Shown one piece after another: positions 1-45,755 of a stretch of DNA of 45,755 nt; the first letter of the stretch is position 1, and each line of letters starts with the position of its first letter. Made by a program: the position numbers and the translations under genes. The stretch is from Candidatus Aquivivens invisus. GTDB taxonomy: Bacteria; Omnitrophota; Gorgyraeia; Aquiviventales; Aquiviventaceae. The notes beneath the pieces were generated by a model. The model did not search any database, had not been told where the DNA came from, and saw only the letters and a program-made list of their open reading frames with translations. The stretch is taken from assembly GCA_001804415.1 (NCBI GenBank), contig MHGA01000044.1, positions 1 to 45,755 on the forward strand. Reading direction: 5' to 3'.

Positions 1-230
1 GTCTTGCCTACCCGCTCGAGATCGCCGGTGCGCAGGCACTTTTGACACGACGCCGCCCGCTTCAAATCCGTTCGCTTGCCGAGAAAATAATCCTTGAACT
101 GGTTCATCCCGGCGGAAGTAAACAACACCGTAGGGTCTCCGCTGGGGATCAAGGAATCGCTGGGGATGATGGGATGCTCCTTGGCCTTGAAAAAGGCCCG
201 AAACCGATCCCGCAGCTCGTTACTCGTCAT
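1..230 (-). CDS. alaS: Alanyl-tRNA synthetase, N-terminal part (runs off the window)
   Basis: Charges tRNA-Ala with alanine in the cytoplasm. Only the first 76 or so codons are present, from an ATG at 230 leftward to the window edge. The translation starts [14 protein letters not shown] and continues with [15 protein letters not shown] and a [16 protein letters not shown] stretch, the typical class II AlaRS N-terminus (motif 1 region, FTSAGMNQF). The start codon lies inside the 3' end of recX (11-base overlap), so it is probably translationally coupled as the last visible gene of a recA-degQ-recX-alaS unit. The catalytic motifs 2 and 3, editing and C-Ala domains lie outside the window. Confidence 0.93.
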
Positions 231-714
231 CGGGGCGTCGGGGACCAAAGGCTTCCAGGAGGAGGTGGTCGATCAGCTCTGGGTCAAACCCGCGCCGGGC
301 CAGCCGGCTCGCCACCGCGGTCCGGCACCGAGGGGTTGATGCGGATGATCTCCTAAGGGCCTGGGCGACCACGGTTCGAGCGCGCTGTTCATCAGACGCT
401 CGAGCCTGCATGGCGTTGAGTGCGTCATCAATCGCGTGGTCATGGAATCCTCGGTCACGCAGTGTCGCTCGGATTGCCGCGGCGGCATAGCCGCGATCCC
501 CCAGAGCTTGCGCCAAGAGTTTCGCGCCCGCGCGGTCATCAATGAGCCCTGCCTGAATGCACGCCTTCAGAATGCGCGCCACCGCCGATTCGGAGGCGTG
601 GCGGCCTGTCAGATACGTCCGTAACTCGGCCGAGGAACGGGTCCCAAAACGAAGATACCGTTGGGCCAGGCGCAGCCAGCGGTCGCGGTCAGCGAGCCGC
701 CTTAATGACGACAT
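220..714 (-). CDS. recX: RecX regulatory protein
   Basis: RecX binds RecA filaments and limits their extension. The protein is about 164 aa if it starts at [13 protein letters not shown] (714), a normal RecX length. It is Arg/Ala-rich and built of three-helix repeats, with recognisable pieces such as [35 protein letters not shown], and [13 protein letters not shown] near the C-terminus. An upstream in-frame start at 783 exists but would bury about 95 bases in the protease gene, so the internal start (26-base overlap) is preferred. It overlaps alaS at its 3' end. Location two genes downstream of recA in the same direction supports the call. An insertion of a protease gene between recA and recX is the only unusual point. 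Confidence 0.88.
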
Positions 715-2215
715 AGCCTCGGTTGGTTCTGACCAAGGCGTTGGCTCCGGCGGGAATCTGCGAGACGGCCTCGCGGTAGTCACTCACCGAGGCAATCCGT
801 CTGCGATTGATCTCGTTGATGACGTCGCCAGGCTGCAGGTGCGCTTCGCCGGCGGGGCTGGTCGGCTCCACCTCCGTCACCACCACCCCGGTCGTCTCCG
901 GGCCGAATCCGAATTGCTCCGAAAGGCCTTGGGTGATCTCGGCGACTTTCAGCCCCCGCCAGCTTTCCGTCGCTCCGCCGACCAGCTCCACTTCCGTCGG
1001 CCGCTCGCCGATCTCAATGGTGAACGTCTTGGTCTTTCCTTCTCGAAGAACCGCGATCTCCGCCTTGCGGCCGACCTTCGCGCGCCCGACCACATCCACC
1101 AATTCGCCGGCGTTCTTCACGGCGGTGCCATCGAAGGTCTTGATGATGTCGCCGTCTTTCAACCCGGTTTTCTCCGCTGGTCCACTGGGCAGCACCTGAT
1201 ACACCAGAACGCCGGTCCTCTCCGAAAGCCCGTAGTACTCCGCCACATCCGCGGTGATGTCCTGAATCTGCACGCCCAACCAGCCGTACGTCACCTTGCG
1301 GCCCTCAATCAGCGCATCCAGGACCGCTTTGGCCTTGTTGACCGGAATCGCAAACCCCACCCCTTCGCTGCCTCGAGAACTGGTAAGGATCGCCACGTTG
1401 ATGCCGATCACCTCTCCGTGAATGCCGACCAATGGGCCCCCGCTGTTGCCGGGATTGATCGCGGCATCGGTTTGAATCAGGTCGGAATAATCGCGATCGG
1501 AACGCGACACCCGCGGGAGACGCCGGTGCAGGGCGCTGACGACCCCGACGGTCAACGTCGGTTCAGGGCCCAGCACCTGGTTGGGCGAGCCGTAGCCGAC
1601 CAAGCCAAAGGGGTTGCCCAACGCAATGGCCCATTGCCCGGTTCTCACGGTTGAAGAGTCGCCCAACACCGCCGCCGGCAGGTTCTTGGCATCGATCTTG
1701 ATGACCGCCAGGTCGGACCGCACGTCCTTCCCCTTAATCTCGCCTGAAAACTCCCGGCCGTCGGCCAGGGTGACGGTGATCTTATCGGCATCGGCCACGA
1801 CATGCTCATTCGTCAAGATGTAACCCTGTTTGTCGATGATGACGCCGGAGCCAAGCCCGAACCGCTTGAACTCCTGGCCTTGTCCGGGGGCCTGCCCAAA
1901 GAAGTCTCGGAAGAAGTCGTCAAACGACTCGTCGCCGAAAAAGGGTTGCCCCCGGAAGTAGCGTTGGACCTGTTCAATTTGTTCCGTTGAGATGCTGACC
2001 ACCGCCGATCCTACGAGGTCGGCCACTCGAATGAACGCCTGCTCCAAGGTCTCGGCTTCAGAGGCGGCTTGCCCTGCCTGCACGTGATCCAACCCCACCA
2101 CCGTCTGTCCTGAGGGCTTGGCGCTGCCCGACCACAGCTCCACACGTCCCGCAAATAACCCGATGCCGGCAATCACGGCACACAGTCCGAGAATTCGAAT
2201 CGTCGATCCTTTCAT
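689..2215 (-). CDS. DegP/DegQ-family periplasmic serine protease with two PDZ domains
   Basis: HtrA-type envelope protease that degrades or refolds misfolded exported proteins. The protein is 508 aa. A hydrophobic signal or anchor occupies residues 5-23. The trypsin-like triad is visible: His138 in TNEHVV, Asp168 in SDLAVIKI and Ser258 in NPGNSGGPL. Two PDZ domains follow (about 310-400, beginning GWLGVQIQ, and 415-505, with ATESWRGLKVAEIT and the PGDVINEINRR loop). It starts 3 bases after the recA stop, so it is co-transcribed with recA. Linking an envelope protease to recA is not a standard arrangement. Family assignment is firm; whether it is a true DegP, DegQ or DegS orthologue cannot be decided here. 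Confidence 0.93.
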   Translation of the reverse strand: MKGSTIRILGLCAVIAGIGLFAGRVELWSGSAKPSGQTVVGLDHVQAGQAASEAETLEQAFIRVADLVGSAVVSISTEQIEQVQRYFRGQPFFGDESFDDFFRDFFGQAPGQGQEFKRFGLGSGVIIDKQGYILTNEHVVADADKITVTLADGREFSGEIKGKDVRSDLAVIKIDAKNLPAAVLGDSSTVRTGQWAIALGNPFGLVGYGSPNQVLGPEPTLTVGVVSALHRRLPRVSRSDRDYSDLIQTDAAINPGNSGGPLVGIHGEVIGINVAILTSSRGSEGVGFAIPVNKAKAVLDALIEGRKVTYGWLGVQIQDITADVAEYYGLSERTGVLVYQVLPSGPAEKTGLKDGDIIKTFDGTAVKNAGELVDVVGRAKVGRKAEIAVLREGKTKTFTIEIGERPTEVELVGGATESWRGLKVAEITQGLSEQFGFGPETTGVVVTEVEPTSPAGEAHLQPGDVINEINRRRIASVSDYREAVSQIPAGANALVRTNRGYVVIKAAR

Positions 2216-2218
2216 CGT

Positions 2219-3265
<1,047 letters not shown>

Positions 3266-3310
3266 CTCGGCATCCTTTCCTGGTCGTGGCGTGACTTGGG
3301 TATCGGCGGT

Positions 3311-3339
3311 ATTATACCTCATATATAATATGAAGTCAT
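3311..3339 (-). promoter_or_regulatory. Predicted sigma70 promoter for recA
   Basis: On the minus strand a perfect -10 TATAAT (plus coordinates 3311-3316) stands 17 bp downstream of an ATGACT -35 (3334-3339, 4 of 6 consensus positions). The -35 overlaps the first two bases of the cinA start codon, so RNA polymerase binding for recA and for cinA should be mutually exclusive or competitive. Confidence 0.65.
3324..3329 (+). promoter_or_regulatory. Predicted -10 box of cinA, implying a nearly leaderless transcript
   Basis: A TATAAT hexamer on the plus strand ends only 8 bases before the cinA ATG at 3338, so transcription would begin within a few bases of the start codon. No Shine-Dalgarno sequence is visible in the AT-rich stretch between them, and no good -35 sits 16-18 bp upstream. 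Confidence 0.45.
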
Positions 3340-4591
3340 GCGGGCGGCGATCCTCTCCATCGGCTCGGAGCTGACCAGCGGGCAGACCGTCAACACCAAC
3401 GCGGCCTACCTCGCGCGGCGCCTCCAAGAAGCCGGTGTGGCCTGCGCGAGGCACCTGGCGGTTCCCGATGAGGCCCCGGTCATTGTGGACGCCGTGCGGG
3501 AGACCCTGGCCGGCCACCACCTGGTCATTCTGACGGGCGGGTTGGGCCCGACGTTTGATGATGTGACCGCCTCCGCCCTGGCCCAGGCCACCAACCGCCC
3601 CCTGCGGTTTGTGCCGGAGGTGGGGCGGCGCGTGCGCCTCTTCTACCGGGCGCATCATCGTCGTCTCAACCGCTTGGCGCTGCGCCAGGCCTCGCTCCCG
3701 CGCGGCGCGCAGGCCCTCCCCAATCCGGTGGGAACCGCGCCAGGAATCTGGCTGGAGCTCAACGGTCCTGCGGGTGGGTACCACCGCACCCTGGTGGCCC
3801 TGCCTGGCGTCCCGCGGGAAATGCGCGCGATCATGGAGCGCTCAGTCCTGCCGCGCCTTCGACGGATGGCGGGCCGCTCCTCGATTGCGACGCGCACGCT
3901 GAGAACCGTTGGGCTCGTTGAGCTGCAGATTCAAGAAGCCCTGCGAGCCGTCAGGATTCCTCGCGTCATGCAGGTGGGGTTGTATCCGAACCTGCTGGCG
4001 GTCGACGTTCGGCTGACGGTCACCGGCGGATCCCTGCCCTCGGCGCGCCGCCACCTCAATCGTGTCGAACGCGCGCTGCGGCACCACCTGGGTGAAGCGA
4101 TCTATGGGCAGGATGACCAAACGCTGGAGGACGTCATCGGCAAGACGTTGACCCGGAACCGCCTGACCCTCGCCGTGGCCGAGTCGTGCACCGGAGGGCT
4201 CGTGTCTGATCACCTGACGGATGTGCCGGGCAGCTCCCGGTACCTGATCATGTCGGTCGTGGCCTACCACAACCGGGTCAAGCAGGAGCTGTTAGGGGTG
4301 CCCGAGGCGACCTTGAAGCGCTACGGCGCCGTGAGTGCTCAGGTCGCCAGCGCGATGGCTCGCGGGGTTCGGCGCTGCGCTGGAAGTGACTTGGGACTTG
4401 CGATCACCGGCATCGCGGGCCCCGGAGGAGGCACGCCGCGCAAACCGGTGGGGCTGGTCTACATGGCGGTGTCCGACCGTCGAGGCACGGTGGTGAAGCG
4501 GTACCAGTTTCACGGCGACCGCCTCGCGATCAAATCCCAAGCCGCCCAACTCGCCCTCGACCTCCTCCGCCGCCACGCCGCAAACACATAA
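3338..4591 (+). CDS. cinA: CinA-family protein: pyrophosphatase-like COG1058 domain plus nicotinamide-nucleotide amidase
   Basis: The 417-aa protein has both CinA modules. The N-terminal MoCF-like domain starts [16 protein letters not shown] and carries [13 protein letters not shown]. The C-terminal PncC amidase domain carries the [20 protein letters not shown] signature and the [11 protein letters not shown] loop. PncC hydrolyses nicotinamide mononucleotide to recycle pyridine nucleotides, and the COG1058 domain hydrolyses ADP-ribose or NAD-related substrates in characterised members. ATG 3338 gives the canonical family N-terminus. It is the only convincing plus-strand gene in the window and is divergent from recA with 72 bases between start codons. 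Confidence 0.94.
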
Positions 4592-4649
4592 ATACCTACC
4601 TACCGGTCAGGTTAGAGGAATTCAGTTCCGTTTTCCTGCGCCTTGTTAC

Positions 4650-6395
4650 TCACATCACTCCCATCTTATAGTTGATAATAGCTTGAGCGAGCTCAGCACC
4701 CGTTTCGCTCTCTTCACGTCGGATGGCCGTGATGATTGTTGGCCATTGATTCGGATCTATGTCTGGGTCACCATTTTCGATTCGCATGGCCGTAAGAGCC
4801 AGCGCGAATTCGCTTGCTGCACACTCAGCAAGGAGAATCTTGAATTCGACACTACTTTCATTTCCGGTTGCTGCAATCTGGGGATGGTCAGTATTTACGT
4901 AGATCGTTATGTAGGCTGCCGCGTAGTACGCGCGTGGGGCATCCGGACCCATCGCCTTTGGGATCACACGAAAACTGCCCCTAGGCTGTAGTTTCTTTCG
5001 GTTGCCCTGCTGCGTGTCACGTGGTTTTGCACCTTTTTCTCCCTGATCCTCCTGAACGGCGTTGGCTTCTTTATCGTCTTCAGGACCAGGACCAGTTCCT
5101 AGGCCCGGCCCAGGACCGTGCTCGTTTTCACGTACTTTAAAGTTAGGCTTCTCATTCTCCGCAGCGTCCCGCCATCGTAAATCTCCTTTGTCGTCGCGGA
5201 TATACTCTTGCTCACCTTCGTCACCACCAGAAACCTCAACACTTGTGGAAAGATCGGAGTTTTGAACCTCAAGACCTAGCAGGGATGGATTAGCAGTTAC
5301 CTTCAAATTTATTTTGCGCTCCATGCTCTCGAAAGCATGTGCAAGTCGCCGGTTGAGCGCATCCTCAATCGTCTTCGCAGTCTTGCGCAACTGCTCTTGA
5401 CGAGCACGGTCCTGTTGGGCTTTCTCCTCTGTCTCGAGGGCCTTAATAATGTCTCCGGTCGCGTCATTTACCCATGAGAGCAGAGCGTTGACACGCAAGT
5501 TTTCTCGGTTTAGCCTCATAGTTCGATCGGCAGTATAGGCGGGACGTCCCTCTTCGTCCTCCTGTTCCAGGAGAGGCGCCTCCACACTACCGAAGATTCG
5601 TCCAGCGTATGGCGAGTTCCCGTGATCACCGAGAAAGTTGCACTCGTGAGTAACATCATTCGCAGTGATTGTGATGCCGCGCTCATACTCTGAAAGCCAA
5701 CTCTCTGAAAGCCGAACGTAGAGCTGTACATTCCCGATCTGTGATACGTATTCTTCAGGTGGCTCCAACACCCATTCGGTGCGATGTGCCGGCTCGCTAT
5801 ATGTTAATGGTTCCGTGTTCCATGTGACCCTATGTGTGAGGAGAGCCCGCCCGAGGGCACGTTGTAGATAGGATTTGGCGGCCTCTTCCTTAAACCGCTT
5901 GAGCCGGAAATGGCGTAGTGTGACGCACGTTCCGTTTGGTTTGTCCGTCTGCGTGGCGCTTGAGGGGATTGGAATTTCTGATGAACCTGCTCTCAGAGCA
6001 TCTCGGTGAAGGGTGGCAATAGTGCGCGCGCCACTCTTGACTGTATCGACCACCATTTCGTCAGCGACAGCCATAGCTGCCGCCTTGGCACCCGTGCCAA
6101 AGCGTCCGCGTCCCGTCTTTCCTGCAAGTCTGTCTTGGTTTTCGGCATGCATAGTAAAGAATGTTTGAAGGTCCACGAGACTCATTCCCCGCCCATTGTC
6201 CACGATAGACGCTTCGTGTATACGACCAGTCCTGTCGCGAGTGATAACAACCGACACTTCCGCTGTCTGGCCTTCGGGCTGATACTGAACTGAGTTCCAG
6301 ACGAATTCCGTGAGCGCTTTTGCTATGCTGCCAATTTGGTCAGCATTTTGCTTCAGATCATTGCTCACGTCACTTTTCAGTACCAAGCCAGGCAT
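4650..6395 (-). CDS. GHKL-fold (Hsp90/MutL-like) ATP-binding protein, predicted conflict-system ATPase
   Basis: The 581-aa protein has an N-terminal GHKL ATPase domain: N-box with Glu30 and Asn34 (LTEFVWNSVQ), G1 box IVDNGRGM (66-71), and the glycine lid GRGRFGTGAKAAA (about 96-107). A transducer-like region follows to about 330, then a Lys/Glu/Gln-rich helical stretch (330-370) and a Gly/Pro/acidic linker (about 400-480). The C-terminal domain begins about 488 (RGSFRVIPKAMG) and carries YITIYVNTDHPQI. I do not recognise the C-terminal half. It starts 3 bases after the preceding gene, whose 3' end supplies a strong AAGGAGG ribosome site, so it is the last gene of the vapBC-linked operon. Base composition is visibly more AT-rich than the flanks, suggesting acquisition. 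Substrate and function are unknown. Confidence 0.75.
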   Translation of the reverse strand: MPGLVLKSDVSNDLKQNADQIGSIAKALTEFVWNSVQYQPEGQTAEVSVVITRDRTGRIHEASIVDNGRGMSLVDLQTFFTMHAENQDRLAGKTGRGRFGTGAKAAAMAVADEMVVDTVKSGARTIATLHRDALRAGSSEIPIPSSATQTDKPNGTCVTLRHFRLKRFKEEAAKSYLQRALGRALLTHRVTWNTEPLTYSEPAHRTEWVLEPPEEYVSQIGNVQLYVRLSESWLSEYERGITITANDVTHECNFLGDHGNSPYAGRIFGSVEAPLLEQEDEEGRPAYTADRTMRLNRENLRVNALLSWVNDATGDIIKALETEEKAQQDRARQEQLRKTAKTIEDALNRRLAHAFESMERKINLKVTANPSLLGLEVQNSDLSTSVEVSGGDEGEQEYIRDDKGDLRWRDAAENEKPNFKVRENEHGPGPGLGTGPGPEDDKEANAVQEDQGEKGAKPRDTQQGNRKKLQPRGSFRVIPKAMGPDAPRAYYAAAYITIYVNTDHPQIAATGNESSVEFKILLAECAASEFALALTAMRIENGDPDIDPNQWPTIITAIRREESETGAELAQAIINYKMGVM

Positions 6396-6398
6396 CTT

Positions 6399-7121
6399 TC
6401 ACCCTCCTTGCGCCAGCAGCTCATCATAGTAGCTCCGATACCGGTGTTCGTAGAGCCGTGAGAGCTCTATGACGTATTTATCTTCAACCGAATCAGTTTC
6501 GACAGCCGCGAGGGTGCGCGTGCGTGCAGATTGGAAAAGATTTTCTGGCGTATGCGCATCGATATTGAAGACTTCGAAAAAATCTAGGATCGGAAGATCC
6601 TCCTCCGTATAAGTGGCCTCCAGGTCTCTTGTAAACTTGGCGAAAGACGGTCGCCTACGGATGCGCTCAATCACCGCTGCAGAAATTTGTTTTGCGCTTA
6701 CACGGATGGAACCACGTCCCCGTCGCTCTCCCAACTTTGTCACAGAATCGATGTACCGTTGGATTGCCTCACGGTTCTCGTTGTACCAATGGATGCCTTC
6801 GTCGTTTAACTTCCACATCGGATCTCTTGAAAGAACGCGCTTATCATCTCCACGCTGCCGCGCTCTGCGCTTTCGGTCATCGGTATCTTGAATAACGCGT
6901 ACCGGATCGTCAGCACCCTTGTCTCTTTTGGCATCTGCAAGCTGCACACGCGCAACATCAATGTCAGGGTATTGAGGATGGCTCTTCAACCCGAAGATAC
7001 CTGGGTGACGCTCAAACAGGAAAACCCCCACGGTCTCCGTGTCAACAAAGCCCTTAGTGCCACCGCACATCCCAAGACCCCACAAGACAATTTCCTTTTT
7101 CGTCCACTCTTTGACTGGCAT
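6399..7121 (-). CDS. Hypothetical winged-helix-like protein paired with the GHKL ATPase
   Basis: This 240-aa protein is not matched to a named family. The N-terminal half (residues 5-125) looks like a winged-helix domain of the restriction/conflict type, with WTKKEIVLWGL at the start and DPMWKLNDEGIHWYNENRE at the end of the wing, a pattern (W-x-L-x-x-x-G-x-x-W-Y-x-x-N) seen in wHTH modules. The C-terminal half is a charged helical region rich in Arg and Glu ending HRYRSYYDELLAQ. It starts 10 bases after the vapC stop, with GGGAC upstream of ATG 7121, and its stop is 3 bases from the ATPase start, indicating tight coupling. Composition is AT-richer than neighbours. A DNA-binding adaptor for the ATPase is an inference only. 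Confidence 0.6.
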   Translation of the reverse strand: MPVKEWTKKEIVLWGLGMCGGTKGFVDTETVGVFLFERHPGIFGLKSHPQYPDIDVARVQLADAKRDKGADDPVRVIQDTDDRKRRARQRGDDKRVLSRDPMWKLNDEGIHWYNENREAIQRYIDSVTKLGERRGRGSIRVSAKQISAAVIERIRRRPSFAKFTRDLEATYTEEDLPILDFFEVFNIDAHTPENLFQSARTRTLAAVETDSVEDKYVIELSRLYEHRYRSYYDELLAQGG

Positions 7122-7131
7122 GTGTCGTCCC

Positions 7132-7572
7132 TTAGTTGCGAGATTGAGTAGCGGGAGATTGTTTCAGCCGATTATCGAGCCAGATTATTTTGATCTCTCC
7201 CTCAACTTGCTTGAAATCTTTGTCGCCGGTTACCAGGGTGGCTTTGCGCGTCTTGGCAAGCGCGGCGGCAAAGCCATCGGCGTACGACATTTTGTGGGAG
7301 GCTTTATAGATGGCGGCTTGACGGGCCAGCTCGACATCGGCTGGCACGAGCTCAATGGGCAACGTTTCCAGAAACCTCCGGACGTCCTCGGCTTTGGACG
7401 AACCCGTCTCACGCATCACGTTGTAGTACACCTCGCCCCAGTTAACCGTGCACATCAGGAGCAGCCGACCGGTGCTGGCCGCATGTTCCAACAACTTTTC
7501 CACCTGCTCGTAGCCAGGCTCGTGCTCAAGAAAGGCGATCACGCTGTACGCATCAAGCACCGCACCGCTCAC
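7132..7572 (-). CDS. vapC: PIN-domain ribonuclease toxin (VapC family)
   Basis: The 146-aa protein is the size of VapC toxins, which cleave RNA with Mg2+. The PIN acidic residues are visible: Asp7 (VLDAYSVIAFL), Glu47 (VNWGEVYYNV), Asp99 (SYADGFAAALA) and Asp117 (TGDKDF). It overlaps the AbrB antitoxin gene by 4 bases (ATGA), the classic toxin-antitoxin arrangement, and is followed 10 bases later by the winged-helix gene, so the pair heads a four-gene operon. Identification as a VapBC pair is strong; the RNA target cannot be read from sequence. Confidence 0.9.
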   Translation of the reverse strand: MSGAVLDAYSVIAFLEHEPGYEQVEKLLEHAASTGRLLLMCTVNWGEVYYNVMRETGSSKAEDVRRFLETLPIELVPADVELARQAAIYKASHKMSYADGFAAALAKTRKATLVTGDKDFKQVEGEIKIIWLDNRLKQSPATQSRN

Positions 7573-7802
7573 AGCTCACGCTCCCTCTTCTTGTCCTCCA
7601 AAAACGCCTTCAACACTTTGCCGCCTGTCCCCAACATGCCGGCTGCCTTCCGAAAATAGTCTGGTGTCAGCGGTCTCAAGACAATCTTTTCTCCTTCCTC
7701 AATCAGGCACACGCGCGTCCCCCGCTTGATGCCAAGCCGGCGCCGGATGCGCGCCGGAATCACCAGTTGACCTTTCGTGGTCACGATAGACGTTTCGACC
7801 AT
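7569..7802 (-). CDS. vapB: AbrB-type antitoxin (VapB family)
   Basis: The 77-aa protein begins MVETSIVTTKGQLVIPARIRR, a SpoVT/AbrB swapped-hairpin DNA-binding domain, and ends in a basic/acidic tail that would wrap the PIN toxin. ATG 7802 is preferred over an in-frame upstream start at 7838 because AAAGGAGG lies about 10 bases before it and the upstream codons coincide with the promoter. AbrB antitoxins usually repress their own operon; the very good promoter at 7829-7857 in an AT-rich stretch is a likely operator region. Confidence 0.9.
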   Translation of the reverse strand: MVETSIVTTKGQLVIPARIRRRLGIKRGTRVCLIEEGEKIVLRPLTPDYFRKAAGMLGTGGKVLKAFLEDKKREREL

Positions 7803-7828
7803 CGCGTTCAACCTCCTTTCACAATGAG

Positions 7829-7857
7829 AGTATACCAATATATAAAATGTGTGTCAA
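7829..7857 (-). promoter_or_regulatory. Strong sigma70 promoter of the vapBC-GHKL operon
   Basis: Minus-strand TTGACA (7852-7857), a 17-bp spacer and TATACT (7829-7834). It lies 27 bases upstream of the vapB ATG in an AT-rich patch and would drive all four genes down to 4650. The same hexamers and spacer length occur before the fic gene at 45448-45476. Confidence 0.85.
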
Positions 7858-7869
7858 TATGAAAATGTA

Positions 7870-8436
7870 TTACTTTTTTATACTGTAAGGAAACTTTACG
7901 AGTGGGGTATAGCGGGCGCCGGCGCTGGTGAGAGTGCTCTGGAAGAGCGTAAGGTGGGTGGCCATGAACGGCTCAGGGCGCGTCCACGTCACGGCTCGCA
8001 TGGCGGCGACGAGTTGGGCGCGGTGCTTGGGTGAGCGGACGCGGCCGAGCGTGACGTGGGCGGAAAACTGGTGATCCTCCTTCGGCAGGCCCAGCGCCGT
8101 CACTCCTTGCTCAATCTCCTGCGCGATCTTCGTCAGCTCCTCCTGCCCTTCCCGGATGCCGACCCACAGGACGCGGGGCGAGTCGACTGAAGGAAAAGCA
8201 CCTAGGCCGTCCAACTGGACCGTCGTGGCGTGATGGCGAGAGGCCGCGCGGCGCAGCATCTCCTCAAGACCCTGCCGCTGTGGCCCGGTGAGCTCCCCAA
8301 GAAATCGCATGGTGATGTGCAGGTTCTCTTCCTCGGTCCACTTCACGTCCGCGCGCGTCTTGGCCAACTGCGATTGAAGATCAGCGAGGGAGCGGCGAAT
8401 GTCAGCAGGAAGTTCGACGGCGAGGAAGGCCCTCAT
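7870..8436 (-). CDS. thpR: RNA 2',3'-cyclic phosphodiesterase (ThpR/LigT family)
   Basis: This is a 2H-phosphoesterase that opens 2',3'-cyclic phosphate RNA ends and can ligate 2'-5' in vitro. The protein is about 188 aa from MRAFLAVELPADIRRSL. Both catalytic HxT motifs are present: HITMRFLGEL near residue 45 and HVTLGRV near residue 128. A longer in-frame start at 8478 is rejected because those 14 extra codons (MLLVACPLSLVT) are encoded by a 7-bp repeat tract rather than conserved sequence. It follows pgpA in the same direction, with the repeat tract between them. Confidence 0.92.
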   Translation of the reverse strand: MRAFLAVELPADIRRSLADLQSQLAKTRADVKWTEEENLHITMRFLGELTGPQRQGLEEMLRRAASRHHATTVQLDGLGAFPSVDSPRVLWVGIREGQEELTKIAQEIEQGVTALGLPKEDHQFSAHVTLGRVRSPKHRAQLVAAMRAVTWTRPEPFMATHLTLFQSTLTSAGARYTPLVKFPYSIKK

Positions 8437-8448
8437 GCGAAGAGTAAC

Positions 8449-8539
8449 CAGCGACAAGGGACAAGCGACAAGCAACAAGAGAAACGAAAATCTGTTCTGA
8501 ACCTCTTTGACCTGTCGCTTGTCACTTGTGACTTGTCAC
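8449..8539. repeat. Two inverted heptamer tracts between pgpA and thpR
   Basis: Four heptamers of type GCGACAA (8451-8478) face four of the complementary type TTGTCAC (8512-8539) across about 33 bases, so the transcript can fold into a long imperfect hairpin. The distal tract supplies the last codons and stop of pgpA. Confidence 0.8.
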
Positions 8540-9013
8540 CGCCAGTCCGTACAGGATCAGGATGGTGTAGGCAGCGGCGCCGAGATCGTCCAGCATGATG
8601 CCCCATCCGCCCGGCGCGCGGCTCACCCATCGTAACGGCGGGGGCTTCACGACATCGAACGCACGGAACAACACGAACGCGACCGCCGCCATGGGACCAG
8701 ACGAGACGACGGGTGGGGTCGAGAGCATGATCGCCCACATCGCCCACGCCTCGTCGATCACAACGGCGGACGGATCGATCGTGCCCCAGAGGCGCTCGGC
8801 GGCCGTCGAGGCGGCCACCCCAATGAGGAATCCCGCCGCCACCCAGACGAGCAGTGCCGCCCCAGGCGCCCGAGGGCCCAGCACGCCCAGGAGAAGACCC
8901 GCGAGGCTTCCGGCGGTGCCCGGCGCTATCGGCGCATACCCCAGGCCGCCGACCGTGGCGAGGGCCTTAACGAGCCCTTGACATCGTCCCATGTCAAGGG
9001 CGAGCCATCGCAT
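8522..9013 (-). CDS. pgpA: Phosphatidylglycerophosphatase A
   Basis: Dephosphorylates phosphatidylglycerol phosphate, the step after PgsA, in the inner membrane. The 163-aa protein has the PgpA signature GGLGYAPIAPGTAGSLAG near the N-terminus and VVIDEAWAMWAIM at the metal-binding region, with several membrane segments. It overlaps the pgsA 3' end by 20 bases, and pairing of pgsA with pgpA fits one pathway. The last codons (AVTSHK and stop) are written by a 7-bp repeat tract, so the C-terminal tail is probably a repeat-derived extension. Confidence 0.9.
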   Translation of the reverse strand: MRWLALDMGRCQGLVKALATVGGLGYAPIAPGTAGSLAGLLLGVLGPRAPGAALLVWVAAGFLIGVAASTAAERLWGTIDPSAVVIDEAWAMWAIMLSTPPVVSSGPMAAVAFVLFRAFDVVKPPPLRWVSRAPGGWGIMLDDLGAAAYTILILYGLAVTSHK

Positions 9014-9578
9014 CCAAGAGGATCTCCCGATGGCGCCAGAAGAAGCTGGCCCCCGAGATCACCGTCAAGACCACGGTGATCCACAGCGCCCACGCGATGC
9101 CCTGCGCCATCAAATGATCGAGGGGCTGCGGGGGATGGCCGGCGAAGGCCTCCTCGACGACAAACGACACCAAAATGAGGATCACGGTGATCATCTGCGA
9201 GGTGGTTTTGTGCTTGCCCTCTTTCGCCGCCGCAAGGACGAAGTGGCGGCTGGCGGCATACAGCCGCACGCCCGTGATGAGCAGCTCCCTGGCCAGAATC
9301 ACCATGACCATCCAAGCCGGCACGACATGCAGCTGGACGAAACTGACCAAGACGCCCAGCACCAGCACCTTATCCGCGATGGGATCAAGCAGGATGCCCA
9401 GCGGACTGGTTTGCTTGAGCCGCCTGGCCAGGTAGCCGTCCAGCCAATCCGTCAGCGAGGCGAGGGTGAACAGGACGAGGCAGACGATCTTGGCGACAAG
9501 GCCCGGGACCGTCACCAGACCCATGATCACGACGGCCAGGACAATCCGCAGGACGGTGACCTTGGTGGGAATGGTCAT
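8994..9578 (-). CDS. pgsA: CDP-diacylglycerol-glycerol-3-phosphate 3-phosphatidyltransferase
   Basis: Makes phosphatidylglycerol phosphate from CDP-diacylglycerol and glycerol-3-phosphate in the inner membrane. The protein is 194 aa from MTIPTKVTVLRI, the standard PgsA N-terminus. The CDP-alcohol phosphotransferase motif D-x2-D-G-x2-A-R-x8-G-x3-D-x3-D is complete (from DWLDGYLARR to LDPIADK). The longer frame to 9635 is rejected: its codons come from a repeat/hairpin patch (9574-9646). The start codon itself lies within the first repeat unit. Neighbouring pgpA completes the pathway. Confidence 0.94.
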   Translation of the reverse strand: MTIPTKVTVLRIVLAVVIMGLVTVPGLVAKIVCLVLFTLASLTDWLDGYLARRLKQTSPLGILLDPIADKVLVLGVLVSFVQLHVVPAWMVMVILARELLITGVRLYAASRHFVLAAAKEGKHKTTSQMITVILILVSFVVEEAFAGHPPQPLDHLMAQGIAWALWITVVLTVISGASFFWRHREILLDAMARP

Positions 9579-9646
9579 TCTCAATTCGGAATTCTGAATT
9601 CGTCCGCCACACTTCTTGGCGGACGCACTCCGCATTCCGCATTGGG
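9574..9646. repeat. Repeat patch: heptamers flanking a 9-bp-arm hairpin
   Basis: Four 7-bp units ending in ATTC (9574-9601) are followed by a perfect hairpin with arms CGTCCGCCA / TGGCGGACG (9601-9609 and 9617-9625), then three further 7-bp units of CATTCCG type (9626-9646). The patch covers the rimO tail, the rimO-pgsA junction and the pgsA start. Confidence 0.85.
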
Positions 9647-11005
9647 CATGAGGGGTTCGGCGACCAGATCGTATTCGTAGGTGTCGATGATGCGCGTGTG
9701 AACGAGTTGTCCTGGGACGAGCCTCGACGGGCTCTTCACGTAGACCAGCCCGTCAACCTCCGGACAGTCGGCGGACGTGCGTCCCAGAAACACATTCGGA
9801 TCATCAGGGTCCTGCTCGTCAATCATCACCTCACACACGCGGCCCAGCAAGGTCCGGTTGATCTCCTCGGCGATCTGCCGTTGAAGGCTCATCAGCTCGT
9901 CATAGCGACGCGCCTTCAGGGTCTCTGTGATCTGGTCAGGATCTCGAAAGGCGGCGGACCCGGCTTCGTTCGAATACCGAAAGGCGCCCAACCGCTCAAA
10001 CCGCGCCTCACGGATGAAGCTGAGCAAGGCGGCAAAGGCCTGCTCGGTCTCTCCTGGAAACCCGACGATCACGGCGGTGCGCAGAGTCATCCCGGGGATC
10101 TCGGCACGCAGCATGCCCACCCGTTCCCGAAGTCCCTGCTGGGTGATTCCGCGATTCATCCGGGCCAGCACCTGATCATCCGCATGCTCAATGGCCAGGT
10201 CCAGGTACTTGCACACGGCGGGAATATCCCGGATCGCCTCAATGATGTCGCGCGTCACACCCTTCGGATGGCAGTACAACAACCGGATCCACCCGAGGCC
10301 CGGAATCTTTCCCAACGCCTGCAGCAGGTCGGCGATGCGGGGCCGCCCATAGAGATCCACACCGTAGTCTGAGGTATCCTGCCCCACCACGATGAGTTCC
10401 TTGACCCCGCGCTCCTCAATCAGCCGTCTGGCCTCTTCAACGAGGTCCTCAATCGGCCGGCTCGCCAGCGGCCCCTTGATTTTAGGAATCACGCAGAACC
10501 GGCATCCCTTGAGGCATCCTTCCGACACTTTGAGGTAGGCGTAGTGCGGGGGGGTCAGCGCGACACGGGACGGCTGCCCCTGGTGCGGCAGGCGTGGCCG
10601 GCGGCGGATGAGGGCGTGATGTTCGCCGTTCAGGGCCTGTTGGACAATCGCGTCGATCTCGCCGAATCCATCCACCCCGACGAACCCGTCGACCTCAGGC
10701 AACTCCTTGACGAGGCCGTCTTTGAACCGCTGGACAAGGCAGCCGGCCACCACCACCGCTTTCAGCTTGCCCTGTTGCTTGAGCGCCACCGCGTCCAACA
10801 CCGTCTCCACCGACTCGTCGATCGCCTCCTGGATAAAGCTGCAGGTGTTGACGAGGGCGACATCGGCCTGCTCGAGGGTGTCCACGACGGTAAATCCGGC
10901 TTGTTGCAGCTTGCCCAGGTAGAGCTCCGAATCCACCAAGGTCCTGGGACACCCGAGGCTGATGAGATGAACCCTAGGACGATGTCGCGGGAGCGGCGCG
11001 ACCAT
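9581..11005 (-). CDS. rimO: Ribosomal protein S12 methylthiotransferase RimO
   Basis: A radical-SAM enzyme that adds a methylthio group to Asp of ribosomal protein S12. The 474-aa protein has the UPF0004 domain (ISLGCPRTLVDSE, NTCSFIQEA and a third Cys in AGCLVQRF), the radical-SAM Cx3Cx2C (SEGCLKGCRFCVIPKIKG) and a C-terminal TRAM domain. RimO is favoured over MiaB because of the GCPRTLVDSE and NTCSFIQEA motifs. Normal RimO ends close to TYEYDLVAEPL; here about 22 further residues follow, all encoded by the repeat patch at 9581-9646. It lies 8 bases after the RodZ-like gene. Confidence 0.94.
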   Translation of the reverse strand: MVAPLPRHRPRVHLISLGCPRTLVDSELYLGKLQQAGFTVVDTLEQADVALVNTCSFIQEAIDESVETVLDAVALKQQGKLKAVVVAGCLVQRFKDGLVKELPEVDGFVGVDGFGEIDAIVQQALNGEHHALIRRRPRLPHQGQPSRVALTPPHYAYLKVSEGCLKGCRFCVIPKIKGPLASRPIEDLVEEARRLIEERGVKELIVVGQDTSDYGVDLYGRPRIADLLQALGKIPGLGWIRLLYCHPKGVTRDIIEAIRDIPAVCKYLDLAIEHADDQVLARMNRGITQQGLRERVGMLRAEIPGMTLRTAVIVGFPGETEQAFAALLSFIREARFERLGAFRYSNEAGSAAFRDPDQITETLKARRYDELMSLQRQIAEEINRTLLGRVCEVMIDEQDPDDPNVFLGRTSADCPEVDGLVYVKSPSRLVPGQLVHTRIIDTYEYDLVAEPLMPNAECGVRPPRSVADEFRIPN

Positions 11006-11013
11006 GGAAGCGG

Positions 11014-11808
11014 CTACTCCGCAGAAACCCCGGCCTGAATCTTCAGTTCGGGTGTTCCGGGAGCGTCAGGCAGGGCGCTGATGCTGCGATGCTGAATGAG
11101 CACCCGCCCGCGATGGGCGAGGAGCAACGGGCTGATGGAGTGCCCATTCAACAGCACGTCCACGTGAAACGGTTTGGCCACGACGAGTTTGAACTGCCGT
11201 TTGGCCTTCCATGTCTCCTGGGCGCCGGCCACCAGCTCCCGCTGGGTGAGGAGCCGGCCGTCGGATTCCACAGAAATCCACGTGGGCCGTCGAGCAATCG
11301 CCTTTAACTCAAGCGACTGGTTCAAGGGGATGACCAAGGATTCAACCCGAAGGGCCTTCGGCTGGGTTGTGACGGTTACGCTCGCTTCGCGTCTTGGCGC
11401 GGAGATGGAGAGCGTGCGCAGCGGCTTCGCCCTCACCATCACGACGAGGACGATGAGCCCGACCGCGACCGTCCCGACCCGACGGAACAGATACCACGGG
11501 ATGTCCACAGGACGCCTCATCGCCGGCTCAGCAGACGCCGGACCGACCGGCTCAGATTCGACTGGTTGAGGCGGAACAGGCGGATAGAGCTGCCTCACGA
11601 GAGGCTCGGGATCGAGCCGGAGGCATTTCGCGTAGGTCGCGATGAACCCTTTGGCATAGACCGGGCTCATGGTCTTGTGCAACGTATCCTGCTCCAGGGC
11701 TTCCAGGACCCACGGCTGGATTTTCGTCGCCTGCGCGATGTCTTTGAGCGCCAGCCGTAGCTCGGCACGCGCCTGCTTGAATTGCGCCCCGACGCTCTGC
11801 TCAGCCAT
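11014..11808 (-). CDS. RodZ-like protein: helix-turn-helix, one membrane segment, DUF4115
   Basis: The 264-aa protein has a cytoplasmic HTH_25 domain (residues 5-75, LKDIAQATKIQPWVLEALEQD), a Pro-rich linker, a single membrane span (about 112-128, VGTVAVGLIVLVVMV) and a C-terminal DUF4115 beta domain with RPTWISVESDG and LLNGHSISPLL. RodZ links MreB filaments to the elongasome, and the genome also carries the mre operon at 38759-44204. It sits between ftsK and rimO, a common position for this family. The family call is firm; the functional role is inferred. Confidence 0.85.
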   Translation of the reverse strand: MAEQSVGAQFKQARAELRLALKDIAQATKIQPWVLEALEQDTLHKTMSPVYAKGFIATYAKCLRLDPEPLVRQLYPPVPPQPVESEPVGPASAEPAMRRPVDIPWYLFRRVGTVAVGLIVLVVMVRAKPLRTLSISAPRREASVTVTTQPKALRVESLVIPLNQSLELKAIARRPTWISVESDGRLLTQRELVAGAQETWKAKRQFKLVVAKPFHVDVLLNGHSISPLLLAHRGRVLIQHRSISALPDAPGTPELKIQAGVSAE

Positions 11809-11816
11809 GTCGTTCC

Positions 11817-14000
11817 TCAGGCCTCAGGTTTCGCTTCCGCCGCCTCAGAGTTCGCGAGAATCTCGCGCGGGCGCGAGCCCTGGGCCGGCCCGATGAGCCC
11901 CTCTTGCTCCATCTGATCGAGGATGCGCGCGGCGCGCCCGTACCCCAGCCGCAAGCGGCGTTGGAGAAATGAGGTGGAGCCCTGCCCGGTCTCCAGGACC
12001 AGCCGCTTGGCCATATCATAGAGCTCATCCGGCTCGCCCATCAACCCTAATTCGTGAGGGTGGTCCTGCTTGGCGATCAGCTGGTCATCATAACTCGCAG
12101 GGCGCTGCGCCTTCAAGAAGGCGACCACCCGCTCGATCTCCTCATCCGCCACATACCCGCTCTGCGCGCGGATCGGTTTGGCCGTCCCAGGCCGCAGAAA
12201 AAGCAGATCGCCACGACCGAGCAGCTTGTCGGCCCCGTTCATGTCGAGGATCGTGCGCGAGTCCACCTTGGAAGCGACCTGGAAGGCGATCCGAGCCGGG
12301 AAATTCGCCTTGATGACGCCGGTAATCACATCGACCGACGGACGCTGCGTCGCCAGAATGATATGCATCCCCACCGCGCGGGAGAGCTGGGAAAGCCGCG
12401 TGATTGCCTCTTCAACGTCTTGCGAGGCGATGATCATCAGATCCGCCAGCTCGTCGATCACGATGACGAGGTACGGCATCCGCGGGTGATCCGGGTCGCC
12501 GGCGGTTCCGAACTTCTGATTGTACCCGTCGATATTCCGCACCCCCACCTTCGCCAGGAGCTGGTAGCGCCGCTCCATTTCGGCCACCGCCCACGCCAGG
12601 GCGGCGGCGGCTCGTTTGACGTCCGTGACGACCGGGGCCACCAGATGCGGGATGTCATTGAAGAGGACCAGTTCGACCTTTTTCGGATCGATCATCAGGA
12701 ACTTCACGTCATCCGGCGAGGCCTGATACAACATGCCGGTGAGCAGGCTATTGACGCACACGGTCTTGCCGGACCCGGTGGCGCCGGCGATCAGCAGGTG
12801 GGGGCATTCGCGCAGATCCGCGACCAACGGGTGGCCTGAGACATCGATCCCGATCCCCAACGCCAGCGGGGAGCGCAGCTGCGTGAACTCGCGCGCGGTG
12901 AGGAGATCGCGCACGTACACGATGGTCGCGCGGCTGTTCGGGACATCCACCCCCACCAAGCCCTTGCCGGGAATGGGGGCGACGATGTGGCAACTGGCGG
13001 CTTTCAACACCAGGGCGAGGTCATCGGCGAGCGACACGATCCTCGTCAGCTTCACGCCGGGGGCTGGTTGGAGCTCGTAGCGGGTGACCGTGGGACCCCG
13101 ATCGATGTTGACGACGGTCGCCTCAATCCCAAACTCTCGAAACGTTTCCTCGAGGATCCGCGCGTTGGTCGTGGGATCTTCCTCAACCCCAAGTTGCCGC
13201 TGCGCCATCGGAGGGGGCTTGGTGAGGAGGTCTAAGGAAGGCAGTTGAAAGCCTCCGCTCGCGGGCCTCGGTTGCACGACTCGTTCCCCATCGAGGGGTC
13301 GAACCCGAGCAAGCCTGGCCGGCGCAACAGGCGTGGGAAGCGTTTTCGGCTTGACGGTCACAACCGCCGTGCGCGATGCAAGCGGAGGCGCCTCAGCCGA
13401 GGCGAGAGGGCGCGGCGCGAGGCGGGCGCCGTCGGTCGCTGGTCGCCCGTCCGCCACATTCGGGCGGCCGACGAGGCGATCACGCAGGAAGCTGATGCCT
13501 CGCCCGAGGGCTGCGGCCCACCGATGAGGCACAAGCCGCGTCTCGGCCACGACCGTCCACGACAGGTACCCGACGCAGAGAGCGCCCAACGCGGTGCCGG
13601 TCGACCCCAGATAATACCGCCCGGCGCGCACAATCAGATAACCCAGAACCCCGCCGAGCGAGGTTTGTCGAGCCGGATCCGCAGCGCTCAAGGCCAACAG
13701 CGTCGAGCCGCTGCCCAGGAGGAAGACGGAGCCCAACGCCTTCGTCGTCCACCGCCCCCCGCCCGGGGCCCTCGTCCTCCACGCACGAACCGACCAGATT
13801 CCCGCGAGCAACGGTAACAAAAAGGCGGCCCAGCCGAATCCACCACGCGCCATCAGGGCGACCCACGCGCCCACCACCCCGCCGATATTCCGCAGGGGAG
13901 CGTTGGGTTCCGAGCTCAAGAGGGACAGGTCCGCGGCGTGATACGACGCCACGGCGAGGAGGATAAAGAGCCCGGCCGCGCTGATGAACACACTCACCAC
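11817..14000 (-). CDS. ftsK: DNA translocase FtsK/SpoIIIE
   Basis: Pumps chromosome termini through the closing septum. The 727-aa protein has an N-terminal four-helix membrane domain (residues 1-160), a Pro/Ala-rich linker, the FtsK motor with Walker A GATGSGKTVCVNSLL and Walker B LVIVIDELADLMI, and a C-terminal gamma winged-helix domain (STSFLQRRLRLGYGRAARILDQMEQEGLIGPA) for KOPS reading. The linker is short, giving a SpoIIIE-like length. The start is a GTG at 14000; no better start lies upstream before the pnp stop at 14038. It is followed 8 bases later by the RodZ-like gene. Confidence 0.95.
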   Translation of the reverse strand: MVSVFISAAGLFILLAVASYHAADLSLLSSEPNAPLRNIGGVVGAWVALMARGGFGWAAFLLPLLAGIWSVRAWRTRAPGGGRWTTKALGSVFLLGSGSTLLALSAADPARQTSLGGVLGYLIVRAGRYYLGSTGTALGALCVGYLSWTVVAETRLVPHRWAAALGRGISFLRDRLVGRPNVADGRPATDGARLAPRPLASAEAPPLASRTAVVTVKPKTLPTPVAPARLARVRPLDGERVVQPRPASGGFQLPSLDLLTKPPPMAQRQLGVEEDPTTNARILEETFREFGIEATVVNIDRGPTVTRYELQPAPGVKLTRIVSLADDLALVLKAASCHIVAPIPGKGLVGVDVPNSRATIVYVRDLLTAREFTQLRSPLALGIGIDVSGHPLVADLRECPHLLIAGATGSGKTVCVNSLLTGMLYQASPDDVKFLMIDPKKVELVLFNDIPHLVAPVVTDVKRAAAALAWAVAEMERRYQLLAKVGVRNIDGYNQKFGTAGDPDHPRMPYLVIVIDELADLMIIASQDVEEAITRLSQLSRAVGMHIILATQRPSVDVITGVIKANFPARIAFQVASKVDSRTILDMNGADKLLGRGDLLFLRPGTAKPIRAQSGYVADEEIERVVAFLKAQRPASYDDQLIAKQDHPHELGLMGEPDELYDMAKRLVLETGQGSTSFLQRRLRLGYGRAARILDQMEQEGLIGPAQGSRPREILANSEAAEAKPEA

Positions 14001-14037
14001 ACGCGCCGGCAGCGGGGTGGTTGTCGCGCGAAGGACG

Positions 14038-16197
14038 TTACGCGTCGTCGGACGGACCTTTCTGGCGGGAAGACACCTGAGGGACCGGGGCGGCTGACTC
14101 GTGTTCGTCCGCCAGCACCCGTTTTCTCGACAGATTCACGCGGCCTTGCTCATCAATCTCGATCACCTTGACTTTGACCTCATCGCCGATCTTCACCACG
14201 TCGTCCACTTTCTTGACGAAGCCCTCGGCCAGCTCCGAGACGTGGATCAGCCCCTCCTTGCCGGGAAGGATTTCACAAAAGGCGCCGAAATTCATGATGC
14301 GCTTCACCTTCCCCGTGTAGATCCTGCCAACCTCCACCTCTTCGGTCAGGGAGCGGATGATCTCAAGCGCCCGCTCGGATTTGTGGGAGTCCGCCGAGGC
14401 CACGGAGACGCTGCCGTCATCTTCCACATTGATCGTCGCGCCGGTCTCCTCGATGATCTTGCGAATCGTCCGCCCGCCTGGACCGATCACGTCGCGGATC
14501 CGGTCCGGATTGATCTTGATCGTCACGATCCGCGGGGCGTAGACGGAGATGGCGGGGCGCGGGGTCTCCAGGGCCTTGGTCATGAGATCCAGCACCGCCA
14601 GGCGCGCCGGATGGGATTGGGCCACGATCCGCTCGATCAAGTCAATGGTCAATCCGGCGGGAAGCTTGACGTCGACCTGCAGCGCGGTGAGCCCCTTGCG
14701 GCTCCCGGCGACCTTAAAATCCATATCGCCGAGGTGATCTTCGAGCCCTGAGATATCCGTCAGGATCGCCGCCTGGTCGCCCTCCTTGACCAGCCCCATC
14801 GCCACTCCGCTGACCGCGGCGCGAATCGGCACGCCGGCATCCATCAGCGAGAGGCTTCCCGAACAGACCGTCGCCATGCTGGAGGACCCGTTCGACTCCA
14901 GGATGTCCGACACGACACGGATGGTGTAGGGGAAGTCCTCCTTCGTCGGGATCATGGGCGCCAGGGCCCGCTCCGCCAAGGCCCCATGACCGATTTCTCG
15001 TCGACCAGGCCCGCGGACCGGCCGCACCTCCCCGACGCTGAACGGAGGGAAATTGTAGTGCAGCATAAACCGTTTGTAGGACTCGCCCTCCAGCGCCTCG
15101 ATCATTTGCTCATCATCGCTGGTGCCGAGGGTCGTCACCGCTAGGCTCTGGGTCTCCCCTCGCGTAAAGAGACTGGAACCGTGCGTCCGTGGCAAGACGC
15201 CGACCTCGCACTGGATCTCCCGCAGGTCGGTGAGTCGACGGCCGTCGATTCGGCGCTGCTGCGTGAGGATGTGGCGACGCACCTCGTCCCGCTCGACCAC
15301 TCCCAGCGCGAGGTTCACCTCAGCCGACGACACCGGCCCGCCCTCGGGAGCGAACTCTTGAACCAGCGCCTCCCTGAGCATTTCCACGGCGTGCTCGCGG
15401 GCGTCTTTTCCCGCCAGCTGATTGCTGCGCCGTAACTCCTCCACCGCGCGCTGGCGGATGGCCCCGACGAGCTGGGCCGACGGCTCGCGCACGATCAGAT
15501 TGCCGGCTTTGGGCCGGTTCACGGCCGCGCCAAGCTCTTCCTGCAGGCGAATGAGCCGGCGCACATGCTCATAGCCGAACCGGATGGCCTCAATCGCGTT
15601 CGACTCCGGCACTTCAAGAAACCCGGCTTCAATGGACAGGACCCCGTCGCTCGTCCCGGCCACCACCAGATCGATCGGGCTGTCGGTCAGCTGCTGATAC
15701 GTGGGATTGACGACCAACTGCCCCTTGACCGACCCGACCCTGACCGCTCCAACAGGCTTGGGAAACGGGAGCGGCGAGATATGGAGCGCGGCTGACGCTC
15801 CCACGATGGCCAGCACGTCGGGATCATACTGACCGTCGGATGAGAGCACCATGGCCATGAGTTGGATGTCGTGCAGAAACCCGTGGGGAAACAACGGCCG
15901 GATGGGGCGGTCAATCAACCGGGCGGTTAAGATCTCGCGTTCCGTAGGACGCCCTTCCCGTTTGAAAAACCCGCCGGGAATCCGCCCGGCCGCGTACGTC
16001 TTCTCGCGATAGTCGACCATGAGGGGCACGACGTCGCCGAGGGTCGCTGGCTTCGGGAAGGGGGCGTAGACGGCGGTGACCAAAACCACCGTGTCGCCTT
16101 GTTGGACGACGACCGAACCGTCCGCCTGTTTCGCGACTTTCCCGGTTTCCAGGGAGAATGTCGTCGAACCGAGCGATGTGGATGCGCGTTGGGCCAT
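14038..16197 (-). CDS. pnp: Polyribonucleotide nucleotidyltransferase (PNPase)
   Basis: Phosphorolytic 3'-5' exoribonuclease and degradosome component. The 719-aa protein has two RNase PH domains (first from STTFSLETGKVAKQADGSV, second with RGPGRREIGHGALAERAL and a GSSSMATVCSGSLSLMDAG core), then KH (IGPGGRTIRKIIEETGA) and S1 (VGRIYTGKVKRIMNFGAF) domains. Length and order are standard. It follows rpsO by 13 bases, the near-universal rpsO-pnp arrangement, and shares its promoter at 16505-16533. Confidence 0.97.
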   Translation of the reverse strand: MAQRASTSLGSTTFSLETGKVAKQADGSVVVQQGDTVVLVTAVYAPFPKPATLGDVVPLMVDYREKTYAAGRIPGGFFKREGRPTEREILTARLIDRPIRPLFPHGFLHDIQLMAMVLSSDGQYDPDVLAIVGASAALHISPLPFPKPVGAVRVGSVKGQLVVNPTYQQLTDSPIDLVVAGTSDGVLSIEAGFLEVPESNAIEAIRFGYEHVRRLIRLQEELGAAVNRPKAGNLIVREPSAQLVGAIRQRAVEELRRSNQLAGKDAREHAVEMLREALVQEFAPEGGPVSSAEVNLALGVVERDEVRRHILTQQRRIDGRRLTDLREIQCEVGVLPRTHGSSLFTRGETQSLAVTTLGTSDDEQMIEALEGESYKRFMLHYNFPPFSVGEVRPVRGPGRREIGHGALAERALAPMIPTKEDFPYTIRVVSDILESNGSSSMATVCSGSLSLMDAGVPIRAAVSGVAMGLVKEGDQAAILTDISGLEDHLGDMDFKVAGSRKGLTALQVDVKLPAGLTIDLIERIVAQSHPARLAVLDLMTKALETPRPAISVYAPRIVTIKINPDRIRDVIGPGGRTIRKIIEETGATINVEDDGSVSVASADSHKSERALEIIRSLTEEVEVGRIYTGKVKRIMNFGAFCEILPGKEGLIHVSELAEGFVKKVDDVVKIGDEVKVKVIEIDEQGRVNLSRKRVLADEHESAAPVPQVSSRQKGPSDDA

Positions 16198-16210
16198 TAG
16201 GGAAGGCGGC

Positions 16211-16480
16211 TCACTTGCGGAGGTTCAGCTCGCCCAACACCTTCCGGTAGCTGGGTTCGTCGTGGCGTTTGAGATACTCCAGCAACCGTCGACGGCGGCT
16301 GACCATCATGAGCAGACCCTGACGGGAATGCACATCCTTCTTGTGCGTCTTGAAATGGCCCGTCAACCCGTTGATCCGTTGGGTCAGCAGCGCAATCTGC
16401 ACCGGGGCCGAGCCCGTATCGCGGTCATGCGCCCGGAATTGCGCAATCGCCTTCGTCCGTTCCTGGATATCCACTGGCAT
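16211..16480 (-). CDS. rpsO: Ribosomal protein S15
   Basis: A primary 16S rRNA-binding protein of the small subunit. It is 89 aa from [14 protein letters not shown], exactly the family length, with the signature [19 protein letters not shown] and [13 protein letters not shown]. The start at 16480 is backed by AGGAG six bases upstream; the longer frame to 16522 overlaps the promoter and is rejected. S15 commonly represses its own mRNA through a 5' structure; the leader here is short (about 25 bases), so any such control would need to involve the coding start. Confidence 0.97.
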
Positions 16481-16504
16481 AGAGGCTCCTGTTTCAAAGG
16501 CGTT

Positions 16505-16533
16505 AGTATACGCTTCCCTCATTCCGACGTCAA
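16505..16533 (-). promoter_or_regulatory. Strong sigma70 promoter of rpsO-pnp
   Basis: Minus-strand TTGACG (16528-16533), 17-bp spacer, TATACT (16505-16510), placed 24 bases before the rpsO start. It lies in the short gap downstream of the rnpB 3' end. Confidence 0.85.
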
Positions 16534-16775
16534 TGAGATGCGAAACAGACCGAAAGGGAGCCTGTAAGCCGAGTTCTGTGCCCCCATGCTACTTTCCCCT
16601 CGTGAGAGGGGCAGGAAAGTATGGGAGTGATGGCCATCCATCTTGGCCCCGCTTTGCAACGGAGCTCCTGCGGCCTACCTCCTCACCGCCCCGCCGTCAG
16701 GCGGGGACTCGGGCGGGCCACCCGAGAAGCGAGACGTTTGGCCTTGCTCCGCGTAGAGATTGCCGCGTTTCACGT

Positions 16776-16826
16776 CCCCCCCATAGATTTGCTTCGCAAC
16801 GCGAAGCAAATCTAAACATGGGGGCT
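16776..16826. repeat. C-run/G-run palindrome inserted in rnpB (copy 1)
   Basis: Inner arms TAGATTTGCTTCGC (16784-16797) and its exact complement (16801-16814) around a 3-base loop, flanked by CCCCCAT and ATGGGGG. Same plan as 16956-16992 and 38549-38585. Confidence 0.85.
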
Positions 16827-16955
16827 GCTCGTCTCTGTGGCTCTTCCGCCACACAGCGTGGCGGATCCGCCTTTCGACGGAAATCCTCCCCCGGGTCGCC
16901 CCGGGAGGCCCCGCGGTTAGCGGGGTACGCTGCCCTGTGGAGCTCGGACTTTCCT

Positions 16956-16992
16956 CCCCCCTAGATTTGCTTCGCAAATCTAACCAGGGGGG
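16956..16992. repeat. C-run/G-run palindrome inserted in rnpB P3 (copy 2)
   Basis: Six C, then TAGATTTGC (16962-16970), loop TTC, GCAAATCTA (16974-16982), a short A-rich spacer and six G. It occupies the P3 arm immediately before the conserved GAGGAAAGTCC core. Confidence 0.85.
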
Positions 16993-17016
16993 CGACCATC
17001 CAGCTCCCTTTCGGTG

Positions 17017-17439
17017 TCAAAGAGCGCGCGATTTCGCGGCGCGACCGGCTAACCGGTCGGCCTGGTGATTGAGTTCCCGAGGCACGTGGTGAATTTCACA
17101 GCGCTCGAACCGGCGCATCATGTGCAACGCCAAATCATGGAGGAGCCGCAGCGTGGCATCGCGGACTCGATACGAGCCGGTGATCTGCCTGGCCAGCAGT
17201 TCGCTGTCCGTCTTGACCCTCAGCCGCATCAGGCCACAGGCCTGCGCTTCCTCGACGGCGTACACCAGCGCCAGGTACTCCGCCACATTGTTGGTGGTCT
17301 CGCCCACGTACTTGGAGAGCTGGCGGGCAATCCCTCCTTTGCCGTCATGGAAGACCACCCCAATGCCTGCCGGACCCGGGTTGCCCAAACTTGCTCCGTC
17401 GATCGAGATCTCCGCGACGTCACGCGGTTTCGTCGACAT
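17017..17439 (-). CDS. rnhA: Ribonuclease HI-family protein
   Basis: Cleaves the RNA strand of RNA-DNA hybrids. The 140-aa protein carries the RNase H acidic set: Asp14 in SIDGASLGNPGPAG, Glu in NNVAEYLALVYA, Asp in VKTDSELLARQI and a final Asp in ELNHQADRLAG. It is of the short bacterial/archaeal RnhA-like type that often follows a DUF164 zinc-ribbon gene, as here (20-base overlap with 17420-18130). The rnpB gene begins one base after its stop, so the two ribonuclease genes are contiguous. Confidence 0.9.
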   Translation of the reverse strand: MSTKPRDVAEISIDGASLGNPGPAGIGVVFHDGKGGIARQLSKYVGETTNNVAEYLALVYAVEEAQACGLMRLRVKTDSELLARQITGSYRVRDATLRLLHDLALHMMRRFERCEIHHVPRELNHQADRLAGRAAKSRAL

Positions 17440-18130
17440 AGAGGATCCGATTACAACTATCGCAGGTCACCAGCTTGGCTTTCAAGTAGGCTTCGTTAAT
17501 CACCTGGGGCGGCTGCACCATGTTACACCCCCCACAGGATTCCCTCACAATCGGCACCAGCGCCAATCCGTCACGGTTGGCCAGAACGCGCTCGTACAAC
17601 GCCAGCGACTCCGAGGCGACCAGCGGCGTGAGATCCGCCCGCTGTACCTCGAGACGCTGCAATTGCGCCTCGAGCGCGCTGAGCTCCTGACGGATGCGAA
17701 TCTCTTCCTGTTTCAGCGCGGTCTGTTGGGCCTCGACCCGGCCGAGGTGTTGGGTCTGCTCCCGCTTGAGCTGATCGACCGTCTCGAGGAGCTCGAGGAT
17801 CTGCTCTTCGAGCAACGAGATATCGGCCTTGGCCTGGTCAATCTCGTGCTGGATTGCGGAATACTCTTTGTTGGTCTTGACCTGAAACAGCTGCATCTGC
17901 AGTTTCTTCACGCTCGCTTCCGCGGTCGCCAGCTCCAGTTCTTTTTCCTTCCGCTTGAGCTGCGCCGTGTTGAGCCGCGCCTCCACGGCGCTGGCGTTGG
18001 CCTGCGCTTCCGCCAGCAGTTGTCTGGCCTGCTCCAGCTCCAAGGGTTTGTGCTGTTCTTCCCGGCGCAGTCGGAACAACTCGCTGTCCAGCTCCTGGAG
18101 TTTCTTCAGTGTGTCAAGCGCTTCTGTCAT
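17420..18130 (-). CDS. Coiled-coil protein with C4 zinc ribbon (DUF164 family)
   Basis: The 236-aa protein is almost entirely two long coiled-coil helices (residues 1-170, with heptads such as LKKLQELDSELFRLRREEQ) followed by a C-terminal zinc ribbon with CGGC and CDSC pairs (residues about 199-227). The family is widely conserved, often beside rnhA, and has been proposed to bind nucleic acid or transport-related partners; no enzymatic role is established. The start MTEALDTLKKLQELD at 18130 matches the family. It follows tRNA-Val by about 15 bases and overlaps rnhA. Confidence 0.88.
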   Translation of the reverse strand: MTEALDTLKKLQELDSELFRLRREEQHKPLELEQARQLLAEAQANASAVEARLNTAQLKRKEKELELATAEASVKKLQMQLFQVKTNKEYSAIQHEIDQAKADISLLEEQILELLETVDQLKREQTQHLGRVEAQQTALKQEEIRIRQELSALEAQLQRLEVQRADLTPLVASESLALYERVLANRDGLALVPIVRESCGGCNMVQPPQVINEAYLKAKLVTCDSCNRILYVDETA

Positions 18131-18145
18131 GAAGGGTCTGCGACG

Positions 18146-18219
18146 TGGGCGGTACAGGGATCGAACCTGTGACCTCTACCATGTGAGGGTAGCGCTCTAA
18201 CCAGCTGAGCTAACCGCCC
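18146..18219 (-). tRNA. tRNA-Val (anticodon CAC)
   Basis: A 74-nt cloverleaf on the minus strand: acceptor GGGCGGT / ACCGCCC with discriminator A, D arm TAGCTCAGCTGG, anticodon stem CTACC / GGTAG closing loop CTCACAT (anticodon CAC), T arm with GGTTCGATCC. The 3' CCA is not encoded. Confidence 0.95.
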
Positions 18220-18233
18220 CTTTCAAAACTGTT

Positions 18234-18300
18234 CAATGTGGAATGTGTAAAGTGTAATGTCCTCTGAGCACCTTTCACGTGACACATTTCACATGACACC
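18234..18300. repeat. 7-bp-period repeats between the two tRNA genes
   Basis: Four heptamers of AATGTG type (18234-18261) and a 14-bp near-exact direct repeat TTTCACGTGACACA / TTTCACATGACACC (18273-18300) fill most of the spacer. Confidence 0.75.
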
Positions 18301-18306
18301 GACGAG

Positions 18307-18377
18307 TGGGCCGGGGAGGGATCGAACCTCCGACCAACTGGTTATGAGCCAGCTGCTCTCCCATTGAGCTACCGGCC

Positions 18378-18378
<1 letters not shown>
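18307..18378 (-). tRNA. tRNA with CAT anticodon, probably elongator tRNA-Met
   Basis: A 72-nt cloverleaf: acceptor GGGCCGG / CCGGCCC with discriminator A, D arm AGCTCAATGGGAGAGC, anticodon stem GCTGG / CCAGT around CTCATAA (CAT), T arm GGAGGTTCGATCCCTCC. The paired first base argues against an initiator tRNA; tRNA-Ile2 with lysidine-modified CAT remains possible. Its first nucleotide is the last G of the rpoD stop codon. Confidence 0.9.
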
Positions 18379-19965
<1,587 letters not shown>

Positions 19966-19979
<14 letters not shown>

Positions 19980-21726
19980 GGGCCTTCACCATCTGCTGAT
20001 ACTGCTTGAGGAGTTCCGACACGTCACGTTCTCGGCCGGCCTGTTGCGCGGTTGCCAGCTTCGTCTGCAACCCGGCCAGCCGTTCCTGACGAGCCTTCGA
20101 CTTCAGACGACGCACGCATTCCTGAAAGGCCTGGTCCCGATGAGCGACCGTCTGGGCCAACTGGACCAGCTCAGACACCATGCCCCCCGCCTCATCATCC
20201 GCGAAGCGCGAGATGACTTGCGCGGGTGTTGGATCGGCATGGGACATCGCCCGCATCTCGCCGACCGCGGCGACGATGCGCCGCAACTGCTCATCGGTGA
20301 TCGCCGATAGGAGCTGTGCTCGCTCAACCGCATCCCAGCGGGATGGCTGGTCGAGGACGAGTGCCGCCACCATGCGCTCCGCTCCCTGGAGGCGCGCCCC
20401 CTCGCGTCTCGGCACGCGACCCTCCACCGGCTGCGCGGTACGCGGTTGGATTTTTCGCAGCTCTTCGGCCACGGCGTGCTCCTGCAGGACGAATCGCTCG
20501 GCCAACAGGCGGACATACTCCGCCCGCAGCATCGCGTTGGGCACGGTCGCCACGGTGGGCAACACGAATTGAGCCGCGCGGACCTTCCCTTCCGCGCTGC
20601 GGATGTCGTAGCGATTCGTCGCCGCGCGGATCAACCATTCCAAGACCCCCAGGGCCTGCCCCAGCAGCTCGGTGAAGGCGCCCAAGCCGCGAGCCTGAAT
20701 GTACTCATCCGGATCAACCCCCGTGGGCAGCTGAGCGACGCGGACCTCAAAGCCGTTGGCGACCAAGACGTCGATCCCCCGCAGCGTCGCCGCCTCGCCG
20801 GCCGCATCCGCATCAAACGCGAGCACCACGTGCTGGGCGTACCGGCCAAGCAGACGGGCCTGCTCCAGGGTCAAGGCGGTCCCGAGCGGTGAGACGACAT
20901 GGGTCACCCCATGCTGCCAGAGGAGGACACAGTCAAAATATCCTTCCACGAGGATGGCGCTCTTCGCCTTCAGCATCGCGTCTTTGGCTTGGGGCAACCC
21001 GAAGAGCGAACGGCCCTTTTGGTACAGGGGCGTGTCAGGGCTGTTGAGATATTTCGGCTCTTGCCCGGCAAGGCTGCGACCCCCGAACCCCACCACCCGA
21101 CCCCGGCCGTCCTGAATGGGAAACAGGAGCCGCTGGCGAAACCGATCCACGAGCCCTCGCCGGCCTCGCACAATCAGCCCCGCGCGCTCCAAGAGCCCCG
21201 GGTCGGGGCTCGTCTTTTTTGCGGCCTGCACCAACCGATCCCACCCCGCCATCGGGGCGCAGCCCAGGCGGTAGGCCTGCCGGGTACGCTCCGCCACCCC
21301 CCGCGTGCGCAGATACGCTCTGGCCACCCGTCCCTCGCGAGGATGCGCCAACAGGCGCTCATAATACCGGCACGTCTTTTCCAGCATCGCATACAGTTGG
21401 TCGGTATGGCCGTTGCGAGACGCCTCGGCGCCTTGTGGAATCTCCACCCTGGCCTGCTCGGCCAACTGATGGACCGCCTCGGGAAACGTGAGGCGTTCCC
21501 GCTGCATCAGGAAACTAAAGACGTTGCCCCCCACCCCGCACCCGAAACAATGAAAGATCTGCTTGTCGACGTTGATATGAAACGAGGGGGTCCGTTCCTG
21601 ATGGAACGGGCACAACGCCTTGAAGTGCCGTCCCGCCCGCTTCAACGGCACATACCGACCGATCAGCTCGGCGATTTCGACGCGCGATTGGATCTCGTCC
21701 AGCACCAGTTCCGGGATCAGCGGCAT
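19966..21726 (-). CDS. dnaG: DNA primase
   Basis: Makes RNA primers for replication. The 586-aa protein starts [12 protein letters not shown]. It has a CHC2 zinc finger (Cys39, His42, Cys60, Cys63), the RNA polymerase/TOPRIM core ([28 protein letters not shown]) and a C-terminal DnaB-interacting region (about 430-586). The frame runs on upstream through cvpA antisense-type sequence; ATG 21726, two bases after the cvpA stop, gives the canonical N-terminus. Coupled to rpoD by overlap. Confidence 0.96.
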
Positions 21727-21728
21727 GC

Positions 21729-22271
21729 TCACGACGGCCCCGGTTCCAACAAGATGGAACGTGCTGGACGGCTCGACCGGCCAGGCAACCGATCCGCGAC
21801 GAGCCGAATGCCCCATCGGGAGACCTGCACAAGCTGCGGTCCCACAAGCGAGCGTTCGGCGATGCTTCGCGTCAGGTAGGGTTGGCCGGTTGCGAGCATG
21901 AAGATCAGGAGGACGGCTGCCCACCACAGTCCTCTCACGCTACCCAGAATCAGCCCGAGTCCTCGGAGGAACCAGGGAACTCGTGGCCGCTCAAGCCACG
22001 AGGCACACCGCCGGATCAGGAGGCACGTCGCCAGCACCACAAGGAGAAACGCCCCTGCGGAGCACAGGACATCAAGCGTGCGGGGGTCGTACCGCCACCA
22101 CCGCGAGCTCCACGTAATGATCCGCCCGGCGATGCCGCCGGATGCCACGGTGGCCGCAACCAGCCCAACCACATGGAGGCTCTCCGTCGCCCCTCCCCGG
22201 GAAAAACCGACATAGCAGCCCCGGCATGCGAGAACGAAGACGAACAGATCAATCCAGTTGGGCCACGTCGT
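21729..22271 (-). CDS. cvpA: CvpA-family membrane protein, probably with a non-AUG start
   Basis: Small inner-membrane protein of the colicin-V-production family. The frame is open from 22303 and encodes a typical CvpA N-terminus (WPNWIDLFVFVLACRGCYVG), then membrane spans such as LCSAGAFLLVVLATCLL and LWWAAVLLIFMLATG. The first canonical start is a GTG at 22172, which would remove the first membrane span. A promoter at 22311-22340 and an AGGAG site at 22279-22283 instead point to a start at 22271, where the codon is ACG (CTG at 22277 is too close to the AGGAG). Either a rare start codon is used or the assembly has an error there. It precedes dnaG by 2 bases. Confidence 0.72.
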   Translation of the reverse strand, partial: TTWPNWIDLFVFVLACRGCYVGFSRGGATESLHVVGLVAATVASGGIAGRIITWSSRWWRYDPRTLDVLCSAGAFLLVVLATCLLIRRCASWLERPRVPWFLRGLGLILGSVRGLWWAAVLLIFMLATGQPYLTRSIAERSLVGPQLVQVSRWGIRLVADRLPGRSSRPARSILLEPGPS

Positions 22272-22310
22272 TGGCAGACTCCTGGAGGCACGATGCCACG
22301 GTAGTCAAAA

Positions 22311-22340
22311 ACTATACCATACAACGAAACGGAGCGTCAA
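22311..22340 (-). promoter_or_regulatory. Sigma70 promoter of cvpA-dnaG-rpoD
   Basis: Minus-strand TTGACG (22335-22340), 18-bp spacer, TATAGT (22311-22316). Predicted transcription start near 22304, about 33 bases before the proposed cvpA start. Confidence 0.8.
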
Positions 22341-22543
22341 GGTAGCGCTACCAGCGAAGTGACAAAGTGGCCCAGTGGCCAAGTGACTGAGTGGAAGAAG
22401 GAAAGAAGGAAGGGTGGACGAACTCAATCTAAATGCGCCCAAGAATGCACGTTAACATGATGGGGCGCATTTACCCTGAGCGAAGTCGAAGGGTCGATGG
22501 AACGCTTTGCCACTCGGCCACCTTGCCACTTGGCCACTGGGGT
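22341..22543. repeat. Intergenic repeat mosaic between cvpA and the pil genes
   Basis: No gene is seen. The spacer holds degenerate AAGTGGCC-type repeats (about 22358-22396 and their complement at 22508-22541), a hairpin with 10-bp arms AAATGCGCCC / GGGCGCATTT (about 22432-22472), and a compact element with ACCCT / AGGGT ends around a GAGCGAAGTCGA centre (about 22472-22494). I recall this last word as abundant in unrelated uncultured bacterial genomes. Confidence 0.6.
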
Positions 22544-22789
22544 CTAGCGGGTGCAGCGGACCTTGACGATGCGCAGCTCCTCCAGGAGGGTCTCCATTCG
22601 CTGCAGGATGAGCTGTTGGTTTTCCAGGATGGTCGCCAGTTTCTGGTCGACGGCGGCCGCATCCACCACGGGGGCTTTGGTCCGACCGGTCGTCTGTGCG
22701 TCAACCAACCCCTGGAGCATCCACAGGCTTCCGACGATGCCGGTGCCGACCGCCACGCGCAACAGCAGCCACCCTCGTCTGGCGTTCAT
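22544..22789 (-). CDS. Hypothetical small anchored coiled-coil protein after pilQ
   Basis: An 81-aa protein from MNARRGWLLLRVAVG: one N-terminal hydrophobic segment (residues 6-27) followed by a helical, probably coiled-coil stretch (DQKLATILENQQLILQRMETLLEELRIVK). The start at 22789 is chosen because GAAGGAGC lies 8 bases upstream; an earlier ATG at 22816 lacks a site and overlaps pilQ. No family recognised. Position as last gene after pilMNOPQ suggests a pilus assembly accessory, which is inference. Confidence 0.55.
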   Translation of the reverse strand: MNARRGWLLLRVAVGTGIVGSLWMLQGLVDAQTTGRTKAPVVDAAAVDQKLATILENQQLILQRMETLLEELRIVKVRCTR

Positions 22790-22805
22790 TCGACCGTGCT
22801 CCTTC

Positions 22806-24314
22806 TTATTGGCCACCCGCGGCCGCCACGGACTGCTGGGATTTGTCTTGGACCAGATGAACGGTCATGAAGATCAACAGATCCAGCTGATCCTGGCCCG
22901 AGGGGGTCTGCTCCCGGCGATTGGTGAACAGCGCCCCAAGAATCGGGATGTCCCCAAGAACCGGCACTTTGCTCAGCGTAATGCGCTCCGCCTGTCGTTT
23001 CAATCCGCCGATCGCCAGCGTCTGTCCATCGATGAGCCGGACTTGCGTCTTCGCTTTCTGGACATCAAAATCCGGAAAGGTGATGCCTGAGGCATAGGTC
23101 CGGTCGGAGCCGACCGTGGTGATTTCCGGATTGACATCCATGACGATTTCGCTGCGGAGATTGACATAGGGTTTCACCTTCAGGATGATCCCGGTCTCAC
23201 GCGTCTCAAATCCGCTGACCGTCGCCCGGCCCGTCGAGGGATCCACCTGAAAATTCGGGATGTTCACATCGGTGCCCACCTGGACGCTGGCTTCTTGATT
23301 GTTCAGCGTGACGATGGTGGGATTCGAGATCACGCGCGTATCCACCCGCTGCTTGAGCATGTTGATGGTCGTCGCCAACTGGGACATGGTGATCGTCCCG
23401 AAGACGAACTGCCCGCCCGCGTTCGGGATGACGCCGCGGTTCGCCGCCGCGCTGGTGGCCGTTGAGGTGCCGGTGTAGAAAATATCCCCCGGCCTGGTGA
23501 GGAACTCGCTCCCGATCTTCCCATAGGTGGCCCCTTGCCGGAACGGAAAGGTGGTTGACGACGTGGCCGGAGTGACCGTGATGGGCATGCTGTCGAACCA
23601 GTCAATCCCCAGATTTTCATCGCGGGTCAATCGCGTTTCAACGAAGCGGGATTCGATGTGAACCTGGGGGGTTTGCTGATCCAGCCGCGCCACGATTTGC
23701 TTCAACTGAAACAGGTTCGAGGGCAAATCGGTGATGATGACGGCATTGGTGCGCTCATCGAACTTCGCCTTGCCGCGGTCCGTCAGCATCTCTTTGGCAA
23801 TCTCCATCACCTCCGCCGCCTTGGCGTAGCTCAGCGGAAAGACCTCGGTCGCCAGCGCCTCCTGCTCCACCGCTTCAAGGCTCATCACGCGGATGACATC
23901 GCCTGTCCGCTCGTAGAGGAAGCTGTAGGTCCGCAGCACGATATCGAGGGCTTGCTCCCAGGGCACATCGGTGAGCTTGATCGTCACCAGCCCCTCCACA
24001 TCAGGGCCCGCCACGATATCCACGCCGCTTTTGAGGGAGAGAATCCGCAACACCTGCCTGATGTCCGCGTCCTTGAAGTCCACGCTGATGAGCCCTGAGG
24101 CGGACGGTTCGAGTGATTCCACCGGGGAACCGGCGGCGACCTCGCCAACCGGCTCATCGGTGGTCATCGCCTCCTCGTCAATGGCGGACGCGTCAGATCC
24201 CGTCTCATCCGACCACGCCGTATCAGTGACCAGTGACCAGTGACCAGTGACCAGTGACACGGCGACGAGCCCCACAAACCACGTGAGCAGCCGGCCAGCC
24301 AACGTATGCCTCAT
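22806..24314 (-). CDS. pilQ: Type IV pilus secretin PilQ
   Basis: Forms the outer-membrane pore for the pilus. The 502-aa protein has a signal peptide (MRHTLAGRLLTWFVGLVAVS), a secretin/TonB short domain (about 76-140, ISVDFKDADIRQVLRILSLK), an N1-type domain (LPSNLFQLKQIVARLDQQTPQVHIESRFVE) and the secretin core ending with GVGG-like segments and VPVLGDIPILGALFTNR. It is short for PilQ and lacks AMIN domains. Five copies of a 7-bp repeat lie in frame right after the signal peptide core. Last structural gene of pilMNOPQ, overlapping pilP by 4 bases. Confidence 0.93.
   Translation of the reverse strand: MRHTLAGRLLTWFVGLVAVSLVTGHWSLVTDTAWSDETGSDASAIDEEAMTTDEPVGEVAAGSPVESLEPSASGLISVDFKDADIRQVLRILSLKSGVDIVAGPDVEGLVTIKLTDVPWEQALDIVLRTYSFLYERTGDVIRVMSLEAVEQEALATEVFPLSYAKAAEVMEIAKEMLTDRGKAKFDERTNAVIITDLPSNLFQLKQIVARLDQQTPQVHIESRFVETRLTRDENLGIDWFDSMPITVTPATSSTTFPFRQGATYGKIGSEFLTRPGDIFYTGTSTATSAAANRGVIPNAGGQFVFGTITMSQLATTINMLKQRVDTRVISNPTIVTLNNQEASVQVGTDVNIPNFQVDPSTGRATVSGFETRETGIILKVKPYVNLRSEIVMDVNPEITTVGSDRTYASGITFPDFDVQKAKTQVRLIDGQTLAIGGLKRQAERITLSKVPVLGDIPILGALFTNRREQTPSGQDQLDLLIFMTVHLVQDKSQQSVAAAGGQ
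24224..24258. repeat. Five perfect CAGTGAC heptamers inside pilQ
   Basis: Five exact tandem copies of CAGTGAC on the plus strand. In the pilQ frame they encode the SLVTGHWSLVTDT segment at the end of the signal peptide region. Confidence 0.9.
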
Positions 24315-24739
24315 GGTTTTCCTCCCTCTTGGTCAAACGTCATCCGGACCGTCACCCGGCGACCCTCCTGGTCCAGCACGACATAGTCTGGATGAATCTC
24401 CGCGACCTGATACCCTCCGATCGCATCCCCCACCATCGCTTCCTTGTCATTCAGGAGCGCGATCGAACGGCCTGCCGGATCCCACAGGATCCCTCCCAAC
24501 AAGGGCAGCGAGAGATCCACCGGCGCTGAGGCGGACGGCACCTCACCGGCGATGGCGATCATTCGTCCATCCCGCACGAGCGGCACAAAGGGGTCCCGCT
24601 TACCCTTAGCATCGTAGAGGACCTGCGCCGGCTCGATTTGAGGCTCTGCCCATCCGACCTGCCTCCACGCCGCCATCAGCCACAGGATCAGCACGGCACA
24701 GAGTGGGGCGTTACGAAGATGGTGTTGGCTCATCGTCAA
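24311..24739 (-). CDS. pilP: Pilus assembly lipoprotein-like PilP
   Basis: Links the PilNO inner-membrane complex to PilQ. The 142-aa protein has an N-terminal hydrophobic segment (CAVLILWLMAAWR) and the PilP HR domain: KRDPFVPL at the start and GIL(W)DPAGRSIALLNDKEAMVGDAIGGY followed by VVLDQEGRRVTVRM. A lipobox is not clear. It overlaps pilO by 29 bases and pilQ by 4 bases. Confidence 0.88.
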   Translation of the reverse strand: MTMSQHHLRNAPLCAVLILWLMAAWRQVGWAEPQIEPAQVLYDAKGKRDPFVPLVRDGRMIAIAGEVPSASAPVDLSLPLLGGILWDPAGRSIALLNDKEAMVGDAIGGYQVAEIHPDYVVLDQEGRRVTVRMTFDQEGGKP

Positions 24740-25310
24740 TCGTCACATAGGTCAGGAGGAGCAGCCGGATGGTGTGGCGCCGCAGCTCTCGAGCCGCCTG
24801 CGCGATGCGCAATTGTTTCACTTCCACCGGCTGGTCACCCGATTCAACCTGACTGAGAAACATCCCAAATTGATGGAAGCCCGACAGGGCATCGATTTCG
24901 ATGGCGATCGCTTTGTAGGGTGCGGTGGCCGACGGGGCGGACGCCTCACGGGCGCTTGCGTGCTGGTCGGAGCGTTGAGGGGAGATGGACAGGATCCTCA
25001 CGCCTGTTTGGCTGGCGAGCCCTGAGAGCCGCTCAATCAGTGACGGCAGCTCATCTTCAGAGGGCAGCTGATCGCGCAACTGCTCGACCTCGGCCTCGAG
25101 TTGTCCGTACTCCCGGCGGATCGCGTGACCTTGGTCGATCAGCTCCTCGAGCTGGCGGACCTGCTCGGCGACGTCGTGCACCTGTTGGCCCAGATGAGCC
25201 ACCTCGCTGCCAAGCGGCTGAAGCAGGTAGAGATACGACGCGTACACCGCGAGGGCCGCGAAGACGATCAGAGCCGCCAGAAGGCGCTGTTTTTTAGTCG
25301 TGCGTTTCAT
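24711..25310 (-). CDS. pilO: Type IV pilus inner-membrane protein PilO
   Basis: A 199-aa bitopic protein: short basic N-terminus (MKRTTKKQR), one membrane span (LLAALIVFAALAVYASYLYL), a coiled coil (about 30-80) and a C-terminal ferredoxin-like domain with GFHQFGMFLSQVESGDQPVEVKQL. It pairs with PilN in the periplasm. It starts 3 bases after the pilN stop. Confidence 0.9.
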   Translation of the reverse strand: MKRTTKKQRLLAALIVFAALAVYASYLYLLQPLGSEVAHLGQQVHDVAEQVRQLEELIDQGHAIRREYGQLEAEVEQLRDQLPSEDELPSLIERLSGLASQTGVRILSISPQRSDQHASAREASAPSATAPYKAIAIEIDALSGFHQFGMFLSQVESGDQPVEVKQLRIAQAARELRRHTIRLLLLTYVTIDDEPTPSS

Positions 25311-25313
25311 CGG

Positions 25314-25877
25314 CTATTGCAACGTGCCGGTCAGGGTAAAGAGGGCCATCTCGACGTCATGTTCTTTGACGCTCTTGATGGACTCGATTTGGATGTCCTG
25401 GACCATGGAGGCAAAGGCAGGCTGGTCCTTGAGACTTTGAACCAACTGGCCGATGGCCACCATTTCCTGCCCTTCCTGACCGAGGGCGGCCCCCTCAATC
25501 ACGAGCCCCTGCACCGGCTCGAGCGAGAAGGCCGTCAACCAAATCCCGTCCGGCGTTGCATCGGAGAGCGCATTGAGCCGCATCGCCACGGAGCTCTCAC
25601 CCCGTTTCAGGCCCTGAAAGGCTTTCTGCTGCGCGCGAAGGCGTTGGAGGGCGACGCGGAGCTGCTCGATTTCCACACGTTCCGGTTGAAGCTCCTGGAA
25701 TTGCTCGGTGAGGTGAACGAGCTGCATCCGACGAACTTGTCTGACCAGGGCGAGTGCTAGCGTGAGACCAAAGACGAGCACCACGATGAGGAGAACCAGC
25801 GGCGACCGGTGGAGCTGCGGCAGCGTGGGTACCGCGGCTTTGCGATAGGACTCAGGGAGCAGGTTAATGGCGAGCAT
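25314..25877 (-). CDS. pilN: Type IV pilus inner-membrane protein PilN
   Basis: The 187-aa protein starts MLAINLLPESYRK, matching the conserved PilN N-terminal INLLP motif that binds PilM. A membrane span (LVLLIVVLVFGLTLALALVR), coiled coil and ferredoxin-like domain (PDGIWLTAFSLE) follow. The start ATG overlaps the pilM stop by one base (TGATG); the longer frame to 25943 is rejected. Confidence 0.92.
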   Translation of the reverse strand: MLAINLLPESYRKAAVPTLPQLHRSPLVLLIVVLVFGLTLALALVRQVRRMQLVHLTEQFQELQPERVEIEQLRVALQRLRAQQKAFQGLKRGESSVAMRLNALSDATPDGIWLTAFSLEPVQGLVIEGAALGQEGQEMVAIGQLVQSLKDQPAFASMVQDIQIESIKSVKEHDVEMALFTLTGTLQ

Positions 25878-26917
25878 CACACCCGCAACGCCAAGCCATA
25901 GGCGACGGCAAACTGACTCGAGACCCGCTCCGAGAACGGCCACGGGACCAACGGCTGCGTGAGATGTTTTTTCAGCGCTTCAAGGAATCCGACCGATTGA
26001 CTCAAGCCACCGCTGAGCAGCAGTTGACTCGGCGAGGGTCCGAAATGACTTTCGAAGAAATCGAACGAGAGCTGGAGTTCTTGCACGAGGGCCTCGCACG
26101 CCGCGGCGAACGCCTCGAACACCTGAGGAGGCGGCAGGGCGGATTGTCTCAGTTGTGCCAACGCCGCCGGCTGGTCGATCCCACAGCGTTGCGCAACGTC
26201 CTGGATGAACTTCTCCGCGCCCCAGGGAATATCACGCACCAGGTACGGCACCCCGGCCTTCAGGACCGCCAGGTTGGTCCACTGGGCCCCCACGTTGATC
26301 AAGGCCGGCGCCTCGGCGCGTCCCCTGTGGTCGGCGTGCTCCAAAAAGGCGTTCGCCAACGCCAAGGCATCGACATCGACGGTGGTGACTTCGCACCCCG
26401 CGTGGTTCACCCAGGCAAGCCGTCGTTCCAGGACATCCTTTTTGCACGCAGCCACCAGGACCCACATCTTGCTGCCACCGGACGCGCCCAGCACCGCCCC
26501 ATCCAAGACCACATCTTGAATATTGAACGGCAGGGAGCGCTGCGCTTCAAACGGCAGGGCCTGCCGAAACTCGTCGGGGGTCAGCGTTGGCATTTCCACC
26601 ACCCGCAGAACCACCCACTGCCCGCTGACCGCCATCGTCACGCCTTTCAGGTGAGGGACTCGCAATCCGTTCAACGCCTGACGGATGGCCTCAGGGATGC
26701 GGGATTCATCGCCGGCGGTCAGTTCCACAAGCTGGACCCCAAGCACCCGACGCGCCCCCAGGGTCTTGTGAGGTCCTAACGCGACGGCCTTCACGGACGA
26801 AGAGCCGACATCGAGCCCCACGGTGGGCCCACCCTCCTTGGGTTGAATGGCCACCAACCGCTTCACCACCTGCCAGCCCTGCAGGAGGGGACGCGGGAGC
26901 GAGGGGGCAGACACCAT
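25877..26917 (-). CDS. pilM: Type IV pilus actin-like ATPase PilM
   Basis: A 346-aa cytoplasmic actin-fold protein that binds ATP and the PilN N-terminus. Phosphate-1 motif GLDVGSSSVKAVALG is near residue 34, and LINVGAQWTNLAVLKAG and LLLSGGLSQSVGFLEALKKHL are the later actin-fold motifs. First gene of pilMNOPQ; a hairpin at 26953-26991 separates it from the minor pilin genes upstream. Confidence 0.93.
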   Translation of the reverse strand: MVSAPSLPRPLLQGWQVVKRLVAIQPKEGGPTVGLDVGSSSVKAVALGPHKTLGARRVLGVQLVELTAGDESRIPEAIRQALNGLRVPHLKGVTMAVSGQWVVLRVVEMPTLTPDEFRQALPFEAQRSLPFNIQDVVLDGAVLGASGGSKMWVLVAACKKDVLERRLAWVNHAGCEVTTVDVDALALANAFLEHADHRGRAEAPALINVGAQWTNLAVLKAGVPYLVRDIPWGAEKFIQDVAQRCGIDQPAALAQLRQSALPPPQVFEAFAAACEALVQELQLSFDFFESHFGPSPSQLLLSGGLSQSVGFLEALKKHLTQPLVPWPFSERVSSQFAVAYGLALRV

Positions 26918-26952
26918 GGTCAGAACTGGTTTCCCAAATGCTTTCTGGTACT

Positions 26953-26991
26953 GATTACGGTGATTGTCGTCAAGTCCTCATCACCGTAATC
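26953..26991. repeat. 12-bp-arm inverted repeat before pilM
   Basis: GATTACGGTGAT (26953-26964) and its exact complement (26980-26991) around 15 bases, with a third partial copy AATCACCGCAATC at 27001-27013. No T-run follows, so it is not an obvious intrinsic terminator. Confidence 0.8.
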
Positions 26992-27037
26992 ACGTCTTTC
27001 AATCACCGCAATCCCTCTCAAGGGTATGTGAAATAGG

Positions 27038-27664
27038 CTAGGGATTTCGCAATTTGACCTGGGTTCGCAGCGGGGCCGGGGTCGTGCGGACACTGCCGGT
27101 GGCCAGATAGGCTGAGGCCAACCGGTTTTCTAACCGAACGGTCACCGTTTTGGTGCTGTTCGTATAGTCCGCCTGGAAGGTTTGGACGTCGTTGGACAAC
27201 GTCGCCGGACAGGTCGCGCTGCCGAAGTCGGCGATGACGGTATCTGAGCCGGCCGTTTGACAGCGGACCAGCCGCACGTTCGTCGCATTCGTCGCATCCA
27301 GCAGATAATGAATCCAGCCGCCCGTCATCGTATCGTTGCCCCAGCAGATGCCCCCGCACAGGGCGTCGTCATAGCTGCGGGCGATCTGGAAATTCAGCCG
27401 TGTGGTGTTCGTGACATCCTGGTTCGGAGCCGTGGTGGGGGAATCGACGTTACCAGCCTCCCGCAATTCCTTCACCATGGCGTCAAGCGCCCGGCGGGCC
27501 TGCTGCTGGACATGGGTGGAGGCCTCCGAGGTCACAAACGCCCGCTGGTCCATCAGCAAACTGACCGCGAGGGCGCCTCCAATGGCCACAAAAATCGCCA
27601 CGGCGATGAGGAGTTCCGTGATCGTCAACCCGCGCCGAGACATGAGACATGGGACGTGGGACAT
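27038..27664 (-). CDS. Type IV minor pilin, PilW/PilJ-like
   Basis: About 208 aa with a prepilin-like N-terminus: SRRGLTITELLIAVAIFVAI, where cleavage would fall after the Gly and Glu is at +5. Its middle part, DQRAFVTSEASTHVQQQARRALDAMVKELREAG, is typical of PilW-type minor pilins. The start at 27664 is chosen because AAGGAG stands exactly 8 bases upstream; that site and the flanking codons are built from a 7-bp repeat tract. An in-frame ATG at 27727 has no ribosome site. Confidence 0.78.
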   Translation of the reverse strand: MSHVPCLMSRRGLTITELLIAVAIFVAIGGALAVSLLMDQRAFVTSEASTHVQQQARRALDAMVKELREAGNVDSPTTAPNQDVTNTTRLNFQIARSYDDALCGGICWGNDTMTGGWIHYLLDATNATNVRLVRCQTAGSDTVIADFGSATCPATLSNDVQTFQADYTNSTKTVTVRLENRLASAYLATGSVRTTPAPLRTQVKLRNP

Positions 27665-27713
27665 GGGACGTGCTCCTTGTCGCTTGTCCCTTGTCGCTTG
27701 TCGCTTGTCTCTG
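27644..27713. repeat. Ten tandem 7-bp units at the pilV/pilW-like junction
   Basis: Ten consecutive heptamers, first GGGACGT/GGGACAT type (27644-27671), then GTCGCTT/GTCCCTT type (27679-27713). The tract holds the ribosome site and start of the PilW-like gene and runs up to the stop of the PilV-like gene. Confidence 0.88.
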
Positions 27714-27714
27714 A

Positions 27715-28338
27715 TCAGGAGCGGCATGTCATCAGGGTCGCCAGCATGGCTTGGGATTCAATCACCCCATTGGCGGCGAACCCGTTGCTTCCATCCGAGG
27801 AGCTCAGCGTCGCGCCACCCCAGGCGCATTCTCCAAGCGTGCGACTGCGATGACGCCAGCACACCGCCACCGTCACGCGGATGGGGTCATCGTTTTGCGC
27901 GCACGCGGCGGTGCCGGCTGAATTCTGGCAGGTCACGATGACCAGTTCCTCGGTGGCCGGATTGGGCTGAATGCTCTTGCCCAGCGCGCACCGCTGGAGC
28001 CACGCATCCCACGTGTTTACCGCCTGACCGTCACAGTTCGTCTGGATCGTCGCGGAGGGCCGGGTCGTGCAATTGGGCGTCGTATTTTGCAACCGGAGCT
28101 GCTCCATGACTCGATTCGCATCGGTGATCGCCCACGTGAGGTTCCTGGCATGCTCGGCGAGGATCATCTGTCCGATAAACGCCCCCAAAAACGCCATCAT
28201 GGCGATGCTCAAGATGGCCACGCCGATGAGCACCTCCGGCAGCGTCAGCCCAGAGACACGAGACAGGAGACACGAGACAGGAGACTTTTTTGTCTTCCCA
28301 CGAGTCTCCAGTCTCAGGTCTCCAGTCTCAGGTCTCAT
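27715..28338 (-). CDS. Type IV minor pilin, PilV-like
   Basis: The 207-aa frame contains a type III-methylation-type N-terminal hydrophobic segment VSGLTLPEVLIGVAILSIAMMAFLG with Glu at +5 relative to a cleavage after Gly. The C-terminal part has several Cys residues and no close named match. The only canonical start (28338) lies inside a heptamer unit, so the 30 residues before the prepilin motif (MRPETGDLRLETRGK...) are repeat-encoded and would be removed by prepilin peptidase. No Shine-Dalgarno is visible. Confidence 0.7.
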   Translation of the reverse strand: MRPETGDLRLETRGKTKKSPVSCLLSRVSGLTLPEVLIGVAILSIAMMAFLGAFIGQMILAEHARNLTWAITDANRVMEQLRLQNTTPNCTTRPSATIQTNCDGQAVNTWDAWLQRCALGKSIQPNPATEELVIVTCQNSAGTAACAQNDDPIRVTVAVCWRHRSRTLGECAWGGATLSSSDGSNGFAANGVIESQAMLATLMTCRS

Positions 28339-28373
28339 GTCTCAGGTCTCTGGTCTCATGTCGCTGGTCGCTT
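28254..28373. repeat. Heptamer tracts at the start of the PilV-like gene
   Basis: Five AGACACG/AGACAGG units (28254-28288) and ten GTCTCAG/GTCTCCA/GTCGCTT units (28304-28373), in complementary orientation, so they can pair across about 15 bases. They provide the start codon and leader codons of the PilV-like gene. Confidence 0.9.
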
Positions 28374-28376
28374 GTT

Positions 28377-28895
28377 TCAGCAGGCCAATGGCAGATCCGT
28401 GACCAGCGCATCGGTGGCATCCCCCGGGCCGGCACCTGTGCAATGACGCACGCGCCCGGTCTGATCCGCGAAAAATGCCCGCGTGCCAAGTGATCCGATC
28501 GACTGAGGATTCGCGGTGAGGGTGTAGCCTGTGCAGTCGGTCGCGCACCCGCCCGGCTGGGGGGTATAGGTATAGAGATAGCCCTGCGACAGCGAGTTCG
28601 CCATGGGGACGTCGAACGACGGCGAGCCGTAGTCCGGCTCCGCGTCATCGTACATGGCCGCCTGCCAGCCGGACGGAAACGTGTTGTTGATTGCATGGTA
28701 CATGTGCAGCACCGAGGTCAGCGCGTGCACGTTGCCGATGGCGGTGGCTTCGTTGGTGGTGCTGCGGGCTCGCAAGATACTCTGGATCGCGATGACCGCC
28801 AGGAGGCTCACGATCCCCAACGTGACAACCAGCTCGATCATCGTGAAGCCCGCCCCCAGCCGAATGGCTGTTGAGCGACCCAGCGATCGGCGCAT
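28377..28895 (-). CDS. Type IV pilin paralogue with C-terminal cysteine loop
   Basis: About 172 aa. The prepilin motif AGFTMIELVVTLGIVSLLAVIAI is cleaved after Gly with Glu at +5. The mature protein has RSTTNEATAIGN, EPDYGSPSFD, a FFADQTGRVRHC motif and ends TDLPLAC, so a C-terminal disulfide between RHC and the last Cys is likely. The start at 28895 is chosen because a GC hairpin (28913-28942) lies in the codons of the longer GTG-started frame (28964). It is a paralogue of the pilins at 28990 and 31174. Confidence 0.8.
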   Translation of the reverse strand: MRRSLGRSTAIRLGAGFTMIELVVTLGIVSLLAVIAIQSILRARSTTNEATAIGNVHALTSVLHMYHAINNTFPSGWQAAMYDDAEPDYGSPSFDVPMANSLSQGYLYTYTPQPGGCATDCTGYTLTANPQSIGSLGTRAFFADQTGRVRHCTGAGPGDATDALVTDLPLAC

Positions 28896-28912
28896 CAGCC
28901 ACCGAGCGAGGT

Positions 28913-28942
28913 GGGGCCTCGCGCGTTGGACGCCGAGGCCCC
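28913..28942. repeat. GC-rich hairpin between pilin genes
   Basis: Perfect arms GGGGCCTCG (28913-28921) and CGAGGCCCC (28934-28942) with a 12-base loop. No U-tract follows; it may act as an mRNA processing or stability stem downstream of the major pilin gene. Confidence 0.7.
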
Positions 28943-28989
28943 CCTCTGCTCTCGATAGGCACACTCACGATCACCACTGTCACAACGGC

Positions 28990-29475
28990 TCAACACGCCG
29001 CAGGCGCGGCGTCGAGCGTGGCATCATCCGCCATGCCCGCAGCCGTGCCAGTCCCCCGGCAGTGCCGGACGATCCCGGTCTGATTGGTGAAGAACGACCG
29101 CGTGCCTGTCGTGCCCACGGCGTTTGGAACGGACAGGAGCGTGTACGTCTGCGCCGTGACCGTGGCGTACGTGTAGTTGTACCCTTGCACCGTCTGGCCG
29201 GTCAACGCCAGGTCGAACGCCGGCGGGCCGTAGTCCGGATCGGCGTTCGTGTACATGTCGGCCTGCCAACTGTTCGGCGGGTACACATTGTTGACCGACC
29301 GGAACATCTCCAGCCCGGACGCCAAGGCCCGGAAGTTCGCAATCGCCGCCGACTCATTGGCCGTCGTGCGACCACGCAAGACGTTCGGGATCGCAATCGC
29401 CGCCAGCAGGGCGATGATCGCGACCACGATCATGACTTCGACCAGCGTAAACCCGCGGTCAGCAACCGGTTTCAT
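28990..29475 (-). CDS. Type IV pilin, probable major pilin behind a riboswitch
   Basis: A 161-aa prepilin from MKPVADRGFTLVEVMIVVAI: short basic leader, cleavage after Gly8, Glu at +5 and a long hydrophobic helix. The mature part has RGRTTANESAAIANFRALAS, DADPDYGPPAFD-type loop, FFTNQTGIVRHC and a terminal Cys (DAAPAC). GGAGGAAG lies before ATG 29475. The much longer frame to 29649 is rejected. It is the first gene after the promoter, aptamer and terminator at 29658-29917, which suggests it encodes the dose-controlled major subunit. Very similar at DNA level to 31174-31677. Confidence 0.88.
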   Translation of the reverse strand: MKPVADRGFTLVEVMIVVAIIALLAAIAIPNVLRGRTTANESAAIANFRALASGLEMFRSVNNVYPPNSWQADMYTNADPDYGPPAFDLALTGQTVQGYNYTYATVTAQTYTLLSVPNAVGTTGTRSFFTNQTGIVRHCRGTGTAAGMADDATLDAAPAAC

Positions 29476-29657
29476 GGGCACTTCCTCCTGTTGGCGGGCT
29501 GTGCGTGGCGGGAAGGATGTTGGAATGATTATGCCCTCTTGTGCCTTCCGTGACCCCACACCTGAAGCCGCGCCTATGTTGCGTACGTGCGCCGCACCCT
29601 GTTCGCAGCGCCCCTGCCAGCCCTGCATAGGTTTCCTCTGATTCCGCACCTCCTTTC

Positions 29658-29691
29658 AAAGAAAAACGCCATTGCCGCATGGACAATGGCG
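29658..29691 (-). terminator. Intrinsic terminator in the pilin leader
   Basis: On the minus strand CGCCATTG, a 9-base loop and CAATGGCG, followed by TTTTTCTTT. It lies 183 bases upstream of the pilin start, and its loop and 3' arm contain CATGCGGCAA, the exact complement of TTGCCGCATG in the upstream aptamer helix. Confidence 0.88.
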
Positions 29692-29710
29692 TACCGGACC
29701 CTTCGTCCCA

Positions 29711-29879
29711 CTCATGCGGCAACTCAGCCACCCTGTTGAAGATGGGTATAGCGTCTCTCTTCTCTTCGGTTCGCACCAGCCGGGAAGCTGCCTCTGAACC
29801 GGACGCCCCTACTCGCTTCTCCCACAGGGTCTGTAGCTTTCCGACCCCGCCTCTCGACGAGTGTGGCTTGTTCGCTGAG
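29711..29879 (-). ncRNA. GEMM-like cyclic-dinucleotide riboswitch aptamer (possible cGAMP type)
   Basis: Leader RNA of the pilin operon. On the minus strand: P1 5' strand CTCAGCGAAC, AAGCC, a P2 hairpin around CTCGTCGAG, the core GGGGTCGGAAAGC, P3 with AGC-TACAG-ACCCTGT pairing ACAGGGT-G-GCT, then GAGTTGCCGC and ATGAG closing P1. This is the GEMM order (P1, P2, GACGCAAAG-like core, P3 with receptor-like bulge, GGGTTGCC). The P3 tip carries about 100 extra bases. In a hand alignment the base equivalent to G20 of the Vc2 aptamer is A, and CGGAAA replaces CGCAAA, both as in Geobacter cGAMP-binding GEMM-Ib. No covariance model was run. Confidence 0.6.
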
Positions 29880-29887
29880 ACACCTGT

Positions 29888-29917
29888 ACTATGCCACAAC
29901 GCTGCGCCTTTCGTCAA
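29888..29917 (-). promoter_or_regulatory. Promoter of the riboswitch-controlled pilin operon
   Basis: Minus-strand TTGACG (29912-29917), 18-bp spacer, CATAGT (29888-29893), beginning about 18 bases downstream of the pilC stop. Predicted RNA start is just upstream of the aptamer P1 strand. Confidence 0.7.
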
Positions 29918-29935
29918 GCGATTTCCGCTTCTCCT

Positions 29936-31150
29936 CTAATAACCGGGAGTGACGAGCTGGGAGATTTTGAAGATCGGCAGAAACAGCGCAATGACAATGG
30001 AGCCGATAATCAGCCCCAGCACGGCGATGATGATCGGCTCAATCAGGCTCGTGAGGGCGGCAACCGCCGTATCCACCTCGTTTTCATAGAACTCGGAGAT
30101 TTTGGACAGCATGCGCTCAAGCTCCCCGGTTTTCTCACCCACGGAGATCATCCGGGTCACCATGGGGGGAAAGACGCGGCTTTTGGCCAGCGGGTCCGCG
30201 ATGTTCGCCCCCTCCCGGATGCTGGAGCGCGCCGCCAGGGCGGCGTGTTCGATCAGTCGGTTCCCTGCCGTTTTGGCGACGATTTCCAAGGAGGTCAGAA
30301 TGGGCACCCCGGATTTCGACAAGGTCGCCAGGGTCCGGGTGAACCGCGCGATGGCGACCTTCTGCAGGAGAGGTCCGATCAGGGGAAGCTGGAGTTTGAG
30401 GCGATCAAACCACAGCTGGCCGACCGGCGTGGTGAGGAAAGCCCGAAACGCCACGAGCATCGCGATGCCCGCCGCGACCATGAGGAGGAAATATTTCCTC
30501 AAGAGGGCGCTGGCCGCCAGCAGGATCTGGGTCGGCATCGGCAACGTGCCGCCCAGCGAGGTGAAGATCCCCTGAAATTTCGGCACCACGACGACGACCA
30601 GGAACGTGGTGATGGAGAACGCCAAAATGCACACGAGCGCCGGATAAAACAGGCTGGCGCGCACCTTGTTCCTGAGCATATCGGCTTTCTCCATATACCC
30701 TGCGAGCCGATCCAGGATCTCATCCAACCGTCCCGAGGATTCGCCGGCCTTGACCATGTTGACGAAGAACTCCGAGAACACAGGGGTCTGCTTGGCCAGC
30801 GCCTCAGAGAGACTTGCGCCGGCTTGCACCTGGCCGAGGATCGTGCGCAGGATCCGGCGGAACGTGCGATCCTCCATCTGCTCCGACAAGACGTCCAGCG
30901 ATCCCACAATGGGGATGCCGCTGGCCACCATCGTGGCAAGCTGCCTCGAGAAGATGACGAGCTGCTGGATCGCGACCCGCGGCTGGCCGATGCCAAAGAG
31001 CGGCTGGCCGGACGGGCGCTCCTCGACCGAGATGACGAGGAGGTCTTGCTTCCACAGCTCCTCGACGAGGGCGGTTTTGGACGCGGTCTCCAGCGTCCCG
31101 CTGCGGGTGTGCCCGGCTTTATCCTTGACCACGTACGTAAAGGTCGGCAT
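29936..31150 (-). CDS. pilC: Type IV pilus inner-membrane platform protein PilC
   Basis: The 404-aa protein has an N-terminal cytoplasmic segment (MPTFTYVVKDKAGHTRSGTLE) and two T2SSF repeats, the first with FSRQLATMVASGIPIVGSLD and the second with FTRTLATLSKSGVPILTSLEI, each followed by membrane helices; the C-terminus is hydrophobic. Length is standard. It connects the motor ATPases to the pilus fibre. Last gene of the riboswitch-1 operon, followed 18 bases later by the second pilin promoter. Confidence 0.95.
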   Translation of the reverse strand: MPTFTYVVKDKAGHTRSGTLETASKTALVEELWKQDLLVISVEERPSGQPLFGIGQPRVAIQQLVIFSRQLATMVASGIPIVGSLDVLSEQMEDRTFRRILRTILGQVQAGASLSEALAKQTPVFSEFFVNMVKAGESSGRLDEILDRLAGYMEKADMLRNKVRASLFYPALVCILAFSITTFLVVVVVPKFQGIFTSLGGTLPMPTQILLAASALLRKYFLLMVAAGIAMLVAFRAFLTTPVGQLWFDRLKLQLPLIGPLLQKVAIARFTRTLATLSKSGVPILTSLEIVAKTAGNRLIEHAALAARSSIREGANIADPLAKSRVFPPMVTRMISVGEKTGELERMLSKISEFYENEVDTAVAALTSLIEPIIIAVLGLIIGSIVIALFLPIFKISQLVTPGY

Positions 31151-31173
31151 CCTCCCTCTCCACCAGTCGTCGC

Positions 31174-31677
31174 TCAGTCACACGCCCTAGGCGCCGCGTC
31201 GAGCGTGTTGTCGTCCGCCATGCCCGCCCCGACCCTCCCACGACAGTGCCGGATGATCCCGGTCTGATCGGTGAAAAACGTTCGAGTCCCGTCCCTTCCC
31301 AAGTTCAAAGGCTGCGCAAGCAGGATGAAGGTCTGCGGCGTGCCCCGACCGTACACGTAGCTATAGCCTTGGACGAGGCTTCCAAACATATTCCCGTTGA
31401 ACGCCGGAGGACCGTAGTCCGGGTCGGCGTTCGTGTACATCTCGCCCTGCCACGGCCACGGGTACTGGTTGTTCACGGCACGGTACATCTCCAAGGCCGA
31501 GGACAACGCCCGGACGTTCGCAATCACCGCCGACTCGTTGGCCGTGGTGCGGCCCCGCAAGACGTTCGGGATCGCAATCGCCGCGAGCAAGGCGATGATC
31601 CCCATCGCGAGCATGACTTCCACGAGCGTAAACCCGGTTTCATGTGTCACCTTGACCGCGCCTGTGAAGATCGGCAT
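31174..31677 (-). CDS. Type IV pilin paralogue next to pilC
   Basis: A 167-aa prepilin: leader ending THETG, then FTLVEVMLAMGIIALLAAIAI with Glu at +5. Mature features are RGRTTANESAVIANVRALSS, NADPDYGPPAFN, FFTDQTGIIRHC and a near-terminal Cys (PRACD). It begins 4 bases after the pilB stop at 31682, so it is expressed with the assembly motor rather than from the pilin promoter. Likely a recent duplicate of the 28990-29475 gene. Confidence 0.88.
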   Translation of the reverse strand: MPIFTGAVKVTHETGFTLVEVMLAMGIIALLAAIAIPNVLRGRTTANESAVIANVRALSSALEMYRAVNNQYPWPWQGEMYTNADPDYGPPAFNGNMFGSLVQGYSYVYGRGTPQTFILLAQPLNLGRDGTRTFFTDQTGIIRHCRGRVGAGMADDNTLDAAPRACD

Positions 31678-31681
31678 GGGT

Positions 31682-33391
31682 TTACTCGTCAGAGGTCACG
31701 TGGAGCACTTCCTCAAGGCTCGTCAGCCCCATCGCGGCTTTTCTCAAGCCGTCTTCTCGCAGCGTCTTCATGCCTAAGCGCTCCGTCGCATCGCGTTTGA
31801 TATCCCACGAGGGCGCCTGGCTGACGATGAGATTCCGAATCGGCTCATCAATCGGAAGGATCTCGATGAGCCCGACGCGGCCCCGGTAGCCGGTCTGGCG
31901 ACAGGCAGAGCAGCCTTTGGCGGTATAGAAGGCGGCGTCCTCAGGCGGGGCATACCCCAGGCGCTGCAGCAGCTCAGCGGGCGGCTTGAACGGCTCGCGG
32001 CATTTGCGGCAGAGGGTTCGCACCAGCCGTTGCGCTTCAATCAGGACGATGCTCGACGCCACCAGAAACGGCTCCACCCCCATGTCGATGAGGCGGGTGA
32101 CCGCCGAGGCGGTGTCATTGGTGTGCAGCGTCGAGAGGACCAAGTGGCCGGTGAGGCTCGCCTTCATGGCGATGTCGGCTGTTTCGAAATCGCGGATCTC
32201 CCCCACCATCACCACGTCAGGGTTCTGGCGCAAGATCGCCCGCAGCCCTGCGGCGAAGGTCAGGCCGATGTCGGGATTCACCGGTACCTGCGTGATGCCT
32301 TCGACCTGGTATTCGACGGGATCTTCGATGGTAATCAGGCTTCGGGTCGACTCATTGAGCTGGCTCAAGACCGCGTAGAGCGTGGTAGACTTTCCGGACC
32401 CGGTCGGCCCGGTCACCAGGATCATCCCGTGCGGGCGCTGGGCGGCTTCTTTGAGGGGCGCGACGGACTCCGGCAGGAAGCCGAGGCGCTCCAATCCCGC
32501 CGCGAGCTGGGCTTTGTCCAAGGCCCGCAAGACGACCTTGCCTCCATAGGTGATGGGAAGGACCGACACGCGGAAATCGACTTCCTGGCCTTCAAGCCGC
32601 ACCTTGAACCGCCCGTCCTGCGGAAGCCTCCACTCGGTGATATCCAGTCCCGCCATGATCTTCAACCTCGTGAGCACCGTGTTCTGAACCTCTTTCGGAA
32701 ACTGATGGGTCTGCGCGAGACGCCCGTCAATCCGGTATCGCACGCGCAGGCCCTGCTCCATCGGCTCCAGATGAATGTCAGAGGCCCGCTTCCTGAGCGC
32801 CTCGCGGATCATCTGGTTGATCGCCGTGATGATCGGCGCCTCGCCCTCCCCTTCCGACATGACGAGATTCACGATGCTCTCGTCTTTGCCCGTCTCCTCT
32901 TGTTCGGTCGAGGCCTCGGGTGCCTTGCCATCCTCCAGAGTGCTCGCCAATGCCGAGGAGGGCCCATAGATCTGCTCAATCGCCCGACGGATCTCGGCCT
33001 CCGGGACCAGCACGGGATCGACGGCATACTGGGTCAGTATCTTGAGATCATCCAACGCCATCAAGTCCAAGGGATCCGCCATCGCCACGATGACGCGCTC
33101 GCCGAATTTGGACAGCGGGATCACGGCATATTGGCGCGCGATCCGCTCCGGAATCAAATTCGCCACAGCGGGATCCACGCGGTATTTCGCGAGGGAGAGC
33201 GTCGGGATTTGCATCCCCTCAGCCAGGAGCCCTACCAGGGCCTCCTCGGTCATGACCCGGCGATCGATCAGCAACCGGGTGAAGCTCATCCCCTGCTCGC
33301 CGGCTTCCTTGAGCAGGCTGCTGAGCTGCTCCCTGGCCAGCAGGCCTTTTGACACGAGGAGCTCTGACAGTCGTTCCCGAAAGCTGCTCAT
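31682..33391 (-). CDS. pilB: Type IV pilus assembly ATPase PilB, second copy, with MshEN domain
   Basis: Hexameric ATPase that powers pilus extension. The 569-aa protein starts MSSFRERLSELLVSKG. It has an N-terminal MshEN (GSPII_E_N) domain (about 1-150), then the motor with Walker A GPTGSGKSTTLYAVL, Walker B VVMVGEIRDFETADIA, and a zinc site CRKCREPF ... CSACRQTGYRG. MshEN domains of this type bind c-di-GMP in characterised ATPases. Residues before the Met at 33391 in the longer frame come from a dyad repeat (33390-33495) and are rejected. Two PilB genes in tandem are unusual. Confidence 0.92.
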   Translation of the reverse strand: MSSFRERLSELLVSKGLLAREQLSSLLKEAGEQGMSFTRLLIDRRVMTEEALVGLLAEGMQIPTLSLAKYRVDPAVANLIPERIARQYAVIPLSKFGERVIVAMADPLDLMALDDLKILTQYAVDPVLVPEAEIRRAIEQIYGPSSALASTLEDGKAPEASTEQEETGKDESIVNLVMSEGEGEAPIITAINQMIREALRKRASDIHLEPMEQGLRVRYRIDGRLAQTHQFPKEVQNTVLTRLKIMAGLDITEWRLPQDGRFKVRLEGQEVDFRVSVLPITYGGKVVLRALDKAQLAAGLERLGFLPESVAPLKEAAQRPHGMILVTGPTGSGKSTTLYAVLSQLNESTRSLITIEDPVEYQVEGITQVPVNPDIGLTFAAGLRAILRQNPDVVMVGEIRDFETADIAMKASLTGHLVLSTLHTNDTASAVTRLIDMGVEPFLVASSIVLIEAQRLVRTLCRKCREPFKPPAELLQRLGYAPPEDAAFYTAKGCSACRQTGYRGRVGLIEILPIDEPIRNLIVSQAPSWDIKRDATERLGMKTLREDGLRKAAMGLTSLEEVLHVTSDE

Positions 33392-33495
33392 CCCACGCCC
33401 TGCTGGTTGGCCGCAGGCCGTCCCGCTATGGCGGGACGTTTCGCCTTCGGCGAGGCTTGACATGGAGGCTGGCGAAACCCCGCAGGGCGTGGGAT
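33390..33495. repeat. 106-bp multi-stem dyad between the two pilB genes
   Basis: Outer arms of 14 bp (33390-33403 and 33482-33495, ATCCCACGCCCTGC), an inner palindrome with CGTCCCGC / GCGGGACG arms (33419-33438) and a further 7-bp stem TTTCGCC / GGCGAAA. The element exactly fills the space from the stop of one pilB to the start of the next. The inner core resembles that of the element at 41550-41663. Confidence 0.9.
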
Positions 33496-35210
33496 CATCC
33501 TACCGCTTCCCCGACCGTGGTGCGAAACACTTCCTCCAACGTGGTGACCCGCTGTTTGACTTTTTCCAGCGCGTCCTCACGGAGCGTGCGCATGCCGACC
33601 GTTCGCGCCGCTTCCTCGATCGCATGCTCCTGGGCTTTGTGCAGAATCAGCTCCCGGATTGCCGGGGTGAGCGTCAGGACTTCCGCAATCACCTGCCGGC
33701 CCCGGTATCCGGACTGGGCGCACACCTGGCATCCGGTCCCTTTCGCCAACTCCAGCGCGCGGCCATGGGCGTCCAGCAAGCCGAACCGTTTTGCCAGCGC
33801 CTCGGGCGGCCGATAGGTCACGGCGCACCGCTGGCAGATCTTCCGAACCAGCCGTTGGCCGACGACGAGCGTCAAGCACGAATTGATCAGAAACGGCTCC
33901 ACCCCCATATTCACCAACCTGACCACGGTGCCGATCGCGCTGTAGGTGTGGAGGGTGCTGAGCACCAGGTGGCCTGTCAAGGCGGCTTTCACCGCCATGT
34001 CGGCGGTCTCGCCGTCACGAATCTCTCCCACAAGGATCACATTGGGATCTTGACGCAGAATGGCTCGCAACGCTTTCGCAAACGTCAGGTCGATATCGGC
34101 TCTCACCGTCACCTGATTGATCCCCTCCAACTGATACTCCACCGGATCTTCAACGGTCACGAGGTTCTTATCAGGTTGATCGATATGCTTCAGGAGCGCA
34201 TAGAGGGTCGTCGTCTTGCCGGAGCCGGTCGGGCCGGTGGATAAGATCATGCCGTGCGGACGCGACGCCGCCTGTTTCAGCGCCGCGAGGTCTTCCGGAC
34301 GAAAAGCCATGGCGTCGAGATCCAACGAGACCTGCTCACGGTCCAGCACCCGCAACACCACCTTCTCCCCGAAACTCGAAGGGAGGACGGAGACGCGCAC
34401 GTCGATCGCTCGATCGTCCACGGGAATCGTGAAGTGCCCATCCTGGGGGAGCCGGTGCTCGGCGATGTCCAGCTCCGACATGACCTTGATGCGGGAAATG
34501 ACGGCCTGCTGCAAGGATTTGGGGGGGCCGTCGACCTCTTGCAACAACCCGTCAATGCGGTAGCGAACCCGCACCCTGGTTTCCATCGGTTCGAACAAGA
34601 TGTCAGAGGCCCGGAGATGGACGGCCCGCAGCAGGATCGCATCCATCAGCCGCACGACCGGCTGCGCTTGGCTGGCGCTCAGCGCCCCTTCCCCCTCGGC
34701 GTCTTCAGCGCCCTCCACGGATTCGGCTCCGGGTTGCTGGGCGGTCCGAACCATCTCGTTGATGGTCTCATCCATGCCGGTCCCGTAGTACACGTCGATG
34801 GCCTCTCGGATATCCTTCATGGTCGCCAGCATGGGATTGACGGCCAGCCCCGTCATCGTGGCCAGCGTTTCCAGCGCAAAGAGGTTCAACGGATCCGCCA
34901 TGGCCACGGTCAATGTCTGGCCGATGCATGACATCGGGATCACGTCGTACTGCTTGGCGATGTGCTGCGGGATGAGGGTCTTGAGCTGCTCATCGACCTT
35001 GAAACGGGTCAAGCTGATCAACGGGATGTGCAGTTCTTGACCGATGAGGGCGAGCAGCTCCGGCTCTTTGACGAAGCCTCTGCGGAGCAGGATGTCCTGG
35101 AGACTCCCTCCCTGCACCTGTTGGGCCTTGAGGGCCTCCTGGAGCCGCTCGGGCGTCACCAGATGCTTGGAGACCAGCAGTTCAGTGAGCCGTGCCTTCA
35201 GACTTGCCAT
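33495..35210 (-). CDS. pilB: Type IV pilus assembly ATPase PilB, first copy, with MshEN domain
   Basis: The 571-aa protein starts MASLKARLTELLVSKHL. It has an N-terminal MshEN domain (LVTPERLQEALKAQQVQGGSLQDILLRRGFV), Walker A GPTGSGKTTTLYALL, Walker B VILVGEIRDGETADMA and the paired-Cys zinc site CQRCAVTYRP ... CQVCAQSGYRG. It differs from the downstream copy enough to suggest two specialised motors. The start at 35210 lies inside the 3' end of the standalone MshEN gene (29-base overlap), so translation is probably coupled; no Shine-Dalgarno is visible. Confidence 0.92.
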   Translation of the reverse strand: MASLKARLTELLVSKHLVTPERLQEALKAQQVQGGSLQDILLRRGFVKEPELLALIGQELHIPLISLTRFKVDEQLKTLIPQHIAKQYDVIPMSCIGQTLTVAMADPLNLFALETLATMTGLAVNPMLATMKDIREAIDVYYGTGMDETINEMVRTAQQPGAESVEGAEDAEGEGALSASQAQPVVRLMDAILLRAVHLRASDILFEPMETRVRVRYRIDGLLQEVDGPPKSLQQAVISRIKVMSELDIAEHRLPQDGHFTIPVDDRAIDVRVSVLPSSFGEKVVLRVLDREQVSLDLDAMAFRPEDLAALKQAASRPHGMILSTGPTGSGKTTTLYALLKHIDQPDKNLVTVEDPVEYQLEGINQVTVRADIDLTFAKALRAILRQDPNVILVGEIRDGETADMAVKAALTGHLVLSTLHTYSAIGTVVRLVNMGVEPFLINSCLTLVVGQRLVRKICQRCAVTYRPPEALAKRFGLLDAHGRALELAKGTGCQVCAQSGYRGRQVIAEVLTLTPAIRELILHKAQEHAIEEAARTVGMRTLREDALEKVKQRVTTLEEVFRTTVGEAVG

Positions 35211-35646
35211 GGTTATAGGAGCGCTCCAACGCTTTGAGGACGTCCGTGGGGGTGCTGATGAACGCCTGCACGACACAGTTGGTGAGCATCTCGATATCCT
35301 CGATGGCCTGGATATTGGACGGATCGGCCATGCTCACCGTCAGGGCATTCCCGACCCGATCAATCGGAATGACGCAGTACTGCCGCGCCACATGTTCAGG
35401 AATCAACCGCACCATGCTATCGTCGAGCTCATAGTTCTCCAGGGGAAGATAGGGGAACCCGTATTGGGCTGTCAGCGCCAACGCGATTTCCTCCTCGCTC
35501 GCAAATCCGAGCTGCGTCAACACCTGGCCCAGCAATCCGCCGTGCGTCCGCTGGTACGCCAAGGCCTCTTCGAGGTGCTTGGGGCTAATCACCCCGCGCT
35601 CCAGCAGGACTTCCCCCAGTTTTTTGGTCACCACGCGCCGTGCCAT
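35182..35646 (-). CDS. Standalone MshEN (GspE N-terminal) domain protein
   Basis: A 154-aa protein consisting of just the N-terminal domain of PilB/GspE ATPases: KLGEVLLERGVISPKHLEEA, LAYQRTHGGLLGQVLTQLGF, LTAQYGFPYLPLENYELDDS and PEHVARQYCVIPIDRVGNAL. No Walker motifs are present. MshEN modules bind c-di-GMP through two 24-residue motifs; the spaced Leu/Gly pattern needed is visible (GEVLLERGVISPKHLEEAL, LGQVLTQLGFASEEEIALAL). It overlaps pilB and follows pilT by 21 bases. A c-di-GMP-sensing subunit or regulator of the two PilBs is the likely role, by inference. Confidence 0.82.
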   Translation of the reverse strand: MARRVVTKKLGEVLLERGVISPKHLEEALAYQRTHGGLLGQVLTQLGFASEEEIALALTAQYGFPYLPLENYELDDSMVRLIPEHVARQYCVIPIDRVGNALTVSMADPSNIQAIEDIEMLTNCVVQAFISTPTDVLKALERSYNHGKSEGTAH

Positions 35647-35667
35647 TTTGTCGGATTACATCTTTTT

Positions 35668-36744
35668 TTACCGGTTCATGAGCCGCAGCAGATCATCGGG
35701 ATCGCTCGACCGGGCCATCGCCTCATCCCCGGTGATCGCGCGGTTGACGTAGAGTTCGTAGAGCGCCTGGTTCATCGTGCGCATGCCTTCCTTTTGGCCG
35801 GTCTGGATCACCGAGTAGAGCTGGTGGACTTTTGACTCGCGGATCAAGGACCGCACCGCGTGGTTGGCGATCAGCACCTCCGTCGCCAGCGCCCGGCCCT
35901 TCCCGCCGGCTTTCGGGACCAGCTGTTGGGAGATGATCGCCAGGAGCTCCATGGAGAGCTGCACCTTGACCTGATTCTGCTGGTGGGAGGGAAACACGTC
36001 GACAATCCGGTTGGCGGTCTGCACCGCATCGGAGGTATGGAGGGTCGCCAGGACCAGATGCCCGGTCTCCGCGACCACCAGGGCCGTCTCAATCGTCTCC
36101 AGATCGCGCATCTCTCCCACGAGGATGACATCAGGGTCTTGACGCAGGATGTACTTCAGCGCCTGGGCGAATGAGCGCGTATCCGGGCCGACCTCGCGCT
36201 GGTCGAGAATCGCCTTCTTCGAGGTATGGATGTATTCGATCGGATCTTCCACGGTGATGATATGGCACTGGGTCGTGTGATTGATGTGATCGACCATCGC
36301 GGCTAAGGTCGTCGTCTTGCCGGAGCCCGTCGCGCCGGTGATCAGGACCAGCCCTTTGGGTTTTTCGCACAGCGAGGTCATAATCGGAACTGGAAGCCCC
36401 AGGTCTGAAAAATTCATGATCTGCAAGGGGAGCATCCGGATCGCTAGGCCCACATAGCCCTGTTGCACGAAGCAGTTGCCCCGGAACCTGGCGAGTCCCG
36501 TAATCGTGAAAGAGAAATCCAGCTCTTTCCAGCGCTCGAATCGCTCGATCTTCTCCGGGGAGAGGAGACTGTACGCGAGCTCCCGCACCTGCTCCCCGCT
36601 CAGCGCTCCGTGATCGGTGGGCACCAATCGGTCATCGATCCGGAGGAAGGGCGGGAGCGTGGCCGTCAGGTGGAGATCGGTCGCGCGCTGCTCCACCATC
36701 AGACGCAAGAGGTGTTCCATGGTCGGCGTCGTGAGCGTTGGCAT
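35668..36744 (-). CDS. pilT: Pilus retraction ATPase PilT
   Basis: Powers pilus retraction for twitching motility. The 358-aa protein has the PilT N-terminal PAS-like domain (ATDLHLTATLPPFLRIDDRL), Walker A GATGSGKTTTLAAM, Walker B VILVGEMRDLETIETAL and the PilT-specific AIRNLIRE-like motif written here as AVRSLIRESK. Length and lack of a zinc site separate it from the PilBs. It sits between the degenerate GGDEF gene and the MshEN gene. Confidence 0.94.
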   Translation of the reverse strand: MPTLTTPTMEHLLRLMVEQRATDLHLTATLPPFLRIDDRLVPTDHGALSGEQVRELAYSLLSPEKIERFERWKELDFSFTITGLARFRGNCFVQQGYVGLAIRMLPLQIMNFSDLGLPVPIMTSLCEKPKGLVLITGATGSGKTTTLAAMVDHINHTTQCHIITVEDPIEYIHTSKKAILDQREVGPDTRSFAQALKYILRQDPDVILVGEMRDLETIETALVVAETGHLVLATLHTSDAVQTANRIVDVFPSHQQNQVKVQLSMELLAIISQQLVPKAGGKGRALATEVLIANHAVRSLIRESKVHQLYSVIQTGQKEGMRTMNQALYELYVNRAITGDEAMARSSDPDDLLRLMNR

Positions 36745-36756
36745 CGCGTGCTCCTG

Positions 36757-38208
36757 TTACGCGCCGGCCCCTGTCGGCGCACCGGCGCCCACGGGGTGCA
36801 GCGAGGTCGACGCTTTCTCAATCAAGTCATCCCCCGTCATCCCGTCAAGGGGGTTTTCGGCAATCCCCACCTCCAACCTGAGCGGCGTGGCCCCGTTGGA
36901 GAACTCGGCGAACGTGGTCAGGAGCCGCCGGCCCAGCTCGTCCGAGATCTCCAGGGCTTGGCGCTTGTTCCGTTCCGGCAGCAGGGCGACGATCTCGTTG
37001 CCAGGGAAGCGCCCCACCCGATCGATCTCGGTGACCGATTCTTGAACGAACCGCGCCACCTTTTTCAGGATCCGCTCGGCCTCCGGCTCGCCGCATCGCT
37101 GGCGGAACTCGGCCAGGCCGTGCATCCGGAACATCACGAAGCCGCACGGGCGCTGGTACATGATCGCCCGCTTGATCTCCTCATCAAGCCGCCGCTTGAT
37201 GTAACGCTCGTTGTAGACGCCGGTGAGCTCATCGCGAATGGTCAGGGTCTTGGCCTTGCGCAGCAAGACTTCATTCTCGATCGCGATGGACGTCTGCTTG
37301 GCGAACACCTTGACGAGATCGATCCACTCGGGGGTCCAGGTATACCGATCCGTCCGATTCCCCATGCCCAGGACCCCGACCTTGTGGGTCCGCATCGTCA
37401 CGGGCTGCAAGATCACATTCGGCTTTCCCAGCTGCTCCCAGAAATTCCTCAGGGCCTCCGGCGGAGGATGCCCGTGGTCAATCACCGTCTGGCCGGTCTC
37501 GGCGGGAAGCGGGTGGAGGAGGTTCACATCGAGTTGTGAGGCCCGCTTCAAGGTAAAGGCCAGATCCTCGACAGGCTGCAGCGCGAGCAGGCTGAACCCT
37601 TGATCCTCCTGGAGTGCCAGCTTCTCCACGATCAGCTCCAGGATGACGTCCAGCTCCGTGCCGCTGCCAAGCAGCTCTCCGATCTGCAGCAACCCGGAGA
37701 GCATCACGACCCGCCTGTTGATCTCCAGGTTCATCTCATTGGTCTTCTCGCCGAACTTGTTGAGCTCGGACATGTCGGTGCGGATTCTCGACGTCAACTG
37801 GTTCAAGGCTGCGGTGAGGTCGCTCAACTCATCGTCGTCCTCGGAGACAGGGAGCTGCCGGTCAAACTCGCCCGTCGCGGCGATGGCCTTCGCCTCCTGG
37901 CTGAGCCGGATGACCGGCGTGATGAGCTTGATCGTCAGATAGATGCTTCCCAGGAACGCGATGCAGGCGGTCAGGGTAATCAGCCCGATCAGCCACCAGG
38001 TCACCGCGGCGGAGTTTTCGATGATCGGGAACCAGCGCTCCAGTTGGTAGAACTCGCGCACGGACGGCAGGCCGAACCACCCCGCCATCAGGATCAACAT
38101 GATGAGGGGGATCACGGACATCAAAATGAACGAGAGGGTCAATTTCACCCGCAATCCCTGGGGGGCCATCCTCAATCCCCGAATCACATGGACGGCGAAT
38201 TCACGCAT
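36757..38208 (-). CDS. Membrane HAMP-GAF protein with a degenerate GGDEF domain
   Basis: The 483-aa protein starts MREFAVHVIRGLRM. It has two membrane segments (LTLSFILMSVIPLIMLILMAG, WLIGLITLTACIAFLGSIYL), a HAMP domain, a GAF-like domain (about 170-310) and a C-terminal GGDEF domain (DELTGVYNERYIKRRLDEEI). The signature reads PGNEI in place of GGDEF, and the RxxD inhibitory site reads TEID, so cyclase activity is unlikely. It may instead bind nucleotide or act as a scaffold. It overlaps the preceding small gene by 8 bases with a GGAGG site, directly under the c-di-GMP riboswitch. Confidence 0.85.
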   Translation of the reverse strand: MREFAVHVIRGLRMAPQGLRVKLTLSFILMSVIPLIMLILMAGWFGLPSVREFYQLERWFPIIENSAAVTWWLIGLITLTACIAFLGSIYLTIKLITPVIRLSQEAKAIAATGEFDRQLPVSEDDDELSDLTAALNQLTSRIRTDMSELNKFGEKTNEMNLEINRRVVMLSGLLQIGELLGSGTELDVILELIVEKLALQEDQGFSLLALQPVEDLAFTLKRASQLDVNLLHPLPAETGQTVIDHGHPPPEALRNFWEQLGKPNVILQPVTMRTHKVGVLGMGNRTDRYTWTPEWIDLVKVFAKQTSIAIENEVLLRKAKTLTIRDELTGVYNERYIKRRLDEEIKRAIMYQRPCGFVMFRMHGLAEFRQRCGEPEAERILKKVARFVQESVTEIDRVGRFPGNEIVALLPERNKRQALEISDELGRRLLTTFAEFSNGATPLRLEVGIAENPLDGMTGDDLIEKASTSLHPVGAGAPTGAGA

Positions 38209-38482
38209 GGGGTTTTCCTCCTCGAGTTTTGCGAAGGATCGCAAGAATCCGCTGCTCAAATTGTTCGGGGCTGTGGATGCCTTCCCCATTGAGGTGGCAG
38301 GCTCGCAGCGCGTTGACCATCGCCGATAAGATCTGCGTGCGGGAAAGCTTGACGCCGGCGGAAAAGAGGGCGTCCTTGCCCAGCTTATCCAGAAAATCCA
38401 CCTGGTCGCGGTTCAGGCAGGCAATGACGCGGTGGGCGTGCTGGGAATTTGTTGGAAGGGTCGGCTGGCGAGAATGCGTCAT
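38201..38482 (-). CDS. Hypothetical 93-aa protein, first gene behind the c-di-GMP riboswitch
   Basis: The sequence VIACLNRDQVDFLDKLGKDA followed by KLSRTQILSAMVNAL resembles a ribbon-helix-helix (CopG/Arc-like) fold, one strand and two helices, but I cannot name the family. ATG 38482 lies only 2 bases after the 3' strand of the riboswitch P1 helix, and no Shine-Dalgarno is found at normal distance, suggesting that translation is directly gated by the aptamer. It overlaps the GGDEF-like gene by 8 bases. Confidence 0.65.
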   Translation of the reverse strand: MTHSRQPTLPTNSQHAHRVIACLNRDQVDFLDKLGKDALFSAGVKLSRTQILSAMVNALRACHLNGEGIHSPEQFEQRILAILRKTRGGKPHA

Positions 38483-38484
38483 CG

Positions 38485-38628
38485 TCGTTTGGTAACCCCA
38501 CTGCCCTCCTCACGAGGGCTGGTAGTTTTGCGTCCCCCGATTACTCGGCCCCCCCATGTTTTGCTTCGCAAAACAAGCCGGGGGGTTCAGCCGTTGCTTC
38601 GGCTGAAGGTTTGCCCTGAGACAAACGA
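38485..38628 (-). ncRNA. Cyclic-di-GMP-I (GEMM-I) riboswitch with an expanded P2 arm
   Basis: On the minus strand: P1 strand TCGTTTG, then CAGGGCAAACC, a P2 region, GGGGGACGCAAA, P3 (ACT-ACCA-GCCCTC / GAGGGC-AGT), GGGGTTACC and the closing P1 strand CAAACGA. These match the GEMM-I consensus blocks closely, and the ligand-reading position in GGGC is G, as expected for c-di-GMP. P2, normally a short tetraloop stem, is replaced by two hairpins: TTCAGCCG / CGGCTGAA and the C-run/G-run palindrome at 38549-38585. The promoter at 38637-38666 places the RNA start right before P1. Confidence 0.88.
38549..38585. repeat. C-run/G-run palindrome inserted in the riboswitch (copy 3)
   Basis: Seven C, then GTTTTGC (38558-38564), loop TTC, GCAAAAC (38568-38574), a spacer and six G (38580-38585). 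Shares the TTTGCTTCGCAAA centre with the two rnpB copies. Confidence 0.85.
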
Positions 38629-38636
38629 TCAGTTGA

Positions 38637-38666
38637 ACTATATCACATGGATGGCAAATGCATCAA
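38637..38666 (-). promoter_or_regulatory. Promoter of the riboswitch-1 pilus operon
   Basis: Minus-strand TTGATG (38661-38666), 18-bp spacer, TATAGT (38637-38642). The predicted start at about 38630 begins the aptamer P1 helix, which supports both calls. Confidence 0.75.
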
Positions 38667-38720
38667 GGGCACTTGTCCCCAACGCACCTCCTCATCTCGT
38701 GCACTTGTGCAGTTTTCGTC

Positions 38721-38755
38721 TTTGTCACTTGTCCCTTGTCACTTGTCGCTTGTCA
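38721..38755. repeat. Five CTTGTCA-type heptamers after rodA
   Basis: Five tandem units (TTTGTCA, CTTGTCC, CTTGTCA, CTTGTCG, CTTGTCA) end three bases from the rodA stop codon. Confidence 0.9.
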
Positions 38756-38758
38756 CTC

Positions 38759-39826
38759 TCAAAAGCGCGTCCCGAACCGGCGGATGCTCTGCAAGAGCCC
38801 GATGGCGATCCACGTCATGACCATCGCGGATCCCCCGTAACTCACGAGCGGCAAGGGAATCCCCACGACAGGACACATCCCCATCACCATGCCCATGTTG
38901 ACGATGGCCTGATAGCTGAGCCACGACACCAGCGCGGTGGCAAGCAGCCGCCCCTCCGGCTCCGAATTGTCGGAGGCGATCCGCACCCCCCGCCAGATCA
39001 GGCAGCCGAAAAGCCCCACCACCACCACGCCGCCCGCAAACCCCCACTCCTCGCCGATGACCGAGTAGAGGAAATCGGCGTGACGTTCGGGCAGGAAGTT
39101 GAGCTGATTCTGGGTGCCTGCCATCCAGCCTCGTCCCAGCCACTGGCCGGAGCCAATACTGATCATCGATTGAATAATGGTATACCCCGCCCCCAGCGGA
39201 TCGATCTGCGGATTCACAAACACGGACAGGCGCACGCGCTGATAGTCATGCAGGAGGTGCCAGCCGACCGGCAGCAGCCCGATGCCGACCACGAACAACC
39301 CCAGCCACTGCCGCCTGGTCATGCCCGCCACCCACACCACGCCCAGCCACATCGCCCAGAGAATGGAGGCGGACCCCAGGTCCGGTTGGGCGAGAATCAG
39401 CGCTGCCGGCACTCCCACGAGCCCGCCCGACAGGAGCAGGTGCCGCAGCGAAAGCCGCTCGGACTGATGGCCGAGGTAGCGGGCCAGCACGCAGGCGGTG
39501 GACAGCTTGGCAATCTCTGAGGGCTGGAGGCTCACCCCTCCGATCATCAACCATCGCGCCGCGCCTAATTTGATCGTCCCGGCCAGCTCCACCGCGATCA
39601 ACAGGAGGAGGGCGGCTGCGTACAACGGGGCGGCCAGGTGGCTCCAATGGTGGTAGGCCACCCGCGAGGCCAGAAGGGCGGCTCCGCCGCCCAGGACGAT
39701 CCACAAGCCCTGCCGCCACACCAGCGAGGGATTGAGCGTGGCCGCGGCGCTGCGCAACGCCACCAGACTGACGAGCGAGAGCGCGGCCGCCACCGCCCAC
39801 AGCACCCAATCCTCCCGAGCCTTCAT
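38759..39826 (-). CDS. rodA: Rod shape-determining lipid II glycosyltransferase RodA
   Basis: SEDS-family peptidoglycan polymerase of the elongasome. The 355-aa polytopic protein starts MKAREDWVLWAV. It has the SEDS motifs RWLMIGGVSLQPSEIAKL, AQPDLGSASILWAM and PLVSYGGSAMVMTWIAIGLL, with the PSE and PDLG residues intact. It follows mrdA by 34 bases. The longer frame to 39883 overlaps mrdA and is rejected. Confidence 0.94.
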   Translation of the reverse strand: MKAREDWVLWAVAAALSLVSLVALRSAAATLNPSLVWRQGLWIVLGGGAALLASRVAYHHWSHLAAPLYAAALLLLIAVELAGTIKLGAARWLMIGGVSLQPSEIAKLSTACVLARYLGHQSERLSLRHLLLSGGLVGVPAALILAQPDLGSASILWAMWLGVVWVAGMTRRQWLGLFVVGIGLLPVGWHLLHDYQRVRLSVFVNPQIDPLGAGYTIIQSMISIGSGQWLGRGWMAGTQNQLNFLPERHADFLYSVIGEEWGFAGGVVVVGLFGCLIWRGVRIASDNSEPEGRLLATALVSWLSYQAIVNMGMVMGMCPVVGIPLPLVSYGGSAMVMTWIAIGLLQSIRRFGTRF

Positions 39827-39860
39827 CGTGGTTTGTTGAATGCGAACCTTACACAAGTTA

Positions 39861-41549
39861 TTACTGCCGGAGGCTCTCCTCACAAATCACCTTGGCGATG
39901 GAGGCTGGCAGCCCTCCCCCTGATCCGCCATACTCCGCCACGATCGCCATGGCGAGGCGCGGGGCCTCGGCTGGACAGAACCCCACAAACCACCCATGCG
40001 TTTGTCCCGGTCGATGGGTTTGCGCCGTCCCGGTTTTTCCGGCGATGCGCACCTGGTCGCTCCGGGCCGTCACGCCGGTCCCGATCGGCTCGTTGACCAC
40101 CGCGATCATGGCGCGGCGAATGATCTCAATCGACTGCCGGGACCATCCCAGCGGCCGACTCGCTGGAGGAGGAATGGCCTGACCGCCGACCTCGGCGACG
40201 ATCCAGGGCGTGACGAGTCGCCCGCCGTTGGCAATCGCGCTGACCATCACCGCGACTTGGATCGGGGTCACCAAAATCTGCCCCTGCCCGATCGCCAGCA
40301 GCGCCACCTCGCCTTCGGTCAGCCGCCGATCCACCGGGAGATGCCCCCGTTGTTCCTCCATCACCCATCCGGTTGGGCGTCCCAGGCCGACTTGCGCGAG
40401 CTGCGCGCGAAGACGCGAAATCCCCACCCGGCGGCCGACCTGCATGAAGTAGACGTTGCAGGACTGCTGCAACGCTTCGCGCAACGACACGACCCCGTGG
40501 CCGTCCCGATTCCAGCAATGAAACCGGCGGTCGCCAAGGAGCAGCGAGCCGCGGCACTCAACCGACCACTCGGGACGGACCACGTGATGCTCGAGCGCGG
40601 CCATGGCGGTCATGAGTTTGAGGATGGAGCCCGGCAGGTAGACGCCGTCCGTGGCGCGGTTGAGCAGCGGCGAGGCCGGGTCCTGCAAGAGGCGCCGGAT
40701 CTCCGGCTGGCGCTGCTCGGCAAACACGTTCGGATCAAACCCCGGCCGGCTCACCATCGCCAGGACTTCCCCGGTTGAGGGGTTGAGCACCACGCAGGCG
40801 CCGGCTTGAGACCCGAACTGACGTTCGATGGCGGCCTGCAGCTTGGCATCGAGGGTCAACGCCACGGATTCTCCTGGAAGCGGCGGACGGAACCCCAGGA
40901 CGCGGCGCTGCCGCCCCCGATGATCGACCTCGATGAGCGACCCGCCGGCGCGGCCGTGAAGCAACTGATCCAGCTGCCACTCAAGCCCGGCCCGACCCAC
41001 GAGATCGTGAGGACGCACCCCGTACGTCTTGAGGACCGGAAAGGCTTCGGCGCTCGGTTCCCCCAAATACCCGATCACATGGGCCGCAACCTCCCCAAGG
41101 GGATAGACCCTGGTCGCCACCGGCTCGACCAGCACGCCGGGCAACTGCCAGCGCGCTTCTTCAACACGCAGCGCCACGCGCTTTGCCACCGGATTGAGAA
41201 TGGGCGCGGGCAAAAACGGGAAGCTCCGAGACTGCGCAAACGCTCGGGACAGCTGCGCCGTGGACGTGCTGGTCAGGCGGCTGACGCGCGCGAGGACCGG
41301 TTCAACCGGCCCGGCTTCTTGCGGGATGATGGCGAGCCTGAAGGCCAGATGATTCGTGGCCAACTGTCGACCCGCGCGATCCAGCAGCAGGCCGCGAGGA
41401 GCCAACCGGGGAATCACACGAATGCGATTGCGTTCAGCCGAGGCTCGGAAGCTTGCCCCATGAAGGAGCTGGAGATCAGCCAGACGAATCACCAGGAGAC
41501 TTAAGCCCAGCCACGCGGCTCGGTGAAACCACGTCAGTCGGGTCGCCAT
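39861..41549 (-). CDS. mrdA: Penicillin-binding protein 2
   Basis: Transpeptidase partner of RodA. The 562-aa protein starts MATRLTWFHRAAWLGL with one membrane anchor, then the PBP dimerisation domain (about 40-220) and the transpeptidase domain with SxxK (PGSILKLMTAM), SxN (QQSCNVYF) and KTG (IAGKTGTAQTH). Sixteen extra N-terminal codons in the longer frame come from the dyad element at 41550-41663. That element directly abuts the start, so the ribosome site is a poor GGTGGGGG. Confidence 0.95.
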   Translation of the reverse strand: MATRLTWFHRAAWLGLSLLVIRLADLQLLHGASFRASAERNRIRVIPRLAPRGLLLDRAGRQLATNHLAFRLAIIPQEAGPVEPVLARVSRLTSTSTAQLSRAFAQSRSFPFLPAPILNPVAKRVALRVEEARWQLPGVLVEPVATRVYPLGEVAAHVIGYLGEPSAEAFPVLKTYGVRPHDLVGRAGLEWQLDQLLHGRAGGSLIEVDHRGRQRRVLGFRPPLPGESVALTLDAKLQAAIERQFGSQAGACVVLNPSTGEVLAMVSRPGFDPNVFAEQRQPEIRRLLQDPASPLLNRATDGVYLPGSILKLMTAMAALEHHVVRPEWSVECRGSLLLGDRRFHCWNRDGHGVVSLREALQQSCNVYFMQVGRRVGISRLRAQLAQVGLGRPTGWVMEEQRGHLPVDRRLTEGEVALLAIGQGQILVTPIQVAVMVSAIANGGRLVTPWIVAEVGGQAIPPPASRPLGWSRQSIEIIRRAMIAVVNEPIGTGVTARSDQVRIAGKTGTAQTHRPGQTHGWFVGFCPAEAPRLAMAIVAEYGGSGGGLPASIAKVICEESLRQ

Positions 41550-41663
41550 CCCCCCACCTGTCGCAGGGTCCCGCCCATGGGCGGGACCAGTTGCCATGTC
41601 CTCAACACACTTGCCCAGGCCGTCATGGCAAACCAGCCTATGGCTGGTCCGCCAGGTGGGGGG
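41550..41663. repeat. 114-bp multi-stem dyad between mreD and mrdA
   Basis: Outer arms CCCCCCACCTG (41550-41560) and CAGGTGGGGGG (41653-41663), a perfect 22-bp palindrome at 41567-41588 with a GTCCCGCC / GGCGGGAC core, and a 7-bp-arm stem ACCAGCC / GGCTGGT (41632-41648). It encodes the last residues of MreD and touches the mrdA start codon. Confidence 0.9.
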
Positions 41664-42102
41664 ACCATCGGCCAGGCATGAACGGAAGGAGGAGACACCC
41701 GCACCCCAGCGTCACGCCCCATCGCGTTGCGGCTAATAGGAAGGGGGCGTGCGGTAGAGGTCCAACCACCAGCAGCCACGCGCCCAGGAGCACGGCCTCG
41801 GCCACCCCGATCATGACAAGCGGCAAGACCCCTTGGCGAAGATCCCAGCGGGACGCAGCTGCTTTGATCAGCCACCCCACCCCAAGATAGGATGCCGCGG
41901 CCAGCAGCGGATGTCGAGCGGTCAGACACATCACCAGCAATGCGGTCACCAAGATGGGACGCGCGGTAGATGGCGTAGACGTCCTCGTCACCACGAGTGT
42001 GAGGACGATCAGCGTCAGATCAGGAACGACCCATGGAGAGGAAACCCATGAGCCCACCACAACCTGGAGGAGCACACCGATCGTCACGACCACTACGTCC
42101 AT
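41638..42102 (-). CDS. mreD: Rod shape-determining membrane protein MreD
   Basis: A 154-aa, very hydrophobic protein with five or so membrane helices, recognised by size, topology and position between mreC and mrdA; early segment SSPWVVPDLTLIVLTLVV has the PDL pattern typical of MreD. Its last residues (SPHLADQP) are encoded by the dyad repeat and may be an acquired tail. No clear ribosome site precedes the ATG; a heptamer tract begins 8 bases upstream. Confidence 0.82.
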   Translation of the reverse strand: MDVVVVTIGVLLQVVVGSWVSSPWVVPDLTLIVLTLVVTRTSTPSTARPILVTALLVMCLTARHPLLAAASYLGVGWLIKAAASRWDLRQGVLPLVMIGVAEAVLLGAWLLVVGPLPHAPFLLAATRWGVTLGCGCLLLPFMPGRWSPHLADQP

Positions 42103-42110
42103 GGGTTAAC

Positions 42111-42173
42111 TAAGCACTAAGCGACAAGCGACAAGCGACAAGGGACAAGTGACAAGTGACAAGTCACAAACAA
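42111..42173. repeat. Nine tandem 7-bp units between mreC and mreD
   Basis: Nine uninterrupted heptamers drifting from TAAGCAC through CAAGCGA to CAAGTGA and CAAGTCA. The rest of the spacer (42174-42333) shows no gene, only a short CTCACGTGAG palindrome. Confidence 0.92.
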
Positions 42174-42333
42174 CTGCTCTGTCGAAAAGCCACGAGGCGG
42201 CAGGCTAGGTCGCAGACTCCTCGGCTCCGCCAGCGGCGAGGGCTCACGTGAGGCCGGCGTCGCGAGGGGTGAGCGGGCATGGTCCCAGCACTAATTTTCG
42301 TATCACCTGTAGAGCCCATAAAACGGGTCAGCA

Positions 42334-43107
42334 TTAATGCTCAGGCTCGGCTTCGGACGCCGCGGGAGGCACGCACAGCACCTCTTCGAGCCGTCGCACC
42401 TTCACGGCGGGAGACACCCAGGCGGTCGTAGAGGCGGAGCGTTCATCGCGGGCCAGGCGCACGACCGTTCCCACCGCAAGCCCCGTTGGAAACGATCCCC
42501 CCAGCCCAGCCGTCACCACGCGATCGCCGATCTGGATGTCGGCTTCAAGATCCAGGTAGACAAACTCGATCAAGCTCCCACCCGTCCCCATCAGCAATCC
42601 GGATTCCCGAGAGCGCTCCACCAAGCCGGCCACGCGGCTGCTCGGATCAGTCAGGAGTACCGCGGTGCTGGTCGTCTCGTGCACCTGCAGGATGCGTCCC
42701 ACCAGGCCCTGCTCGTCGACCAAGACCGTCTCCGGCGCAATGCCGTCTCGCCTGCCCCGATCCACGAGCACCACGTGCTCGGTCGGCAGCACGGTTCTCC
42801 CGAGGATCGAGGCGACCACGCCAGGTTGCGAAGCCGCCTCCTGGAGCTGTTGGGCGCGGGTGAGACGCCTGATGGTCTCGCGCAGGCGAATGAGTTCGAG
42901 TTGATGCGACGCCAGCTCACGCCGAAGTGCCGCCTGCTGCTCGGAGAGCGCTGGAAGCGAAGGAAGCCAGGCCAGGATTCGCACCCCGCCGTGAAGGACG
43001 ACCAGCGGTGCTCGAAAGGCGATCGAGGCGAGATGCCGGAGGGGCTCCGAGAAAACCGCGACTCCTAGAAAAAGGAGGCACGCCACCACGGTGGGACGAC
43101 GCGGCAC
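42334..43107 (-). CDS. mreC: Rod shape-determining protein MreC
   Basis: The 257-aa periplasmic scaffold has an N-terminal anchor (TVVACLLFLGVAVFSEPL), a coiled coil (LSEQQAALRRELASHQLELIRLRETI; about 53-90) and the two beta domains (VLVDRGRRDGIAPETVLVDEQGLVGRI; GGSFPTGLAVGTVV). Length and motifs are normal. It lies 14 bases after mreB. Confidence 0.93.
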   Translation of the reverse strand: MPRRPTVVACLLFLGVAVFSEPLRHLASIAFRAPLVVLHGGVRILAWLPSLPALSEQQAALRRELASHQLELIRLRETIRRLTRAQQLQEAASQPGVVASILGRTVLPTEHVVLVDRGRRDGIAPETVLVDEQGLVGRILQVHETTSTAVLLTDPSSRVAGLVERSRESGLLMGTGGSLIEFVYLDLEADIQIGDRVVTAGLGGSFPTGLAVGTVVRLARDERSASTTAWVSPAVKVRRLEEVLCVPPAASEAEPEH

Positions 43108-43121
43108 ACTAAGAGGGGGGG

Positions 43122-44204
43122 TTAACGTTCTTGGCCGTTCGAAATCGCGATCTTCGTCCGCAGATAGCGGATGTCTTCCAATCCTTTTCCGACACCGAGG
43201 GCGACCGCGGTCATCGCGTTTTCGGCCACATGGACCGGCAGGCTCGTCTCTTCGGCGAGCAATTTGTCCAGGCCGCGCAGCAGCGAGCTGCCTCCCGCCA
43301 TGACGATCCCCCGATCGATGAGATCGGCGGCCAGCTCAGGGGGGGTTTTTTCCAAGGTGGAGCGAGCCGCTTCGATGATCAGGCGAATCGGCTCTGACAG
43401 CGCTTCGCGGATTTCCTCGGAGGTGACGGTAATCGTCTTCGGCAGCCCGGTGATGAGATCGCGGCCCCGGACGTCCATGGTCAACTCCTGCTCCAGGGGA
43501 TACGCGGAGCCGATGCGGATCTTGATCTCTTCAGCCGTCCGTTCCCCGATCATCAGGTTGTAGACTTTCCGCAAGTGTTCGATGATCGCCTGATCCATCT
43601 CATCGCCGGCGATCCGGATCGACCTGGAGACGACGGTGCCGTCCAGCGAGATCACCGCCATCTCCGTGGTGCCCCCGCCGATGTCGACGATCATATTGCC
43701 GCCCGGCTCATGCACCGGCAGGCCCACACCGATGGCCGCCGCCTTGGGTTCCTCCACGAGGAACACCTCGCGCGCGCCGGCCCGCAGCGCCGAATCGCGC
43801 ACCGCCCGCTTCTCCACCTCGGTGATGCCGGAGGGAATGGCCACGACGACCAGCGGTTTGTTGATCTTGCGGGGCTGCGCTTTTTTGATGAAGTAGCGCA
43901 GCATGGCTTCCGTCACTTCAAAATCGGCGATCACGCCGTCCTTCATCGGGCGGATGGCGGAGATGTTGCCCGGCGTGCGCCCGATCATCCGTTTGGCCTC
44001 TTCCCCCACCGCCAGCACCTTCATGGAGCCGCGTTGGACCGCCACGACGGAGGGTTCGCACAAGACGATGCCCCGCCCTTTCACATAGACGAGAGAGGTG
44101 GCGGTGCCGAGGTCGATGGCGAGATCGTTGGAGAACAGGCCGAGAAACGAGTTGAAGCTTCGCTCAAGGAACACTCGTCCTCGCTGGAAGAGACGCTTTA
44201 GCAT
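43122..44204 (-). CDS. mreB: Rod shape-determining actin homologue MreB
   Basis: Forms membrane-bound filaments that organise lateral wall synthesis. The 360-aa protein has the phosphate-1 loop [16 protein letters not shown], phosphate-2 [19 protein letters not shown], and the adenosine motif [16 protein letters not shown]. The N-terminus carries a basic/hydrophobic extension ([17 protein letters not shown]) before the actin fold. Head gene of the mreBCD-mrdA-rodA operon, behind a promoter at 44228-44256. Confidence 0.96.
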
Positions 44205-44227
44205 GGAGGCTGTAATAGGTCGGAGCT

Positions 44228-44256
44228 ATCGTAGCAGGCGAGGCGCGGGTTGTCAA
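44228..44256 (-). promoter_or_regulatory. Promoter of the mreBCD-mrdA-rodA operon
   Basis: Minus-strand TTGACA (44251-44256), 17-bp spacer, TACGAT (44228-44233). The -35 is embedded in an inverted repeat GGTTGT / ACAACC (44248-44261), a possible operator. Confidence 0.8.
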
Positions 44257-44281
44257 CAACCTGTACTCGGTAGTGCGTCCC

Positions 44282-45412
44282 TCAAGGAGATTGCCCGAAT
44301 GGGTCTGCAATTCCCTTTGGTTCACGAGTTGACTCGCGGATTTGTTTGACGAGTTCAGAAGCCGTATAGTACCTGCCCCGTTTCGATCCCGTTGCAAGCA
44401 GCAAACCGCGAGTGACCAATGCCTTTAAGTCGCGACTAGCCACCTGGTCAGAAATCTCCGCAGCCGAACGATACGTTGGATTGCGGACTTTATAGCCAAT
44501 CGCGGCATCCATCAGTGCCATCATCATTCGCTCTGAAAGCTTCTGTTTTTTTACCTCGGACTCTAAAGTGGCCCATAGACGGTGCATCTCCTTCGTCCGC
44601 TTGAGAAGCGTCATCGCTTGGCGATAGTGAGCGGTTAAGCAGAAACGCACCCACCGTCGAGTATCCCCCTCGGGATTCCAGGTCTTGCCACCCGTGATTT
44701 GGAGAACATCGTAATACTCTTGCGTGTTACGTCCGAGATATTCTTCAATACTGCAAAATTCTGGCGCGAGCGTGCCTGTTGTCTTGGCGAGAATTAAGGT
44801 TTGGAGACAACGAGCCATGCGACCATTGCCATCTCTGAATGGGTGAATCATGACAAGATTCAGATGCCCCATGGCCCCACGAACCATGGCGTGTGTTTTT
44901 CCACCATCAGTATTGAGCGATTCGACCAGCTCCTCCATCAAACGTGGGACTTGGTCAGCATCAGGGCCTTCGTACATGACGACATTCTTTGCTTCATCTC
45001 GTACGGCAATATATCCCGGCCTCCACTTGCCAGGGCTCTTTAAGAGATTGTATTGAAGCATCATGTAGTGGAGGCTTTTCAGGAGATCGGTTGAATACCG
45101 GAAATATGGGTCATCGGCTAGCTGAAGCACATAGGTCATTGCTTCGCGGTAGCAATTCACAGCAAACCAAGCTTCTGTTTTTTCGTCCAACGGCTCTTCC
45201 TTTTGAGCTGCCGCGAGCGCATCATCGGGGGATACATGATAACCTTCAATACTGTTGGAACCTCGCAAGGCTTTGGCAAATGTGCTCCTTCTGAGGATTC
45301 CGAACCAACGTGTTGGCTGCCTCAGCGCATAGCTCAGCTTGCTCTTTAATTCATCTATAAGCGCAACGACCTCAACCTCTTTGGTTTTTAGTTCTGGTGT
45401 CTTAAATAGCAT
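44282..45412 (-). CDS. Fic-family AMP-transferase with C-terminal winged helix
   Basis: Fic enzymes transfer AMP (or another nucleotide moiety) to a protein hydroxyl. The 376-aa protein has an N-terminal inhibitory helix with SNSIEG (residues 52-57, class II S/T-x3-E-G), the Fic core motif HPFRDGNGRMAR from His190, and a C-terminal winged-helix-like domain (about 290-360, YRSAAEISDQVASRDLKALV). Catalytic and inhibitory residues are intact, so it should be an auto-inhibited active enzyme. The gene and its upstream region are AT-richer than the mre operon, with its own promoter, suggesting separate acquisition. Confidence 0.92.
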   Translation of the reverse strand: MLFKTPELKTKEVEVVALIDELKSKLSYALRQPTRWFGILRRSTFAKALRGSNSIEGYHVSPDDALAAAQKEEPLDEKTEAWFAVNCYREAMTYVLQLADDPYFRYSTDLLKSLHYMMLQYNLLKSPGKWRPGYIAVRDEAKNVVMYEGPDADQVPRLMEELVESLNTDGGKTHAMVRGAMGHLNLVMIHPFRDGNGRMARCLQTLILAKTTGTLAPEFCSIEEYLGRNTQEYYDVLQITGGKTWNPEGDTRRWVRFCLTAHYRQAMTLLKRTKEMHRLWATLESEVKKQKLSERMMMALMDAAIGYKVRNPTYRSAAEISDQVASRDLKALVTRGLLLATGSKRGRYYTASELVKQIRESTREPKGIADPFGQSP

Positions 45413-45447
45413 AATGGTTAGTTCCTTTCCTTCTGTTCATAATACAA

Positions 45448-45476
45448 AGTATATCTGTATATTATATAGTTGTCAA
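45448..45476 (-). promoter_or_regulatory. Strong sigma70 promoter of the fic gene
   Basis: Minus-strand TTGACA (45471-45476), 17-bp spacer, TATACT (45448-45453), in a very AT-rich patch. Two direct copies of TGTATATT on the plus strand (starting about 45457 and 45478) flank the -35 and could be operators. Confidence 0.85.
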
Positions 45477-45537
45477 CTGTATATTGAGGAGGGAATTACG
45501 AAGCAGCTATGGAGCGTAGAAGATATTGCGGGGCTGT

Positions 45538-45755
45538 TCAACAGGCGGGAACGGGAGGGGATCGCTTGCGACGGCGCAGGCCGAGGCCTGCCAATCCCAG
45601 CCCCATCAATGTCAGGCTGCCAGGCTCCGGAATGACGGGGTGCTGGCCATCGCTGGAGGGCCGGAACTCAAGATTGTCAATCGCCGTGCTGCTGTCAAAC
45701 ACAGGCGTGTCCGCATCCCAGGTCACTGACGACAGACCGGTCCAACCGCCTGGGA
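45538..45755 (-). CDS. PEP-CTERM sorting-domain protein, C-terminal part (runs off the window)
   Basis: The frame is open from the window edge to a stop at 45538. The visible 72 residues end with a VIPEPGSLTLMGLGLAGLGL segment followed by RRRKRS, the tripartite PEP-CTERM signal (Pro-Glu-Pro, hydrophobic helix, basic cluster) recognised by an exosortase. The preceding FDSSTAIDNLEF is the usual end of the extracellular domain in such proteins. It implies an exosortase elsewhere in the genome. The nature of the exported domain cannot be judged. Confidence 0.85.
   Translation of the reverse strand, partial: PGGWTGLSSVTWDADTPVFDSSTAIDNLEFRPSSDGQHPVIPEPGSLTLMGLGLAGLGLRRRKRSPPVPAC

Follow-up and report, generated by a model that had tools for sequence, protein, structure and literature searches.

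An aptamer of the c-di-GMP-I (GEMM-I) class precedes the pilin genes of a type IV pilus cluster in Candidatus Aquivivens invisus, and it very likely forms a riboswitch that acts as a transcriptional OFF switch for the pilin–PilMNOPQ part of the cluster. We analysed a stretch of 45,755 nucleotides, referred to here as the window. The initial annotation had described a full attenuator between pilC and the first pilin gene, and we located all of its parts (promoter, aptamer, terminator and pilin start) on the minus strand. Computation demonstrated the fold of the aptamer and its conservation, the mutual exclusion of the strands and a shift in the folding ensemble. The features are, in the order of transcription:

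29936..31150, minus strand: upstream gene pilC (PF00482, 9e-64)
29888..29917, minus strand: sigma-70-like promoter, TTGACG-18-(TG)GCATAGT (1 found, 0.2 expected in shuffles)
29714..29876, minus strand: c-di-GMP-I (GEMM-I) aptamer with P1, P2 with a GNRA loop (GAGA), and P3 (RF03167, our own model R1 and family covariation)
29867, minus strand: specificity base G, equivalent to position 20 (P2 register set by CC/GG versus GC/GC covariation)
29840, minus strand: A equivalent to position 47, stacking between both ligand bases
29819..29823, minus strand: GGGAG at the foot of the extension, able to pair with UUCCC of the tip loop (possible pseudoknot)
29734..29822, minus strand: P3 extension, 89 nt, a family-specific nested arm (own-model alignment and folds)
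29777..29790, minus strand: hairpin CAGC-UUCCCG-GCUG at the tip, whose conserved loop UUCCCGG lies at 29786-29780
29713..29722, minus strand: switching strand TTGCCGCATG, the 3' strand of aptamer P3/J/P1 or the 5' strand of the antiterminator
29672..29681, minus strand: CATGCGGCAA, spanning the terminator loop and some of its 3' arm, or the 3' strand of the antiterminator
29666..29692, minus strand: intrinsic terminator hairpin of 11 pairs with a 5-nt loop, then a TTTTTCTTT tail (orthologous terminators also present)
29647..29657, minus strand: Shine–Dalgarno-like GAAAGGAGGTG just 3' of the terminator, about 170 nt 5' of the pilin start
28990..29475, minus strand: first controlled gene, a pilin with an N-terminal methylation motif (PF07963, 2.9e-8; ATG at 29475)
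22806..28964, minus strand: further genes in the same direction, encoding pilins, PilM, PilN, PilO, a PilP-like protein and the secretin PilQ

The promoter block, TTGAC...GGCATAGT, was seen again 5' of most orthologous aptamers.

The Rfam search proposed in the initial annotation returned a GEMM-family match, although at scores below the curated thresholds. The best-scoring Rfam family was RF03167, which matched at 29876-29714 (minus strand) with 51.8 bits (E=1.5e-11) against a cut-off of 59 bits, and the general c-di-GMP-I model RF01051 gave 34.0 bits against a cut-off of 35. These shortfalls probably stem from the 89-nt insert in P3 and from the CC/GG pairs at the foot of P2. The orthologous leaders L151 and L154 exceeded the RF01051 cut-off with 43.6 and 42.5 bits, and R1, a covariance model that we built from 25 relatives, scored the pilin-leader aptamer at 56.4 bits (E=1.7e-15). 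Across these 25 relatives the helices covary: 95.2% of cells were paired compared with 81.0% in shuffles, 13 pairs had changed on both sides, and the covariation score was reached in none of 500 shuffles. Shifting the pairing partners by 1–3 columns abolished the signal. The alignments also bore out the proposed plan of P3, in which AGC-UACAG-ACCCUGU pairs with ACAGGGU-G-GCU, and confirmed that its tip holds additional bases, previously put at about 100. The RNA has the three-helix P1–P2–P3 fold, the pocket bases G20, A47 and C92 (G29867, A29840 and C29719) and a GNRA loop on P2, of a type found in most relatives; every correctly aligned intact copy keeps G20, A47 and the CC of the 3' junction. 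The attenuator is real: its fold, pocket and mechanism make it a GEMM-I element, though one that scores just under the curated thresholds. Covarying helices, synteny and folding calculations agree with the earlier proposal of a GEMM-class, transcription-terminating riboswitch of OFF polarity; the genes behind it are a pilin–PilMNOPQ run.

We then considered what this aptamer binds. At the foot of P2, C29866-C29865 pairs with G29842-G29841, no alternative register pairs, and relatives alternate between GC/GC and CC/GG, which fixes the register and makes G29867 the base before P2 and A29840 the base after it. The specificity base is therefore G, the c-di-GMP type, and not A, as had been read one position upstream in the initial annotation. 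Position 20 is G in 64 of 68 aligned copies, and the other four reflect misaligned hairpins or, in one case, a degenerate tandem copy.

The cGAMP sensing suggested earlier, by a GEMM-Ib riboswitch like that of Geobacter pilM, is quite improbable on this alignment. The resemblance of the CGGAAA core to the Geobacter cGAMP switch is genuine: there P2 starts with C15-G40, with A14 before it and A41 after it (PMC6274999), and the lower P2 pair is C-G here as well. Changes in lower P2 are reported to affect ligand selectivity (PMC9262584). The Geobacter metallireducens pilM switch also shares the GEMM-I fold, transcriptional control and a pilus operon as its target, but it combines A at the specificity position with ON polarity, whereas the Omnitrophota switch has G and a predicted OFF polarity (PMC6274999 and PMC9262584). 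The base preceding P2 is G rather than A both here and in correctly aligned intact relatives, and the C-G pair occurs together with G20 in otherwise c-di-GMP-I-like copies of relatives (L028, L034 and L048). Hypr enzymes carry Ser at the GGDEF selectivity position (PMC6456294). We searched the genome (1.42 Mb, 93% complete) for GGDEF domains, and all four intact ones have Asp at this position (GH..GD); no Hypr GGDEF was seen among them. The cGAMP reading was rejected on the G specificity base and the lack of a Hypr GGDEF in this 93%-complete genome, and we infer with considerable confidence that c-di-GMP, and not the rarer cGAMP, is the likely ligand, with some caution owing to the Geobacter-like lower P2 pair.

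A further assignment, to the orphan variant class c-di-GMP-I-GGC (RF03167), is very unlikely. RF03167 has the same overall layout, besides being the top Rfam family for the aptamer, and it matches in all 27 family genomes, with other copies above its cut-off in 24 of them. From the consensus lines of RF03167 and RF03168, the 'GGC' label appears to denote G20-G47-C92. The pilin-leader aptamer and its aligned relatives have A47 in place of the consensus G, the score stays below the family cut-off, and P2 here carries CC/GG; we rejected the label on position 47 (A29840).

The switching strands proposed in the initial annotation proved to be exactly complementary over 10 nt, with TTGCCGCATG at 29722-29713 in the closing strand of the aptamer and CATGCGGCAA at 29681-29672 in the terminator. 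In the free ensemble the terminator had a probability of 0.30 and the antiterminator 0.70; when the aptamer was fixed, the terminator rose to 1.00. The cost of the aptamer was 2.6 kcal/mol, which is small next to typical c-di-GMP binding energies. Folding of growing transcripts gave the antiterminator at 1.00 at position 29672 and the terminator at 1.00 at 29666, so that the choice is made while the polymerase crosses this short stretch. Aptamer and terminator are compatible in these calculations, and the antiterminator excludes the aptamer. At low c-di-GMP, TTGCCGCATG of the nascent RNA would pair with CATGCGGCAA, which spans the terminator loop and enters its 3' arm; this would block the terminator and allow the pilus genes to be transcribed. 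With c-di-GMP bound, the aptamer would keep TTGCCGCATG in P3/P1, the terminator hairpin would form and transcription would halt 5' of the pilin gene. The calculation supports the aptamer-favoured termination proposed earlier, and from it we infer OFF polarity in the cell and an effect on pili. The same logic has been described for Cd1 of Clostridioides difficile, an OFF switch with a c-di-GMP-type aptamer that can form alongside the terminator, both in competition with an antiterminator built partly from the aptamer 3' strand; Cd1 differs in controlling flagellar rather than pilin genes, and the passages of PMC9262584 on Cd1 mention no extended, conserved P3 arm.

Alternatively, the c-di-GMP aptamer might have ON polarity, or might act on translation through the GGAGG element after the terminator. 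Judged by sequence, the genome does contain ON-type copies elsewhere, as at C27, where strand CCGGGTTGCC of the aptamer itself serves as the 5' arm of the terminator, and the Shine–Dalgarno-like element is conserved. Both variants are improbable given that the aptamer tolerates the terminator and is excluded by the antiterminator, and that the pilin has its own Shine–Dalgarno sequence and start about 170 nt further downstream. The element itself, GAAAGGAGGTG (29657-29647, minus strand), is a near-perfect complement of the anti-Shine–Dalgarno sequence, and 12 of 14 orthologous leaders have it 3' of the terminator. It lies 135–300 nt 5' of the pilin, with no start codon at the usual distance, and is possibly a standby site.

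The predicted OFF switch before the pilin genes is widely retained in the family. PilC places the genome in Candidatus Omnitrophota, with groundwater MAGs as its nearest records. In 15 of the 22 best PilC loci (orthologues with at least 57% identity), pilC is followed by promoter, aptamer, terminator and pilin in that order, a count that includes L161, in which a contig end cuts the aptamer, and L155, in which P3 is deleted. In a further genome (L180) this leader stands 5' of a pilin on a different contig, and the order pilC–GEMM–pilin also occurs in distant Omnitrophota (L063, L064, L065, L072 and L082). In L146 and L148 the promoter and a terminator-like hairpin are retained between pilC and the pilin and the aptamer is lost, which makes these two loci natural comparisons for the switch. 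Such losses, together with the deletion in L155 and the frequent insertion of hairpins into aptamers of this genome and family, would fit a decayed aptamer that leaves the terminator alone active; for the pilin-leader copy this is most unlikely, as it has all pocket bases and all of its helices are intact and covarying.

A terminator hairpin of 10–13 pairs was recovered in 12 of the 13 leaders parsed, and in the thirteenth, L144, which is the window itself, the terminator was found separately. Relatives keep both the terminator and its pairing with the aptamer strand, at −12.7 to −19.1 kcal/mol, and in L158, L159 and L165 the complement is formed by a different loop sequence; the antiterminator is thus kept or re-created. 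When antiterminator partners were swapped between leaders, cognate pairs were only slightly better (permutation p=0.07), a small gap that reflects how little the aptamer strand varies. In the ligand-free equilibrium ensemble the terminator was already dominant (0.9–1.0) in 8 of the 12 relatives computed, where switching would have to be kinetic. Fixing the aptamer weakened the terminator in none of the 12, so the direction was never contradicted. In the distant leaders L072, L082 and L065, the aptamer 3' strand is repeated within the terminators, and aptamer and terminator coexist; a clear antiterminator was not found in these three.

The P3 extension varies in length and sequence among relatives and looks like a maintained module with a putative role. 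UCCCGG occurs in 10 of 11 non-redundant extensions (mean 3.6 and maximum 6 in 1,000 dinucleotide shuffles), and UUCCCGG in 8 of 11 (shuffle maximum 4); L149 lacks the motif. The motif sits in the apical loop of a stem with covarying arms, and swapping these arms between leaders costs 2.4 kcal/mol on average (permutation p=0.0001). GGGAG at the base of the extension may form a pseudoknot with UUCCC of the tip loop: 8 of the 11 leaders allow this pairing at −7 to −9 kcal/mol, and it is weak or absent in L151, L153 and L180. When 293 genomes of the class were scanned with a 24-nt signature, allowing up to 3 mismatches, the P3-extended type was found once per genome in ten family members, with one looser match outside the family that has no extension. 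Rfam contains no family for the extension. Most probably it serves the aptamer as a structural or accessory module. We entertain only tentatively that it is a second functional module nested in the c-di-GMP aptamer. It might then act as another sensor, as a protein site or by contacting the Shine–Dalgarno-like element; if this were true, the pilus switch would combine two inputs.

About ten GEMM-like copies are present in the source genome. GEMM-I-like aptamers occur in every one of the 27 family genomes searched and number about 10–25 per genome in the richer ones, in 1–2 Mb of DNA. Palindromic hairpins interrupt most of the remaining copies in the source genome, usually between ...GGGGACGC and AAAGCC at the P2 foot (38607-38550 on the minus strand of the window, and L003, L004, L005, L006, L016, L018 and L019). 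A pattern search found hairpins with the common core GGCTTGCTTTGCGAAGCAAAGCATG in four GEMM aptamers and at two other sites, and their presence in aptamers is far above the expectation from aptamer length. Other hairpins are inserted at the same points in pilC leaders of relatives. The pilin switch itself has no inserted palindromic hairpin, only the P3 extension. In L003 (G000:C27, around 49282-49434), the GEMM strand CCGGGTTGCC forms a terminator with GGCAACCCGG, which looks like an ON switch, and this copy precedes a secreted protein with a weak match to an Ig-like domain. The RNase P RNA gene of the window (16549-17011) is 463 nt long on a 367-position model and contains a perfect 14-bp hairpin, TAGATTTGCTTCGC/GCGAAGCAAATCTA at 16784-16814, that resembles those inserted in the aptamers. 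Palindromic elements inserted into RNase P and other structured RNAs are known from other bacteria. As there, the hairpins lie at tolerant points of a structured RNA; in contrast, those of this family recur at P2 and junction positions of GEMM aptamers.

A second GEMM copy, at 38485 in the window, lies upstream in the pilus cluster. The initial annotation had called it clear: it is real, with an RF01051 score of 35.0 bits, exactly at the cut-off, but two inserted hairpins break up its P2. The genes after it encode a small conserved protein, a GGDEF protein with a degenerate active site and PilT, so that the two aptamers flank the motor and assembly genes. The small protein (93 aa, 38201-38482, minus strand) comes after the aptamer and has no Pfam family; a clear relative likewise follows a GEMM element in another family of the class (L174). 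The HAMP-GGDEF protein between this aptamer and pilT (36757-38289, minus strand) has a degenerate active site that reads PGNEI instead of GGDEF. The cluster also encodes three proteins (35182-35646, 33495-35276 and 31682-33463) with the MshEN domain PF05157, a known receptor of c-di-GMP (PMC5013675), which suggests a second, protein-level layer of c-di-GMP control.

Among the papers searched, none named both Omnitrophota and riboswitches. The host group, the conserved placement between pilC and pilin and the P3 module are new. For so well-studied an aptamer, the conserved module would be an unusual addition. Omnitrophota are uncultured bacteria, mostly with small genomes, whose lifestyle is inferred from those genomes. 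The type of aptamer between pilC and the pilin genes predicts that c-di-GMP shuts down pili at the RNA level, and c-di-GMP would thereby become a point at which control of attachment and motility could be tested, in organisms that are not open to manipulation.
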